A stretch of DNA of 53,571 bases, from positions 1 to 53,571 of the forward strand of contig JASHPO010000030.1 in NCBI GenBank assembly GCA_030038075.1. The letters are read 5' to 3'. A program made the translations under genes and the position numbers. Under the pieces are notes generated by a model. It ran no database searches and was not told the DNA's origin. It saw only the letters and a program-made list of their open reading frames with translations. This DNA is from Nitrososphaerales archaeon (GTDB lineage: Archaea; Thermoproteota; Nitrososphaeria; Nitrososphaerales; CADDZS01). Of the stretch, positions 1 to 53,571 are shown piece by piece (position 1 is the stretch's first letter; each line of letters begins with the position of its first letter).

Positions 1-30
1 TGTTTCAATGGGAATAATCATTGAAAACGA

Positions 31-49
31 GGGGGTACCCCCTAGGGGG
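31..49. repeat. Two overlapping G/C-run palindromes
   Basis: GGGGGTACCCCC (31-42) and CCCCCTAGGGGG (38-49) are both perfect 12-bp palindromes sharing their C5 run. They can form alternative hairpins. No gene is seen in bases 1-190. The role is unknown. Confidence 0.4.
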
Positions 50-190
50 AGGGGTAGAGCTAGCTAATGTCTCTCTAGATAGGGCAGGTCTTTGGTACAG
101 GTCTTCGCATCTCGTCAAACATCGAGAAAGTTGTTGTTGCCGCATTTCAGAGATGTTTTTGGAATTTTGCTACTTGAAAAATTTCGGTTC

Positions 191-222
191 CAAAAAATAG
201 AGGAGTGGGAGAATTTACTCCC
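191..222 (-). terminator. Hairpin plus T-run at the end of the beta-propeller gene
   Basis: On the minus strand GGGAG-TAAATT-CTCCC (222-207) overlaps the TAG stop of the upstream gene and is followed by CTATTTTTTG (200-191). A short stem followed by a T-run fits an intrinsic terminator. Archaea often need only the T-run. Confidence 0.5.
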
Positions 223-1331
223 TAAGATGCCGCAAGTCCAGAAGCAGCTGCCGGAAGACCAGTTGCAGTCGTCACCGAAGAGAGGCTCCCGTCCGCGTAC
301 ACGCTGTAGCCGGTGATTGATGTCCCGTCATGCACATACATGAAAGAACCCGCGAAAGCAAGGTCAAGCGCCGGAATCGACGTCGCCGCCGCAATCGAGC
401 TCGTGAGAGCAAGAGTACCGCTATTGGAGAGCGAGAACGTGGATATCGTTCCTCCGTGGGCGTTGCTCGCATAGACGAACTGGCCGTTTATCGCGATCCA
501 GCACGGCGCGTTGCCGAATGTCGGCATGGCCCCGCTGATCGTCCTCAGAGCGCCAGTACTAGAGATTGCATACGATGTCACAGTGTCGCTTGCCGCCTCG
601 CTGACTACAAGCACGTTGCCACCCGTGAACGCAAATCCGTACGGTCCCTGTCCGACAGATGGATGCGTCGTTGGAGAACTCGCTACACCGCTCGAAGCTA
701 CCGTGTACGTGTCAATGGTGTTTGATCCCTTCTCAGTCACTACGAGGACGTTCCCCGCTGGACTAAACCCTATCTGCTCCGGCGATGGTGTCGCCGCTCC
801 GCTCAGAGGCTGGCTCGAGCCCGTGATGTAAGTGAGAGTACCACTGCCGGAGAGCCAAAAGCCCGCAATGTTTCCTAGACCGCCGGCGTCAAGCACATAG
901 ACCAGATTTCCACTTGTTGTAAGACTGATCGGTGTACTTCCCTCCGAACTTGCAATGCTTGCAAATGTCAGCGAACCGTATCCCACCCTGAAAACGGAGA
1001 TCTGGTTACTGCCCGCGTCCACTACAAGGAGCCACTGTCCGTTTTGTGTGAGAACCACAGCGCCTTGGCTAGCGAGAGCCGATCCAGTTCCGAGCCCGTT
1101 AGTCGCAAACGTGCTCACAAAGGATAGCGCGCCGTCACTTGCCCTTGCATACATCCAGACGTTGTTGCCCGATGCCGAGTTGTCGATTGTGTAGACTGCT
1201 CCTGTGTTCGCATAACTTTGCGAGTCAGCGGCCAGTACTGCCCCGATGACCGCCACGAGAGCGATTGAGACTGCAAGAATGCTGGTTAAAGCTGCCCTGT
1301 TCCTTTTACTTCCTTCAAGAAATTTTCTCAT
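222..1331 (-). CDS. Secreted beta-propeller (YVTN/lactonase-like repeat) protein
   Basis: A 369-aa protein. Residues ~12-35 form a signal or anchor helix (AALTSILAVSIALVAVIGAVLAA). The rest is about seven beta-strand-rich repeats with recurring patterns such as GQWLLVVDAGSNQISVF, GNVLVVTEKGSNTIDTY and GQFVYASNAHGGTISTF, as in 7-bladed lactonase/YVTN propellers (PF10282-like). It is probably an extracellular, membrane-attached surface protein; such propellers may bind ligands or be enzymes, and no catalytic residues can be assigned. A TATA-like box CTAAATAATTA lies at 1350-1360, about 24 nt before the ATG, so the mRNA is probably leaderless. No operon partner. Confidence 0.8.
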   Translation of the reverse strand: MRKFLEGSKRNRAALTSILAVSIALVAVIGAVLAADSQSYANTGAVYTIDNSASGNNVWMYARASDGALSFVSTFATNGLGTGSALASQGAVVLTQNGQWLLVVDAGSNQISVFRVGYGSLTFASIASSEGSTPISLTTSGNLVYVLDAGGLGNIAGFWLSGSGTLTYITGSSQPLSGAATPSPEQIGFSPAGNVLVVTEKGSNTIDTYTVASSGVASSPTTHPSVGQGPYGFAFTGGNVLVVSEAASDTVTSYAISSTGALRTISGAMPTFGNAPCWIAINGQFVYASNAHGGTISTFSLSNSGTLALTSSIAAATSIPALDLAFAGSFMYVHDGTSITGYSVYADGSLSSVTTATGLPAAASGLAAS

Positions 1332-1349
1332 GTTCGGGCGGGAGTCGTC

Positions 1350-1360
1350 TCTAATTATTT
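1350..1360 (-). promoter_or_regulatory. TATA box of the beta-propeller gene
   Basis: Minus-strand CTAAATAATTA is centred about 24-26 nt upstream of the ATG at 1331, the spacing of a leaderless archaeal promoter. Confidence 0.5.
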
Positions 1361-1517
1361 AGCGAGATTTCAACTTCTATTGCAACTCTCTTCCTATTTC
1401 CTTCACCTCTCAATAGTGTCCAAAAGTTTCACTTTTCCGTCAATCTTCGTTGACAAATGCAATTTTTGACAGGTTTGGCGGCAAATGTATTGCTCAGGCT
1501 GAACTAGGTTAGTAGAT

Positions 1518-1916
1518 ATGGCCGAAATGATGGGAAATTTCGAGAAGGCAAAGAGAGCTGTTCATGGTTTTTACGTCTACGGCGTTAAGAGAGACCAGCT
1601 CACGGGTCATTACGTCGGAGTTGTCGCGTGGGTCGCCAAGAGCTTTCCGCTAGCCGGATCTCAGGTAAGACCCCATATCTCAAAGGTTCCAAAGCAGGTC
1701 AGCTCGGGTCAAGAGTCTTTGCAGCGCTACACAGAGCCAAGGGAAATAGTTCAAGAGCCAGCGCCAAAGGAAGCAATCGTTTTACCAGCTCCGCAGCCCG
1801 CTCAAATAGAGGTTGCAATGCCAGCTCCAAGTCAAACAGCGTTGAAAATACCACCAGTTCAAAAGGTCGAACCAGAGTTCAACTACGCGGACCCGTCCGA
1901 CTCGTACGCGTTCTGA
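1518..1916 (+). CDS. Hypothetical protein with proline-rich tail
   Basis: A 132-aa protein of unknown function. The first ~55 residues look folded (HGFYVYGVKRDQLTGHYVGVVAWVAKSFP). The remainder is rich in Pro, Ala, Gln and Glu and is probably disordered, ending in FNYADPSDSYAF. No signal peptide or membrane helix. The ATG start follows GTTAGTAGAT with no clear Shine-Dalgarno, and I could not place a TATA box confidently. It stands alone, 133 bp before the next gene on the same strand. Confidence 0.6.
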   Translation: MAEMMGNFEKAKRAVHGFYVYGVKRDQLTGHYVGVVAWVAKSFPLAGSQVRPHISKVPKQVSSGQESLQRYTEPREIVQEPAPKEAIVLPAPQPAQIEVAMPAPSQTALKIPPVQKVEPEFNYADPSDSYAF

Positions 1917-1963
1917 TAGTCGTCTATATTCTCTAATTATTTCGCGTAACTTTTCCACTGGAA

Positions 1964-1973
1964 AGTATTTATC
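1964..1973 (+). promoter_or_regulatory. TATA-like box upstream of the 2050 gene
   Basis: AGTATTTATC at 1964-1973 would place transcription start near 1994-1998, just before the 15-bp hairpin. This gives an unusually long (~55 nt) structured leader for this genome. Confidence 0.4.
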
Positions 1974-1998
1974 ACCCATCTGGATTGCTATCCCCGAG

Positions 1999-2033
1999 CG
2001 ACAGCGTTTTCTCTGCGTGAGAAAATGCTGTCG
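1999..2033 (+). promoter_or_regulatory. 15-bp hairpin in the 5' leader of the 2050 gene
   Basis: Arms 1999-2013 (CGACAGCGTTTTCTC) and 2019-2033 (GAGAAAATGCTGTCG) are complementary over 15 positions with a single G-U pair, and the loop is TGCGT. It ends 16 nt before the ATG at 2050 and lies near the predicted 5' end of the mRNA. It could control stability or translation, or be a protein-binding site. Confidence 0.55.
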
Positions 2034-2049
2034 GAAATATTGAGCTACA

Positions 2050-2559
2050 ATGTCAACCCAAAGTCCTACAGACACGGAAAGCGAAGTAGTGGAAACGAGC
2101 TCGCCCAAGCCCGTTGAGATAATTTCGACGATTAAATCTCTCCAAGTCGAGTCAGAGCGTATCAAGGACGTTCTCGACATGGAAAAGGCCTGCGCCCAAG
2201 AGGTTGCGGGGGTGATGAAGCACTTTTTGGAGCAGATTGGCAAATCTTACTCACTCAGCCCGGCAATGTTCCCGAAACTAGGGCGAGGCGTTAAGGAGAT
2301 AATTCTCACCCCGCAGGGCGTATTTTTCCTGGATTATGCCGACGGAACGAAGGTAGCTAGGACTTTTGACAACCTGGCACCGGACAGTCTGATCAAGGTG
2401 CTCGATTACATACTTCCCGACGTAAAGCAGCTGCTCATGGAGCGGCGGCAGAGACTCTCGGACAGAGCAACGATGCTCGAAGAGGTCGCGGCGGAGTTGA
2501 GTAAGATACCAAACCTCCCCAAAGCGGCAAAGATTGCTACGCCTGCGAGATCGGACTAA
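2050..2559 (+). CDS. Hypothetical helical protein
   Basis: A 169-aa soluble protein of unknown function. A disordered acidic/Ser-Thr N-terminus (1-25) is followed by a long helical stretch (IKSLQVESERIKDVLDMEKACAQEVAGVMKHFLEQI, 28-64). A small central domain (ILTPQGVFFLDYADGTKVARTFDNLAPDSLIKVLDYILPDV, ~90-130) and a charged helix (MERRQRLSDRATMLEEVAAEL) complete it. The ATG follows a strong leader hairpin. Its 3' end overlaps the convergent radical SAM gene by 23 bp. Confidence 0.65.
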   Translation: MSTQSPTDTESEVVETSSPKPVEIISTIKSLQVESERIKDVLDMEKACAQEVAGVMKHFLEQIGKSYSLSPAMFPKLGRGVKEIILTPQGVFFLDYADGTKVARTFDNLAPDSLIKVLDYILPDVKQLLMERRQRLSDRATMLEEVAAELSKIPNLPKAAKIATPARSD

Positions 2560-3415
2560 AGTCGTCGAGCGTTTTCGTCGGCTCTCTACTCCATTCTAGA
2601 ACAGAGTACGAGTCAAGACCGTTGCTACTAACTAGTTTCGCGATCTCTTCACGGACTTCTTTTTCCTTTCGCATGACACTGGCAGATCTTAGGTTCGTCC
2701 TTTGCTCGAACATTATTCGTGATTCCTCGTAGCCGATGAATCGGAGCATCCCGAAGACGACACAGGAAACGCCGCTTTTCTTCAATTTTTTCAGTAACAT
2801 GCCTACGTCTTCTAGGACAAGCTGCGGAATTACCGGCGCCATCGAGACCCACGTTGTTATGCCATGTTCATGCAACCTGCGCAGTGTTTCAATTCGCCGC
2901 GAAACTGAAACAACTCCGGGTTCGTAGAATTTGTTGCTCACCGACGAAATCGAGCAACCCACCCGAAGCCATGTAAATTTCTTCAGCAAGTCAGTGTCCC
3001 TCAAGACTAGAGGCGATCTCGTGAGAATTATCACCGGGAAATCTCGCTCGAGGAGCGCTTCAAGACAGCGTCTCGTAATCTTGAATCTTGCTTCAACCGG
3101 CTGATAGGGATCTGACGCGCTGGAAAGGAAAACGACTTCCTTCTCATGAATTTGTCCGAGTTCTTTCCTCAATAGCTGTGGCGAATTGGCTTTCGCATCC
3201 ACAAAGTAACCCCAGCGCCTCTCATCATGAATCAGCGACGGCGCGTAACAGTACACACAGCCGTGAGTGCAACCCCGATAAAAATTGGCGGTATACTCTG
3301 ATACATGGCTAAAGTTCATCCTGCGAAGGACAGTGCTGCATTTAACCTCACGCACTTCGAGTGCCCTTCCTGAATGCGGCTTGACTTCATACTGTAAACT
3401 CGCGAGTTGCATCAT
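2537..3415 (-). CDS. Radical SAM protein, spore-photoproduct-lyase-like
   Basis: A 292-aa enzyme. The radical SAM motif C49-x3-C53-x2-C56 (RGCTHGCVYCYAPS) binds a 4Fe-4S cluster for SAM cleavage. The GCVYCYAP context and the downstream FLSSASDPYQPVE and VIILTRS motifs are typical of the SPL/Rv2578c-like radical SAM group. The substrate is unknown; the family is often called repair-related only because of SplB. I start it at the ATG at 3415 (MMQLASLQYEV; ATG at 3412 also possible), because the upstream open frame is unlike the family and crosses the promoter. A 20-bp palindrome also found near radA lies at 3448-3467. Confidence 0.8.
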   Translation of the reverse strand: MMQLASLQYEVKPHSGRALEVREVKCSTVLRRMNFSHVSEYTANFYRGCTHGCVYCYAPSLIHDERRWGYFVDAKANSPQLLRKELGQIHEKEVVFLSSASDPYQPVEARFKITRRCLEALLERDFPVIILTRSPLVLRDTDLLKKFTWLRVGCSISSVSNKFYEPGVVSVSRRIETLRRLHEHGITTWVSMAPVIPQLVLEDVGMLLKKLKKSGVSCVVFGMLRFIGYEESRIMFEQRTNLRSASVMRKEKEVREEIAKLVSSNGLDSYSVLEWSREPTKTLDDFSPISQA

Positions 3416-3447
3416 ACACTTGTGAAATAACCAATCACAGAAAAAGA

Positions 3448-3467
3448 TTACTGTAATATTACTGTAT
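3448..3467. promoter_or_regulatory. Shared 20-bp palindromic operator, copy 1
   Basis: TTACTGTAATATTACTGTAT matches the perfect palindrome at 10951-10970 at 18 of 20 positions. It lies 33 bp upstream of the radical SAM ATG. Its AT-rich centre could itself act as the TATA box, so a bound protein would block the promoter. Confidence 0.6.
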
Positions 3468-3591
3468 TCTGAGTATGATATCTTTGCCCACCCCGAATAT
3501 TCTTTTATGAAACCGTTCAAGAATAGGCGCGAACTGTTTATAGGAAACCTTGTTTCGAAATACGAAAAGAAATATGTGCTGAAAAATAGAT

Positions 3592-4350
3592 TTGCGTTTT
3601 CCATTTTCTTCAAAAAGTCAAAGTGACGAGAAATCTGACGATTATTCACTCGGATCATCCGAGCATTTTGAGTGGCGAGCGCAGGAACGTCGGGAAAGCG
3701 TGCGTAACGCAGACTGGATCATAAAGAACGCAATCCCATACCTTGAAAGAGCCTACTTTCTCTACAAGAATGAACTACTGAAACTTGGAGACGCAAACAG
3801 ACTACCGATTAAGGTCGTTGTGAGACCTAGTTTGGATTGTCAGGGCGGGATAGCGGGCGCGACTGGAAACGGCGAGTTGAGTTACTGCGCCGGAAACTGG
3901 GCTTCGAATGAATTTTGCTACGGAATCTTGGCCCACGAACTCTGTAACCTTTTCACAGGCGAGCGCGTGAGCTCTGGGTGGCCCGAAGATTGGTGGGCAA
4001 ATCACCGTTCGCCGTTCCCGACGATGATTGCAAATCAGGCGCTTCGAAGACTGGTTCCCGAATATTACAGGAAGTGGGGAAATTACAGCGATCCGCTGGT
4101 CGTTATGTTTGAAAGGTTTCAAAATGACCATCCCGGTATGTTCCCGAAGATGTTTCAGAAAATGAGGGAACTCGGTGTCACTCTTCCAAGATATCAAGAG
4201 CCGTACTTGAGCCACGTAGTGTACTATTTCATCTTCTACGGCGCCGGGAGTCAGCAGATCTCGAGGTATTTCGTTGCTCCGCCGATGCCTCCGATAAATC
4301 CGACAATAATAGTGAGCGTAGAAGACAGGTTTCATCTGGGAGTTGTCTAG
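3592..4350 (+). CDS. Zincin-like hypothetical protein with an incomplete HExxH
   Basis: A 252-aa soluble protein without a signal peptide. FCYGILAHELCNLFTGERVSSGWPEDWW (about residues 102-130) looks like a metallopeptidase active-site helix, but the second His is Asn (HELCN instead of HExxH). Conserved-looking blocks follow, e.g. WANHRSPFPTMIANQALRRLVPEYY. It may be an inactive peptidase-like protein or a binding protein. The start is TTG at 3592. It is divergent from the radical SAM gene, with the shared palindrome between them. Confidence 0.6.
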   Translation: MRFPFSSKSQSDEKSDDYSLGSSEHFEWRAQERRESVRNADWIIKNAIPYLERAYFLYKNELLKLGDANRLPIKVVVRPSLDCQGGIAGATGNGELSYCAGNWASNEFCYGILAHELCNLFTGERVSSGWPEDWWANHRSPFPTMIANQALRRLVPEYYRKWGNYSDPLVVMFERFQNDHPGMFPKMFQKMRELGVTLPRYQEPYLSHVVYYFIFYGAGSQQISRYFVAPPMPPINPTIIVSVEDRFHLGVV

Positions 4351-4381
4351 CTACATACCGAGCGAACCTCTCAAGACAGTC

Positions 4382-4749
4382 ATGTCTCCTGAGAAATCTG
4401 GTTTGAGGATTGGCTCCGTCATTGATTGCATAAACTTTGACAGGATGCTTGTCTTTTGGCAAGAAGCTCTACACTACGAGGCGAGAGAACCGGCGAGCAG
4501 GGGCGGGTCGTCCTTCGGGACCCGGCGGGAAAGAATACCAACGTGTCACTAAATCAAGTCCGGGAAAACTCACGGGGAGAAATTGGCTTCATTTCGACCT
4601 TTACACCAGAGACCAAGAGGGCGAGGTAAACCGATTGCTCAAATTGGGAGCCACACGCCATCCTCAGACTTACGATCCGGAAGACGATTTCATAGCCTTG
4701 GAAGATTCGGACGGGAACCTCTTCTGCGTTGTCGATGTTGACAGGTTAG
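4382..4749 (+). pseudogene. VOC/glyoxalase-like gene with two frameshifts
   Basis: Three consecutive frames together make one VOC-type domain. Frame 1 gives MSPEKSGLRIGSVIDC followed by a helix with FWQEAL. From ~4507 another frame gives VVLRDPAGKNTNVSLNQV. From ~4559 a third gives PGKLTGRNWLHFDLYTRD, and later an acidic stretch to DSDGNLFCVVDVD. Each junction needs one added base and lies in a G/C run, so two 1-bp deletions explain it. Either the gene is dead or the assembly has homopolymer errors. An upstream TTG at 4343 overlaps the previous stop. The exact 3' end is uncertain because frame 3 stays open past the domain. Confidence 0.6.
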
Positions 4750-4779
4750 TCTTTATTCGGCCAAGTCGAAAGAATTGTA

Positions 4780-5088
4780 ATGCGCGGCGCTCAGGAACAA
4801 ATTGTGAAGGAGGTTTCCAGTTGGGAAGGAGTATTCTCATCGCCTCACCGATTTGGGGGGACAGAGTTTCGGCTGGGCAGGCGCGAGCTCGGTCACATTC
4901 ACGGCGACCACTTTGCCGACATTGCTTTCCCGATGCCAGTGAGAAACAGACTGATCGCGGAGGGAAAGGCGGAACCTCACCACATACTCCCGCAAAGCGG
5001 ATGGGTCACCTTCCGATTCAGGAAGGAACAGGACATCAAAGCCGCTATCGAGCTGTTCAAGCTCTCTTACGATTCTGCGAAGAAATGA
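4780..5088 (+). CDS. DUF5519 (luciferase-family) protein
   Basis: A 102-aa soluble protein. RELGHIHGDHFADIAFPMPVRNRLIAEGKAEPHHILPQSGWVTFRF (40-85) matches the characteristic DUF5519 pattern with conserved H-x-H-G, D-x-P/A-FP and H-x-L-P-x-SGW. The biochemical role is unknown. ATG start, 30 nt after the damaged VOC gene on the same strand, so the two may be cotranscribed. Its 3' end overlaps cutA by 32 bp, tail to tail. Confidence 0.75.
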   Translation: MRGAQEQIVKEVSSWEGVFSSPHRFGGTEFRLGRRELGHIHGDHFADIAFPMPVRNRLIAEGKAEPHHILPQSGWVTFRFRKEQDIKAAIELFKLSYDSAKK

Positions 5089-5395
5089 GCGTTTCTTTCC
5101 CAATCCACGCAAGATAGGGATCGAAACCTTCGACCAAAGGAACCGCGATTATCTCAGGAACCTGGTAGGGATGGACACTCCGCACGACCTTTTCCAACGA
5201 AGAAAAGAGTGATCGTCTCGTTTTGATGAGCAGGAGCTTTTCCGTGGAGCCTTCCATCCTTCCCTTCCACCAATAGATACTCTTGACGCTAGCGGTAATG
5301 TTGACGCAGGCGGCAACTCTCTTGACGAGAATCGCCTGAGCTATCTTTTCCGCGCTCTTTGCAGGGCACGTTACCATGACCAAAATGTATTCCAT
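5057..5395 (-). CDS. cutA: CutA1 divalent-cation tolerance protein
   Basis: A 112-aa protein covering the full CutA1 family length. It begins MEYILVMVTCPAKSAEKIAQAIL and carries the conserved ACVNI, SIYWWKGRMEG and HPYQVPEIIAVPL motifs. CutA1 forms a very stable ferredoxin-like trimer linked to metal tolerance, although its exact function is unsettled. I chose the ATG at 5395 over the upstream start at 5410 because the family begins there and a TATA-like TTAATTAC lies about 28 nt upstream (~5420-5428). Confidence 0.9.
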   Translation of the reverse strand: MEYILVMVTCPAKSAEKIAQAILVKRVAACVNITASVKSIYWWKGRMEGSTEKLLLIKTRRSLFSSLEKVVRSVHPYQVPEIIAVPLVEGFDPYLAWIGKETLISSQNRKRA

Positions 5396-5540
5396 AACAC
5401 CCGCAGACACGGATGAAGCGTAATTAACATTCAGGAACGACAGAATCGTGGATATCAGGATGAGCCGACAGCTCTTATTCAGAGGAAATTAAACGCAGAA
5501 ATATCGTAATCCTTCAATCGTTCAGCACTGAGGATAGCCG

Positions 5541-6509
5541 TTGCCAGATCGCGTCATTGAGATAGAAAACCTCACCAAGATTTTTGGGAGAAAACTCATC
5601 GCCGTGAACAACGTGAGCCTCAATGTCGAGAAGGGTGCAATCGTCGGGTTTCTGGGTCAGAATGGCGCAGGTAAGACCACCACGATACGACTGCTTCTGG
5701 GACTCACCAGGCCAACCGCTGGAGTGGTCAAAATCTTTGGCGAAAAAATGACCTGCAACTCTGCTTCTCTCCGAAAGAAGATAGGCTACCTGCCGACGAA
5801 CCCGAAATTTCCTCCTAAAATGACTCCGATCGAGTATCTAGATTTTGTCGGAAAACTGTTTTCCCTAACAAAGGAAGAGAGGACGGGTAGACTCTCAAAC
5901 CTCATACGCGCGGTCGGACTTTTGCCTAGTGCATCCAGGGAGATCAAAGGATTTTCGACGGGAATGGTTACGCGGCTTGGGCTCGCCGCGGCGCTGATGA
6001 ACGAACCAGAGCTTTTGATCCTGGACGAGCCAACTTCAGGCCTTGACCCTGCCGGGCGCAAGTCGACGCTCGATCTCATCAGCGAGATAGGCAAGAAAAA
6101 GACTATCTTTGTTTCGTCCCACATCTTAACTGACATTGACAGGATATGCACGCACGCTAGCGTAATAGACGATGGAAGAGTTGTTTTTTCAGGCTCAATA
6201 AAAGAGATGAAAAAGAAAACACAGAGCGATACGCTGCGTCTCGAGCTGGACGGAGACTTGGACTCGTTCTGCGACGCTTTGAAAACGGTTGGAAGTATAG
6301 TTTCCTTTACGAGGAGGGGAGATTTGGGGGTGGACCTGACCCTCGACTCGCAAGCCTCCATGCTGGACCTGCTCAAGGAAGTTGTAAATCTCATTTCAAA
6401 ATACAAGCTCGAATTGATTTCGATAACTTCTTCGAGCTCTAGCGTTGAAGAGTCGTTTCTTGAAATAGTGAAGGCGGATGAATCGCGTGGATTCCTTAGG
6501 GCAGTATAG
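5541..6509 (+). CDS. ABC transporter ATP-binding protein
   Basis: A 322-aa ATPase of the ABC-2/CcmA type (drug, lipid or Nat-type exporters). It has Walker A GQNGAGKTT (~40-48), a Q-loop region, signature FSTGMVTRLG (LSGGQ-like, degenerate), Walker B LLILDEPTSGLDP and the H-loop SSH. The C-terminal ~90 residues form the extra domain common in this class. The start is TTG at 5541. Its 3' end overlaps the permease gene by 32 bp, so the two form an operon and one transporter. The substrate is unknown. Confidence 0.9.
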   Translation: MPDRVIEIENLTKIFGRKLIAVNNVSLNVEKGAIVGFLGQNGAGKTTTIRLLLGLTRPTAGVVKIFGEKMTCNSASLRKKIGYLPTNPKFPPKMTPIEYLDFVGKLFSLTKEERTGRLSNLIRAVGLLPSASREIKGFSTGMVTRLGLAAALMNEPELLILDEPTSGLDPAGRKSTLDLISEIGKKKTIFVSSHILTDIDRICTHASVIDDGRVVFSGSIKEMKKKTQSDTLRLELDGDLDSFCDALKTVGSIVSFTRRGDLGVDLTLDSQASMLDLLKEVVNLISKYKLELISITSSSSSVEESFLEIVKADESRGFLRAV

Positions 6510-7212
6510 ACCTTTTCTCACGATAATGCAGGCCGATATGGCCAGCATTTTTAAGAGCAAACTGACCTACGGCTGGCTTCTCGCCGCACTCTTCCTTGAA
6601 GTCATAAGGGTTCTGAGTTCGAGAGCAGTTGGTAGCACTTCCACAGTGATCGGCGGCGGGCTTTCGGATTTCCTTTTGATATGGAGTCTCATAATTATAG
6701 GTATAAGCGCTAGTGCGGTTTCATCAGAAGCAGGAGAATTCGCTGATTCGATAATGAGCAAATCGGTGACACGGTTTGATTACCTGTTTGCCAAATTTTC
6801 TTCGCGCATCATCTACGTCCTCGCAGTTTTTGGGGCGATATCCTTTGTTCTCGTCGGCCTATCTCTGGAGCTTGACAAGAACAATTACCAGACAGACGGT
6901 CTTGCGTACTCGATACTCCTCGTCACACTCGCACTCGTAATGCTGACAACACTCGGAGTTTCGCTCAGTACGCTTGCCCCGAACACGATCATATCAATAG
7001 TCGGACTGCTCGTCATATGGTACTTCATGACGTTTTTCTTCCCCGCTATCGGTCTCGGAGTACTGTCACCAAGCAACATTTCTGACGAGCTATCCAAGAA
7101 CATCCAGGGAATATGGAACAAAGACGAATGGGAAACTGTGGTTGGATACGGTGTAATCGCACTTGCGGCGCTGGGTCTTTCAACGGTGTATTTTTACTTC
7201 AAGGATGTGTGA
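6478..7212 (+). CDS. ABC-2 type transporter permease
   Basis: A 244-aa membrane protein with about six hydrophobic segments (~32-52, 62-80, 105-128, 140-160, 165-185, 222-238). An ABC-2 permease layout is clear: a cytoplasmic N-terminus, and FADSIMSKSVTRFDYLFAKFSSRI resembling the coupling helix seen in Nat/YhaP-like permeases. The ATG at 6478 overlaps the ATPase gene. It is followed by a T-run and an 8-bp hairpin (7214-7248), probably the operon terminator. Confidence 0.85.
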   Translation: MNRVDSLGQYRPFLTIMQADMASIFKSKLTYGWLLAALFLEVIRVLSSRAVGSTSTVIGGGLSDFLLIWSLIIIGISASAVSSEAGEFADSIMSKSVTRFDYLFAKFSSRIIYVLAVFGAISFVLVGLSLELDKNNYQTDGLAYSILLVTLALVMLTTLGVSLSTLAPNTIISIVGLLVIWYFMTFFFPAIGLGVLSPSNISDELSKNIQGIWNKDEWETVVGYGVIALAALGLSTVYFYFKDV

Positions 7213-7213
7213 G

Positions 7214-7248
7214 ACTTTTTTTCCGGTGAATTTTCTCCTTGGAGAAAA
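7214..7248 (+). terminator. T-run and hairpin after the ABC exporter operon
   Basis: ACTTTTTTTCC directly follows the stop codon. TTTTCTCC (7231-7238) and GGAGAAAA (7241-7248) form a perfect 8-bp stem. Confidence 0.5.
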
Positions 7249-7287
7249 CTACCTAATACGAATTAGTAATAGAAAAATAATGCAGAT

Positions 7288-7962
7288 ATGGTCATAGTCG
7301 TGGAAATGTCGCGTTTTTCGACACACGCCTCTGCAATTAGAATACTCGTGATTCTGATCGTCTCGGGACTGGCAGTTTACGGCCTGGGGAATATGTACGC
7401 TTATGGTTTTTATGATCGTACTATTGAAGGGATACACTGGTACGCCGTTATCTTTTTTCTTGGAATGTTGTTAGTGTATCTGGCAAGAGATAAAGTAAAC
7501 ACCCTCTTTGCACTCCCTATAGCGGCGACCTTCTACTGCCTCCATGAGGCGATATTCAACGTCTTCTTCCTTTCATATCACATGTTTCTGAAGCCACCTT
7601 CAGCACTGCCAGCGTGGTATTACGAAATGGCGTTAATCGCCGTAGTGACTCCGGTCTTTTTGATCGTTTCTTGGAAGTTCGGAGACTGGCTCGTGCGTCA
7701 GGGCAGGTGGACAATCCCTTACCTCGCGTCTTGGGTGGGCTTTATGGTACTGACTTTGGTGTGGATGAACTATGGGTTCCCAGTGTCAGCGAATGTTTAC
7801 GGGATTTACGCAACCAATACCCCCAGCACAATGGCGAATATTTTTGAAATCTCAACCAACATTCTATTCGCATTTGCTTTTTACATAACGTTTAGCTTCA
7901 AACGAACGATTCCCAAATCTGCCCTAAATGTTGTTCCTGCGTCGAAAGGCCCCGCATATTAG
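7288..7962 (+). CDS. Six-TM hypothetical membrane protein
   Basis: A 224-aa integral membrane protein of unknown function. Hydrophobic segments lie at about 15-35, 47-65, 72-92, 108-128, 145-163 and 190-208. Short charged loops include ARDKVN and FKRTIPK near the end. No family motif recognised. The first ATG (7288) or ATG 7 (MSRFSTHAS, 7306) could be the start. It is convergent with the radical SAM gene downstream. Confidence 0.65.
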   Translation: MVIVVEMSRFSTHASAIRILVILIVSGLAVYGLGNMYAYGFYDRTIEGIHWYAVIFFLGMLLVYLARDKVNTLFALPIAATFYCLHEAIFNVFFLSYHMFLKPPSALPAWYYEMALIAVVTPVFLIVSWKFGDWLVRQGRWTIPYLASWVGFMVLTLVWMNYGFPVSANVYGIYATNTPSTMANIFEISTNILFAFAFYITFSFKRTIPKSALNVVPASKGPAY

Positions 7963-7982
7963 TTTTCGTGGTTTCACATGAA

Positions 7983-9488
7983 TCATTTCGCCAAGAGAAT
8001 CTGTTCATCTTCTCTGGATTCCCGCATCTCGCTACCCTTGGCAAAGTCCTTGAGGTGGCCGTAAATGTATTTTCCTCCTCTCCTCGCAAAGACAAGGTCG
8101 TCTTTCGACCGGATCGAAAGCACCTTCCTCATAACGTACTTGGGCGTCATGAACACTCTGTAGAGATCCTGCGTCAGCTCCTTCACCTGTTCGTTGGTCA
8201 AAGTACTTTTCATGACCGCCTCACGCATATCATACCGGTCATAGTCTTCAGTGAGTAGCCAGTTATTCTCCTTGCACTGCTGCCACAGCTTCGTGCCTGG
8301 ATAAGGAATCACAATAGTTGCCTGAAGCGTCTCAACGTATCCCGCCTTGAAAATCTGCTTTGTAAACTCGACGGTCTTTCGCGCGTCTTCATAAGTCTCC
8401 CAAGGATAACCCATCATTATCGTGAGGTGCGGATCCATCCCGTATTTCTTTGCCCACCTGCAGGTCTGCCAAGCCATAGCGTTTGTAGTACCTTTCTGTA
8501 GTCGATCCAGCGTTCTCTGGTTAGCCGATTCCAAACCGTACAGTATAAAACGAAAGCCAGCCTTCCCCATCATCTTGTAATCTTCCTCTTTTAGGGCGCC
8601 GAATCGCATGTTGCACCCGATACGAATTTTGAAGGCGAGATCTCGCTCGACCATTCCCTTGCAAAACTTGTGAAGCCATAAACCACAGGGAAAAGTACCC
8701 GTGTCGTCAAAGATCTCTCGAATGCCGTAACGTTTGTAAAGCATCTCCACTTCGTCTAGCAGACTTTCCGGAGTGCGCATCTGGTACTTTTTGTATGTCA
8801 TAGTCCACGAACAGAACGTGCACCCGCCGCCGTTTCGCCACCAGCAGTCGCGACCAACCATCGTGTACGTACCTGGCTCGTACTTGAAATTCCCGTTCTT
8901 AACGTATAACCACCATTTTGTAAGGTCGCGGTCAATCAAAGGCAAATCATCCATGTCGTTGTTCTGCTGGTATCGACCGCTGTTCTTGATTACTCCGTCA
9001 CTTTCCCGCCACCAGAATCCAGCACGCAGAGGAGTCCCTTTGCTCAAATAATCAGCAAGCGACAGTAGTTGGAAATCGTAATCCCCGCCGGTAATAGCAA
9101 AATCCACTGGAGAGTTTTCGAGCGACTCTTGGGGGAACGCAGTGATATGATCTCCCATTAGGGCGATCTTCGTCTGAGGCCAGCGCTCCTTGAATTCCTT
9201 GATGTACCGCCAGTATGTTTTCACGGTAGGAGCCTTTGTTTCAATCGCGATAAGGTCTGGCTTCTGATAGTCTTGGCTCTTCAGGTACTCCTCGAACGTC
9301 AACCGCTCCGCAATACCGTCATCCCACGTAACATCGTAGCCGTTATGAGCAAGTAAACTCGCGGCGTAAGCAGGAATCACCGGATAGATGTACGTCGGCT
9401 CGTTGAAGTATTGGAATTGCCTATTCTGCGACAGCAAGGGAACGCCCTTGGGTGTCTCTATCGGGGGATAAGAGATGCTGATCTTCAC
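7983..9488 (-). CDS. B12-binding-type radical SAM protein
   Basis: A 501-aa protein. An N-terminal Rossmann-like region (~30-148; GYDVTWDDG, PDLIAIETKAPT, ITGGDYDFQLL) looks like a cobalamin-binding domain without the DxHxxG motif. The radical SAM core has C215-x7-C223-x2-C226 (GRDCWWRNGGGCTFCSW), an expanded form of CX3CX2C, then YGIREIFDDTG and FILYGLESANQRTLDRLQKGT. Such enzymes often methylate or join unactivated carbons, including in lipid biosynthesis. It lies downstream of, and on the same strand as, a membrane glycosyltransferase, so a membrane-lipid substrate (for example GDGT modification) is possible but unproven. GTG start. Confidence 0.8.
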   Translation of the reverse strand: MKISISYPPIETPKGVPLLSQNRQFQYFNEPTYIYPVIPAYAASLLAHNGYDVTWDDGIAERLTFEEYLKSQDYQKPDLIAIETKAPTVKTYWRYIKEFKERWPQTKIALMGDHITAFPQESLENSPVDFAITGGDYDFQLLSLADYLSKGTPLRAGFWWRESDGVIKNSGRYQQNNDMDDLPLIDRDLTKWWLYVKNGNFKYEPGTYTMVGRDCWWRNGGGCTFCSWTMTYKKYQMRTPESLLDEVEMLYKRYGIREIFDDTGTFPCGLWLHKFCKGMVERDLAFKIRIGCNMRFGALKEEDYKMMGKAGFRFILYGLESANQRTLDRLQKGTTNAMAWQTCRWAKKYGMDPHLTIMMGYPWETYEDARKTVEFTKQIFKAGYVETLQATIVIPYPGTKLWQQCKENNWLLTEDYDRYDMREAVMKSTLTNEQVKELTQDLYRVFMTPKYVMRKVLSIRSKDDLVFARRGGKYIYGHLKDFAKGSEMRESREDEQILLAK

Positions 9489-9529
9489 GAGCGTTCGCTT
9501 TAGTGACCTTGAAAGAAAATAATTAACAT

Positions 9530-9545
9530 TTTCCTATATATAATG
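9530..9545 (-). promoter_or_regulatory. TATA-rich promoter of the B12 radical SAM gene
   Basis: Minus-strand CATTATATATAGGAAA lies 45-55 nt before the GTG at 9488. A second AT-rich stretch (TTAATTATTTTC, ~9510-9523) would suit a leaderless start. Confidence 0.4.
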
Positions 9546-9564
9546 CCGAACATGACCAAGAATC

Positions 9565-10521
9565 TCAACGCGACAACTTGCGACTAGCAAGTCCTTGGAT
9601 GAAACCCTCTCCATACGCCAAGTGGGTCAGCGGAACTCCCACTAAAATTTTGGAAATATTCTTGGTGCTCTGGAGAGACACGGCAAGCAAAATCACGACG
9701 TAGCAGAGTACCCCAGCTAAAATGACGTACCAAAATAGAGGGAAGACTAGTGAGACTGCAATTCCAATCACCAAACTAATTATCAGAAGTGATGGAAAAA
9801 AGTACTCTAGTCTGAGAGAGTTCTCCGGAAAGCTCTTTGCGAAATAACCTCTGTGAATCCCGTAATTTCTGATCTGGTTCAGGTAACCACGCCAAGTCGG
9901 CCGCCGGCGGTGAAATACCACGACGTCTGGAGCCAAAAGCTGCTTGTATCCAGCCTTCCTGATCTCGAGACAGATCAGCGTATCTTCCCCGGGCCAGTAC
10001 TGCTCGTTCCATCCCCCGACGGCCTCGATAACCTTTCTCCAAGCGACAAAGTTGACCGAATGAATATCGTCAGATTCCTCGGCTTCGGATCTCCTGTATC
10101 GGGAAGAAATCTTTCCGCTGACGAGGAATGAAGAAAGAATCGCCCCCTGAGCTTGCGCGAAAGAGCTGTCATCGGGTGGGGTCAGTCCCGGCCCTCCGAC
10201 CGCGCCTACGCCTCCTCTCCCCAGATAGTTGACAGCATTTGAGAGCCAATCCGGACGCGGGTATGCATCCGCGTCTATGTAAGCAAAGACCTCGCCGGAG
10301 GCGACCGAGTTACCGACATTTCTCTTTTTGCCGGGCGATACCTGCCCCGTTGGAATTACGTTTACTCCCTCAAGAGAGCTCGTACTGTCTGGCAGTAGAA
10401 TGATCTCAAAATTCTGGTAATCAAGCAATTTGCATTTTGCAACGCAATTTTTCGCCAAGTCGTCTACTGTTCTGCAAGGAATGATGATACTCACGCGCGG
10501 CTGGGCGCTCACGCTAGCCAC
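9565..10521 (-). CDS. Membrane-anchored family 2 glycosyltransferase
   Basis: A 318-aa GT-A enzyme. RVSIIIPCRTVDDL opens the nucleotide-sugar fold, FAYIDADAYPRPDW holds the DxD metal site (~96-98), and GGWNEQYWPGEDTLICLEIRKAGY holds the ED acceptor-side motif. Two or three C-terminal TM helices (~235-290) attach it to the membrane. It probably transfers a sugar to a lipid or lipid-linked acceptor on the cytoplasmic face. The GTG start at 10521 overlaps the upstream coiled-coil gene by 8 bp, so the two are cotranscribed. Confidence 0.85.
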   Translation of the reverse strand: MASVSAQPRVSIIIPCRTVDDLAKNCVAKCKLLDYQNFEIILLPDSTSSLEGVNVIPTGQVSPGKKRNVGNSVASGEVFAYIDADAYPRPDWLSNAVNYLGRGGVGAVGGPGLTPPDDSSFAQAQGAILSSFLVSGKISSRYRRSEAEESDDIHSVNFVAWRKVIEAVGGWNEQYWPGEDTLICLEIRKAGYKQLLAPDVVVFHRRRPTWRGYLNQIRNYGIHRGYFAKSFPENSLRLEYFFPSLLIISLVIGIAVSLVFPLFWYVILAGVLCYVVILLAVSLQSTKNISKILVGVPLTHLAYGEGFIQGLASRKLSR

Positions 10522-10819
10522 CGTTCTCGTAGATCTTCCGGAGTCTATCTGATAGCCTCCGAATCTTTGCTTCGTCGAAACCGTCCTTGAAAACGAGCAA
10601 TCTCTCTGAGAATTGGTGTGCCTCCTTGCGAAGAAGTTCAGCCGAAGTTCCCTTTGAAGCGTATTTCAAAAACCGTTCGATCTGCAGTACGAGGTCACGA
10701 AAGCGCATCTGCTCGGACAGAGCGCGCTCATTCTCTAGTCTTGCCTTCTCGCTCAACGCGCTGATCGTTCCGATTTTGTAGGCTACCCCTTTGAAAGTGT
10801 TATGATCAAACACGTCCAT
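10514..10819 (-). CDS. Small coiled-coil protein upstream of the glycosyltransferase
   Basis: A 101-aa protein of unknown function made almost wholly of charged helices (ISALSEKARLENERALSEQMRFRDLVLQIERFLKYA and later KIRRLSDRLRKIYENGG). No membrane helix. I start it at MDVFDHNTF (ATG 10819); an in-frame ATG at 10852 adds 11 residues. It overlaps the glycosyltransferase by 8 bp, so it may be a partner or scaffold of that enzyme. Confidence 0.6.
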   Translation of the reverse strand: MDVFDHNTFKGVAYKIGTISALSEKARLENERALSEQMRFRDLVLQIERFLKYASKGTSAELLRKEAHQFSERLLVFKDGFDEAKIRRLSDRLRKIYENGG

Positions 10820-10950
10820 ACATTTTGTCGGGAAGTTCAATATAGGAAACAATATTTCCAGAATAAAATTTCATCTTCAATTAGAATTCCGGCTGGTCCT
10901 TTACGACAAAAGAGATGCAAGGAACCACTCAGATCACCCGACACACTTAA

Positions 10951-10970
10951 TTACAGTAATATTACTGTAA
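10951..10970. promoter_or_regulatory. Shared 20-bp palindromic operator, copy 2 (perfect)
   Basis: TTACAGTAATATTACTGTAA is a perfect 20-bp palindrome. It sits 9 bp upstream of the TATATAG box (10980-10986) of the small membrane-protein gene and about 130 bp upstream of the divergent coiled-coil/glycosyltransferase operon. It could control either or both. Confidence 0.7.
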
Positions 10971-10979
10971 CTTTCGAAG

Positions 10980-10986
10980 TATATAG
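10980..10986 (+). promoter_or_regulatory. TATA box of the small two-TM protein gene
   Basis: TATATAG lies about 26-28 nt before a predicted start of transcription near 11009. It is directly downstream of the perfect palindrome. Confidence 0.5.
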
Positions 10987-11013
10987 CTAATTCAGAGGGA
11001 GTTGTTTCTTGCG

Positions 11014-11274
11014 GTGGCGAGTCGCCGTCGGTCTCATCGTTTTTCCAAAAAGATGCTAGGCGGCATCATATTTGTCCTTACCAGTTTTGTAGGCGGCTTC
11101 GCAGCGAGCGTAGGAGCAGGTCTTTACACTCTCATGCGGAATACTTTCTCCAGTGCTCTAGGAATTCCGTTGAGCCTGCCACAATTTGCGTTCCTGCTCA
11201 TCGGCGTGATTGGTCTTTCACTGATACTCTCTGATGTTTTAGCCCATCAAAGACGAACGAAAAGAAGAAGGTAG
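11014..11274 (+). CDS. Small two-TM membrane protein
   Basis: An 86-aa protein with a very basic N-terminus (ASRRRSHRFSKK), two hydrophobic segments (GGIIFVLTSFVGGFAASVGAG and FAFLLIGVIGLSLILSDVL) and a basic tail (HQRRTKRRR). Function unknown. I favour GTG at 11014 from the TATA spacing; TTG at 11002 adds 4 residues. It sits behind the perfect 20-bp palindrome shared with radA, so it may be a stress-induced membrane protein. Its stop is 2 bp from the convergent surface-protein gene. Confidence 0.6.
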   Translation: MASRRRSHRFSKKMLGGIIFVLTSFVGGFAASVGAGLYTLMRNTFSSALGIPLSLPQFAFLLIGVIGLSLILSDVLAHQRRTKRRR

Positions 11275-11276
11275 CT

Positions 11277-12455
11277 TCAAGTATTCGAAGGCACGGGCGC
11301 ATCGCTCGTAGTTTGCGTTGTCGTTGTTTGCGTCGCGGGCGCGGCAGGCGACAGACCTCCTGCCATTACAAGTGTTTGAGCAAGTTTGTCACTCGAAGTA
11401 ATGCTGATCACGTACCTCTGTCCCGGAACCACGCTTTGAACCGGCTGTTTCGTTACTCCCTGAACGATACCGATCGTAATTGGATCTGAATACTTGAATG
11501 TCACACTGGCGGCAGGCGGAAGTTCGTAACCAGCGCTGGCTAGAGCTCTAGTTATCGAGCGCTCGTCGACCTTCGTAATCGGAATCATCGAAGTGTTCGG
11601 GTAAATTACGAAATACTCCGAGATAGAGGCAACAGACGGCAAGGTCGGCTTTAGTCCTCCCGCCAGTGATGACAGTGAAGTAACCGCTGTCAGCGTAAAG
11701 ACCAAAGACACGTTACCAATGTTCGCAACTGTGATTGAAAGGCTGTTCGGCGTTAGCGTTGCTCCCATGATCTCAAAAGCCGGCTGGTTATTCTTGAACC
11801 ACGTCTCATTCGCCACACTACCTGTCTGACCTACCTGCGTCGAGGGTATTGACTGGGCGGGTATGGTGTATCCGCGCGCCGCTGGGATGAACGCGAACAC
11901 GGGGTCCGAGGGATCTCCTAAGAGGAGTACGGTCGGAGTCAGGTCTATTACTGCCGCAGAAGTTTGCCCGTTGGCAATCGTAATCCCACCCACTATGGGC
12001 ACGACAAGCCTGTGGTCTTCGTAAACGAGATACGCGGAATAGTTCGCTCCAAGGAAGGTAACAGTCGCGGACGTGACATTGAAGGCGAGCTCGTCAAAAT
12101 CCCCGCTCTGTATATTTGCCGTAGCAATCGTCTGCGTGACATTGATTATGCTCATCAAGTTTATCTCTCCCTGTCCGTTAAGCACGTGCCATCCGGAATC
12201 ATTTGCGGCCCCGCTCACGTGGACTGCAAGTGCGCTGTAATCAATGAAAACCGCGCTGGTGCCGTTCGGTACCGTGGGCGGATCGGTCAATAAGACTGCG
12301 AGAACACCACTCCCGGAAGACGATGTGGAAGAGGTCTCACCCGTGGCTGTCGATTTGGTGTTGAGAATTCCCGTAGTCACCACGCCGACGATAAGCACGA
12401 CCGCAATAGCCGCTGCTATCGCACCGGATGCAAAAACGCTATTCCGGGAACTCAT
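11277..12455 (-). CDS. Secreted surface protein, DUF4382-like
   Basis: A 392-aa protein. An N-terminal anchor helix (~9-31, GAIAAAIAVVLIVGVVTTGIL) is followed by a Ser/Thr linker. A DUF4382-like domain then starts at GVLAVLLTDPPTVPNGTSAVFIDYSALAVHVSG (~50-82). A second beta-rich region follows (FEIMGATLTPNSLSITVANIGNVSLVFTLTAV). The tail is Pro/Thr-rich. It probably lies outside the cell, attached by the N-terminal helix. A TATA-like GGTTATAGTC (~12478-12487) gives a leaderless ATG. It is divergent from a membrane-bound wHTH regulator, with inverted repeats between them. Confidence 0.8.
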   Translation of the reverse strand: MSSRNSVFASGAIAAAIAVVLIVGVVTTGILNTKSTATGETSSTSSSGSGVLAVLLTDPPTVPNGTSAVFIDYSALAVHVSGAANDSGWHVLNGQGEINLMSIINVTQTIATANIQSGDFDELAFNVTSATVTFLGANYSAYLVYEDHRLVVPIVGGITIANGQTSAAVIDLTPTVLLLGDPSDPVFAFIPAARGYTIPAQSIPSTQVGQTGSVANETWFKNNQPAFEIMGATLTPNSLSITVANIGNVSLVFTLTAVTSLSSLAGGLKPTLPSVASISEYFVIYPNTSMIPITKVDERSITRALASAGYELPPAASVTFKYSDPITIGIVQGVTKQPVQSVVPGQRYVISITSSDKLAQTLVMAGGLSPAAPATQTTTTQTTSDAPVPSNT

Positions 12456-12518
12456 AGGACAACCTGTAATATTGCTAGACTATAACCCATTCCTTTGAAC
12501 ATGTCTTTTAGGCCTGAA

Positions 12519-12584
12519 CTGCGCTTGTTCAACTGGTAGAACAGTTTTTTCTCTCGTTTGGTTGTCGACTGTTCTATTGCGCAG
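12519..12584. promoter_or_regulatory. Nested inverted repeats between surface gene and wHTH gene
   Basis: TAGAACAGT (12537-12545) is complementary to ACTGTTCTA (12568-12576), and CTGCGC (12519-12524) to GCGCAG (12579-12584). TGTTC/GAACA (12526-12530, 12538-12542) forms a smaller internal repeat. Together they suggest several binding sites for a dimeric regulator upstream of the 11277-12455 gene. Confidence 0.5.
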
Positions 12585-12733
12585 ATTGATAATCCCGACC
12601 AGAAATTCACAAAACTCATGAAAAGCATTGGCTCAAGGAGAATACGTTTCGAGTGGGAGGTCTTCGGATAATTGTCTATGTTAGCATACTTTCTAGCCTA
12701 TTTTCGGAACGATATGAATAAAGGAGGTAATGC

Positions 12734-13219
12734 TTGCTTCCAAGCTTGAGTCGCAATCCTGCTTTGTCCAAAGACGCCGATGCGGAGAAAAAGCTTGTGG
12801 CCGAATCCCAGCTGAAGGGGAACACTCTCCGCACGTACATCTACGTCGTCACGCACAAAAAAAGCGGGGTGCGCGAAGTCCAGAGGGAGCTTCACTTTTC
12901 CAGCTCGTCCCTGGCCCAGTACCATCTTGCGAAACTTGTTGATCTTGGTCTCCTTACCGAACAGGGCGGCGAGTATTTCCTTGCCGACCAGATTAAAGTC
13001 GATGTGTTGAAGGACTTTTTGAAGTTTGGCACGCTGATCGTACCACGGTTTGTCTTCTACGCCGTTTTTTTCACGATTATCACCGGTTTCTTTGGTACCG
13101 TAGTCTTGTTGAGAGACCCCTTCACTGAATTGAACGTATTTTTTGTTGCGATGCTATGCGTTGCAAGCGCACTCTTCTGGTATGAAGCGCTCAGAGCATG
13201 GATCAGAGGCCCTGTGTAA
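12734..13219 (+). CDS. Membrane-anchored winged-helix regulator (module 1)
   Basis: A 161-aa protein. The N-terminal winged helix-turn-helix spans ~28-88 (LKGNTLRTYIYVVTHKKSGVREVQRELHFSSSSLAQYHLAKLVDLGLLTEQGGEYFL), with two C-terminal TM helices (~102-125 and 133-152). The DNA-binding domain faces the cytoplasm at the membrane. It is clearly paralogous to the protein at 48042-48533 (shared SSxxxAxYHL, LVPRFxFYAVFFT and FxWxExxRxWxxxP). The TTG start has a good Shine-Dalgarno, GGAGGT, at 12723-12728. It is divergent from a surface protein that it may control. Confidence 0.8.
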   Translation: MLPSLSRNPALSKDADAEKKLVAESQLKGNTLRTYIYVVTHKKSGVREVQRELHFSSSSLAQYHLAKLVDLGLLTEQGGEYFLADQIKVDVLKDFLKFGTLIVPRFVFYAVFFTIITGFFGTVVLLRDPFTELNVFFVAMLCVASALFWYEALRAWIRGPV

Positions 13220-13283
13220 GTTTTAGAGCGAATTCCGGCATCAAGTTTAATTCGCTCAGCTCACCTATGTTGCGCGCGAACAA

Positions 13284-13763
13284 ATGTCACTAATAGCTCA
13301 ACTTCCACTCGCCGCAATCAGGTTCCCCAGCAAGGACCTCGAAACGAGCAGGCATTTTTACGAAGACATGCTCGGGCTGGCTTCTATAGAAGAAGACGAA
13401 GAAGGTTCCAAGAAAAGCCTGCACTTTGACCTCGGTAACATTAGACTATCCCTAGTGGCGGTGAGCCCTTCCAAGGGTGAGAAAGCTCCTGCGACGCCGA
13501 CCGGTCAGCTGGTCTTCGTCGTGGAGAACGCTATCGACAAGGTTCATGAAGATCTCCTGAAGAGAGGAGTGAAATTCAAATCAAAGAAAATCTCCGAGGA
13601 TTCCTCAGGGAAGTCGGTATCTTTTGCCGATCCGGACGGAAACGTAATCGTCCTCTGGCAGCCCCCGCGACGGGACACGAAGAATTTCAAGACTGTTGAG
13701 GGAGTCGTCAGGCACTACGAGCTAGTCTCCAGAGCCCTCGCAGACCTACGCGCTGAAGAATGA
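13284..13763 (+). CDS. VOC (glyoxalase/bleomycin-resistance) family protein
   Basis: A 159-aa protein with the VOC fold: AAIRFPSKDLETSRHFYEDMLGL at the N-terminus and VSFADPDGNVIVLWQP (~113-128) in the second half. The metal-site pattern is incomplete (Arg instead of His/Gln at the first ligand), so the substrate and the need for metal cannot be assigned. ATG start. It ends next to the convergent ABC permease stop. Confidence 0.8.
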   Translation: MSLIAQLPLAAIRFPSKDLETSRHFYEDMLGLASIEEDEEGSKKSLHFDLGNIRLSLVAVSPSKGEKAPATPTGQLVFVVENAIDKVHEDLLKRGVKFKSKKISEDSSGKSVSFADPDGNVIVLWQPPRRDTKNFKTVEGVVRHYELVSRALADLRAEE

Positions 13764-14858
13764 TTAGTCTTCGCGCCACTTGAAGAACCTGACGGCCAGC
13801 GAGAATACCACTGCAGATAAAACCACGAGCACTCCCAAGTCTATTAGGGCGGCCGAGTAATTTCCGTAAAGCATCACGTTGTTTAACCCCGCAATCAGAT
13901 AGTAAAGGGGCAAGATATGCGCCAAGGATTGCAGATAGCCCGGCATCTCACTGATCGGGAAAAACGTACCTGAGAGAAACATCATCGGGAAAGTTATGAT
14001 GTTTCCCACCACCCCTGCAGATTCGACACTTTTGGTCACCGTCCCGACAAGCATGCCTAGCGAGACAAAGAACAGCGGCCCGACGACCAAGAACGGAAGT
14101 ATCCACGAAGTAATCGTAACGTGCCCGCCAAAGGCGTACACACCTATTGTCGCCATGAGAACGAACGATATCAGGGAAAGCACGATGTACCATATCACCT
14201 TAGAAGTGAGCCACTCGCCCTTGGTGAGCGGAGTCAGCGACAACTGCTTGAAGAATTTCGATTTTTTGTACTCCGATGAGATGTTGACCATTGAAAACAT
14301 CGGGCTGGTCAGAATCGAAAAGCCGATCAGACCTGGAATCAAAAAGTCGATGTAGGTGTACGACTTTGAGACGGTGTTCTGCGTTTGCACTCCCAGAATC
14401 GCGGACGCGTTTGCGTGGCCCAGGTTGAAGGCGTTGACCATACCTCCGACCACTTGAATCACAGCTTCGCCGGAGGTATCGGAAGGATTGCTGTAAACTG
14501 TGACGTTGACCCGATTTCCCGCTATGAAATCCGAGGAAAAGTTCTGCGGTATCAGAAGCCCGATCGCACCGGAATGAGCTTGAAGATACTGCTGAAGGTT
14601 CTGGTTTGACGGGATTAGTATAATTTGTGTGACATTCGTTTCATTTAGGGCGTGAAGGAATTGTGTACTTATCGGTCCGGAATCCAAGTTCTGTGTGTAT
14701 ACTGTTACGGGTCCCCCGCTTCCGCCCGAAAAAATCGCTCCAAAGATCGCAATGAGAATGACTGGGAAAACCAGAGCGAAGAAAAAGCCGGTTCTGTTCC
14801 TGAGATACTCCCTTCTGAACACCGATAGGTCGGCAAAGACTCGTTTGAAGCTCACCAC
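13764..14858 (-). CDS. ABC-2 type exporter permease
   Basis: A 364-aa DrrB/YhhJ-like permease. The first TM (~24-42) is followed by a ~130-residue extracellular domain (VTVYTQNLDSGPISTQFLHALNETNVTQ...). Five more TMs follow (~170-360), including the ABC-2 signature region NIITFPMMFLSGTFFPISEMPGYLQSLAHILPLYYLIAGL. It starts 2 nt after the ATPase stop and works with that protein. Substrate unknown (drug, lipid or polysaccharide). Confidence 0.9.
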   Translation of the reverse strand: MVSFKRVFADLSVFRREYLRNRTGFFFALVFPVILIAIFGAIFSGGSGGPVTVYTQNLDSGPISTQFLHALNETNVTQIILIPSNQNLQQYLQAHSGAIGLLIPQNFSSDFIAGNRVNVTVYSNPSDTSGEAVIQVVGGMVNAFNLGHANASAILGVQTQNTVSKSYTYIDFLIPGLIGFSILTSPMFSMVNISSEYKKSKFFKQLSLTPLTKGEWLTSKVIWYIVLSLISFVLMATIGVYAFGGHVTITSWILPFLVVGPLFFVSLGMLVGTVTKSVESAGVVGNIITFPMMFLSGTFFPISEMPGYLQSLAHILPLYYLIAGLNNVMLYGNYSAALIDLGVLVVLSAVVFSLAVRFFKWRED

Positions 14859-14860
14859 GA

Positions 14861-15625
14861 CTAACTCGCCTTGATGTCCCCCGCTTCTTCCATCCTTGCT
14901 CCCACCAGTTTCACGAAAATGTCTTCCAGACTGTCGCTGACCGTGACCATCTTTTTGGGAGAGCCGTACTTGTTAATCAATTCCTGAGGACTGCCGGCAG
15001 CAATAATTTTGCCTTTCGTCATTATCGCTACCTTGTCGGCTAGTAGCTCCGCTTCTTCCAAATAGTGCGTCGTAAGAAGAATACTCCGGCCCTGTTTTTT
15101 TAGCGCGCGAATGACATCCCACATAGCGCGCCTTGCCTGTGGATCAAGTCCCGTTGTCGGCTCGTCCAGAAATAGGAGCTCTGGGTTGTTCACCAGCGCG
15201 AGCGCGAGACCCAGTTTTTGCTTTTGGCCTCCAGAGAGATTCTCGAACAGGACGTTTTTGGAATCGCTCAAGATTACTTCGTTCAGTATTTTCTCAGGAT
15301 CTGTTTCGACATCGAACAAACTCGCGTAGTAATTGATCGCTTCCGTCGGAGTTGACTTGTCGAAGAACCGAAACCCTTGGGGAATCACCCCGATTCTCTT
15401 GTGCAGCGTATAACCGTCTTTCCACGGATCCATGTCCATGACCTTCACGTTGCCGCCGTCCCTCTGCCTCAAGCCCTCCAGAATCTCAACGGTGGTGGTC
15501 TTGCCAGCGCCATTTGGCCCTAAAAGTGAGAAGATTTCTCCCTGCTCAACAGAGAACGAAATCCCGTCGACGGCCTTCAGGCTTCCATACGATTTGCGAA
15601 GATCACTCACTTCAATGGCCGGCAT
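14861..15625 (-). CDS. ABC exporter ATP-binding protein
   Basis: A 254-aa DrrA/CcmA-type ATPase. Walker A GPNGAGKTT (~37-45), Q-loop VIPQGFRFFD, signature LSGGQKQK (~128-135), Walker B LLFLDEPTTGLDP and H-loop TTHYLEEAE are all intact. It is the first gene of a two-gene operon with the permease at 13764-14858. It is divergent from the VOC-DUF72-dinB operon across a shared promoter with an 11-bp inverted repeat. Confidence 0.92.
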   Translation of the reverse strand: MPAIEVSDLRKSYGSLKAVDGISFSVEQGEIFSLLGPNGAGKTTTVEILEGLRQRDGGNVKVMDMDPWKDGYTLHKRIGVIPQGFRFFDKSTPTEAINYYASLFDVETDPEKILNEVILSDSKNVLFENLSGGQKQKLGLALALVNNPELLFLDEPTTGLDPQARRAMWDVIRALKKQGRSILLTTHYLEEAELLADKVAIMTKGKIIAAGSPQELINKYGSPKKMVTVSDSLEDIFVKLVGARMEEAGDIKAS

Positions 15626-15663
15626 TCTGGAGAATCATTTTTCTCTTTTTGCGTTATTGAAGG

Positions 15664-15697
15664 TTTGCCTTGAATCCAAATATATTTTCAAGGCAAA
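15664..15697. promoter_or_regulatory. 11-bp inverted repeat flanking a divergent promoter
   Basis: TTTGCCTTGAA (15664-15674) and TTCAAGGCAAA (15687-15697) are perfect inverted repeats. The 12-nt spacer, TCCAAATATATT, is the best TATA candidate for both the leftward ABC operon and the rightward VOC-DUF72-dinB operon. A dimeric repressor bound here would shut off both. Confidence 0.65.
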
Positions 15698-15737
15698 TAA
15701 TAAAAGAAACAAAACTGATTTTTTGGGGCGGATAGCA

Positions 15738-16286
15738 ATGGCGCCCAAACCCAAAAAGAAATCCGCTGCGAGGAAAAAGACAACCGGTGTAAAGCCAATT
15801 CCAGCTGGTTTCAGTACGGTGACTCCGTATTTGGTGTTGAATAATGCAAGCGATGCAATTGAATTTTACAAGAAAGCTTTCGGCGCGAAAGAGTTGTCTG
15901 TAAACCGCACGCCCGACGGGAAGATAATGAACGCCGAGATCAAAATCGGCGATTCCATGGTACTGCTCTCGGACGAATTCCCTAGTGCGAGAACGAAATC
16001 GCCAGTATCTCTCGGAACGAGCACTGTTACGATGCACATTTATTCAAAAGACGTGGACAAGCTTTGGGCTCAAGCTTTAGCCGCGGGGGCAATGGTCGTG
16101 ATGCCACTTGACAAACAGTTCTGGGGAGAGCGTTATGGTCAGATCGTAGATCCGTTCGGGCATCACTGGTCTCTCTCGCAGCGTATCAAGATGAGCCCGC
16201 AGGAGATGGAAGAAAAACAAAAGGCTGCGATGGCAATGTTCGGTCAAGGAGAGCACTCTGAGAGTCCTCCTATCGGCGTCGGCTGA
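15738..16286 (+). CDS. PhnB-like VOC family protein
   Basis: A 182-aa protein. A basic Lys/Ala N-terminal tail (MAPKPKKKSAARKK) precedes a PhnB/YdcN-type VOC domain: TPYLVLNNASDAIEFYKKAFGAKELSV, MNAEIKIGDSMVLLSDEF and the end motif WGERYGQIVDPFGHHWSLSQRI. PhnB-like proteins form dimers and their substrate is usually unknown. I start at the ATG at 15738, since the longer frame runs back through the divergent ABC gene. It is the first gene of an operon with the DUF72 protein (6-nt gap) and DinB. Confidence 0.85.
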   Translation: MAPKPKKKSAARKKTTGVKPIPAGFSTVTPYLVLNNASDAIEFYKKAFGAKELSVNRTPDGKIMNAEIKIGDSMVLLSDEFPSARTKSPVSLGTSTVTMHIYSKDVDKLWAQALAAGAMVVMPLDKQFWGERYGQIVDPFGHHWSLSQRIKMSPQEMEEKQKAAMAMFGQGEHSESPPIGVG

Positions 16287-16292
16287 ACTTTC

Positions 16293-17123
16293 TTGTCGGG
16301 TTCTTCGGATAAGATACACGTAGGATGTAGCGGGTGGTCCTACGAAGATTGGGTCGGGCCGTTTTATCCCAAGGATGCGAAACCAAAAGACTACCTCAGA
16401 TATTACTCGTCTGTGTTTGACTCTGTGGAAATCGATTCCTCGTTTTACAGGATCCCAAATCAGTTCATGATTTCGCAGTGGAAAAAGAATACTCCCGACG
16501 AGTTTATCTTCTGCCCTAAATTTCCAAAGAAGATAACACACGATTTCAAGCTGCAGAATGTCGGGAGCACGCTTTCGTTCTTCTACAAGACGCTCGCAGC
16601 CCTAGATAAAAAACTCGGCCCGCTCGTCGTGCAGCTTCCTCCTTCTTTCAAGTATGATAAGGGCATGCCAGTTCTGACGGATTTCGTCTCAGAACTCAAG
16701 AGTGGATTTAGGCACGCAATCGAGTTTCGCCATAAGTCCTGGTTCCGGGACGACGTATACAAATTACTCGAGAGCAAGAACGTCTCATTCTGCTGGTCGA
16801 TATCGCAGTACGTCGAGACTCCCACGAAACTAACTTCCGACTTTGTGTACACGAGAATGGTCGGGGAGCGCGACATTACAAAGTTCAACGAGATTCAGAA
16901 AGATAGGAGTGACCAGATGAAGGAGATGTCAGGGGCCGTGAAAGAAGCGGCAGGCTCTGTGGATGACGCCTTCATTTTCTTCAACAATCATTTTGCGGGG
17001 TTCGGACCCGAATCTGTGAACGAGTTCCGGCGGCTGCTTGGATTGATGGAGATGGATTTTGCGAAGATGGGTTCTCTGGAAGGTGTGCAGACCAGCTTCC
17101 AGAAGAGCCTTGCCGATTTCTAG
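16293..17123 (+). CDS. DUF72 family protein
   Basis: A 276-aa TIM-barrel-like protein of the DUF72/YecE family. The start IHVGCSGWSYEDWVGPFYPKDAKPKDYLRYYSSVFDSVEIDSSFYRIP is the family signature. FIFCPKFPKKITHD, LVVQLPPSF, IEFRHKSW and FVYTRMVG follow, ending with FIFFNNHFAGFGPESVNEF. The biochemical role is unknown. The start is TTG at 16293, 6 nt after the VOC stop, and the stop is 12 nt before dinB. Confidence 0.9.
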   Translation: MSGSSDKIHVGCSGWSYEDWVGPFYPKDAKPKDYLRYYSSVFDSVEIDSSFYRIPNQFMISQWKKNTPDEFIFCPKFPKKITHDFKLQNVGSTLSFFYKTLAALDKKLGPLVVQLPPSFKYDKGMPVLTDFVSELKSGFRHAIEFRHKSWFRDDVYKLLESKNVSFCWSISQYVETPTKLTSDFVYTRMVGERDITKFNEIQKDRSDQMKEMSGAVKEAAGSVDDAFIFFNNHFAGFGPESVNEFRRLLGLMEMDFAKMGSLEGVQTSFQKSLADF

Positions 17124-17135
17124 CGAGCAATCGGA

Positions 17136-18215
17136 ATGGCAAACAACCAGAGAATTATTTTTCATGTGGACATCGATTCATTCTATCCCTCAGTTGAAAT
17201 TAGGGAAAATCCTAGTTTCAGAGGAAAACCTGTGATAGTAGGGGCTGACCCGAAGGAAGGTAGGGGTCGCGGCGTAGTGGTGTCCTGTTCCTATGAAGCG
17301 AGGAACTTTGGAGTGCGCTCGGGCATGCCGATTTCGAGAGCATACAAGTTATGTCCAGAAGCCGTCTACATTCGTCCTGATTTCGCACTCTATGGGAAGG
17401 TATCGCGGGGTGTCATGAATATACTCCGCGGCTTTGCGGACAAGTTCGAACAGGTAAGCATTGACGAAGCGTTTCTGGACGTGAGCGAAAGAGCAACCTT
17501 TGATTCGGCCAGAGAGCTCGCGTTGCGAATAAAGCAGGAAGTAGAGGTTAGAGAGAGCCTAACATGCTCAATCGGCGTTGCCCCAAACAAATCCTCAGCG
17601 AAGATTGCTTCAGAGTTTCAAAAACCCGACGGATTGACCGTGGTTCCTCTGGAGGAGCTTAAGGGTTTTCTTTCACCGCTTCCTGCCTCAGCTATCTCCG
17701 GAATCGGGAAAAAAACGGAAGAGTTTCTGGAATCGATCGGAGTGAATACGATCGGTGACATTCAGAAGCTCTCGGGAAAGGAGCTCATGAAGTACTTTGG
17801 CAAGACCGGAGTCTGGCTCTGGGGGGTCGCAAACGGCCTCGAGGAGATCGAGGTGAAGCAGAGACCGATGAGGTCTCTGAGCGCTGAGCACACGTTCGAG
17901 AAAGACGTCTCGGACAAGAAGGTGGTACTAGAGAAACTGGATGAACTCGCTGAGAAGCTTCACAAGAGGGTTGTTTTGTCTGACGCGAAGTTTCGAGTTG
18001 TCGGTATCAAAGTAAGGTTTACTCATTTTCAGACGTTTTTGCGGGAGAACACACTACCAACCGTTACTGACAGCAAGGAGGCGATGGTTCAGGAGGCTAG
18101 GAACCTCTTTCGCGAGTTTTACAACAATCCAAAGAAAGTGAGGCTGATCGGTCTTTACGTTTCAGGCTTTGAGGAGCCCGAATCAAAAGAGAGCCTTGAA
18201 AGCTGGGTTACCTAA
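17136..18215 (+). CDS. dinB: DNA polymerase IV (Y-family, translesion)
   Basis: A 359-aa Y-family polymerase like Dpo4/Dbh. The catalytic acids are D12 (FHVDIDSFY) and D110/E111 (VSIDEAFLD). Tyr17 fits the steric gate against ribonucleotides. YEAR (53-56) is the conserved nucleotide-binding motif, and SGIGKKTEEFLESIGVNTIGDI (~188-210) is the HhH thumb. The little-finger domain follows. The C-terminus (ESLESWVT) is at most a degenerate PCNA-binding motif. It bypasses damaged bases with low fidelity. It is last in the VOC-DUF72-dinB operon, whose promoter has the 11-bp inverted repeat. Confidence 0.95.
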   Translation: MANNQRIIFHVDIDSFYPSVEIRENPSFRGKPVIVGADPKEGRGRGVVVSCSYEARNFGVRSGMPISRAYKLCPEAVYIRPDFALYGKVSRGVMNILRGFADKFEQVSIDEAFLDVSERATFDSARELALRIKQEVEVRESLTCSIGVAPNKSSAKIASEFQKPDGLTVVPLEELKGFLSPLPASAISGIGKKTEEFLESIGVNTIGDIQKLSGKELMKYFGKTGVWLWGVANGLEEIEVKQRPMRSLSAEHTFEKDVSDKKVVLEKLDELAEKLHKRVVLSDAKFRVVGIKVRFTHFQTFLRENTLPTVTDSKEAMVQEARNLFREFYNNPKKVRLIGLYVSGFEEPESKESLESWVT

Positions 18216-18287
18216 AATACTGGCCTGAAAATTATTGATAATTTGCGCCCAAAAAACTGGTATTTTCAAGTACTTTCTTAGTATTAA

Positions 18288-18297
18288 TTTATAAATG
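18288..18297 (+). promoter_or_regulatory. TATA box of the peptide-importer operon
   Basis: TTTATAAATG is centred about 26 nt before the GTG at 18318, a textbook leaderless archaeal promoter. It is the clearest one in the window. Confidence 0.65.
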
Positions 18298-18317
18298 GGA
18301 GACATCTGCCCGTAAAC

Positions 18318-20465
18318 GTGCTAAATTCTACAACTTCGAAATTGAAGAAAGGAATCAGTAGAGTCGGTCTCATTGTTATCGTCGTCGTTGTAATAGTACT
18401 AATTATCGGAGCCGGATACGCGGCTATTTCTCTAACGTCCAAGACAACTACGACGGCATCATCAACCACGAGCACTTCGTCTAGTGGTACCGGAACTGTT
18501 CCTTCGACCTTCACTTATGAAGAGACTCAAACTTACGAGTACCTTGATCCCGACGTTTCATACTTTTCGTTTGACTTCAACGTTTTGCAGAACGTGTATG
18601 AACCTCTTCTTGGGTACAGCGGAACGAGTGGTACTAATGTTATTCCGTGGTTAGCACAAAGTTATACTCTTTCCGCCAACAACAAGACAGCGACCTTTAC
18701 ACTACGAAGCGGAATAAAGTTCGCGGACGGTGAGTCGCTGAATTCTACCGATGTCTATTTCTCCTTGAACAGATTGCTCATCGAGGACTCTAGCGCACCG
18801 TCAGGACATGATTCTCAGGCATCTTGGATTGTTCAGCAGCTGGTTAGTACAAGCCTCAGTAGCGTTCTCAGCGGAGTTGCACAGTCGTACAACTCTACTT
18901 GGGTGCAGGACTGGCTAAACTTGGATTTCGTCCAGATCACGGGCACGCTGACTTTCAATCTGAACATCCAAAATCCCAACGCAGCGTTCCCCTACCTCCT
19001 CGCGGACGTATGGGCTGACATTCTTGCCCCAGACTATGTAATGTCGCATGACCTTTCGACATGGACGGCTGCGGGGTATACGCTACCGTATCCGACACTT
19101 TCCGGAAATGCAACGCAAATGATGGACCAGTACTTCATGGACGAGGCGTCAACATGCAACACAGGTGCGACTCCTGACGGGTGCGGAACAACATACTTGG
19201 ACAACTCTGCTAATGGTTCGCTGGCCGGCACAGGGCCCTACGAGATAGCCTCGGTAACAACCAGCGGAGTCCCAACCATCACGCTCACAAAGAATCCTAA
19301 CTATTGGGGTGGACCCTACAATAATATGACGGCTCACATCCCGACTATCCTGATCGAACAGGTTCCTGATGAAAATACAAGAGAGGTTAACTTAGAGTCG
19401 GCAGCTAAATCCGGAGCGGCTATGGCTATAGATGTTGAGCCGGACAGCTTCTACGATGTGGCCAACAAGGCTGACTGGCTTACCAACAACCAGATGGTCT
19501 CGATAATTCCTGGAGTGAGTCTGTACGGGCCGTACACGTACTTCTCGACTCTTTTCGATCCGTTTGACTCAAATGTTACAAACCCATTCACCGGTACTTA
19601 TTACACCTTCCAACCCTTCGCGGATCTGAGAATCAGACAGGCCTTCGCTGATGCGGTGAACATGACTAATCTGCTGGATACCGTTGCAAACGGTCTGGGA
19701 GTAGCGGCGACATCTGCTATCCCGCCTGGACTGCCTCCAACCGGTTCCTACAACTCTAGCTTATCTGCTGGTTACAGCTACAACCCGGACGAGGCTGCTG
19801 CTTTACTCCTATCTGCAATGGAGCATCCGCTCACAAGCTTTAACTTCGAGAACGGAACGGCCGCGCCTGCTGGTACGTTCAACAATTCCTTCGGTTGCAC
19901 TACGTTGTCTGCCAGCGGAACATGCACGAACCCAATCCCCCAGAACATCGTACTTTACGATGCCCAAGGTGATACAGTGGACGATGCTATCTTGACGCAG
20001 GTGCAATCAGTGATACAGAACATCAGTACTACATACAACATGGGTCTAACAGTATCGGTTTCGCTTGTCCCAGCAGGGCCGCTCGTCAGCGCCGGCCTTT
20101 CCGGTGAATACTACATGTATGCGCTCGGCTGGTTTGCGGACTATCCTTGGTCAATCGACTTCACTCAGGCGATGTACACTCCAGGCGGAGCTTACATGGC
20201 TGGCGATGGCTGGAACTTTCCGTACCTGACTGGCCTTGAAGCCCAGGCCCAGGCAGCGACGGCTGTTGGAAACCTGACAGGACTGGCCAAGGTGACAAAC
20301 TTGATGAGCGAGTTCGTGAATAAAGAAACCCTCTACCTCTGGACGCAGTATCCAATCGAGTTCACCGCAATGACCTCGAATGTAAAGGGATTCTCATTTA
20401 ATCCGGCACTTTCCACGGACACGGGCAACGTTGCCGGACCCGAGCTTTTCGCACCCCTGTACTAA
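18318..20465 (+). CDS. Dipeptide/oligopeptide ABC transporter substrate-binding protein
   Basis: A 715-aa SBP_bac_5 family protein. The N-terminal anchor helix (~16-38, VGLIVIVVVVIVLIIGAGYAA) and a Thr/Ser linker place the binding domain outside the cell. There is no lipobox Cys. Family blocks: FTYEETQTYEYLDPDV, LAQSYTLSANNKTATFTLRSGIKFADGESLNSTDVYFSLNRLL, GTGPYEIASV, LTKNPNYWGG and LRIRQAFADAVNMTNLL. The GTG at 18318 is leaderless. It is the first gene of the importer operon. An intercistronic hairpin after it could make its message more abundant than the permease message. Confidence 0.93.
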   Translation: MLNSTTSKLKKGISRVGLIVIVVVVIVLIIGAGYAAISLTSKTTTTASSTTSTSSSGTGTVPSTFTYEETQTYEYLDPDVSYFSFDFNVLQNVYEPLLGYSGTSGTNVIPWLAQSYTLSANNKTATFTLRSGIKFADGESLNSTDVYFSLNRLLIEDSSAPSGHDSQASWIVQQLVSTSLSSVLSGVAQSYNSTWVQDWLNLDFVQITGTLTFNLNIQNPNAAFPYLLADVWADILAPDYVMSHDLSTWTAAGYTLPYPTLSGNATQMMDQYFMDEASTCNTGATPDGCGTTYLDNSANGSLAGTGPYEIASVTTSGVPTITLTKNPNYWGGPYNNMTAHIPTILIEQVPDENTREVNLESAAKSGAAMAIDVEPDSFYDVANKADWLTNNQMVSIIPGVSLYGPYTYFSTLFDPFDSNVTNPFTGTYYTFQPFADLRIRQAFADAVNMTNLLDTVANGLGVAATSAIPPGLPPTGSYNSSLSAGYSYNPDEAAALLLSAMEHPLTSFNFENGTAAPAGTFNNSFGCTTLSASGTCTNPIPQNIVLYDAQGDTVDDAILTQVQSVIQNISTTYNMGLTVSVSLVPAGPLVSAGLSGEYYMYALGWFADYPWSIDFTQAMYTPGGAYMAGDGWNFPYLTGLEAQAQAATAVGNLTGLAKVTNLMSEFVNKETLYLWTQYPIEFTAMTSNVKGFSFNPALSTDTGNVAGPELFAPLY

Positions 20466-20473
20466 GAGCGAAG

Positions 20474-20507
20474 AAGATGGAGAGGGGTTTTTCCCTCCCT
20501 CTATCTT
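20474..20507 (+). terminator. Hairpin between the binding-protein and permease genes
   Basis: AAGATGGAG (20474-20482) pairs with CTCTATCTT (20499-20507), with one G-U pair. An inner AGGG/CCCT stem and a T-rich loop complete it. It lies just after the stop codon. It is probably an mRNA-stabilising or partial terminator element. Confidence 0.45.
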
Positions 20508-20598
20508 GATTTCTATCGTCAAAATTTTTCGGGACTATAATAGGTAGAGTTCTTATTTTGGAGCACTCACTTGATAGTACGGCAGTTGCAGCTGTGCA

Positions 20599-21732
20599 AT
20601 GAAGTTATACGAATACATTATTCGTAGACTGCTTTTGATGGTGTTCGTACTCTTTACCGTTAGTGTGTTGATCTTCTGGCTCGTTCGGGGCAACGTACCG
20701 CCCGCCTCTCTGGTCGCCGCCTACATTACACCCAAGATGACGGATGTCGCCAAACTGGGTGAAGCCCAGGGGCTAGGCGTTGCAACTCGTAGCTGTCCGT
20801 CGTGGACAGATTTTACCGATAGACTACCCAGCTGCATCGTGCCGCTGCAGGATCAGTACTTTAAGTGGCTTGAAAATATTCTGAAAGGGAACTTTGGATA
20901 CAGCCTTATACCCGGACTGGCTCCCGGGACCGAGACTCTTCAACTGTTCAGCGGACTGTTCCCAGTTACGGCAGAACTTGCAATCACTTCACTTGTTCTG
21001 ACGGTAATCATCGCCTTTCCACTAGGAGTGATCTCTGCAACTCACAACAACAAGTGGCCCGATCATCTGTCTAGAATTCTAGCGCTCAGCGGATATTCAG
21101 TTCCAATTTTTTGGCTCGCCTTTCTCTTGCAAATAGTCTTCGTCATTTACATCAGCATCCCAATCGGGCACGGTTTGAGCCTCAATCTGCTTCCAGGGAG
21201 CGGAGATATTGCCACGTCTTGTTTCCTTTGCTTTGCAAATCCTGGCACGGTTCATGCTTACACTGGAATGCCGATGCTTGACGGAATCCTGTCGCTCAAC
21301 TTCAAGTACTTTTGGGATGGACTCGTGGCTGTGATACTTCCGTCGATCACGCTAGCGGTTGCCACGATTGCGGCCCTGACCAGGATCTTGCGTTCGAGTA
21401 TGCTGGATTGCCTGAGGCAGGACTATGTTTTACTAGCGAGGTCGAAGGGCTTGAGGGAGCGCACTGTAATTTACAGGCACGCCCTAAAGAACGCGATCCT
21501 TCCCGCGATTACTATTACCGGGCTGATATTTGCCTTCCTCTTGGGCGGCGTCGTGGTTGTGGAAACGATTTTTACCTGGCCGGGGGTCGGCAGAGCTGCG
21601 GTCGAGGCGGCGACAGCTTTTGACGTGAACTTTCTTGAACTCTACGTCCTTGTTACAGCGCTCATAATTGTTCTCGCGAATCTGACCGTCGATGTAATGT
21701 ACGCCATTTTGGATCCAAGGATAAGATACTGA
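20599..21732 (+). CDS. Peptide ABC transporter permease, DppB-type
   Basis: A 377-aa permease with six TMs. The first opens at LLMVFVLFTVSVLIFWLVR, and the EAA loop is DYVLLARSKGLRERTVIYRHALKNAILP (~275-302). It is longer than the usual ~310 residues because of two external insertions containing Cys pairs (around 75-95 and 205-225), which might form disulfides. Its stop overlaps the next start (ATGA), showing translational coupling with DppC. Confidence 0.92.
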   Translation: MKLYEYIIRRLLLMVFVLFTVSVLIFWLVRGNVPPASLVAAYITPKMTDVAKLGEAQGLGVATRSCPSWTDFTDRLPSCIVPLQDQYFKWLENILKGNFGYSLIPGLAPGTETLQLFSGLFPVTAELAITSLVLTVIIAFPLGVISATHNNKWPDHLSRILALSGYSVPIFWLAFLLQIVFVIYISIPIGHGLSLNLLPGSGDIATSCFLCFANPGTVHAYTGMPMLDGILSLNFKYFWDGLVAVILPSITLAVATIAALTRILRSSMLDCLRQDYVLLARSKGLRERTVIYRHALKNAILPAITITGLIFAFLLGGVVVVETIFTWPGVGRAAVEAATAFDVNFLELYVLVTALIIVLANLTVDVMYAILDPRIRY

Positions 21733-22691
21733 TGACCCAGCCAGCTGAGAATACCGAGGAGAGATATGAGATCAAAAGAGCAGGAGGCAGAAGGGCCGAG
21801 CTTAAATTCAGCCTCTATCTCTTAAGAAGAAATCCGCTTGTCCTCGCGGGCTCGGTCATCTCTCTTGGATCGATAATTATTGCGCTACTATCTCACTACA
21901 TTGTAAATCCGAAGCTTGCAAATCAGATCGACTACGGATTGCAGCTATGCTGGAACAATCCTATAATCAACTGGCATCTGCTCAGCGTTTCAAGTTGCCC
22001 TGCCGAGACGGCGGTTTATCCTCTTGGAACGGATTTTTACGGCAGAAGCGTTCTCCAAATGATCATTCTTTCGATTCCGCTCGATCTAGAAATTGCATTC
22101 GCTATAGTGCTGGCCGCATTCACAATTGGGATTGTTTTTGGATCAATTGCCGCGTATGCGGGTGGAATAGTTGACGAAATAATTCTTCGCATCACTGACA
22201 TCTTCTTCGCGCTTCCGGTAATCATTCTCGCACTTGTCGTGGTTGTTTCGCTTCCGCACGGCCGTACAATTCCGGTACTAACTGGAGTCACCCTCGCGAT
22301 CTGGTGGCCGCTATATGTCAGGCTGGTGAGGTCGCAGGTTCTTGCCGAGAAGGGAAAACCATACGCTGAGGCACTAAAGGCAGTCGGTGCGAGCAGGTTC
22401 AGGATACTCTTCATGCACATAGTGCCAAACTCAATTTATCCTGCGATTGTGCAGTTGACATTGGATGTGGGAGGAGTCATCCTTACCTTTTCGACGCTGA
22501 TGTTCATCGGACTATCGCCCAGTCCCCTGCTACCCGAGCTCGGCAATTTAACAAATCAGGGGCTGGACTATGTGCGCAGAGCTCCCTGGCTCATAATTTT
22601 TCCGGGTCTCACGATATTGATCATTGCGCTCGGCTTTAATTTGCTCGGAGATGGCATTCGCGATGTTCTTGATCCAAGGCTGAGAAGATAA
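21732..22691 (+). CDS. Peptide ABC transporter permease, DppC-type
   Basis: A 319-aa permease with N-terminal cytoplasmic basic residues, a TM at ~37-56, an external loop (LGTDFYGRSVLQMIILSIPLDLEI, the typical LGTDxxGRD-like DppC motif with Asp replaced by Ser), and further TMs. The EAA loop is GKPYAEALKAVGASRFRILFMHIVPN (~205-230). It forms the heterodimeric pore with the DppB-type protein and is followed 16 nt later by the first ATPase. Confidence 0.92.
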   Translation: MTQPAENTEERYEIKRAGGRRAELKFSLYLLRRNPLVLAGSVISLGSIIIALLSHYIVNPKLANQIDYGLQLCWNNPIINWHLLSVSSCPAETAVYPLGTDFYGRSVLQMIILSIPLDLEIAFAIVLAAFTIGIVFGSIAAYAGGIVDEIILRITDIFFALPVIILALVVVVSLPHGRTIPVLTGVTLAIWWPLYVRLVRSQVLAEKGKPYAEALKAVGASRFRILFMHIVPNSIYPAIVQLTLDVGGVILTFSTLMFIGLSPSPLLPELGNLTNQGLDYVRRAPWLIIFPGLTILIIALGFNLLGDGIRDVLDPRLRR

Positions 22692-22707
22692 TTTTTCTGG
22701 AGGAGAT

Positions 22708-23844
22708 ATGTTGGAACAGCCAAAGCAAGTTGGTAAGACGGCCCTCGAAGTAAAGAACCTCAAGCTGGTCTTTAGGACTTACGCCGGGTTGGTGAAAGCA
22801 CTCGACGGAGTAGATCTCACCGTTCGGAGAGGTGAGATATTGGGGCTAGTAGGAGAGAGCGGGAGCGGGAAATCCGTAACTGCTCTCGCTATTGCTGGAT
22901 TATTGCCTGAAAATGCCCAGATCATTGAAGGAGAAGTACTTCTCGACGGTGATAACCTATTGGGCAAAGAAAAGAAGGCGTTAAGAATTGCAAGGCTCAC
23001 CGACATTGCTTTTGTATTTCAGGATCCAATGACATATCTGAATCCTGTCTTCACGATTGGGCGTCAGATCACGGAAATATTTGATGGGGATCCGAAACTC
23101 TTTCAGGATGAACTGATTAAGTCAAGGCTTGACGAAATCAAGGCGCTACAGCACAAAACGGCAGAGACAGCCATATTGGCCGAGCTGTCCCGAGAGGAAC
23201 AACGATTGCAGGAAGCAAAGCGATCAGGGAAACTTAGTCGAAAGGAGGGAAAGAGACTGTCGAGGTCAAGGGCGCTCCAGTATCTCAGTCTTGTGAAGCT
23301 GCCCGATCCTGAGCGTGTGTTCAAGATGTACCCATTCGAACTGTCCGGAGGCATGCGACAGAGAGCAATGATAGCAATGGCGCTCGCGCGAAGTCCCAGG
23401 GTCTTGCTCGCGGATGAGATAACGACCGCGCTCGACGTGACCGTCCAAGCTCAGATACTTGAGCTTTTGAAAGAGCTCAGGAACAATATACATGCAGCCG
23501 TAATAATAATCACGCATGATTTAGGCATCGTCGCGCAGACCTGCGACATGGTTGCGGTGATGTACGCGGGTAACATCGTTGAAACCGCCACGGTCGAGGA
23601 GATTTTCAGAAATCCACTTCACCCCTATACAAAGGGACTGCTCGCGGCTGTTCCAAGAATAGGAAAGACTGGGGAATCACTCGAGTCAATAAGTGGCTCG
23701 GTTCCTGATCTTATCTATCCGCCCTCGGGGTGCAGGTTTCATCCTCGCTGCCCAATGGCATTCGAACGATGCCCGCAGGTAAAGCCACCCCTCGTGGAAC
23801 CTAAGACTGGACACAAGGTAGAATGCCTCCTATATGGCGGTTAA
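22708..23844 (+). CDS. Peptide ABC transporter ATPase, DppD-type, with helical insertion
   Basis: A 378-aa ATPase, ~50 residues longer than usual. Walker A GESGSGKS (49-56), Q-loop Q105, signature LSGGMRQR (212-219), Walker B VLLADE (232-237) and H260 are intact. Between the Q-loop and the signature lies a charged, coiled-coil-like insertion (~130-175; rich in E, K, R). Four C-terminal cysteines (GCRFHPRCPMAFERC and VEC) match the 4Fe-4S site known in some DppD proteins. A strong Shine-Dalgarno, GGAGGAGAT, precedes the ATG. It overlaps the next ATPase gene by 11 bp. Confidence 0.92.
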   Translation: MLEQPKQVGKTALEVKNLKLVFRTYAGLVKALDGVDLTVRRGEILGLVGESGSGKSVTALAIAGLLPENAQIIEGEVLLDGDNLLGKEKKALRIARLTDIAFVFQDPMTYLNPVFTIGRQITEIFDGDPKLFQDELIKSRLDEIKALQHKTAETAILAELSREEQRLQEAKRSGKLSRKEGKRLSRSRALQYLSLVKLPDPERVFKMYPFELSGGMRQRAMIAMALARSPRVLLADEITTALDVTVQAQILELLKELRNNIHAAVIIITHDLGIVAQTCDMVAVMYAGNIVETATVEEIFRNPLHPYTKGLLAAVPRIGKTGESLESISGSVPDLIYPPSGCRFHPRCPMAFERCPQVKPPLVEPKTGHKVECLLYGG

Positions 23845-24898
23845 TTTCGCAACAAAAAGAGACAGCGCCTATTTGACAGAATCCACATTGCAAGCGTCCG
23901 AGAAAGGAGAATATCTCGTCGAATCACACAACGTCTTCACATGGTTTCCGATCAAGGGTGGACTTTTCAGCCGAACTATAGCCAACGTAAGGGCAGTTGA
24001 CGGCGTCTCCATCGGGGTCAGGCGTGGTGAAGTTCTGGGGCTCGTCGGGGAGTCTGGTTCTGGAAAGACCACTTTCGCACGAACAATATTGAGACTTGTG
24101 AATCCCACAAAAGGCGAGATCTTTTTCGAAGGAACGGATATCACCAAACTGAAGGGGCGAAAACTACAGCAGTTTAGAAGGCGCATGCAGATAGTCTTTC
24201 AGGACCCTTACGCTTCGCTCGATCCCCGCCAGACCGTTAGATCGACCCTCACCGAGCCGATGAAGATACACCACACAGTACAAAACAATCGGGAAGCAAA
24301 TGCGGCGGCTGAGAAACTCGTCGAATCCGTCGGCCTTAATCCTGATCACCTCGCGAGATTTCCGCACGAGTTCAGCGGCGGGCAGAGACAGAGAATCGCG
24401 GTGGCGAGGGCCCTAGCTGTAAACCCGGAATTTTTGCTTCTCGACGAGCCCACCTCGTCGCTGGACGTGTCGGTGCAGGCGCAGATTCTGAACCTGTTGA
24501 GAAAGCTGCAGAGTGACTATGAGCTGACGTACCTTTTCATTTCTCATAACCTGTCGGTGATAAGACACCTGTGTAATCGTGTTGCGGTTATGTACCTAGG
24601 GAGAGTAGTTGAGATATCGAACTCTGACGACCTCTTCAACAATCCAAAACATCCGTATACGTTTGCGCTTCTTTCAGCCGTCCCGGAGCCCGATCCGCAG
24701 ACACGATTCAAGAAGAGGGCCATTCTTCAGGGCGACGTTCCCAGTCCAATAGATATCCCCTCTGGCTGCAGGTTCAGGACTCGCTGCCCTTACGCAACGA
24801 AGAAGTGTGCGGAGGAATTTCCGCCACTTGTTGAAGTGGAACCTGGACACTGGATCGAGTGCCACTATGACATTGACTACAAGGTGGCTAAACCCTAG
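23834..24898 (+). CDS. Peptide ABC transporter ATPase, DppF-type
   Basis: A 354-aa ATPase. After an N-terminal extension, Walker A GESGSGKTT (~73-81), VFQDPYASLDPRQTV (Q-loop), FSGGQRQR signature, LLLDEPTSSLDV (Walker B) and SHNLSV (H-loop) follow in order. The Cys pattern GCRFRTRCPYATKKC plus ECHYD again suggests a C-terminal Fe-S or zinc site. It is the last gene of the importer operon and overlaps the convergent small membrane-protein gene by 4 bp. Confidence 0.93.
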   Translation: MAVNFATKRDSAYLTESTLQASEKGEYLVESHNVFTWFPIKGGLFSRTIANVRAVDGVSIGVRRGEVLGLVGESGSGKTTFARTILRLVNPTKGEIFFEGTDITKLKGRKLQQFRRRMQIVFQDPYASLDPRQTVRSTLTEPMKIHHTVQNNREANAAAEKLVESVGLNPDHLARFPHEFSGGQRQRIAVARALAVNPEFLLLDEPTSSLDVSVQAQILNLLRKLQSDYELTYLFISHNLSVIRHLCNRVAVMYLGRVVEISNSDDLFNNPKHPYTFALLSAVPEPDPQTRFKKRAILQGDVPSPIDIPSGCRFRTRCPYATKKCAEEFPPLVEVEPGHWIECHYDIDYKVAKP

Positions 24899-25119
24899 TG
24901 GGCAAATATCACGGCGAAGACTATGAGCAGCACGATTATCACTGTTATCGGCAGTAGTACCGTTTGCATCGCCGCGAGAATTAGTGCAACCCAGTCTTTC
25001 CACCCCAGTTTCACGGTAGTTTCCTTCATTGAAATATTCTTGTCCGTAGATTTTTCATCATCCTGCCAGACCCAATTGCCGTAAATGTCTCTTACCTTTC
25101 TGGCGACCAAAGCTACCAA
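24895..25119 (-). CDS. Small single-TM protein
   Basis: A 74-aa protein of unknown function. A charged N-terminal part (ARKVRDIYGNWVWQDDEKSTDKN) is followed by LGWKDWVALILAAMQTVLLPITVIIVLLIVFAVIFAH, one or two TM helices at the extreme C-terminus. The charged part would face the cytoplasm. It starts 6 nt after the stop of the upstream 133-aa gene, so they form an operon. Confidence 0.65.
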   Translation of the reverse strand: MVALVARKVRDIYGNWVWQDDEKSTDKNISMKETTVKLGWKDWVALILAAMQTVLLPITVIIVLLIVFAVIFAH

Positions 25120-25125
25120 TCCTAT

Positions 25126-25527
25126 TTACTGGGCGCGCTCCTCAATTTGTTCCTTCCATCTCTTTTCTTCCTTCGCGGATTCGCGCGAGCCCAGCCCGTT
25201 CCAAGGTTTCTCGGGCAACGTCTTGATAAGCTCGCGGAGGAAATATCTCGCCAATTTTGAAGCCTCTGTCTGGCCGGTGTCATCCAGTCCGAATCTAATT
25301 TCGATTGTGGATCCCTTGGGCGGCGATATTGATGGCATAAGTAAATTCCGGGTCTTTGGCATTTTGTCAGGCTCTATCACGATGCGGAAATAAGCCGGGT
25401 GAATTATTTCGAATTCGGCGAGGTCGGCCTTTCCGTTTCTCTGGAATTCGAAATAGAGTTTGCTCAGACAGGCTTCGGCCGAGTTGACAACTTGGTCATA
25501 GTCGGCTGAGGCCTTTAGGAACATCAA
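25126..25527 (-). CDS. Hypothetical soluble protein
   Basis: A 133-aa protein of unknown function. Alternating charged and hydrophobic strands (ADLAEFEIIHPAYFRIVIEPDKM, STIEIRFGLDDTGQTEASKLARYFLRELIKTLP) suggest a small alpha/beta fold, with a charged C-terminal helix (SAKEEKRWKEQIEERAQ). A TATA-like ACTATAAAATT (~25547-25557) lies ~25 nt before the TTG at 25527 (ATG at 25524 also possible). It is cotranscribed with the single-TM gene. Confidence 0.65.
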   Translation of the reverse strand: MMFLKASADYDQVVNSAEACLSKLYFEFQRNGKADLAEFEIIHPAYFRIVIEPDKMPKTRNLLMPSISPPKGSTIEIRFGLDDTGQTEASKLARYFLRELIKTLPEKPWNGLGSRESAKEEKRWKEQIEERAQ

Positions 25528-25648
25528 GACGAGAATCGGATTTGGTCAATTTTATAGTTTCGGTGGGATTCTCCCCAAACTAGAAAACGATCTGTTCGAG
25601 GATAATTTTTCTATCATCTTTTAAAGAAAGAAACCACATCAACTGGCC

Positions 25649-25888
25649 GTGTCATCTGCCGAAGTAGAACCAACCGACGACAAGGCGAGCAGCGACAGAG
25701 CTGGTGCGCTACTAGAGAAAAAAGCAGATGAGCTGCCGACAACAGTCAAGCAGAGAGAGGTGAAGGAGAAACCGGAGGATGTGGCGAAGGGGCAACGCGT
25801 CGTTCCGCATTCAGAATTTGAACAAAAGAAAAAGAAAACGAGGGATGACCCTTCTAGAAAAGTGAGAGAGGGACAATACGAAGTTTAG
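25649..25888 (+). CDS. Small charged, probably disordered protein
   Basis: A 79-aa protein dominated by Lys, Glu, Asp and Arg (KKADELPTTVKQREVKEKPEDVAKGQ), with KKKKTRDDPSRKVREGQYEV at the end. Low complexity, no hydrophobic core. A TATA-like CTTTTAAAG (25618-25626) is ~27 nt before the GTG, so it is leaderless. It might bind nucleic acid or act as a stress-related disordered protein, but nothing proves it. Confidence 0.55.
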   Translation: MSSAEVEPTDDKASSDRAGALLEKKADELPTTVKQREVKEKPEDVAKGQRVVPHSEFEQKKKKTRDDPSRKVREGQYEV

Positions 25889-25909
25889 AGCTTGTAGCTA
25901 AGAATTTAT

Positions 25910-26035
25910 TTAGAGACGATCATGTTTTCTCGCTTCCCTTATTTCTTGTACGGCGGAGGGACGACCACGCCACTTTTTTGAAACATCGTTCGCGAGAGCT
26001 ATGAAATCCTTCATTCCTTTTCGCATTTCAGACAC
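25910..26035 (-). CDS. Small helical protein, antitoxin-like
   Basis: A 41-aa reading frame from GTG 26035: SEMRKGMKDFIALANDVSKK, then WRGRPSAVQEIREARKHDRL. The pattern K-W-x-G-x-x-S-A-V-x-x-I-R-x-x-R resembles C-terminal tails of archaeal VapB-like antitoxins. The open frame continues upstream without an ATG/GTG/TTG. No toxin gene is adjacent. It lies 80 nt downstream of the SRPBCC gene on the same strand. It may be an orphan antitoxin or its remnant. Confidence 0.35.
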   Translation of the reverse strand: MSEMRKGMKDFIALANDVSKKWRGRPSAVQEIREARKHDRL

Positions 26036-26115
26036 CTGTTCCTTGGTAAAGGAGACATTGGACCGGGGTATGCTACAAATATCAGGCGTACTCAGAACGA
26101 TGATTATTATGAGTG

Positions 26116-26547
26116 TTACATTGCGTCCAGATTCTTCGCGTCTTCATCCGCAACTTTTTCCATCGAGGATTTTGCCGGACCTTTCGCGAACAGACCCAGC
26201 CGGCCCAGTTCCATTGCAGCGTCGTATTTGATTTCAGTTCCTGCTCCGCCTGGCAGTTCGGTAAGTATCATCATTATCTTGCTCCCTTTGCCGTCGCCGT
26301 CCAGTGTATCAATAACGATTTGGTTTGACTGCCTATTGATCGTCATTTTGTTCTGCGAAACGAGTTTCTTCTTCATCAGCTCCATTTGCTGCTCAAACTC
26401 GATCGTGTCACCCTGATTGTTTTTAATCGTAACTTGTTTTACAAATTCTGAGTGAAGCTTGGACAGATTCTCTGGATGCGAGAAGTAATCCATCGCTTTT
26501 GCAACGGGTGCTTTGGTCTTTCTGACGAATTCCCATTTGGTCGGCAT
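26116..26547 (-). CDS. SRPBCC (START-like) family protein
   Basis: A 143-aa single-domain protein. KWEFVRKTKAPVAKAMDYFSHPENLSKLHSEFVKQVTI is the typical start of the SRPBCC/polyketide-cyclase fold, followed by alternating strands (DTIEFEQQMEL, SKIMMILTELPGGAGTEIKYDAAMEL) and a C-terminal helix. It probably binds a hydrophobic ligand; which one is unknown. GGATAAATAC (~26568-26577) is ~26 nt before the ATG, indicating a leaderless mRNA. Confidence 0.75.
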   Translation of the reverse strand: MPTKWEFVRKTKAPVAKAMDYFSHPENLSKLHSEFVKQVTIKNNQGDTIEFEQQMELMKKKLVSQNKMTINRQSNQIVIDTLDGDGKGSKIMMILTELPGGAGTEIKYDAAMELGRLGLFAKGPAKSSMEKVADEDAKNLDAM

Positions 26548-26682
26548 ATCTTAGATGCACAAAGGCAGGCGTATTTATCCTAATCCGTGTAAATTATGCG
26601 TGTTCAAATGGTTATTCTGCAGTAGAATCATCTGTTTTCACCATCGGAATTTTTAACTACAAGTTAAAGCCTTGCTACAGTC

Positions 26683-26838
26683 ATGACTGAAGTAAAAACC
26701 GAAGTCGAAACTCAGGAAGAGGAACAGCTACTGCCTCTTTGCGAGGCAAACAGAAGCCTGGTGGCGGATCCAACAGTATATGCCGCGAATGTGGTATTCA
26801 ACGTTGGTTCGCTAAAGTTGATTGACAAAGCTCCGTGA
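26683..26838 (+). CDS. 51-aa acidic small protein
   Basis: ATG at 26683 gives MTEVKTEVETQEEEQLLPLC, a short loop, VADPTVYAANVVFNVGSLKL and IDKAP. The first part is acidic and disordered, the second looks like a short beta hairpin. A TATA-like ATTTTTAACTA (~26649-26659) is ~28 nt upstream. Function unknown. A 39-nt gap separates it from the next gene on the same strand. Confidence 0.5.
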   Translation: MTEVKTEVETQEEEQLLPLCEANRSLVADPTVYAANVVFNVGSLKLIDKAP

Positions 26839-26877
26839 GCTCGAAAATCAACTTCACATCTTTCAAAGAGAAACGTC

Positions 26878-27423
26878 TTGTCTTCTAGTTCCGCTACTTA
26901 TCCAGAGAACAGGGACAAAGACCTTGAGAACTTACTAGGCCAGTTCCTAGTGGCATCATTTCAGAGCAGCAAGCTCTCCGAGATGATCAGGGAGAGGTTC
27001 AGGGGATTTGGGAAGGATATCCGTCTGATCTTACCTGGCAATCCACCCCTTTCGGTCAGCGTAAGGATAGAGCCTTACAGCTCGCCTCCAATATCAAAGC
27101 AGGAAGAAATCCCGCGAGGAAAGTCATCGAAAGATTTTGTCACTGTAGTCGCTCTAGCCGAGAGTCCTCCGCTCGAAGTACCCGAAGGAAACAGGCAGGT
27201 CATCTCGGAAACTCAGAACGCCGTCGAGGAGGCTTTTGCCGGTCTTTTCAGATACTGGAAGGAATACCGAAGACAGGGCGCCGATTACTTGAAGCTTGAC
27301 GAGTGGAGAGTCAAAGTGTCAATCATAACCTCGGCGGACGCGTCCACAAGCACTGAAGAATTCATCACATCCATGAACGCACTAGAAGCCAAGAGAAAAG
27401 GGCATATCATCGGGAGTCCGTGA
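26878..27423 (+). CDS. Hypothetical soluble protein
   Basis: A 181-aa protein of unknown function from TTG 26878. After a polar head, it has two strand-helix regions: KDIRLILPGNPPLSVSVRIEPYS and DEWRVKVSIITSADASTSTEEFITSMNALEAKR. A Glu-rich helix (QVISETQNAVEEAFAGLFRYWKEYRR) lies between them. No membrane helix or known motif. It may be cotranscribed with the 26683 and 27459 genes (gaps of 39 and 35 nt). Confidence 0.6.
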   Translation: MSSSSATYPENRDKDLENLLGQFLVASFQSSKLSEMIRERFRGFGKDIRLILPGNPPLSVSVRIEPYSSPPISKQEEIPRGKSSKDFVTVVALAESPPLEVPEGNRQVISETQNAVEEAFAGLFRYWKEYRRQGADYLKLDEWRVKVSIITSADASTSTEEFITSMNALEAKRKGHIIGSP

Positions 27424-27458
27424 ACCCGGATTAACGAAGAGAATATATTGTTCGATTT

Positions 27459-27836
27459 TTGAAAGACGCGGGTGGTCTTTGGCAGGTGCCGAAATTATAT
27501 TGGGTGAACAGTTACTTTTTGGCGCCGAACATGCAAATGGAGTATCAGAAATGGTGCAAGTCTTCGGGTGCAAAAGCCATCCGCGACAAGTTCGAGAAGC
27601 AGACGGGAATCAAGTACATCAACACTTACTGGAAGGTGCTTGGATTCGGAGATTATGACTGCGAAGACTGGTTTGAGCTTCCGAACTGGGCCGCTATGGA
27701 CAAGATCAGAGATGCGATGAGTATAATGGAACAGCTCTACAAGGAAACGTGGAAGATGATGGACATGACGAGGGAAGGCAAGAATAGGGTCGTCAGAACA
27801 ACAGAAGATGTTATGGTTCCCAACCCGCCAGAATAG
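27459..27836 (+). CDS. Hypothetical protein, possibly dimeric alpha/beta barrel
   Basis: A 125-aa protein of unknown function. Order: YWVNSYFLAPNMQMEYQKWCKSSGAKAIRDKFEKQTG, KYINTYWKVLGFGDYDCEDWFELPNWAAMDKIRD, then a helix and VVRTTEDVMVPNPPE. Strand-helix-strand halves with many aromatic residues resemble ferredoxin-like dimeric barrels (NIPSNAP/EthD types), but this is a weak match. The start is TTG. Same strand as the cupin gene 103 nt downstream, which has its own promoter. Confidence 0.55.
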   Translation: MKDAGGLWQVPKLYWVNSYFLAPNMQMEYQKWCKSSGAKAIRDKFEKQTGIKYINTYWKVLGFGDYDCEDWFELPNWAAMDKIRDAMSIMEQLYKETWKMMDMTREGKNRVVRTTEDVMVPNPPE

Positions 27837-27939
27837 CTAAGGCTTTACGGAAAACTCTCTGTTGCGAAGACCGAAGTAATAGAGCTGTTACTGATCAATC
27901 ACGGTAGCCTTATAATTTCGTGCGGGCTTTGCACGAAAC

Positions 27940-29037
27940 ATGTCAGAAGAGAAAAGTTCGTACGATCTCTGGTTAGATTCTGAGGGAGTTGCGCAGAGCA
28001 GCGAAGTCGCAGGATTTTCGGACATTACCGCGCTTCCCAGAAAGTATTGGGACAGGATAGGAGGTAATGCAGTTTTCCTAGAACTCGTAGGAACCAGGCA
28101 GGCGCAGCGAGGCATGTACGTCGCAGAGATTCCGGGGGGCAGTGCGCTCAAGCCGGAGAAGCATCTCTACGAGAAAGCGATATTCATCCTCAAGGGTCGA
28201 GGGATGACGGAAATATGGCAGGGTGAAAACGGTCCGAAGCAAAAATTCGAATGGGGTCCTGGCAGTCTCTTTGCAATTCCTCTGAATGCAACGCACAGAC
28301 TCATAAACGGCACGAAAGAGCCCTGCATATTTTTCGCGGCAACGACAGCGCCTATGATAATGAACTCCTTTGCGGAGAACGATTTCGGCGTGATATTCAA
28401 TTCCGATTACGTATTCAAAACCCGCTGGAACGGCCAGAAGGATTTCTTCGCTCCCACGGACACCAGAGTAAAAACATCTTTTGGCGGCACGAGAATGCTC
28501 ACGAATTTCATTCCCGATGTCAGGGCGCTGTTCCTTGACGACTCTAAGCTAAAAGTACAGGGAGGACAGCTGACCTCCTACCTGATGGGTCGCTTTCCGC
28601 ACGGGCACGTTTCAGAGTGGCCTGTAGGAAGGTATCACGCGGCGCACTATCACGGACCTGGCGCGATCCTGATCGGCTTGAGGGCTGAAGGTTACGCTTT
28701 GGTGTGGCCGAACGAGCTTGGCGCGCATCCTTACGAAAACGGCCATGGAGACAAGGTGCTCAAAGTGAACTGGAAACAGAACAGTCTTTACAGCCCGCCC
28801 AATCGATGGTACCACCAGCATTTCAACACAGGTACTGAGCCGGCGAGACACGTCGCCATCTACGGCGGCATGGTCGATGAAGCATACTCGGGATCAACGA
28901 GCAGTAGGGAGGGCGGAACCTTGATCACCTACCAGGACGAAGATCCAGAAATTCGAAGACAGTTTGAAGCGGAGCTCGAAAAGAAGGGAGTAAAGTGCGC
29001 GATGCCCAAATACGAAGCTGCCAAGACGATGCAATGA
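27940..29037 (+). CDS. Bicupin-domain protein
   Basis: A 365-aa protein with two cupin domains. Domain 1 (~60-135): KPEKHLYEKAIFILKGRGMTEIW ... GPGSLFAIPLNATHRLINGT. Domain 2 (~215-320): GRYHAAHYHGPGAILIGLRAEGYALVW ... YSPPNRWYHQHFNTGTEPARHVAIYGG. The second has a metal-site pattern (HxxHYH and H-Q-H), while the first has few ligands. This fits gentisate-dioxygenase-like bicupins or a sugar/organic-acid enzyme. Substrate unknown. CTTATAATTTC (27910-27920) is ~26 nt before the ATG, so it is leaderless. Confidence 0.8.
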   Translation: MSEEKSSYDLWLDSEGVAQSSEVAGFSDITALPRKYWDRIGGNAVFLELVGTRQAQRGMYVAEIPGGSALKPEKHLYEKAIFILKGRGMTEIWQGENGPKQKFEWGPGSLFAIPLNATHRLINGTKEPCIFFAATTAPMIMNSFAENDFGVIFNSDYVFKTRWNGQKDFFAPTDTRVKTSFGGTRMLTNFIPDVRALFLDDSKLKVQGGQLTSYLMGRFPHGHVSEWPVGRYHAAHYHGPGAILIGLRAEGYALVWPNELGAHPYENGHGDKVLKVNWKQNSLYSPPNRWYHQHFNTGTEPARHVAIYGGMVDEAYSGSTSSREGGTLITYQDEDPEIRRQFEAELEKKGVKCAMPKYEAAKTMQ

Positions 29038-29096
29038 ATCAATGAGGAATTGAATGGAATGACTCGGGCTTGAGCAGGAAATGGAAACGAAACTGA

Positions 29097-29381
29097 GTGC
29101 TTGAATTGCTAAGACAGAAGGTAAACAAAGCAGAAATCTCTCGCTTTAGCAAAAGTTCTCCGCTTGCGAACACGACAAAGATCGGAATAGTCGGCGTAAT
29201 CTTGGTGGCGTTTTTCTTTCTATTTCTGGTTCCAATCCCGCACACCGTTCAAAGCTACTACACATGTCTCACTGGAACACTCTGGCAGTCACCGAGTTAC
29301 TATTTGTTCAGATTTGGCACAGCTATAGGAAGAGGTGTTCACGTTTGTGGGAGCTACCAAGTAGTATTTCGCCCGATTTGA
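29097..29381 (+). CDS. Small membrane protein with extracellular Cys pair
   Basis: A 94-aa protein. A basic head (LRQKVNKAEISRFSKSS) is followed by a TM (TTKIGIVGVILVAFFFLFLVPI, ~26-48) and a ~45-residue external part with two cysteines (YYTCLTGTLWQ and VHVCGSYQVVF) that may form a disulfide. Function unknown. Start GTG 29097 is tentative. Confidence 0.5.
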   Translation: MLELLRQKVNKAEISRFSKSSPLANTTKIGIVGVILVAFFFLFLVPIPHTVQSYYTCLTGTLWQSPSYYLFRFGTAIGRGVHVCGSYQVVFRPI

Positions 29382-29547
29382 AACGACCTAACTTTCACCT
29401 GTTGATGATAAAACAGAACCTAGATTTTCATTAAAGGAAATCAAACTATCGATAATTCTTTGCAATTGGCTCAGTATTCAGTAATTACTATAACATTCCA
29501 GAAAAATTGACAATTCTTTTATCGATGAATAATCGCTACTACGGCAG

Positions 29548-30531
29548 TTGAAATATCTCACAAAGAGACTCATCTCTTATGCGGCAGTAATCGCGGCCGT
29601 ATCTCAGCTGGATTTTTTCCTGCCGAGGATTGCGCCTGGAACCCCGATCGCCTTGGTGCCTCAGGATTGCGCATCAAGCTGTCAGCAGCTGGCTGCTTTA
29701 TTGAACGCTGAAATGGGGCTCAATAAACCGTTATACGTTCAATACATAATTTACATGAAGGATATTTTTCTTCACTGGCCTCCATACTTCAGTGTCTCGC
29801 AAACTTACTTTCCAACTCCAGTGCTCCAGTTGTTCCTCTCGAAAATAGGCTGGACTCTCCTTCTTGTAGGCGGTGGAATTGTTTTGTCTCTCCTTGCGGC
29901 ATTTCTTGTATCGAGTTTGGGCTCGCTTAAGCGTGGAGGAAAAGTTGAGACCAGTTCTGTGTATGGTGCCATAATTTTGCAGTCGACCCCGGTATACTGG
30001 ACGGGTTTGATTCTACTGTGGACGTTCGGCGTAACATTGCACTGGTTGCCGATTTTTGGAAACGTTTCTCCGACAATACCTGCAGGGTTTACTGCGGCGT
30101 ACGTGGGTTCGGTACTCGTGCATTGGGTGCTACCGGTAACGGCGATGGCTGGATCAATGTTTGGCGAAATGTTTCTGATAATAAGAGGATCGACGCAAGA
30201 AGTATTGAAGACCGAATACGTGCTCGCGGCAAAGATGCGGGGCCTAAAGGAAAGGACTGTCGCGTTCTATTACATCTTACGGAATTCGATGCTCCCGCTG
30301 GTTTCGGTCCTTTCGTTTTCTCTCGCAAGTTTGATCGGCAGGGCAGTGCTCATAGAGATTATTTTCGGTTACAATGGCGTGGGCAGCATGATCGTCAACG
30401 CGGTATCGACAAAGGACTATCCGGTCATTGAGGGATCGCTGTTTTTGATAACTCTAATCATAGTGGCAGGTGGACTGATTGGCGATATGATATTGCTCAG
30501 AATTGACCCAAGACTAAGAATTCAGCGCTAG
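29548..30531 (+). CDS. Orphan Opp/Dpp-type ABC permease
   Basis: A 327-aa DppB-like permease. The N-terminal TM, the PGTPIALVP region, the external GLNKPLYVQYIIYMKDI region, and the EAA loop TEYVLAAKMRGLKERTVAFYYILRNSMLPLVSV are all recognisable. No partner permease, ATPase or binding protein is adjacent. It could pair with the DppC-type permease and ATPases of the 18.3-24.9 kb operon, or be a survivor of a lost operon. A TATA-like TTCTTTTATC lies ~28 nt before TTG 29548, so it has its own promoter. Confidence 0.85.
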   Translation: MKYLTKRLISYAAVIAAVSQLDFFLPRIAPGTPIALVPQDCASSCQQLAALLNAEMGLNKPLYVQYIIYMKDIFLHWPPYFSVSQTYFPTPVLQLFLSKIGWTLLLVGGGIVLSLLAAFLVSSLGSLKRGGKVETSSVYGAIILQSTPVYWTGLILLWTFGVTLHWLPIFGNVSPTIPAGFTAAYVGSVLVHWVLPVTAMAGSMFGEMFLIIRGSTQEVLKTEYVLAAKMRGLKERTVAFYYILRNSMLPLVSVLSFSLASLIGRAVLIEIIFGYNGVGSMIVNAVSTKDYPVIEGSLFLITLIIVAGGLIGDMILLRIDPRLRIQR

Positions 30532-30600
30532 TTGGTAAAAGAATGAAAAGCGTCTATCTTTGCTTCTGCCACGATTTTCTTATCGTCTCAAAATACTGAA

Positions 30601-31620
30601 ATGAAAGTTAGTGGCAATGGATCCGGATTCTCCTTGAGCTCAAGAACCGCTACGCAACAGATTGAAGGAACAAAGCAGCACGCGCATGTTAACAGGATAG
30701 TCACGACCCTTCCCAGCGCGACCGAGATTGTCAGCCTCTTGGGTCTTGAGGACAAGCTAGTAGGCATAACGCACGAGTGTGACTATCCTCCATCCGTTAG
30801 AAAAAAACCGGTCGTAATGCGTTCGGTCTTTGATACGACCAAGATGACCAGCAAGGAGATAGACGACTCGGTTCTATCTTTTGTGACGAAGGGAAAATCA
30901 ATCTACGAAATTGACGAAGAGCTCTTGAAATCACTCGAACCTGATTTGATTATAACGCAGGAGCTGTGTGAAGTTTGCGCAACGCCGCTTCGTGAAGTTT
31001 CGAAAATAATCGGAGAGTTGAAACCGAAGCCCGAGGTTCTGTCGCTGACTCCTCACAATCTTGAAGACGTACTTGAGGATGTCCTGAGAGTTGGAAGAGC
31101 TACCGACAAGCTTGCTCGGGCAAAGGAGATTGTTTTGGAATTTCAGAGAAGGATTGATGCAGTGAGGGAAAGATGTTCCGCTGCTAAAAAGCCGTCAGTC
31201 TTTTGCTTGGAGTGGATGGATCCGATTTACTGCTCCGGGCACTGGATGCCGGAACTTGTGAGCTACGCTGGCGGTGTTGAGGTACTAGGCAGATATGCAG
31301 AGCCTTCGACGACTGTGTCTTGGGAACAAGTCCTGCAAAAAGATCCTGCCGTAATTTTTGTGACCGTTTGCGGATACGACGTGGAGAGAACATTGGGGGA
31401 GATTTCTGCGCTTACCGACCGAAAAGGATGGAATGCTTTGAAGGCTGTAAAGAATGGCTCTGCATATGTTCTGGATAGTCCGTCATACTACAGCCGGTCT
31501 GGACCAAGGCTAGTTGATGGATTGGAGATCATGGCGTACCTGCTACATCCGGAACTCTTTCCCAGCTACAAGCTGCTCAAGAATTCGGCGTATTCTCTAT
31601 TCGCTGGAAAATACGTCTGA
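30601..31620 (+). CDS. BtuF-like periplasmic-binding-fold protein without signal peptide
   Basis: A 339-aa protein of the cobalamin/iron-siderophore binding fold (PF01497). Blocks include RIVTTLPSATEIVSLLGLEDKLVGITHECDYP, LLKSLEPDLIITQELCEVCATP, SVFCLEWMDPIYCSGHWMPELVSYAGG and AVKNGSAYVLDSPSYYSRSGPRLVDGLEIMAYLLHPE. There is no signal peptide or TM, so it is cytosolic, unlike transport binding proteins. Similar soluble forms occur in archaea and bacteria with unclear roles. TTTTCTTATC (~30572-30581) is ~24 nt before the ATG, so it is leaderless. Confidence 0.85.
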   Translation: MKVSGNGSGFSLSSRTATQQIEGTKQHAHVNRIVTTLPSATEIVSLLGLEDKLVGITHECDYPPSVRKKPVVMRSVFDTTKMTSKEIDDSVLSFVTKGKSIYEIDEELLKSLEPDLIITQELCEVCATPLREVSKIIGELKPKPEVLSLTPHNLEDVLEDVLRVGRATDKLARAKEIVLEFQRRIDAVRERCSAAKKPSVFCLEWMDPIYCSGHWMPELVSYAGGVEVLGRYAEPSTTVSWEQVLQKDPAVIFVTVCGYDVERTLGEISALTDRKGWNALKAVKNGSAYVLDSPSYYSRSGPRLVDGLEIMAYLLHPELFPSYKLLKNSAYSLFAGKYV

Positions 31621-31687
31621 TTATCCGTTCTCGGGCGCGAATACATTTATTTGATTTGAGAGGTTTTCATAATTTAGGCATAATAAA

Positions 31688-32323
31688 GTGGCGCTGAAAA
31701 AACAGATCCAAGCCGTCCTAGTGTCGGATTACAAAGGACCGAAAGCGGCCTGCGGCGAAGTCGAAATCCTGAAAGCTCTATTCGCAATTGGCAAGTCCGA
31801 AACAAATTTGGGGCGTGCGAGGCTTGGTCAGCTTACGGGCTTGGGTCAGGGAGAGATAAGGACCCTCATAGCAAGGCTCAAGTCAAGCGGCTTGATCTTG
31901 GTTGACGCGAGAGGTTGCGCGCTCACTGAAAAAGGAGAAAGGGCATTTTCTCTCACATCAAAAGTCCTGCCGTACTCATCCCTAGTTGAGGCGAGACCGC
32001 TCGGTCTGGGCAAATGCGCGTGGGCTACCATAGTAAGAGCAAGCGAGAACAAGATCCGAAGCGGCATCGAGCAAAGGGACGCCTCAATTCGCATCGGCGC
32101 TGGCGGTGCGCTGACAGTGATCTATTCTGACGACAAGTTCAGGATACCAGAAGTAAAAAAGTCAGAACAGGCCGACTGCGAAGCCCTTGGTCCTTCAGAG
32201 CCCTGGAAAACCATCAGATTGGAAGGCAAGCCAAAGAACGGCGATGTCGTGATAGTGAGCTGGGGGGATTCTGCAATGGTCGCGGAGGCAGGATCGCTCG
32301 CGGCTGCTCTAACTCTACTCTAG
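31688..32323 (+). CDS. DUF4443-like winged-helix protein
   Basis: A 211-aa protein. The N-terminal wHTH (~20-85): GEVEILKALFAIGKSETNLGRARLGQLTGLGQGEIRTLIARLKSSGLILVDARGCALTEKG. The C-terminal ~120 residues (CAWATIVRASENKIRSGIEQRDASIRIGAGGALTVIYSDDKFRIP...) fit the archaeal DUF4443 arrangement and may bind an effector. It is probably a cytosolic transcription regulator. The GTG start and nearby AT-rich stretches fit a short leader. Target unknown. Confidence 0.7.
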   Translation: MALKKQIQAVLVSDYKGPKAACGEVEILKALFAIGKSETNLGRARLGQLTGLGQGEIRTLIARLKSSGLILVDARGCALTEKGERAFSLTSKVLPYSSLVEARPLGLGKCAWATIVRASENKIRSGIEQRDASIRIGAGGALTVIYSDDKFRIPEVKKSEQADCEALGPSEPWKTIRLEGKPKNGDVVIVSWGDSAMVAEAGSLAAALTLL

Positions 32324-32375
32324 GCATGCAACAAAACTTGTTAAGAACAGCGAAAATTGCTAGCATGCTACAAGA

Positions 32376-32831
32376 TTGAAGAATATCGTCTATGGAAGTA
32401 AGGGGTTTAGGGAATATCAAGTGAGCACTTCCACGGTAACTGTCACGACAGTGCCTCCCGATTACTATCAAGTAAACGGAATCACACTAAATTCAGGATC
32501 AGAGACAACTAAAACCACGCAAGGTACGGCAAATCTCCAGTTTTTGATCACGGGCCCGCTTGCCACTGCGACAACAGCGCTTGGAGCGATTATTGCCATC
32601 AACATCTCGAACGGCAGTTCGTCTTCATACCCCACAGTTTTCCAGTGCACGACCTCGACTCTTTGTACCGCAATAAGCGAGGTTCCTGTCAAGGAGTACG
32701 GCGTCACGAATTTCAATAGCGCGGCAACGGCTTTCTATATTGGGACGGGAATAGAGAGCGGGCAACCCTATGATTACGCTATAATATTCTCCAACGAAAA
32801 CTCGGCTGCCGGAACCGTAATGGCCAGTTGA
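32376..32831 (+). CDS. Surface-type domain lacking its N-terminal anchor (possible fragment)
   Basis: A 151-aa frame from TTG 32376. The Thr/Val linker STSTVTVTTVPP and the beta-rich domain with a Cys pair (FQCTTSTLCTA) look like surface proteins of this genome. However, the usual N-terminal anchor helix is missing: only ~15 polar residues precede the linker. Either the gene has been truncated or the true start was destroyed. Its stop overlaps the possible TTG start of the PhzF gene. Confidence 0.45.
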   Translation: MKNIVYGSKGFREYQVSTSTVTVTTVPPDYYQVNGITLNSGSETTKTTQGTANLQFLITGPLATATTALGAIIAINISNGSSSSYPTVFQCTTSTLCTAISEVPVKEYGVTNFNSAATAFYIGTGIESGQPYDYAIIFSNENSAAGTVMAS

Positions 32832-32836
32832 GTAAG

Positions 32837-33721
32837 ATGGCTGGAAAAGAACTCGCCTTCCACATTGTGGACGTCTTTGCTGAGTCGAAGTTCGCCGGAA
32901 ACCAGTTAGCTGTTGTCCTGAACGCAGGTAATCTGACAACATCCGAAATGCAGCACATAGCTGCTGAATTCCACTATTCCGAGACTACTTTCATCACGGG
33001 AAAAGCAAAATCATTCCGGATAAGAATCTTCACACCCAAAGGAGAGCTTCCCTTCGCTGGTCACCCGACGCTGGGTACAGCTTTTGTGATTCAACAGTAT
33101 ATTATCAGAAAAAATGTGCCAAGAGTCTCGCTCAGCCTTAAAGTTGGAGAGATACCAGTTGATTTCAATTACGACTCAAAACCCCCGGTACTCTGGATGA
33201 AGCAGAATGAGCCCAAATTTGGCAGGAAGTTTGATTCTGGAACCATGTCCAAGGTACTGGGGATCGACAAATCAGAGATTGATACCAAGTTTCCGGTGCA
33301 CGAAGTTTCGACGGGAATTCCACTGATCATGGTTCCGCTCAACTCGCTAAAATCACTGAAGCGTTGCAAGGTTGACAGTAAAGCCTATTTTGAACTTGTT
33401 GCAAAAACCTGGGCAAAATCGATTCTCGTTTTTTCATCAGCACCATACAAGAAGAATAGCGACTTGTCAGTGAGAGTCTTCGCCGAATATTATGGAATAG
33501 TCGAGGATCCTGCCACGGGAAGCGGGAACGGATGTCTCGCAGCATATCTATGCAAATACAGGTATCTCGGCTCCAGCGAAGTTGCTGTGAGCGTTGACCA
33601 AGGCTATGAAATCGGCCGTCCATCGAAGCTGTACCTGAAGGCTAGCGAGACCGATAGAATCGACGTCTCTGTCGGCGGCAGGGTTTTCGACGTCGCGCAG
33701 GGAAGCTTGAAGGCAAAATAG
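32837..33721 (+). CDS. PhzF family (isomerase/epimerase-like) protein
   Basis: A 294-aa protein. FHIVDVFAESKFAGNQLAVVLNAGNL, HYSETTFITG (with the conserved catalytic Glu) and GELPFAGHPTLGTAF near the N-terminus, and VEDPATGSGNGCLAAYL in the second half, are the PhzF hallmarks. The two-lobed fold usually catalyses isomerisation; the substrate is unknown. I start at ATG 32837; TTG 32828 is possible. It is likely in an operon with msrB 44 nt downstream. Confidence 0.9.
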   Translation: MAGKELAFHIVDVFAESKFAGNQLAVVLNAGNLTTSEMQHIAAEFHYSETTFITGKAKSFRIRIFTPKGELPFAGHPTLGTAFVIQQYIIRKNVPRVSLSLKVGEIPVDFNYDSKPPVLWMKQNEPKFGRKFDSGTMSKVLGIDKSEIDTKFPVHEVSTGIPLIMVPLNSLKSLKRCKVDSKAYFELVAKTWAKSILVFSSAPYKKNSDLSVRVFAEYYGIVEDPATGSGNGCLAAYLCKYRYLGSSEVAVSVDQGYEIGRPSKLYLKASETDRIDVSVGGRVFDVAQGSLKAK

Positions 33722-33765
33722 TTGAAGCGAAAACTAGACATATGATCTGCGCGGAATCTGCTCTA

Positions 33766-34128
33766 ATGAAACTCAACGAGCTGACCCCGGAAGAGGAAGA
33801 GGTCATTGTCCGTAAGGGAACGGAGATGCCCTTCACCGGAGAGTACGATGAAAACTTCGAGCCGGGAACCTACGTCTGCCGTAGATGTAACACTCCGCTC
33901 TACAGGTCCGAGGACAAATTTGACGCGGGGTGTGGCTGGCCGGCTTTCGACGATGAAATCAAGGGCGCGGTGAAGAGACTGCCCGATCCCGACGGCGAGA
34001 GGATAGAGATCGAATGCGCAAACTGCGGTGCACATCTGGGACACGTGTTTCTGGGCGAAGGCTTTACGAAGAAAAATACTAGACATTGCGTGAACTCTAT
34101 ATCGATGAAGTTTATTCCGAAGAAATAA
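33766..34128 (+). CDS. msrB: Peptide-methionine (R)-S-oxide reductase
   Basis: A 120-aa MsrB. Two zinc-binding CxxC pairs (CRRC and CANC), the GCGWPAFDDEI block, GAHLGHVF, and catalytic Cys in TRHCVNSISMKF are all present. It reduces methionine-R-sulfoxide in proteins. The usual Arg-Tyr-Cys is Arg-His-Cys here. ATG 33766 (MKLNELTPEEE) fits the family; an upstream ATG at 33742 adds 8 residues. Follows PhzF. Confidence 0.93.
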   Translation: MKLNELTPEEEEVIVRKGTEMPFTGEYDENFEPGTYVCRRCNTPLYRSEDKFDAGCGWPAFDDEIKGAVKRLPDPDGERIEIECANCGAHLGHVFLGEGFTKKNTRHCVNSISMKFIPKK

Positions 34129-34132
34129 CTTT

Positions 34133-34531
34133 TCAAGAGTTTTGAAGCGGAAATAGCTTTTCCACGTTCAAGACGAGACGGTTTACCGCCTTTCGCAGCT
34201 TTGGTCTGTAAGCTTCTCCTATCACCTTACACGACTCCTTGACGAAATTTTCAGACAGAAGCCTCATGGTTTTCTCGTCCCAATCAATTTTGGTCGTCCA
34301 GCCCTTTTTCCCGCGCACGCTAGTGACACTACTGGACTTTTCCCTAACAGCTCTCTTTGATATAGAATAATTCAGCTCTAGAATATTCTGATACAGCAAA
34401 AGATTCTCTTTGTCGATTAAGACGAACTTGATAGCATGGCCATGGCTGATAGCAGATTTCCTGCTGTCGCCTACACTGAACCGAATCTTGAACCTTTCAT
34501 CGACCGGCTCATCCTGTTGGGGCATCGACAT
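34133..34531 (-). CDS. Hypothetical protein downstream of DNA methyltransferase
   Basis: A 132-aa basic soluble protein of unknown function. Stretches such as FKIRFSVGDSRKSAISHGHAIKFVLIDKENLLLYQNILELNYSIS and WDEKTMRLLSENFVKESCKVIGEAYRPKLRKAVNRLVLNVEKLF are folded and probably conserved. No PD-(D/E)xK or HNH motif is visible. It starts 25 nt after the methyltransferase stop on the same strand, so it is probably cotranscribed and may be a partner or specificity factor. Confidence 0.6.
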   Translation of the reverse strand: MSMPQQDEPVDERFKIRFSVGDSRKSAISHGHAIKFVLIDKENLLLYQNILELNYSISKRAVREKSSSVTSVRGKKGWTTKIDWDEKTMRLLSENFVKESCKVIGEAYRPKLRKAVNRLVLNVEKLFPLQNS

Positions 34532-34556
34532 AGCGCCGTGGAAGATTTTTCAAATA

Positions 34557-35357
34557 TCAATCTTTGGGAACCGTCTTCATTCTGCTCATTAACCGGTATT
34601 CTTGGGGTACGGTTCCGCCGGATTTCAATCGACGCAGTATCAGTCCGTAATACTTCTTGTCGATCTCTGCAGAAATGAAATGGCGTTTCAATCTGATGCA
34701 CTCGCTGATTTCAGAGCCACTGCCGCCGAAAAGGACAAGCACTGTGTCACCGGGTTCGGTCGTCGCCTTGATCAGAGTGCTCGACAAGCCCTCGGGTATC
34801 TGACAGGTGTGGAATGTTTTTGTAAATCCGACATTCTTTACGAGATCAAAGTAGAGCCAAGAATAAGGCATCTTTCCTGGCTTGCCGCTCAAGATTAATT
34901 TCTTGATCCTTTTGTCCGTGGGATTTACGTACGGCTCTGCAACGTTTTCTTTGAAGAATTTGTTTTCCTTCGATTTAGTGCAGTGCAGGATTGATCTGTG
35001 AGCTGTAGTGAACCTTCTCTTCGAGTGTCCAATGTTCGTCCGGTAAATCCAGACGTACTCATTCACCTCGTGAAACGCATTGTCAAGGTAGCGAGTCATG
35101 AGGTAAGCGTTATTTTTTGGATAGTTGATTATGAAAAAATTCCCGTCATCCTTCAGAACGCGCAGGCTTTCCTCAGACCAAGAAACGCACCAAGAAATGT
35201 AGTCCTCGAAGTTTTTGGTGTAAGAGACGTCGTTATACTTGACTCCCACATTGTAATCGGGGTCGGCGTAAACGCAATCGATTGATTTGTCCGGAATTCT
35301 CTTGAAGAGTTGTAAAATGTCCTCGTTGAACACTTTATCCAAGAGCGCCGAGTTCAT
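34557..35357 (-). CDS. DNA methyltransferase, N6/N4 beta class
   Basis: A 266-aa enzyme with motif order IV then I, the beta-class order. Motif IV is DPDYNVG (32-38) in place of the usual DPPY, an unusual change at the catalytic loop. Motif I is near VLVLFGGSGSE (~211-221), and SAEIDKKYYGLILRRL follows. It probably methylates adenine N6 or cytosine N4 in DNA, unless the variant reduces activity. I start at ATG 35357, because a TATA-like GAATTATC lies ~30 nt upstream; TTG 35369 is possible. No restriction nuclease is recognised nearby. Confidence 0.85.
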   Translation of the reverse strand: MNSALLDKVFNEDILQLFKRIPDKSIDCVYADPDYNVGVKYNDVSYTKNFEDYISWCVSWSEESLRVLKDDGNFFIINYPKNNAYLMTRYLDNAFHEVNEYVWIYRTNIGHSKRRFTTAHRSILHCTKSKENKFFKENVAEPYVNPTDKRIKKLILSGKPGKMPYSWLYFDLVKNVGFTKTFHTCQIPEGLSSTLIKATTEPGDTVLVLFGGSGSEISECIRLKRHFISAEIDKKYYGLILRRLKSGGTVPQEYRLMSRMKTVPKD

Positions 35358-35402
35358 CTGGACAAACAACTCCCAAAAGCCTTCAAAAGATAATTCTTAT
35401 TA

Positions 35403-35429
35403 GTAGTTCTCCAAGAAAGAAGGAACTAC
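35403..35429. promoter_or_regulatory. 7-bp inverted repeat upstream of the methyltransferase gene
   Basis: GTAGTTC (35403-35409) and GAACTAC (35423-35429) are perfect inverted repeats. They lie about 46-72 bp upstream of the methyltransferase ATG, just beyond its TATA-like box, and may be an operator. Confidence 0.35.
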
Positions 35430-35580
35430 GAGGAAGTGAACCAGCGAATTGAATACTTCGATCGTGCTGTCGGGTGACTGCGTTCCTCATCCAGTCACAA
35501 AAGTCTGCTAGTCAAAACTCTTCATCGTTATATTATCTAATCGCGAACCAGTGTACTTTTTGGCTTGGAGGTAAGGGGCT

Positions 35581-36412
35581 ATGACCTCTGATTACATTCC
35601 TTGCGAGCGAAATAGAGATCGCGACCAAGAGGTCTACCCTATCCTGTGACCAGACAAACTCGCAAAAGACAGTCTCCTTCCTATCCATTGTAAACAGCTC
35701 TCTGGGAAAGGTAAACGTCAACTTCGACGCAGAGACGTCTAACGAGATTCTGGAGACCAACCACTATTCCAAGGTCTACGATCTCGGATTGCCGTGGTCG
35801 GAGACATTCCAAGCGTCTTCGCTCGGCCCGCTTGTCAGCAGGGCTTCGATCATCAAAGAGCTTCTCAAGAAATTCGGAAAAAGGTTTTCCGCCAATCTGG
35901 TAATTGGAAACGCCGCTTACGGACTGCGGCCGGATTACGATCTGCTTCACAACATGACGCTCCGGATAGCGCCGCTTTCTCAGAGAGAGCTGAAGCTTGG
36001 CGCCGAAGGCCTGGTTAATGGAAAGAAGGCAATTGATCTGGCTGCTCAAACGAACTCCGTCGCATACATCTTGCATACGACATCAATCAACGAGCTCTTG
36101 AGCTACGCGAGCGAAAGCAAAGTCAGGTTCATGGTTTACACTCTCGCGAGGATAGCCGAGACCAGAGCAATTGCAGCTGCCGAACTGATGCACATCAAGG
36201 GAACCGCCTATTTTGAGAGGAGAAGAATCCTTAGGGATGAGATTTCTCAGAGGCTAGGAGAGTTCTCAATCTTCGGAACTGGTGAAGACGTAGTTATGCA
36301 GGTCAGGTCTCTTGTCTCGCGCGGCGCGTCAAAGGTTGTACTATATCCGGTGTTTTCCGGCGCGAAAGACCTGATTTCACAGATGAACTTGCTCTCTGAC
36401 TGGATAGAATAG
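35581..36412 (+). pseudogene. LLM-like (luciferase-like monooxygenase) gene with a frameshift near its start
   Basis: An intact frame with a TTG at 35789 encodes 207 aa (LPWSETFQASSLGPLVSRAS ... RGASKVVLYPVFSGAKDLISQM). The C-terminal GEDVVMQVRSLVSRGASKVVLYPV resembles the end of F420/FMN LLM proteins (weak). The coding pattern continues upstream in the same frame to ~35585 with no start codon. A GGAGGT and ATG (35581) sit in a neighbouring frame that stops at 35649. One inserted base (or two lost) between 35585 and 35647 would join them into a ~275-aa protein. Either a decayed gene or an assembly error. Confidence 0.5.
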
Positions 36413-36421
36413 GGCATAAAC

Positions 36422-37252
36422 TCAGTCCAGTGACGTCGGAGTATGCGAGCTGTTGCCCCACTCATACCACGAACCCAAGTAGTTCCTCACGTCCTTGTAT
36501 CCAAGGAGCTTCAATACGAGCCATGAATGCGCCGCCCTGTATCCGCTCTGGCAATAGGTCACCGTTTGCCCTTCCTCGGAGATTCCCGAGTACAGCTTTC
36601 GCAACTGCTCCGCGTTCTTCAGAGTTCCATCTCTTCTCAGGGCAACTTTCCACTCGACGTTCATCGCGCCCGGTATGTGTCCTGTCTTCAGTGCTCGATG
36701 ATACACCCCGGAAAATTCGCCTTGATTTCGCGCGTCGATAAGGTTCACGGATTTATTTCTCACCGAAGAGGCGAGAAAATCGAGTGACACTACGACTGAT
36801 GGATCTGGTTTAGCGACGAATTGGCTTTGCTTTGGAGTGAGCGGGTCTTTTTTAGAAAGCGGGAGCTTCATTCGCTTCCAGAGGTTCGAGCCCCCGTCGA
36901 GCAACCTAGCATTCTTTTGACCAAAAAAGTTCAGGAGCCAAACTCCGCGGGCAGCATCGTAACCGCTGTTGTTCTGGTATAGGATGACCTGCTTTTGTTT
37001 TTCGATTCCTAAAGATCGGAAAAGCATCTGCATTTCTTTTGCGTAAGCTTCGATGCCGTCCCTGGAAGTGTCGACCCAGTGGAAGGCGTACAATTCCAAG
37101 TTGTAAGCGCCGGGAATGTGTCCTTTCGCGTACTTCCAGTAGTTTCTCGTGTCAATGAAAATGACATTCAGCTTTTCTACGAGCTTCGATGCTTCGTCGA
37201 CAGATACGACAAGCGAATCGTCTGCATACCCTTTGTAACTATTCGAATTCAA
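36422..37252 (-). CDS. Sulfurtransferase (tandem rhodanese domains)
   Basis: A 276-aa protein with two rhodanese domains. The first (~15-130; NVIFIDTRNYWKYAKGHIPGAYNL) lacks the active Cys (YQNNSGYDAARG). The second (~150-265; NLIDARNQGEFSGVYHRALKTGHIPGAMNVEW) has the active-site loop YCQSGYRAAHSW. It moves sulfur from thiosulfate or 3-mercaptopyruvate to an acceptor such as cyanide or thiols. It follows the AlkA-type glycosylase by 9 nt in one operon and is convergent with the LLM-like gene. Confidence 0.92.
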   Translation of the reverse strand: MNSNSYKGYADDSLVVSVDEASKLVEKLNVIFIDTRNYWKYAKGHIPGAYNLELYAFHWVDTSRDGIEAYAKEMQMLFRSLGIEKQKQVILYQNNSGYDAARGVWLLNFFGQKNARLLDGGSNLWKRMKLPLSKKDPLTPKQSQFVAKPDPSVVVSLDFLASSVRNKSVNLIDARNQGEFSGVYHRALKTGHIPGAMNVEWKVALRRDGTLKNAEQLRKLYSGISEEGQTVTYCQSGYRAAHSWLVLKLLGYKDVRNYLGSWYEWGNSSHTPTSLD

Positions 37253-37261
37253 ACAACATCA

Positions 37262-37885
37262 CTAGGCGGGCGCGTCCTTGTGTCTCCACAGATACAGCGA
37301 AGCGACCGAGCAGTACGGATGCCAGCTTTTCGCTATCGCCTCTATTTTCTCCTTCTTCGGCACTTCGCTCAAAGAATAGAGTGCCTGAATTCCCTTTTTG
37401 ATCCCGAGGTCGTCCACCGGCAAGACATCGGTTCTTCCCAACGTGAATATCATGAGCATGTGCACTGTCCAGGGGCCGATTCCGAGCACTTCGTCCAGGG
37501 CCTCTATTAGTTCGTGATCTGTTTTCTCTTTCAAAGCTTCGAGATCCAGTTTTCCCTTTACGACGCGCGAGGAAAGATCTTTCAGGTACCTTATTTTCTG
37601 CGGAGATACGCCGGCACTTCTGAGTTTCTTAACCGAGGTCGAATACATGCTCTCGGCCTGCAACTTTCCCTTGTAGAGCGCTCTGACTCTCCTAGTTATA
37701 GCATCCGCTGCGGGAGCGGCTAGCTGCTGCGCCAATATCGACTCGACCAGAGACTCGAACATCTCTCCCCGCGGCTTGAAATTGATCTTCCCATGAGTTT
37801 TGATTATTTTCGCGAGAATTGGGTCATTACTGGAAAGATGAGTTATTGCATCCACAAACGTGCTGGGGCTACCGAGCGTTTTCAT
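37262..37885 (-). CDS. DNA-3-methyladenine glycosylase, AlkA-like (HhH-GPD)
   Basis: A 207-aa HhH-GPD glycosylase. The core has ESILAQQLAAPAADAITRRV, the helix-hairpin-helix LGIGPWTVHM (134-143) and LGRTDVLPVDDLGIKKG with the catalytic Asp (158/159). It lacks the N-terminal domain of E. coli AlkA, as do most archaeal members. It removes alkylated purines in base-excision repair. It is the first gene of the operon with the sulfurtransferase. Upstream lies an 18-bp palindrome shared with the divergent membrane-protein promoter. Confidence 0.9.
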   Translation of the reverse strand: MKTLGSPSTFVDAITHLSSNDPILAKIIKTHGKINFKPRGEMFESLVESILAQQLAAPAADAITRRVRALYKGKLQAESMYSTSVKKLRSAGVSPQKIRYLKDLSSRVVKGKLDLEALKEKTDHELIEALDEVLGIGPWTVHMLMIFTLGRTDVLPVDDLGIKKGIQALYSLSEVPKKEKIEAIAKSWHPYCSVASLYLWRHKDAPA

Positions 37886-37921
37886 GATTCGATTCGATCA
37901 CGATTAAATATTGAACCTATC

Positions 37922-37939
37922 GCTCACGCTAGCGTGAGC
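37922..37939. promoter_or_regulatory. 18-bp perfect palindrome in the alkA/membrane-protein promoter
   Basis: GCTCACGCTAGCGTGAGC is a perfect palindrome. It spans the likely GTG start (37934) of the rightward gene and lies 37 bp upstream of the glycosylase ATG. The shared AT-rich box ATTAAATATTGAA (37898-37910) lies between. It could be an operator for both genes or an RNA hairpin at the rightward start. Confidence 0.55.
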
Positions 37940-38470
37940 AGCCGATTGCGACGCAACGTCATTTTAATCGCGTCCGTAGTCATAATTGCACTCCTTGCTG
38001 GGTACCTGTACATCTCCACGCGGCCTCCGGCAACCGGTGACGTGAAGATGTACTCGCTATCGGAGGACGAGGTTTCTTACTCGGGGTTGAACCATGCGGT
38101 GTGGAGCGTCAATGTGACAAACACTGGGAACATGCCCATTACCGGGATTGTAGGGGTCTTCAGCATGAACCTCACCGCCGGGCAGTTCACTTGCTCAGAC
38201 TGCAGCGGCTCTTTCTACAAGGATCTTCCGAACTATACTGGAATGCAGGGATTTCTCTATGTAACCAGCTTTTTCAACTCTAAGAACGGCAAAGCTCTTG
38301 GGACCACGAACGTGCTCTACGGCGGCGAGACTGCGTGGGTTACACTCGACCTGACCGGACCCTTCAGCACCGGCGTAACCGGAATCGAGGCTATGATAAC
38401 AATCAATTTCGCGGATTCATCGAGCGTCTCAAATACGTACACGCTCAATTCCAATGGAACTACAGCTTAG
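37934..38470 (+). CDS. N-terminally anchored surface protein
   Basis: A 178-aa protein from GTG 37934: a basic head (SSRLRRN), TM (~8-28, VILIASVVIIALLAGYLYIS), then a beta-rich external domain (ENTGN-like VWSVNVTNTGNMPITGIVGVFSMNLT, with a CSDCSG pair). It is typical of the small surface proteins of this genome; function unknown. The longer frame to 37793 overlaps the glycosylase and is not used. A TATA-like ATTAAATATT is ~28 nt upstream, and an 18-bp palindrome covers the start. Confidence 0.65.
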   Translation: MSSRLRRNVILIASVVIIALLAGYLYISTRPPATGDVKMYSLSEDEVSYSGLNHAVWSVNVTNTGNMPITGIVGVFSMNLTAGQFTCSDCSGSFYKDLPNYTGMQGFLYVTSFFNSKNGKALGTTNVLYGGETAWVTLDLTGPFSTGVTGIEAMITINFADSSSVSNTYTLNSNGTTA

Positions 38471-38531
38471 CTCATTTGTCAAAATTGGTTGATTTTGCCT
38501 TTTACATTGAAAAGCAGCTAAACTCAACCTC

Positions 38532-38660
38532 ATGGCACTAACAATCCAGATTTGCGCAAACTGTAAGCACGAGCATGGAACACAGCCTTCAATAGTAATC
38601 GACGGCTTTGTCCACCATATTCTCTGTCCGTGCGCTTGTCATATACGCCTGTCACACTAA
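38532..38660 (+). CDS. 42-aa zinc-ribbon-like small protein
   Basis: ATG 38532 encodes MALTIQICANCKHEHGTQPS, IVIDGFVHHILCPCACHIRL and SH. CANC plus CPCACH gives a four-Cys/His cluster with short spacing, fitting one zinc ion, and His-rich stretches add ligands. A TATA-like CTTTTACATT (~38500-38509) is ~27 nt upstream, so it is leaderless. Function unknown; it may bind nucleic acid or protein. Confidence 0.5.
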   Translation: MALTIQICANCKHEHGTQPSIVIDGFVHHILCPCACHIRLSH

Positions 38661-38681
38661 AGCAAAAGCGTGGGGGTTCTG

Positions 38682-39293
38682 TTACCTCTGGCAGCAGCCC
38701 AGCACTAACCTAGCATCGATTTTCAGGATTAGCGTATCTCGTTCTGGCCAGGCAGTTCGTAGTATAAGCTGGCTCCGTTGAACTCTACTTAGCCAATTTC
38801 TTTGCTTCCAAAGACCGTGATATTGTCTGACTTTATCGGCTTTGAAGGGATTTCTAACAACGACGCTTTCTTCCTCGCCGAGACTCTTACTCAGTTGCTC
38901 ATCCAATGAGAAAATAATTCTTGCATCGAATTTTCTTGCAACCGCTAGAAGGTAACCATCTCACGATTCAATATTATGCGCGATCGCATATTCAAGGGCG
39001 GACGAGGCTAGATCGATCGTGATCTCAGGATACAGCATCGGCGAGTCAGTCTTCGAAAGCTCCTCCAAAACACTCTTTGCAGATACGCAAGACACGCCGA
39101 GATAGCTAGTAACTATATGGTAGGCCCCAACTATCGCAGAGGTCGGAATAAGGGCGCCTCTTACCTCATGAAGAACATCCTGCAAGAAACTGATGCTCTC
39201 TTCTTTGAGAGGGTTTTCAAAACAGGAAGGCACGATGACACTAACATCAACAATTCCTTCAGTGTGTCGAGAGCCCAAGTTTTCTTCTTGCAT
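38682..39293 (-). pseudogene. PIN-domain (VapC-like) gene with in-frame TGA
   Basis: One continuous frame reads as a PIN domain: IVDVSVIVPSCFENPLKEES (first Asp), ALIPTSAIVGAYHIV, EYAIAHNIES, then a TGA, then DGYLLAVARKFDARIIFSLD and EQLSKSLGEEE. The sequence around the stop, ES[TGA]DGYLLAVARK, matches the conserved [ES]-W-D-[AG] region, so TGA replaces a TGG Trp codon by one base. VapC-type toxins are RNases. The gene is probably dead, unless TGA is misread or the base is wrong. It lies 108 nt downstream of the TetR gene, without a clear antitoxin. Confidence 0.6.
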
Positions 39294-39401
39294 ATTCTCG
39301 ACTCATCCATTTCCAGCTACTCGTTGACATTCTTCTGCCTTCAGCGTAGACTTGCGCTTTGTTACTTCGAGCTTTTTCTGGCTTCGCCCACATGTGATGG
39401 A

Positions 39402-40019
39402 CTACTGACGAATGGTATCTCGGGACTCTGGGGTTTTTCTCCTTTTTACAATAGGTTCCAGCAAAATATCGACAGTCCTTGCCCATATCTTCCTTGCATC
39501 TGACTCTGGCACTCCGATGGCGATCCAGCAATTCAAGCCGTTGAAAACGAGGCCGAGCACGACAAGCGAATCATGCATCTTCTCTATGTCTTTTCGAGAA
39601 AGCGTCGGATTTTTCTTCAGCAAGACGCTTTCAAGCGCCTCGGTAAACCTTCCAATATTCTCCTGCATGATTCCTTGTAAACTCACGTTTGTAGCTGCTT
39701 CAGCGATAAAGTCGACAAAGAGATTTGCGTTCTGTTTGGTCGCCATTTTTTCAAACACCTCTTTAGCGGCAGCGATCGGATCCGCGGAAGCATCTGAAAA
39801 CAAAGATCGAAGGTTATCAGGCGCATTTGAGTAGAGGGATGCGAGAATACTCTCTTTGCTGTCGAAATATCGATAAATGGCCCCCTTGCTGATACCCAAC
39901 CGTCGTGCGATATCGTCCATGCTGCTCAGAAAATACCCTTTTTCCTTAAACTGTTCAGATGCAGCTTGCAGTATTCTTTTCTTGGCGTCTTCAGTGTAGG
40001 TCGGAACCACTCTCGGCAA
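39402..40019 (-). CDS. TetR family transcription regulator
   Basis: A 205-aa regulator. The N-terminal HTH is TEDAKKRILQAASEQFKEKGYFLSSMDDIARRLGISKGAIYRYFDSKESILASLY (~9-63), the canonical TetR domain. The all-helical C-terminal part (FNGLNCWIAIGVPESDARKIW) binds an effector and forms the dimer. The start is TTG at 40019. It is divergent from an NmrA-like gene, with two near-identical 23-bp repeats (40071-40093, 40109-40131) in the shared promoter as likely operators. Confidence 0.9.
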   Translation of the reverse strand: MPRVVPTYTEDAKKRILQAASEQFKEKGYFLSSMDDIARRLGISKGAIYRYFDSKESILASLYSNAPDNLRSLFSDASADPIAAAKEVFEKMATKQNANLFVDFIAEAATNVSLQGIMQENIGRFTEALESVLLKKNPTLSRKDIEKMHDSLVVLGLVFNGLNCWIAIGVPESDARKIWARTVDILLEPIVKRRKTPESRDTIRQ

Positions 40020-40070
40020 ATGGGGTCTTGGATAAAAGTACCGCGTATTAAAGTGACTCCTTTCATTTAT

Positions 40071-40093
40071 TAGTGACGTCTAGTTACTATAAG
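40071..40093. promoter_or_regulatory. TetR operator, site 1
   Basis: TAGTGACGTCTAGTTACTAT plus AAG. Its inner part AGTGAC-n5-GTTACT is an inverted repeat with 5 of 6 matching positions. It repeats as site 2, 38 bp downstream, with 17 of 23 positions identical. A single AGTGAC half-site also lies at 40052-40057. Confidence 0.6.
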
Positions 40094-40108
40094 TGTGTCA
40101 GATTTATT

Positions 40109-40131
40109 TAGTGACTCTCGTTTACTATAAG
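40109..40131. promoter_or_regulatory. TetR operator, site 2
   Basis: TAGTGACTCTCGTTTACTAT plus AAG, sharing both ends with site 1. It overlaps the initiation region of the NmrA-like gene; the TATA-like GATTTATTTA (40101-40110) is directly upstream. Confidence 0.6.
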
Positions 40132-40143
40132 AATACGAGTAAA

Positions 40144-41013
40144 ATGCTGCCATCCAAGGATTATCAAAGCAAGATTCTGGTGATAGGCGCGACAGGAAAC
40201 GTAGGAAAAGAACTTGTGCAGCAGTTGATTGGGAGAAAGCTAAGAACTAGAATTCTGGTTCGCGATCCGGCGAAAATGCCCCTCAACAGCGATGGTCTGC
40301 TTGAAACTGTCATAGGAGATCTGGACAATGTAGAGACTCTCGCTGGAGCGATGAATGGAATCGAGAAGATGTTCTTGATCACGGGAAACACTCAACAGGA
40401 CAAAAATGTGCTCCAGATCGGAAAGACTTCGGGGCTGCAACACATAGTCAAACTATCAACGCAAGAATCCGGTTGGACGCCAGTAAAAGGACACGGTCTC
40501 TGGCATCACGAAAGAGAGGAATTGATCAAAGAATCCGGAATCGCTTGGACTTTTCTCAGGCCGTGTATGTTCATGAATACTGCGATCAGCTGGGCACCGA
40601 TGATCAAAGAGAAGGGGGTGGTTAGATACCCGGGAGGAGCGGGAAAGATAGCGCCGATAGACCCCTGGGATGTAGCGGCGGTAGCTGCTACCGCCTTGAG
40701 CAGTCGCGGCCACGAGGGAATGGGCTACGAGTTGACCGGGCCGGAGCTTTCTAGCATACGAGACATGACACAAATAATATCGAAGGTTATTGGAAAACAA
40801 GTCAGCTATGTTGAGGAATCAGATACGGATTTTATCAACGATCTGCTTCAAGCTCGTCTCCCCAAGTATGTTGCAGACGGTCTTGTAGCGACATTCGGGT
40901 TTGTCCGAGCTGGCGATTTTGCGCACACAACGAATGCTGTCGAATCGGTCACTGGAAGTAAACCGCGGACGTTTGAACACTGGTGTCTAGAAAACAAGGC
41001 AGCGTTTGAATGA
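40144..41013 (+). CDS. NmrA-like NAD(P)-binding protein
   Basis: A 289-aa atypical SDR of the NmrA/HSCARG type. ILVIGATGNVGKELVQQL (GxxGxxG, NAD(P) binding), TRILVRDPAKM, VIGDLDNVETLAGAM, LITGNTQQD and AWTFLRPCMFMNT are typical. Such proteins sense NAD(P) redox state or reduce quinones. I start at ATG 40144. It is divergent from TetR and likely controlled by it. Confidence 0.85.
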   Translation: MLPSKDYQSKILVIGATGNVGKELVQQLIGRKLRTRILVRDPAKMPLNSDGLLETVIGDLDNVETLAGAMNGIEKMFLITGNTQQDKNVLQIGKTSGLQHIVKLSTQESGWTPVKGHGLWHHEREELIKESGIAWTFLRPCMFMNTAISWAPMIKEKGVVRYPGGAGKIAPIDPWDVAAVAATALSSRGHEGMGYELTGPELSSIRDMTQIISKVIGKQVSYVEESDTDFINDLLQARLPKYVADGLVATFGFVRAGDFAHTTNAVESVTGSKPRTFEHWCLENKAAFE

Positions 41014-41040
41014 GCAGGTATTTCGACATCAACATACGAT

Positions 41041-41189
41041 TTGCTAGGCGTTGCCGCTGTCGTCATCGCAATAGTCGGTTTGTCTGCGCTGCTTCTAGCC
41101 GAAGAGTTAGCAGATCCGATAAGCAGTCCGTCGCTTCCAAACTCGGCTGGCCGGGTCTTTCCAAATTTAGTTCTAGAGGTTGAGTTCGT
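41041..41189 (+). other. Short TM-encoding frame, possible gene remnant
   Basis: From TTG 41041 the frame gives LGVAAVVIAIVGLSALLLA, a clear anchor helix, then polar residues. The frame runs on to 41352 antisense to the 41190-42098 gene, which is the better coding candidate there. This may be the head of a lost surface-protein gene or chance. Confidence 0.2.
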
Positions 41190-42098
41190 CTATACCCTTA
41201 ACGCTAGCCGCCTTCCGAGTCTCGTTGCCACGAACAACACTGCTGGGAAAAGCAGTGCGACCAACAAGATAGGACCAATAGAGAAAGTTGGAAACTCCGG
41301 AACACCTGCGCCTATGGTGCAAGTGGCAGTCACAGGCAAATTGCCACCATAAGTCGAACCCATACTGTTGGTCAGCGTCCCGCCACAAGTGTCTGTAATT
41401 GTTCCGTCGTTAGTGAGAGTGAATTCGTTAGTGATAGTCCCCGCGTTTGTAACAGTAGCGTCAGCTTCGTTTGTAAACAAGCCTTCGTTAGTAACGGTTC
41501 CGCCAGCGTTGTTGTTAAGAGTACCATAATTGTCCAGAGTGCTAACCGAATAAGGTATTGTGAGAGCCCCGTCATTTGTGATCGTCCCGTAATTGTAAAA
41601 GTCTGTTGGCACATATACGACTCCATCCGCTTCGTTAGTTATAGTACCATAATTATAGTACATCCCGGGTTCACTTCCCGATAGATCGCCATGGTTGTCT
41701 AGCAATCCACCAGATTCGATTGTTACAACGTTGTCCGTACTAATCGAGCCCCCTGACAAGCCGGAGCCCGCTAGATCCACAATTCCATAGATCTCCATCG
41801 TACCACCCAAGTTGAAGATCGTAACACCGACAGGAACGGTGAGCGTTGTTGAGGCGGCAACCTGCCAGTCGACTCCTGTGTTGAGAGTGCAAACGTCCCC
41901 ACTCCAAATTCCGCCATTGCTGGTGCAGAGCGTTTGATCCAAAGTTCCGCTTACGCTGTAAGTTGTGGCGAAAGAGACTCTAGCCGTTGGAATTCCAAAG
42001 AAAGAGATCACACTTATGAAAAGCAGAGCTATGATACCAACCTCGACAAGAACCGATCTAAAAGTGAGCAATAACAGATCGCCTTGTCGCAGATGCAT
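41190..42098 (-). CDS. Surface protein with GTxTN repeats and C-terminal PEFP anchor
   Basis: A 302-aa secreted protein. A signal/anchor helix (~15-40) is followed by a domain with a Cys pair (TLCTSNGGIWSGDVCTLN). ~12 short repeats, xxGTxTN (YNYGTITNEADG, YNYGTITNDGA, TVTNAGTITNE, TNDGTITDT), then suggest a beta-solenoid. Near the end, VPEFPTFSIGPILLVALLFPAVLF and basic residues resemble archaeosortase-type PEFP/PEFG sorting tails. The protein is likely exported, cleaved and attached to the membrane or S-layer. ATG 42098 chosen; an upstream frame exists. Confidence 0.7.
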   Translation of the reverse strand: MHLRQGDLLLLTFRSVLVEVGIIALLFISVISFFGIPTARVSFATTYSVSGTLDQTLCTSNGGIWSGDVCTLNTGVDWQVAASTTLTVPVGVTIFNLGGTMEIYGIVDLAGSGLSGGSISTDNVVTIESGGLLDNHGDLSGSEPGMYYNYGTITNEADGVVYVPTDFYNYGTITNDGALTIPYSVSTLDNYGTLNNNAGGTVTNEGLFTNEADATVTNAGTITNEFTLTNDGTITDTCGGTLTNSMGSTYGGNLPVTATCTIGAGVPEFPTFSIGPILLVALLFPAVLFVATRLGRRLALRV

Positions 42099-42203
42099 GG
42101 ACGGGCGATTATATGGCTTCTGAATTTGAAACCAACAGATGTGAATTTGAAATTTACATAGGCGAAATTTCAAGCACGACAACTCTCAATATTATCTATT
42201 GAG

Positions 42204-42437
42204 CTATAGAGAACGCCGCTTCTGTAACGTCTTCGAGCCACGAGCAACCAGATCTGGGATATTTTTAGGAATCCCCGTTGTGATGGCGATGCAAGCCAAC
42301 ATTTTCGATTCAAACCAAGCAGTAATCTTGTCTTTTATTTTCCGGTAATCATTATCACGGCCAAGGCCGCTACCACGTAATGCGAAAAGAAACCGAATAG
42401 TCGCGATTTGGAGGAAGGACCCTTCGCTCATTGCCAA
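42204..42437 (-). CDS. Small hypothetical protein
   Basis: A 77-aa frame (TTG 42437; ATG 42431). ATIRFLFALRGSGLGRDNDYRKIKDKITAWFESKMLACIAITTGIPKNIPDLVARGSK is basic and amphipathic. There is no known motif. A TATA-like CATTAATTTC is ~15-21 nt upstream. It is a weak gene prediction, sitting between two surface-protein genes. Confidence 0.35.
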   Translation of the reverse strand: MAMSEGSFLQIATIRFLFALRGSGLGRDNDYRKIKDKITAWFESKMLACIAITTGIPKNIPDLVARGSKTLQKRRSL

Positions 42438-42623
42438 ATTCTCGGAAATTAATGTATGGAATTCAAACCCATGATGAGTATGATCCCATCCATCCCCTCC
42501 ACCTAATATTATGATTGAGATGGTAAATTCCTAGTAAACCGATTGTCGCTTATGTGTCTTAACACGTACGAACACCGGGATCGCCAGAAAAAAAGTTGGG
42601 ACCCCGCGTTACTTGCGGGGAGA

Positions 42624-43244
42624 TTAGCTTGCGGGAGATTCGATCTGAGCCTGCACTGTATACGAGAATTCTGCTCCGCTTGCAGTCATTCCGTATATTG
42701 TAACAGGATAGCTGGCACCAGTCTGGAACCCAGCACCAATTAACGTCTCGCTTAGTTGAGTGCTCTGACCCGGTTGTAGCGGACTTGCGGAGCTCACGTT
42801 GAACAGAAACCAATAAGGTGACTGGGCTGCTTCGTTCGTCTGGGCAGTTATGTCGAGTGTAGCATTCAGCGAGACTATCGACTCGTTGCCGGTATTTTCC
42901 AGAGTGACGCTGACCACGGGCCCTCCAGGATTGAATGGTGCCAGAGGCCCCGTGACTGAGACTACCTGAATTTGACCAGTGTCCGGGGCTGAAGTGTTCA
43001 CCTGGTATGGCGAGGTGTTGAATGATGTCGTGACGGAACCGGTCTGCACTACGTTGACAGAAGTCGTGACAGAGACAGTCTGCACGGTGCCGGTGATTGT
43101 GTTCATCGGGCGAGCGCCGATGGATGGAGAGGTTGCTGACGAGATCGTGAACGAAGCAATTGCCGCGGCTCCGATCAAAGCCACGGCAAGGATAGCAAGT
43201 ACTGCTATAGTTTTGAGACCGATTGCCGGTCGATTTTGATTCAT
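42624..43244 (-). CDS. N-terminally anchored surface protein (module 3)
   Basis: A 206-aa protein. A TM near the start (TIAVLAILAVALIGAAAIASF, ~12-32) is followed by a Thr/Val-rich linker (TGTVQTVSVTTSVNVVQTGSV) and a beta-rich external domain (VVSVTLENTGNESIVSLNATLDI). It ends with a strand-rich segment. ATG 43244 is leaderless, judging by the TATA-like CATAATCTTT (~43269-43280). The longer frame to 43337 overlaps the divergent wHTH promoter. The inverted repeat 43279-43300 lies directly upstream. Confidence 0.7.
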   Translation of the reverse strand: MNQNRPAIGLKTIAVLAILAVALIGAAAIASFTISSATSPSIGARPMNTITGTVQTVSVTTSVNVVQTGSVTTSFNTSPYQVNTSAPDTGQIQVVSVTGPLAPFNPGGPVVSVTLENTGNESIVSLNATLDITAQTNEAAQSPYWFLFNVSSASPLQPGQSTQLSETLIGAGFQTGASYPVTIYGMTASGAEFSYTVQAQIESPAS

Positions 43245-43278
43245 GTCGTCTTCCAAGATATTAGTCCAAAGATTATGA

Positions 43279-43300
43279 TTTCCCATATTGTTCTGGGAAA
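43279..43300. promoter_or_regulatory. 7-bp inverted repeat between surface gene and wHTH gene (module 3)
   Basis: TTTCCCA (43279-43285) and TGGGAAA (43294-43300) are perfect inverted repeats with an 8-nt spacer. They overlap or abut the TATA box of the leftward surface gene and lie ~45-65 bp upstream of the rightward wHTH gene. Confidence 0.5.
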
Positions 43301-43343
43301 CATTGATATTTGAGAAGCCGACCCTCCGCTGTGGCAACAGAGA

Positions 43344-43895
43344 TTGAGAATTCGCGTCCTTGTGCTCTGCACTTTGCTAGTCTTTGCATCGACAGCGACG
43401 ATCTTGGCAGTCTCTGCGGCGACCTCAACCCACACCGGTGTCCCCGTGATCGGAAAACCCGGCCACACTTCAACCCCAAGCTCTATTAGAATATTTAGCT
43501 ACTACATCCCTCTCGCGGCTGCCGGTTGGACGGGTGTCGGTTTCGTCGCGTTTCAGGGCAGGCTCAGCGGTGTCCGCACTTCTCGTCTAAAGAGCGTTTT
43601 CGCTAACAAGGGATTTGGATCTGATGTTTTTGATCTAATGATGGGAATGCGCGGTGCAGGTTCGAGGGTGTCGCTGCTTCAAAATATGGAATCTCCCAAG
43701 CACAGACTCGAGCTTTCGGCGTTGACCGGAATCGACTGGAAGGAGGTCGATAGGCAGCTCTCTGTCTTGGAAAAGTATGGGCTTGTGAAAGTGTCTGCCC
43801 AATCCGGGACTATGAAGTTCTACCAAATGACCGAGCAGGGCAGGGTAGTGCTGAATTTGGTAAGGGAACTGGTCGGGTCCGACTTTCGTAATTGA
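43344..43895 (+). CDS. Membrane-anchored winged-helix regulator (module 3)
   Basis: A 183-aa protein with the opposite order to module 1. It has an N-terminal TM (~4-24), a ~22-residue external loop, a second TM (~48-70) and a cytoplasmic wHTH (~105-180; SLLQNMESPKHRLELSALTGIDWKEVDRQLSVLEKYGLVKVSAQSGTMKFYQMTEQGRVVLNL). The loop (THTGVPVIGKPGHTSTPSS) could sense a signal outside the cell. TTG start. Divergent from the module 3 surface gene. Confidence 0.75.
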   Translation: MRIRVLVLCTLLVFASTATILAVSAATSTHTGVPVIGKPGHTSTPSSIRIFSYYIPLAAAGWTGVGFVAFQGRLSGVRTSRLKSVFANKGFGSDVFDLMMGMRGAGSRVSLLQNMESPKHRLELSALTGIDWKEVDRQLSVLEKYGLVKVSAQSGTMKFYQMTEQGRVVLNLVRELVGSDFRN

Positions 43896-44046
43896 CAGCG
43901 GTAGATGACGCCACAGACGGAGAACTTTCGATCTTCTTGATTCGCTAGAGAAAAAGGCTCAAGCAACGAATTGTCAGAGCTCCACTAGGGAGCCCAGAGA
44001 ATCTGTTTGTGGAACTGGAAAAGTGAACGAAAAGGGAAGAGGAGTC

Positions 44047-45087
44047 CTAATTCTCTTCCTCTTCGTCCTTTTCTATAGCGCTCTTGCTGGCAGTTCTCAC
44101 CGTCCTTGCCGGTTTTTTGTCCATCGGGTCTGATATTCCGCTCTCGGTGACTACGAAGTTCGTGTCGCCGTAGGGGTGCATCGGGCTGTCTATCATTATC
44201 GCCTTTCTCTCCTGCCCGGCCTTGCGCAGGTAAATCCTGTAAGTAGACGCATGCCCTATGATGTTTCCACCCGCCGCTTTTGTCGGGTCTCCAAAGAAGG
44301 TGTCCGGCGTTGCCTGCACCTGGTTTGTGATTATCACCGCAACGTTGTAAATCTCAGATATTCTCTTGAGCCTGTGCATTATCGCGTTGAGCTTTTGCTG
44401 GCGCTCGGAAAGAGAACCCCTTCCCAGAAACTCCGCCCTGTGCAGGCTGATTATGCTGTCCACTATGACCAGTTTGATGTTGTTTTGCTGGATCAGGCTA
44501 CCCATTGCCCTAACTATCAGTTCTAGGTGACTGGCGTTGTATATCTTTGCGACGTGAATGTTGTCCAAAACGCTGGACACGTCGAGGTCCCGAGACTTTG
44601 CTATCTGGGCTACTCTCTCCGGGCGAAAAGTAGATTCCGTGTCGATGTATAGCGCCGCGCCACCCAGTCCTTTTTGATCTACGGGTAGCTGTGAAGCAAC
44701 GCATACGGTATGGCAGATCTGCGTTTTTCCAGAGCCGTACTCGCCGTAAAATTCTGTCACGGCCTGGGTCTCTATGCCTCCCGCGAGCAGCGTATCAAGA
44801 TTCTGCGAGAATGTCGTGCATCTTAACATCTTGGCCCTCCTTGCAAAAAGCTCGTTCGCCGAGATCAAGTCTTTTTCCAAAATGCCCTTGTCCTTCAATA
44901 TCTTCTGGGCTTCGAAAACCAGATTGTGCGCCGTTTCCTCCGTGATGTTCAGGTTGTCCACGAGCTCGTTTGTGGTCGAGGCCGCGAGGTCGAGTATCGA
45001 AGTTATTCCGCCGCTTTCCAGTTTCGCCTTCGTCGCGGGTCCCACACCCGGCAGGTCCGCGATGTCAATTTCTATTGCTTCGCTCAT
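44047..45087 (-). CDS. radA: DNA repair and recombination protein RadA
   Basis: A 346-aa archaeal RadA recombinase. An HhH domain (LPGVGPATKAKLESGGITSILDLAAS, 12-37) precedes the RecA/Rad51 core with Walker A GEYGSGKT (115-122), LYIDTESTF, Walker B LVIVD (D210), SLSERQQKL (ATP cap) and VIITNQVQATPDTFF. The C-terminus is acidic (EKDEEEEN). It forms ATP-driven filaments on single-stranded DNA and exchanges strands. ATG 45087. The shared 20-bp palindrome lies at 45116-45135, between its TATA box and predicted transcription start, so repression there seems likely. Confidence 0.97.
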   Translation of the reverse strand: MSEAIEIDIADLPGVGPATKAKLESGGITSILDLAASTTNELVDNLNITEETAHNLVFEAQKILKDKGILEKDLISANELFARRAKMLRCTTFSQNLDTLLAGGIETQAVTEFYGEYGSGKTQICHTVCVASQLPVDQKGLGGAALYIDTESTFRPERVAQIAKSRDLDVSSVLDNIHVAKIYNASHLELIVRAMGSLIQQNNIKLVIVDSIISLHRAEFLGRGSLSERQQKLNAIMHRLKRISEIYNVAVIITNQVQATPDTFFGDPTKAAGGNIIGHASTYRIYLRKAGQERKAIMIDSPMHPYGDTNFVVTESGISDPMDKKPARTVRTASKSAIEKDEEEEN

Positions 45088-45115
45088 TATCCATTCAATC
45101 CGAATAACTGTATGA

Positions 45116-45135
45116 TTACAGCAGAGTTACTGTAA
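45116..45135. promoter_or_regulatory. Shared 20-bp palindromic operator, copy 3 (radA)
   Basis: TTACAGCAGAGTTACTGTAA keeps both half-sites of the perfect palindrome (TTACAG and TTACTGTAA; 16 of 20 positions match copy 2). It lies directly downstream of the radA TATA box. Confidence 0.6.
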
Positions 45136-45144
45136 CTATATACG
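45136..45144 (-). promoter_or_regulatory. TATA box of radA
   Basis: Minus-strand CGTATATAG lies about 50 nt upstream of the ATG, giving a ~25-nt leader without a Shine-Dalgarno. It abuts the palindrome. Confidence 0.55.
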
Positions 45145-45229
45145 CCTTTTGCACAGCGAAATTAGGACGTTTTGTGAAACAAAATAGACGTTTTTTCCTT
45201 TGTTAAATGGAAAGCCAGAAAGAGGGACT

Positions 45230-45814
45230 TTAGGCATCCGCGAATTTGAAACCCACTGATTCGAGGATATCCTGATGGGACCTTGCCATTTCCGATCGCG
45301 GTGTCTTGCCCACTTGAACAAATTTCAGATCCAGCCATGCCTCATTTTCAGGCACTGGATTCCCCTTGGCAAGCATTCCGCGAAAGATGAATTCGATGTC
45401 CCAGTGCCCGGGCAAATTCGGAAACCTGACCGGTGTGTAAACCTCAGACACGACCTTCGGATCTGAAAGAGCGACTCTTTGGTCCTCTATTCCGAGTTGT
45501 TCTTTGAGTATCCTCGTTGCCGCGTCTTGAGGGGACTCGTGTACAATCAGGTGCGATGAAGGTAGCATCCAGCCCTTGCCGTGAGTCTGAGCCCTGGCCT
45601 CGTCCAGTGCTCCCAAGTGATCCCAAGGCGCATTGGGATTTAAACGACCCAGTAAAACTCCTTCCGGATTATCTTCTTGCGAAATCACGAGAAACGATGA
45701 AAGACAGAAACCCCCGTCGGGTATCTCCTTCATTCTGAATGGTGGAAGATCCGCTCTGCCGGTTGTTATCGATTTGCCGGCATTGAACGCGGCGAACTTT
45801 CTATCTGTCGTCAT
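45230..45814 (-). CDS. Nudix-like hydrolase with a degenerate Nudix box
   Basis: A 194-aa protein whose fold and order (GFCLSSFLVISQ, GWMLPSSHLIVHESPQDAATRILKEQLGI, VRFPNLPGHWDIEFIFRG) fit Nudix proteins. In the box GX5EX7REUXEEXGU, the RILKEQLGI segment lacks the first Glu of REUxEE, and the second of the pair is Gln. Metal-dependent hydrolysis may therefore be impaired. It may be a binding protein or a divergent hydrolase. ATG start. It sits upstream of radA on the same strand but behind radA's own promoter. Confidence 0.7.
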   Translation of the reverse strand: MTTDRKFAAFNAGKSITTGRADLPPFRMKEIPDGGFCLSSFLVISQEDNPEGVLLGRLNPNAPWDHLGALDEARAQTHGKGWMLPSSHLIVHESPQDAATRILKEQLGIEDQRVALSDPKVVSEVYTPVRFPNLPGHWDIEFIFRGMLAKGNPVPENEAWLDLKFVQVGKTPRSEMARSHQDILESVGFKFADA

Positions 45815-45884
45815 TCAACGCTTCACCTGCAGGATCGCTTACAAGTCATAAAGGATACATCAGATCTAACAACTGCACGAAAAA

Positions 45885-47348
45885 TCAAGGCGGGACTGCA
45901 ACCGGCGTTTCCGGTTTTCGAAGTCCGTTGACACAAATCAGCGGAAAGACGAGAGCAAATGAAACAATTAAAGCAACCGCAATGATCCAAGCGGAACCCA
46001 GCGCCGGACGCCACCAAGAATCCGATTGGCCGGTTAGAATGTCAGGAAAAATGTTCGTGATGAACGGCGAGGACAGCCAGTTCCCGGGCGGAGTAAGTAC
46101 TCCTACCACCGAGGCCAGTCCGTTTTCAATCACTCCAGCTGCATAGAGAACGAAAATAATTACTGATCTATTGCGGCTCGCCCCGGAGATAGCAAACCCT
46201 GCAGGAAGTAGCAAAAACGGAATCGAGCCAACTAGAAAGCGCGGGCCGAATGACAGGCCTCCCGTTACAGAGTACCAAGACGAATAAAGAAGGAATATTC
46301 CCGAAAACACTGCAAGGAATAAAATTCCCTCTTGACGATTTCCAGATTTGCGGAGCATTTTCCAGTAACCGAGGACTCCCAGGAGAAGAATGGGAGAAAA
46401 GAAGAACAGACCGCGCATCGGCGTAAACAGATTAAGTATTATTCCTTTGTACACGGGATAGGTAAAACTGCCAAAAAGGCTCGAGCCGTCTAGGTAAAGC
46501 TCTTCAGAGCTTACGAACACCTTACCGAAACTCGCGTAATTGTATGTCGCGAGGAGGAAAAATGTTAGCCCTACCGATTCTCCGAGAAATGCCGCAAGAG
46601 AGGTGATTCGCTCCTTTAGTATCCCACTTCCATTTCTGCTCAAGAAAATATACGCTCCAATCAGGGGAACCAAGATGGCGTTGACGTAGTCCACCATTAT
46701 CCCTGTTGCAACCGCCAATCCGCAGAAAAGTGCCAAACTCGTCTTATCGGCGTTGCCCGCGCGGCTAATCCTGATTGCAAAGTAAACAGCGATCAGATCG
46801 AATAGTGCTGAAAAATCGCTCTGATACAAGAATGTCGCGAACGGCCAGCTTATCGTGGAAAAACCGTAGCAGAATGCAAGAAACGCAGAAATTCGTTTCT
46901 TAAAGAATAGACTTCCTATCTTGTATACAAAGTAGGCAGCGAGAGCATTTGCTAGGGCGACAGGGACTTCGGTCAGTAGCAATACATCGCCCCACATGGT
47001 GAAATGCCCAGTCAGCACAAAACCGAGAATCGCAAAGGGGAGCGCTATGAATGCAGCTCCAGGTGCGTTCGCCATGTAAAAGCTCTCGTAGTAGGCAAAG
47101 ACATCCACGCTTCCGGGGTTGAAACTGCCGACGCTCCCCAACACAAAGGAGTGGTTCGCCCAAACTGCGTAATCGAATTCTACGAATGCCGTAGTGTGAT
47201 CTGTAGCCCAGACAGCGTTGAGCGTTACGAGATAGACCGCAAAGGTCGAGACAAGAATAATTAGGCCGATGTATGTCGAAGCAAAGTTGGAAACTTCTCT
47301 AGAGAGGAGCTTTTGCCGAGCCCATAAGAACACTTCATACTTCGGCAT
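45885..47348 (-). CDS. Multi-TM glycosyltransferase-like membrane protein (GT39/PMT-like)
   Basis: A 487-aa protein with ~11 TMs. The first external loop (WATDHTTAFVEFDYAVWANHSF) and later GLSFGPRFLVGSIPFLLLPAGFAI fit the GT-C superfamily (dolichyl-phosphate-mannose:protein mannosyltransferase-like and ArnT-like proteins). The lipid-linked sugar donor would be used on the outer face. ATG 47348 (MPKYEVFLWARQKL) chosen. It overlaps the stop of the Ser/Thr-rich protein gene by 14 bp, so the two are cotranscribed and the latter may be its substrate. Confidence 0.7.
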   Translation of the reverse strand: MPKYEVFLWARQKLLSREVSNFASTYIGLIILVSTFAVYLVTLNAVWATDHTTAFVEFDYAVWANHSFVLGSVGSFNPGSVDVFAYYESFYMANAPGAAFIALPFAILGFVLTGHFTMWGDVLLLTEVPVALANALAAYFVYKIGSLFFKKRISAFLAFCYGFSTISWPFATFLYQSDFSALFDLIAVYFAIRISRAGNADKTSLALFCGLAVATGIMVDYVNAILVPLIGAYIFLSRNGSGILKERITSLAAFLGESVGLTFFLLATYNYASFGKVFVSSEELYLDGSSLFGSFTYPVYKGIILNLFTPMRGLFFFSPILLLGVLGYWKMLRKSGNRQEGILFLAVFSGIFLLYSSWYSVTGGLSFGPRFLVGSIPFLLLPAGFAISGASRNRSVIIFVLYAAGVIENGLASVVGVLTPPGNWLSSPFITNIFPDILTGQSDSWWRPALGSAWIIAVALIVSFALVFPLICVNGLRKPETPVAVPP

Positions 47349-47979
47349 CTTCTTTCGAATTTTCTCTCCGAGACACAAAGAACATCGAGCCCAGAGCAAT
47401 TACGAGCGAAGCTATGGACAATTCCACGAGAGTGTCAAGGAAACTCTGAGAGCCCTTAGCTGTCGTAGTAAACACCACACTGGTGACTGCATTGCTCGGT
47501 TGCGCTTGAGTTGAAGTTGTTAGGGAATCAACAGCAACATTAGTTGTAGTCAATTGGGTCTCAATGGTAGTAGCGCCTCCTGTCACGATGGTTACAGATT
47601 GCGTCGTATTTGCCGCGGTCGCAACGCCCGTAGTCGAGGATGGACTTCCAACGATCGAGCTGGAGGATTCGTTAGAAAGACCTGTGGCAGAGGATAAAGG
47701 CACAGGACTGGTTTGCGATTCAGATACAGAAGCCTGCGAAGCGGTCTCGCCAGTTACAACCGAGGTGGAGCTGCTCACAGCTGACGCCTGATTGCTGGCA
47801 GGACCGACCGCATCAGTATATTGCACTGACTGTTCGGTGCTCGAGGCTGTTTCTTTCGTCGTAGCACTAGCCGCCGGAGCCGAGACTATTAGCGAGGGAT
47901 AGGAGAGTATTGCGAGCAAGATCAGGGCGCACACTATGCCCAACCCTGCAGTTGCTATTGGCCTGTCTGGGAACTTCAA
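47335..47979 (-). CDS. Ser/Thr-rich mucin-like surface protein (module 2)
   Basis: A 214-aa protein. A signal/TM (~10-32) is followed by ~140 residues of mostly Ser, Thr, Val and Ala without Cys, and a C-terminal TM (~185-203, LSIASLVIALGSMFFVS) plus basic tail. It is a stalk-like surface protein, a natural target for O-glycosylation. TTG 47979 is leaderless from a TATA-like ATCAATATG (~48003-48011). The inverted repeats at 48008-48040 lie directly upstream. The next gene upstream is the module 2 wHTH regulator. Confidence 0.75.
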   Translation of the reverse strand: MKFPDRPIATAGLGIVCALILLAILSYPSLIVSAPAASATTKETASSTEQSVQYTDAVGPASNQASAVSSSTSVVTGETASQASVSESQTSPVPLSSATGLSNESSSSIVGSPSSTTGVATAANTTQSVTIVTGGATTIETQLTTTNVAVDSLTTSTQAQPSNAVTSVVFTTTAKGSQSFLDTLVELSIASLVIALGSMFFVSRRENSKEDAEV

Positions 47980-48007
47980 TGACTACACACCATCTCCTTT
48001 GTGCATA

Positions 48008-48040
48008 TTGATAGTTCTATCAATCAGAACAGTCGTTCTG
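48008..48040. promoter_or_regulatory. Two inverted repeats in the mucin-like gene promoter (module 2)
   Basis: TTGATAG/CTATCAA (48008-48014, 48017-48023) and CAGAAC/GTTCTG (48025-48030, 48035-48040) are perfect inverted repeats. AGAACAGT within the second is also found at 12538-12545 upstream of the module 1 surface gene. Confidence 0.5.
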
Positions 48041-48041
48041 G

Positions 48042-48533
48042 CTAGAAAGGTCTCTTCCTCCACGTTCTGACTGTCTCAAACCAGGCAAAAAGGCTCGCAA
48101 AAAGACCGAAAGCAACAGCGAATGGATCTATTCCCCTTGAAAAAAAGACCACCAGATAGCCGAGAAGAAGAGTAGTAAAGAACACCGCGTAGAACGTGAA
48201 GCGCGGTACTAGCAGTCTTCCGATCTGCGTGAACGCTTGGAGGACGTTCACGTTTGAATTTTTTAATAGAACGTACTCGCCGTACTCGTTTTTCTCAATG
48301 AGACCCAACCTCGTCAGTTTGTCAAGATGGTGGTAGGCAACGCTCGCACTGGATAGACCGAGAGCTCTCTGAAGCTCGCGCACGCCGACCGACTTGCCGC
48401 TCTTCAGGATAAACAGGTACGCCCGCAACGTCCTTCCGCGCAGTTCCGATTCAATCTCGGAGCTTGAAGGAGTGTCTTTGCTCTTCTTGGGGAGCGGCGC
48501 AGAATTATCATCTGAGGGGTCGTTTTCCTTCAA
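48042..48533 (-). CDS. Membrane-anchored winged-helix regulator (module 2)
   Basis: A 163-aa paralogue of the 12734-13219 protein. A disordered charged head (~1-28) is followed by a wHTH (LRGRTLRAYLFILKSGKSVGVRELQRALGLSSASVAYHHLDKLTRLGLIEKNEYGEYVLL, ~30-92) and two TMs (~108-130, 135-152). It may sense membrane or surface state and control the mucin-like gene ending 62 bp downstream on the same strand. ATG start. Confidence 0.8.
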   Translation of the reverse strand: MKENDPSDDNSAPLPKKSKDTPSSSEIESELRGRTLRAYLFILKSGKSVGVRELQRALGLSSASVAYHHLDKLTRLGLIEKNEYGEYVLLKNSNVNVLQAFTQIGRLLVPRFTFYAVFFTTLLLGYLVVFFSRGIDPFAVAFGLFASLFAWFETVRTWRKRPF

Positions 48534-48810
48534 CTGACGGCTCTCTCTGAATTACCAGACGAGGTCGTCCTGGTTCGAAGCATATGAGTTTATGTTTTAT
48601 TCCGAGCGTTGACTTTCGGTGAGTACGCTATGTTCGGCTTGTCGCGTTCCATGGGCTCAAGTAGCAGAAATTCTAGAGGCCAATAGCACATTAGGTCACA
48701 TATTTAGTGCGCAGGAATATCATTTATCAGTTGGCATTACGAAGAAGTGTAACCACATCGACTGAAGAGATGAGCGTATTCAAAGCAGGAAAATTTAGTG
48801 ATGCAAGATA

Positions 48811-49334
48811 TTGTCAAATGATCACAGGACTACTGTTACGAGCTTCGTTCCTATCATCGTAATAGCATTGATTTTTGGTTCATACTTTGGAGTGGCTTCT
48901 TCAACCAGCAACAGCGTGCTTGAGCGATCAGGGCCTATCAGTACTTGGCCGGCTGCATGGTCGAACTTTTGCAACATTCCGGGAGATGACATCGGAAATG
49001 CCGCAACAGTTGTTAACGAGCTTTCCACGAGTTACACCCAAGGTTTGGGTAACCTTCTTTAAATCAACTCTATTCAATAATAATCAATTCGCAGAGTTTC
49101 CAGAACGTAACCAGCGGCAAAGGCTGGGTCACGACCAACTGGGGCACCCAAGAAGATTCAGGTCCCGGCTATTCAAATTCGTACGTTGTGACCCAATTTA
49201 TTTTGATATCGGGCGGAAAGCCTGATGGTTATCTTACCACATATTACAACATTGCCAGCGGGTTGGTAACAACCAATTACAATCAGTATTTAGTCGCCAG
49301 CTGTTCCGCCGACTCCGGGACGCCAATCGGCTGA
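48811..49334 (+). pseudogene. Anchored surface-protein gene with a -1 frameshift
   Basis: Frame 1 (TTG 48811) gives an anchor helix (SFVPIIVIALIFGSYFGVA) and SYTQGLGNLL, then stops at ~49062. A second frame continues as SLNQLYSIIINSQSFQNVTS, then KGWVTTNWGTQEDSGPGYSN and IASGLVTTNYNQYLVASCSA before its stop at 49332-49334. Adding one base after the AAC codon near 49053 joins them into a ~174-aa protein. Decay or an assembly error. Confidence 0.55.
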
Positions 49335-49436
49335 GTTTTTTATCGTCTATTTATGGCGATCGAAGTTTAATGATTCATTGAATCTTTTGGATTTTTGGAA
49401 AAACACGTGATTTTTCCTTAAGGTTCCTTTAAGAAC

Positions 49437-49450
49437 AATTTGCGCAAATT
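49437..49450. promoter_or_regulatory. 14-bp palindrome upstream of the third ABC exporter
   Basis: AATTTGCGCAAATT is a perfect palindrome about 130 bp upstream of the ABC ATPase gene. Just upstream, TTCCTTAAGG and TTCCTTTAAG (49414-49433) form a near repeat. It may be an operator. Confidence 0.35.
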
Positions 49451-49580
49451 CAACGACCCTAGTACCTTTGCATGAGCACTCGCCACTTCCGGCCTCTTCC
49501 CAAGGCAAATCTCAAAAAGGCCCTTCGACGTTGAAGTACTGCTTCTCGACTGTTGAACCTAATTTGAGTCCTGACCGGCT

Positions 49581-50342
49581 ATGACAACTTCGATCTCAAT
49601 CGAAAATATAGCGAAAAACTACGGTAACGTTTGGGCGCTGAATGGCGTCAGCACTACGATCGAGAAGGGCGAGGTGAGAGGACTCCTCGGTGCGAACGGC
49701 TCTGGCAAATCGACGCTAATGAAAATCCTTCTGGGCTTGGTCAGACCGGACAACGGCTTGGTAACAATTGAAGGCATCAATCCTCAGGTCAACCCCATTG
49801 GAGTGCGGCAGATGGTGGGCTACGTCCCGGAGACGCCGAGGCTCTACGAATTCCTTTCAGGTATAGAGTACCTCGATTTTGTGGCCGACCTTCACGGACT
49901 AGACAACGAATCAAAGAAGGAGAGGATCAACGAGTATATGGCCGCTTTTGACTTGAAGGAGCAGGGGAACGATCTTATCTCCGGATACTCGATGGGGATG
50001 AGGCAAAAGATTGCGATAAGCGCGGCTCTCATAAACAGGCCGCATGTAATAATTTTGGACGAAGCTCTCAATGGGCTCGATCCACGCACCGCCAAGATCG
50101 TAAAAGACACCATAATCAAGCTCGCATCCGATGGAGTGACTATACTCTTCAGCACACACGTCTTGGAAATCGCGGAGGCGATATGCCAAAAGATAACCAT
50201 CCTCGACAAAGGCCGAATCCTCGCGGAAGGATCGATGAGCGAGCTTCGCGCGCAGGCGAGCCAAGCAAACCTAGAGAATATTTTCCTTAGTCTCACCGGC
50301 TCGTCAGACATTCGCGCGATTGTTGAGGGAATTACGCATTGA
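49581..50342 (+). CDS. ABC transporter ATP-binding protein
   Basis: A 253-aa ATPase. Walker A GANGSGKST (~40-48), Q-loop YVPETPRLYE, signature YSMGMRQK (LSGGQ-like), Walker B VIILDEALNGLDP (note Ala in place of the usual Pro after DE) and H-loop STHVLEIAE are present. It pairs with the downstream permease, whose TTG start overlaps its stop by 4 bp. Export of an unknown substrate is likely. The promoter region has a 14-bp palindrome. Confidence 0.9.
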   Translation: MTTSISIENIAKNYGNVWALNGVSTTIEKGEVRGLLGANGSGKSTLMKILLGLVRPDNGLVTIEGINPQVNPIGVRQMVGYVPETPRLYEFLSGIEYLDFVADLHGLDNESKKERINEYMAAFDLKEQGNDLISGYSMGMRQKIAISAALINRPHVIILDEALNGLDPRTAKIVKDTIIKLASDGVTILFSTHVLEIAEAICQKITILDKGRILAEGSMSELRAQASQANLENIFLSLTGSSDIRAIVEGITH

Positions 50343-51973
50343 TCTCGTTTCGAAAGATATGGATAATTACAAACAGTCTCCTGCTCTCGCAGCTCAGGGC
50401 AGCGGCAGCGAGCGGGAGGGGAATCAACGTGCGCTCCATCATCAGGAGGCCTCTACTCCTCGGTATTCTGGACCTTGGCGCGTTCATTGTTGCGACTGGA
50501 GCTGCGTACTATGTAGGTACGGTCGTAAACTCCATGCCGACATCCGTATTCACGGTCATCTCAAGCGGAGTTCGAAACGTGATCGTGATTCTGCCCGCCG
50601 TGATACTCACGATCATACTCGTTTTGGGGCTTGTCTTGGAAGTAAGCTCCGGGGCTCAGTTTGCAAGATCTGACACCGTTAACTGGCTCCCAGTGACCCC
50701 AACCGAGTACGTAGCGGCGTCCACTCTTTCGCTCCTGATATACTACTCTGTATTCCCCGTCGTCGTTCTAGGGGTCACGCTGGGATTTGCCGTTGTGTTT
50801 GGAATTCTCGGAGCGTGGGAGCTAGCCGCGGTTCTTTCGATATTCAGCGTGATGACATCCGCAAGCATACTTGAAATCCTGAGAGCACTCCTGAGCCGTT
50901 TTTCCACCGCATTTTACAGACGCGGCGGAAGGGCCGCGATTGGGCTTCAGGCTTTATCCGGCGTCATCCTGATAATTTTGCTTCAAACCCTGTTTTATCC
51001 CACGGTCTATGAACACTTTCTGGGAGTGATCACTCCTCACTTTGGGCCCACTTGGCTGGTGCCTTTGCTCTGGGCGTCGGTAGCCGTCACAGCGGTTCTC
51101 AGTTCCAATTTTCTCGTAGCTCTTCTATTTTCGCTTTTGGCAGTTGGGTTTTCTCTGGTGTTGTTTTCCTTCGCCATAGCTGCAAGATCGCGTTACTGGG
51201 TTCCGATGCAGCCTTCAATCAGGATCTCTACAGCCTCGTATGCGCCGAAGAGAGGGATAGCGTCAGGGATACTCACTTCGCCTCAGCTCGCGATAACAAA
51301 GAAGGACTTGCGTGGCTTGGTCAGACGGAGGGAGATGGTTCGCCTACTTGCGCTGCCCGGAGTTTTTCTCGTGATCGGGTTTCTGGGCTTTGCAAGGTCG
51401 GGTGGAGGCTCGTTCCTGATTTATTTCGGGATGTTCATAGTTGCCTACGCGACGCTGTACTTCTCCATGATGAGCATAGGGGCGGAAGGAAAATCGATCG
51501 TAAATCTGTATCAGGCGCCAGTTACGACCAAGGACTTTGTTATTGGTAAGGCCGTCCCGCCGATCGTGTTCGGGTCGATCGTTGGTATTGCATTCTACAT
51601 TGTCGCAGGGATCGTATTCTCAAGAGCTATTGGGTTCCTAGCTCCTATGTTCTTGCTCTTGGCAGTTGAGCTTGCGTTTGAAATGTCTCTCGTGGGGTTG
51701 TTGTTTGGGACCCGTTTTCCGAACTTTTCTGAATCACCTCGAGCCGCGTTTGTATCGCAAACCGGCGGACTCTTGGCGTTTCCATCCGCTGTAGTGATTG
51801 CAGGGCTCTCGCTGGGGCCATTTCTGATAGCTTCTGCGTTCGGCTTTGGCTATGTCGACATATTCGGAGGATTCGCCGCTAGCATTCTTTTGATCGGAGT
51901 CGTGAGCTACCTTTTCTACAGGTTCGTATTAGGGCAGGCAGCTCGGCTACTGTCGCAGATCCCGACCAGTTGA
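50339..51973 (+). CDS. Large ABC-2-like exporter permease
   Basis: A 544-aa membrane protein with ~12 TMs in two halves, suggesting an internal duplication of the 6-TM permease unit. Segments include LGILDLGAFIVATGAAYYVGTVV and VIGFLGFARSGGGSFLIYFGMFIVAYATLYF. The loop QLAITKKDLRGLVRRREMVRLLA and the earlier SGAQFARSDTVNWLPVTPTEYVAASTLS resemble coupling regions of large exporters. Start TTG 50339, translationally coupled to the ATPase. Confidence 0.85.
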   Translation: MISFRKIWIITNSLLLSQLRAAAASGRGINVRSIIRRPLLLGILDLGAFIVATGAAYYVGTVVNSMPTSVFTVISSGVRNVIVILPAVILTIILVLGLVLEVSSGAQFARSDTVNWLPVTPTEYVAASTLSLLIYYSVFPVVVLGVTLGFAVVFGILGAWELAAVLSIFSVMTSASILEILRALLSRFSTAFYRRGGRAAIGLQALSGVILIILLQTLFYPTVYEHFLGVITPHFGPTWLVPLLWASVAVTAVLSSNFLVALLFSLLAVGFSLVLFSFAIAARSRYWVPMQPSIRISTASYAPKRGIASGILTSPQLAITKKDLRGLVRRREMVRLLALPGVFLVIGFLGFARSGGGSFLIYFGMFIVAYATLYFSMMSIGAEGKSIVNLYQAPVTTKDFVIGKAVPPIVFGSIVGIAFYIVAGIVFSRAIGFLAPMFLLLAVELAFEMSLVGLLFGTRFPNFSESPRAAFVSQTGGLLAFPSAVVIAGLSLGPFLIASAFGFGYVDIFGGFAASILLIGVVSYLFYRFVLGQAARLLSQIPTS

Positions 51974-52415
51974 GCTAGAGGAATCAACGAGAGGAGAGAG
52001 GGGGCGCGATTACTACTGAAGAAGAGCCTGAAGGCATAAATGACATACGCATCGGTTGAGGCACGAATTGTGCATTGGAAAAGTTGTCAGCCGCTTTTAA
52101 CCTCCCAACGTAGCACCATCGTCAGGAGTAGGACACTGCCAACATAGTCTACCATCACGGAAATACACAAAGGTCTAGAAGGGATGTAAATGTCGCATAA
52201 TAAAATCAGCGTTTTTGCTCTATTTGCAACGTATTGCTCTAAATATGTGCTAATTTGAAAATCCAAAGGCCCTACACGTTACTGTAAAATGGAAGGCTCA
52301 CTCTCGTTACGGTAACTAAAGGCAATATGTGGAATTGCTTGCGGACTGTTGCGCGACAATACTTTCTCCGTTTGGCGTAACTAAGAAATGCTACTCAGTA
52401 GAGGAGAATCGCTTC
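51974..52415. other. Intergenic region with half-sites of the shared palindrome
   Basis: No convincing gene is seen. GTTACTGTAA (52278-52287) and GTTACGGTAAC (52306-52316) repeat with 28-bp spacing and resemble the half-site of the radA-type palindrome. GCACGAATTGTGC (~52052-52064) is a short inverted repeat. AT-rich boxes could serve promoters of unknown direction. Confidence 0.3.
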
Positions 52416-52844
52416 TTACTTGGACTTGATATGTTCCAAATCTGGCGGTTCGCGAGGTCTCTTGCCAAGGAACCTTTGATTCTCTTGGGCTCCCTGTAAC
52501 ACGGCGGCTACCAACCCCACAATCGCAAAAATAACAAGTGGAGACACTACAACTACTAGAACTCCGAATGTTGTTAAATTTGAAAGCTGAATTGCGAAAA
52601 AGCCAAAACCGGTGGTCATTCCTCCGACTCCGAAGAGTGCAAAAGTCAGGGAGACATACAATGTATCACTGTAGACCAATGAATTTCCATCGGGCACGAT
52701 CGTTTGGATAGCGTTTGGATAGTATGGGTGGCTTGTACAGGGCATTGCACAACGCGAGACAAGCGTCGTTTGAAAGAACGGCACTAGAAACAGAATTAGA
52801 AATGCCGCCACTGAGATCGGAATTAGGAGTAATTTCTTGTTCAT
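52416..52844 (-). CDS. Small membrane protein with Cys pair
   Basis: A 142-aa protein. The N-terminal TM (~4-26, LLLIPISVAAFLILFLVPFF) is followed by an external region with cysteines (SRCAMPCTSHPYYPN), two further TMs (~65-85 and 95-118), and a basic tail (ENQRFLGKRPREPPDLEHIKSK). The end of TM1 (FLVPxx) and the Cys pattern recall the 29097 small protein. Function unknown. ATG start. A 7-bp inverted repeat lies ~105-120 bp upstream. Confidence 0.65.
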   Translation of the reverse strand: MNKKLLLIPISVAAFLILFLVPFFQTTLVSRCAMPCTSHPYYPNAIQTIVPDGNSLVYSDTLYVSLTFALFGVGGMTTGFGFFAIQLSNLTTFGVLVVVVSPLVIFAIVGLVAAVLQGAQENQRFLGKRPREPPDLEHIKSK

Positions 52845-52947
52845 GGCGGTAGGTTACTTTTTGTTCTTGGTACACGAATATATTATTCAGTAGGATTCTC
52901 AGTACGGGCCTCAAATCGAACCAGCATTTCTCCGTTTTGCAGATTGT

Positions 52948-52966
52948 TATAACGCCAGTCGTTATA
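52948..52966. promoter_or_regulatory. 7-bp inverted repeat, operator-like
   Basis: TATAACG-CCAGT-CGTTATA is a perfect 7-bp inverted repeat. It lies upstream of the 52416-52844 gene, with an AT-rich box (AATATATTATTC, ~52877-52888) between them. Confidence 0.45.
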
Positions 52967-53232
52967 GTAATTTTCAGATGCTCTGTTGCAGCCTTAATGT
53001 TTGAATTCGTAAGCCCGAAGATCGACAAAAGGACAAATATTTTTCGTTGACCCAGTTTGGTTTCGATGCTTGCGATACAGAATCTGACAGTATCCTGAAT
53101 TTCCGGAGTGCAATTTCACTTTCTTTTTGAATGAATGGGAATTGAGGTTCGGGACTAGCTGAGAGAAACGAGTCTTAGGTTGAATCTCTCACCTATTTTC
53201 AGCCTTTATGCAAAACTACCAAACATTCTATT
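52967..53232. other. Intergenic region without recognised features
   Basis: I see no convincing gene or RNA here. Short AT-rich stretches are the only promoter candidates. Confidence 0.3.
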
Positions 53233-53252
53233 GTGCTGGCACGTGCCAGCAC
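53233..53252. repeat. 20-bp perfect palindrome
   Basis: GTGCTGGCACGTGCCAGCAC is perfectly palindromic and GC-rich in an AT-rich region. It lies ~20 bp upstream of a TATA-like box (GTATATAGG, 53269-53277). It may be an operator. Confidence 0.6.
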
Positions 53253-53256
53253 TAGT

Positions 53257-53316
53257 GCCGTATGAGAAGTATATAGGAAAACGTTGCATTAGCCGTATGA
53301 GAAGGCATATGAGAGA
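53257..53316 (+). repeat. Direct repeats around a TATA box
   Basis: GCCGTATGAGAAG occurs at 53257-53269 and 53292-53304, and a degenerate copy, GGCATATGAGAGA, at 53304-53316. The first two flank GTATATAGG. Spacing is 35 bp. Confidence 0.5.
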
Positions 53317-53440
53317 ATGGTAAAAATCGCTTATGCGACGCTCAATGCTGCATATCACGCACAAAAAGGCGTAAAATCATCTATCTAGATAAGTACAACC
53401 TGTCCATTGGTTGCGAATTGACTTGACAAAATCCAGACCT

Positions 53441-53458
53441 CCCCTTTGTTCAAAGGGG
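53441..53458. terminator. 8-bp hairpin
   Basis: CCCCTTTG and CAAAGGGG form a perfect 8-bp stem with loop TT. There is no clear T-run, so it might be a terminator, an RNA element or a binding site. Confidence 0.35.
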
Positions 53459-53471
53459 AACATTAAGACCA

Positions 53472-53561
53472 TTGACAATTTTCGTCGAGTCGTTATTGGC
53501 ACTCTTTCTCTGCACAATACTTATCGCCTACATTCACGAACTTAGGCTGGCTGAGAACTAA
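53472..53561 (+). CDS. Possible 29-aa single-TM peptide
   Basis: TTG 53472 gives MTIFVESLLALFLCTILIAY then IHELRLAEN and a TAA. One hydrophobic helix and a charged end would make a membrane microprotein. There is no Shine-Dalgarno or strong TATA box, so this is weak. Confidence 0.22.
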   Translation: MTIFVESLLALFLCTILIAYIHELRLAEN

Positions 53562-53571
53562 GGTAAACCAA

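Follow-up and report, generated by a model that had tools for sequence, protein, structure and literature searches.

The described systems closest to the locus analysed here are the LexA/SOS response, the Sulfolobales damage response, the PolB2 mutasome operons and the RHH repressors that act on tandem sites (TraM, AvtR and the Arc/MetJ type). The LexA operator is CTG-N10-CAG. The damage response of the Sulfolobales uses a hexanucleotide DDRE (ANTTTC) read by Orc1-2, an Orc1-type AAA+ winged-helix regulator (PMC9738581), and PolB2 operons elsewhere in archaea often adjoin orc1/cdc6 genes (PMC11791011). The stretch of DNA that we compared with these systems, referred to below as the window, is the forward strand of positions 1–53,571 of contig JASHPO010000030.1 (assembly GCA_030038075.1, Nitrososphaerales archaeon; 53,571 nucleotides), and its characteristic element is a box made of tandem TTACWGTAA units. 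As in the LexA/SOS system, a single operator stands before genes for a recombinase, an error-prone polymerase, a nucleotide-excision protein and a regulator, and the regulator would be autoregulated with the operator near the transcription start (the role of the RHH protein as regulator is inferred here). The differences from that system are the tandem units in place of CTG-N10-CAG, the RHH-like regulator, the archaeal promoters and a family-B mutasome where bacteria have Pol V or ImuB. With the Orc1-2/DDRE system the locus shares the character of an archaeal regulon of DNA-damage genes, but it has tandem palindromes and an RHH-like protein, and a DDRE was rejected as the shared element is the TTACWGTAA tandem and not ANTTTC. 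The PolB2 mutasome operons (PMC11791011, PMC4104785) are matched in having PPB2, iRadA and PolB2 in one operon and in their GRT, DxD and Walker A hallmarks, but differ in that a fourth gene of about 103 aa lies here between iRadA and PolB2 and that solitary PolB2 genes carry a box of their own. The likeness to RHH repressors lies in the strand-helix-helix order (from a low-confidence model), the short palindromic unit, the helically phased tandem arrangement and autoregulation (inferred, as there are no binding data); the unlike features are an additional Cys/His C-terminal domain, a repair regulon as the set of targets and the failure to reach any Pfam family.

A LexA box was also considered and rejected, as the spacing is wrong (inside the box the CWG-to-CWG distance is 8 bp, W is A or T at both positions and the units repeat at 11 bp) and no convincing LexA was found. 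Matches to LexA_DNA_bind cover mostly about 30–45 of 65 positions in frames of 137–217 aa, and archaeal controls match likewise. It is likely that the regulon functions like SOS (the function being inferred) without being a member of it, since the operator differs and a search by the DNA-binding domain gave no LexA with a peptidase. One partial LexA_DNA_bind match in the window belongs to a 163-aa winged-helix protein (48042–48533, minus strand) that also matches ArsR, IclR and TrmB HTH families and has no peptidase; it is more likely an ordinary archaeal HTH regulator. In the passages of PMC11791011 and PMC4104785 consulted neither the box nor the regulator is mentioned, and no earlier description of either was found in the literature searched (subscription papers not covered), which supports the claim of an earlier note on the window that this archaeal operator is undescribed.

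That note, made from sequence alone, had proposed one 20-bp palindrome at three promoters, with matches by chance very unlikely. A scan of the window upheld the perfect match to TTACAGTAATATTACTGTAA at 10951–10970 and the 18/20 match at 3448–3467; no further match with three or fewer mismatches is present in the window and 100 dinucleotide shuffles of it gave none to this pattern, so these two palindromes are not expected by chance. The third site (45116–45135, TTACAGCAGAGTTACTGTAA, 16/20 against TTACAGTAATATTACTGTAA) also held, though by a different route: the half-site pattern alone has 3 matches in the window against 1.1 expected, which is not significant, and the site was accepted as real because the box is conserved upstream of RadA2 orthologs fetched by protein similarity. 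All three are promoter positions as claimed, that at 3448 on condition that 3415 is taken as the start of the radical-SAM gene. The first possible ATG of this ORF is at 3658, and 3415 was preferred because the orthologs resemble the 292-aa version only from about its residue 13 onwards. The claim that needed correction was the unit itself: as there are three-unit arrays, at radA and in relatives, the single 20-bp palindrome was dropped in favour of a 9-bp TTACWGTAA unit with 2 bp between neighbours (11-bp centre-to-centre period). The proposed targets radA and the SPL-like gene held, supported by the RadA2 orthologs and by radical-SAM orthologs with boxes. So did the small membrane protein (no Pfam family), whose ortholog in G002 (L130) sits behind a three-unit array; the glycosyltransferase operon suggested as a target of the 10951 box is unsupported, as the adjoining 112-aa gene starts 98 bp off and no ortholog of it was found behind a box. 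The features are collected in Table 1. With at most two mismatches to the unit pattern, the whole genome to which the window belongs (G000) contains 7 sites; NreA and DUF5343 add two weaker ones.

Table 1. Positions of the boxes, promoter elements and associated genes (window coordinates unless a contig is named)
Feature	Position	Strand	Evidence
Perfect box, two TTACWGTAA units, 11 bp centre to centre	10951..10970		Identical 20-mers in G000:C121, G002, G004, G006, G008
Box (18/20) ahead of radical-SAM gene	3448..3467		Orthologous boxes in G002, G004, G006
Three-unit box of RadA2 gene, TAACTGTAT-GA-TTACAGCAG-AG-TTACTGTAA	45105..45135		Sequence and RadA2 orthologs
TATA-like element TATATAG shortly 3' of perfect box	10980..10986	+	Sequence
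TATA-like element GTATATAG immediately upstream of radA box	45136..45143	-	Sequence
Remnant: lone unit TTACTGTAA (52279-52287) and decayed C-terminal PolB2 fragment (52323-52427)	52279..52427	+	tblastn 86% over 35 aa
RadA2, second RadA paralog, intact Walker A (GEYGSGKTQ)	44047..45087	-	Rad51 8e-85
SPL-like radical-SAM protein, 292 aa from 3415	2537..3415	-	Radical_SAM 9.6e-17
Small membrane protein, 90 aa	11002..11274	+	Start 31 bp past perfect box
Good RHH copy of the window's genome	G000:C144:14120-14485

Conservation was examined in the family of the window (f1; nine genomes including the window's own, the named relatives being Nitrososphaerales MAGs). Searching with TTACWGTAANNTTACWGTAA at two mismatches gave 81 sites in the nine genomes against 4 for the reversed-pattern control, and a stricter form of the box is present in all nine but absent from the 32 genomes searched in 16 further families of the order. 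After merging, 71–72 of 72 sites were intergenic, though coding sequence makes up 64% of the total (p about 2e-30), and the one site inside a predicted gene is probably a start-codon artefact. Two of the outcomes by which the earlier note would have been refuted, copies inside genes (0–1 of 72) and lack of conservation in relatives (conserved in 9/9 genomes), were thus not observed. The motif, its conservation and its promoter position are shown, and we consider it very likely that the box is a real, conserved control element ahead of DNA-repair genes in this family. In 53 promoter boxes several positions are invariant in both units and the unit centre is A or T, but it should be noted that this invariance is overstated since the boxes were chosen mostly by motif; likewise the f1 loci L118–L185 were selected by motif, which makes the target rates and the 11-bp spacing found there partly circular.

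For RadA2 and the RHH gene this circularity does not arise, as their loci were fetched by protein. RadA2 has a box of two or three units no more than about 60 bp upstream in 6/6 named loci obtained in this way. Several named f1 genomes have a second RadA, 50–53% identical to RadA2, without a box, and no box was seen at the named RadA loci other than f1 RadA2. From its intact Walker A, RadA2 is inferred to be an active RadA. All other target counts come from loci gathered by the box; they tell that a target recurs, not how often its orthologs as a whole have a box. An operon of PPB2, iRadA, the ~103-aa protein and PolB2 follows the box in seven f1 genomes (PPB2 was undetected in one), with the mutasome trio adjacent in one operon at L142, L128, L180 and others; its iRadA lacks Walker A, its PPB2 has the GRT N-terminus and PolB2 motif C (HGIVDSLW) is missing the first D of DxD. 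PolB2 has its own box in four genomes. The SPL-like radical-SAM gene follows a box in four genomes, the window's included, and its G004 ortholog matches SPL PF20903 (6.7e-7). The remaining box genes encode a PCNA paralog (PCNA2, 2 genomes), NreA (3), UvrA (1), a DUF5343-like protein (7), small membrane proteins, a PAC2 protein and an AAA protein. This target list is shown, and its recurrent members are largely DNA-repair or damage-tolerance genes.

Three side observations concern these genes. The gene of ~103 aa that lies between iRadA and PolB2 is conserved (L142:2857-3168; orthologs in L118, L128, L137, L148, L180 and L181) and has no Pfam family; its product may be a fourth part of the PolB2 mutasome. 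At L178:4050-7004 PolB2 is split by an intein (Intein_splicing 1.2e-12). In G007 six copies of a TnpB-type element (L166, L168, L169, L170, L172 and L173) have the box ahead of tnpB, as if, possibly, a transposon had joined the regulon.

The candidate regulator is a protein of about 123 aa with the N-terminus MPKEGFSVxTIT and a C-terminal C..C-x-H. The presence of the box at its gene is shown: in 8/8 f1 genomes that hold the gene, which was found by protein search and not by motif, the box lies immediately 5' of the start. A second copy in the window's genome (L119:7294-7662, G000:C38) is interrupted by a TGA but retains an intact box. That the protein is an RHH factor is likely but rests on weak homology. 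Profile matches in Pfam were sub-threshold only (RHH_5, E=0.018; VAPB_antitox, 0.045), and in the PDB RHH proteins were among the top matches but again sub-threshold (TraM, 0.037; AvtR, 0.49). A low-confidence AlphaFold2 model (pLDDT 51), built on virus homologs and not on the f1 sequence, has the strand-helix-helix order (E9–11, H13–25, H38–52). The C..C-x-H pattern of the C-terminal domain prompted the idea of a SWIM zinc finger, but Pfam gave no SWIM match, and the possible zinc ligands are only partly kept in f1. The protein probably regulates its own gene, an inference made without binding or expression data. Two IMG/VR viral contigs (L261 and L262) encode homologs of it, with no box close upstream; viral control of the host response is a possibility.

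Other families were reached through the RHH orthologs. Tandem boxes lie directly upstream of these in f8 (TTACGGTTATTTACGGAAT), f10 (TTCCGTAGTTTTACCGTA) and f2 (GTACTATAACGTACTATG), and f14 also has a diverged box upstream of its ortholog; in f14 (L344, G034) radA starts a few bases after the RHH gene, giving a two-gene operon. No clear box was seen by eye at the second RadA genes of f8. The second family in which the box could be followed, f9, is large and very diverse (reached only by starting from RHH orthologs), and from its size and number of genera we infer that it may be the Nitrosopumilaceae (marine ammonia oxidisers), the named radA loci being indecisive. Here the box has diverged to TACSGTA with a 10-bp period: the exact TACSGTA-N3-TACSGTA occurs at 143 sites in 61 f9 genomes against 5 for controls, while counts at 1–2 mismatches in five or six of these genomes gave no clear excess over the reversed-pattern control. 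At nearly all f9 RHH loci read, GTACyTTAAnGTACGGTAA or a near-match lies between TATA and start, and radA has a box in the same place, at its start, in 5/5 genomes first examined. The f9 box is also found ahead of a 114–115-aa winged-helix-like gene and of a 61–75-aa gene divergent from trpE, and directly before a conserved 35-aa protein, M..CEYCP..F.E...GL..KTFHE.LH.PE.VN. (L247, L249, L250, L256, L263 and L266).

The RHH protein was found in 52/55 f9 genomes and in 37/37 of the nearly complete ones. Across f9 there are fewer boxes as the RHH protein diverges (Spearman 0.56, p=1.6e-5), and where an exact box is lacking, the RHH proteins that could be fully scored (six genomes) are among the most diverged (Mann–Whitney p = 1.7e-4); in most cases the RHH and radA promoters of the genomes lacking an exact box still have degenerate boxes. 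It should be noted that a common phylogenetic cause may lie behind both the loss of boxes and the divergence of the RHH protein. Between families, the strand FS(V/I)(V/I)TI goes with the W-centred box TACWGTA (f1) and FK(S/T)ITV with the S-centred TACSGTA (f8, f9, f10 and f14). This is what direct reading by the RHH strand would predict, but with one switch only it is no more than suggestive.

As regards promoter geometry, 32 of 53 promoters have a TATA-like sequence (loose pattern) directly upstream of the box. The element ends right before the box at the promoters of RadA2 and RHH, at several of those of PPB2 and at most of those of DUF5343. In f9 the gap between TATA and start is filled by the box. 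At about seven promoters a TATA-like element is seen only downstream of the box; PCNA2, NreA, PAC2 and some membrane-protein genes are of this kind. Because the TATA elements usually sit just upstream of the box, the regulator is probably a repressor. The reading that we think likely is that Thaumarchaeota have an SOS-like DNA-repair regulon with the box as its operator, held by an RHH repressor that damage releases; RHH binding, repression and the damage signal are all inferred, and with no expression data induction by DNA damage in particular is inferred from gene content. Each TTACWGTAA unit would bind one RHH dimer, with neighbouring dimers one helical turn (11 bp) apart and binding cooperatively. 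An array between TATA and start, or against BRE/TATA, would block TBP/TFB or RNA polymerase, and where the box is upstream of the sole TATA the bound protein would cover BRE or could activate. The RHH protein would repress its own gene, RadA2, the PolB2 mutasome operon, the PCNA paralog, NreA and the SPL-like and other genes until DNA damage, probably sensed via the Cys/His-containing C-terminal domain, released it (the signal step again being inferred). The DNA-damage or stress regulon suggested by the earlier note is in this sense supported by conservation and repair targets. Against an SOS-like reading is the fact that some box genes (membrane proteins, DUF5343, TnpB) are not repair genes.

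Three other readings of the regulon survive as unlikely. The first keeps a repair regulon with this operator but gives the box to another binder, for example a winged-helix factor, the RHH gene being merely a target. In its favour, the f9 114–115-aa winged-helix-like gene also has a box and the homology of the RHH protein is weak by sequence; against it, no homolog of the winged-helix protein is found at f1 boxes, the RHH gene has a box in every f1 member with the gene and a diverged one upstream of the f2, f8, f10 and f14 orthologs, the residues of the RHH strand change along with the box centre, and the RHH gene shares an operon with radA in f14. The second, likewise unlikely, has the regulator as an activator of repair genes or in a dual role set by box position, as the PCNA2, NreA, PAC2 and some membrane-protein genes with a TATA-like element only after the box might indicate; at RadA2, RHH, several PPB2, most DUF5343 and all f9 promoters, however, a protein bound to the box would sit between TATA and start codon and should prevent initiation. 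The third, also improbable, makes the regulon a response to a different signal (desiccation, oxidative stress, growth phase or mobile-element entry), with the repair genes as just one group among its members. The boxes of small membrane proteins, DUF5343 and TnpB elements and the RHH protein on two virus contigs speak for this, but the recurrent targets are RadA, the PolB2 mutasome, PCNA, NreA and UvrA, and PolB2 operons have been reported to be damage-induced (PMC11791011). That the palindrome is due to chance, or is a repeat element with no regulatory role, is all but excluded. The weakness of the third window site on its own speaks for this, but orthologous genes keep the box, the count is 81 against 4 for controls and the sites are excluded from genes.

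A damage-responsive RHH operator in a repair regulon thus remains the preferred interpretation. A bolder version, to which we lean only slightly, is that Thaumarchaeota, f9 included, have an SOS system of their own, in which an autoregulated RHH repressor with a Cys/His sensor would control radA, joined in one of the families by a family-B translesion mutasome; its origin would be independent of LexA, with viruses carrying the regulator and TnpB elements the box. How repair is switched on in archaea without LexA is largely an open question outside the Sulfolobales. That question becomes testable in Thaumarchaeota now that an operator is defined there and a candidate repressor and a list of targets are at hand, and the second family, f9, may include cultivable species.
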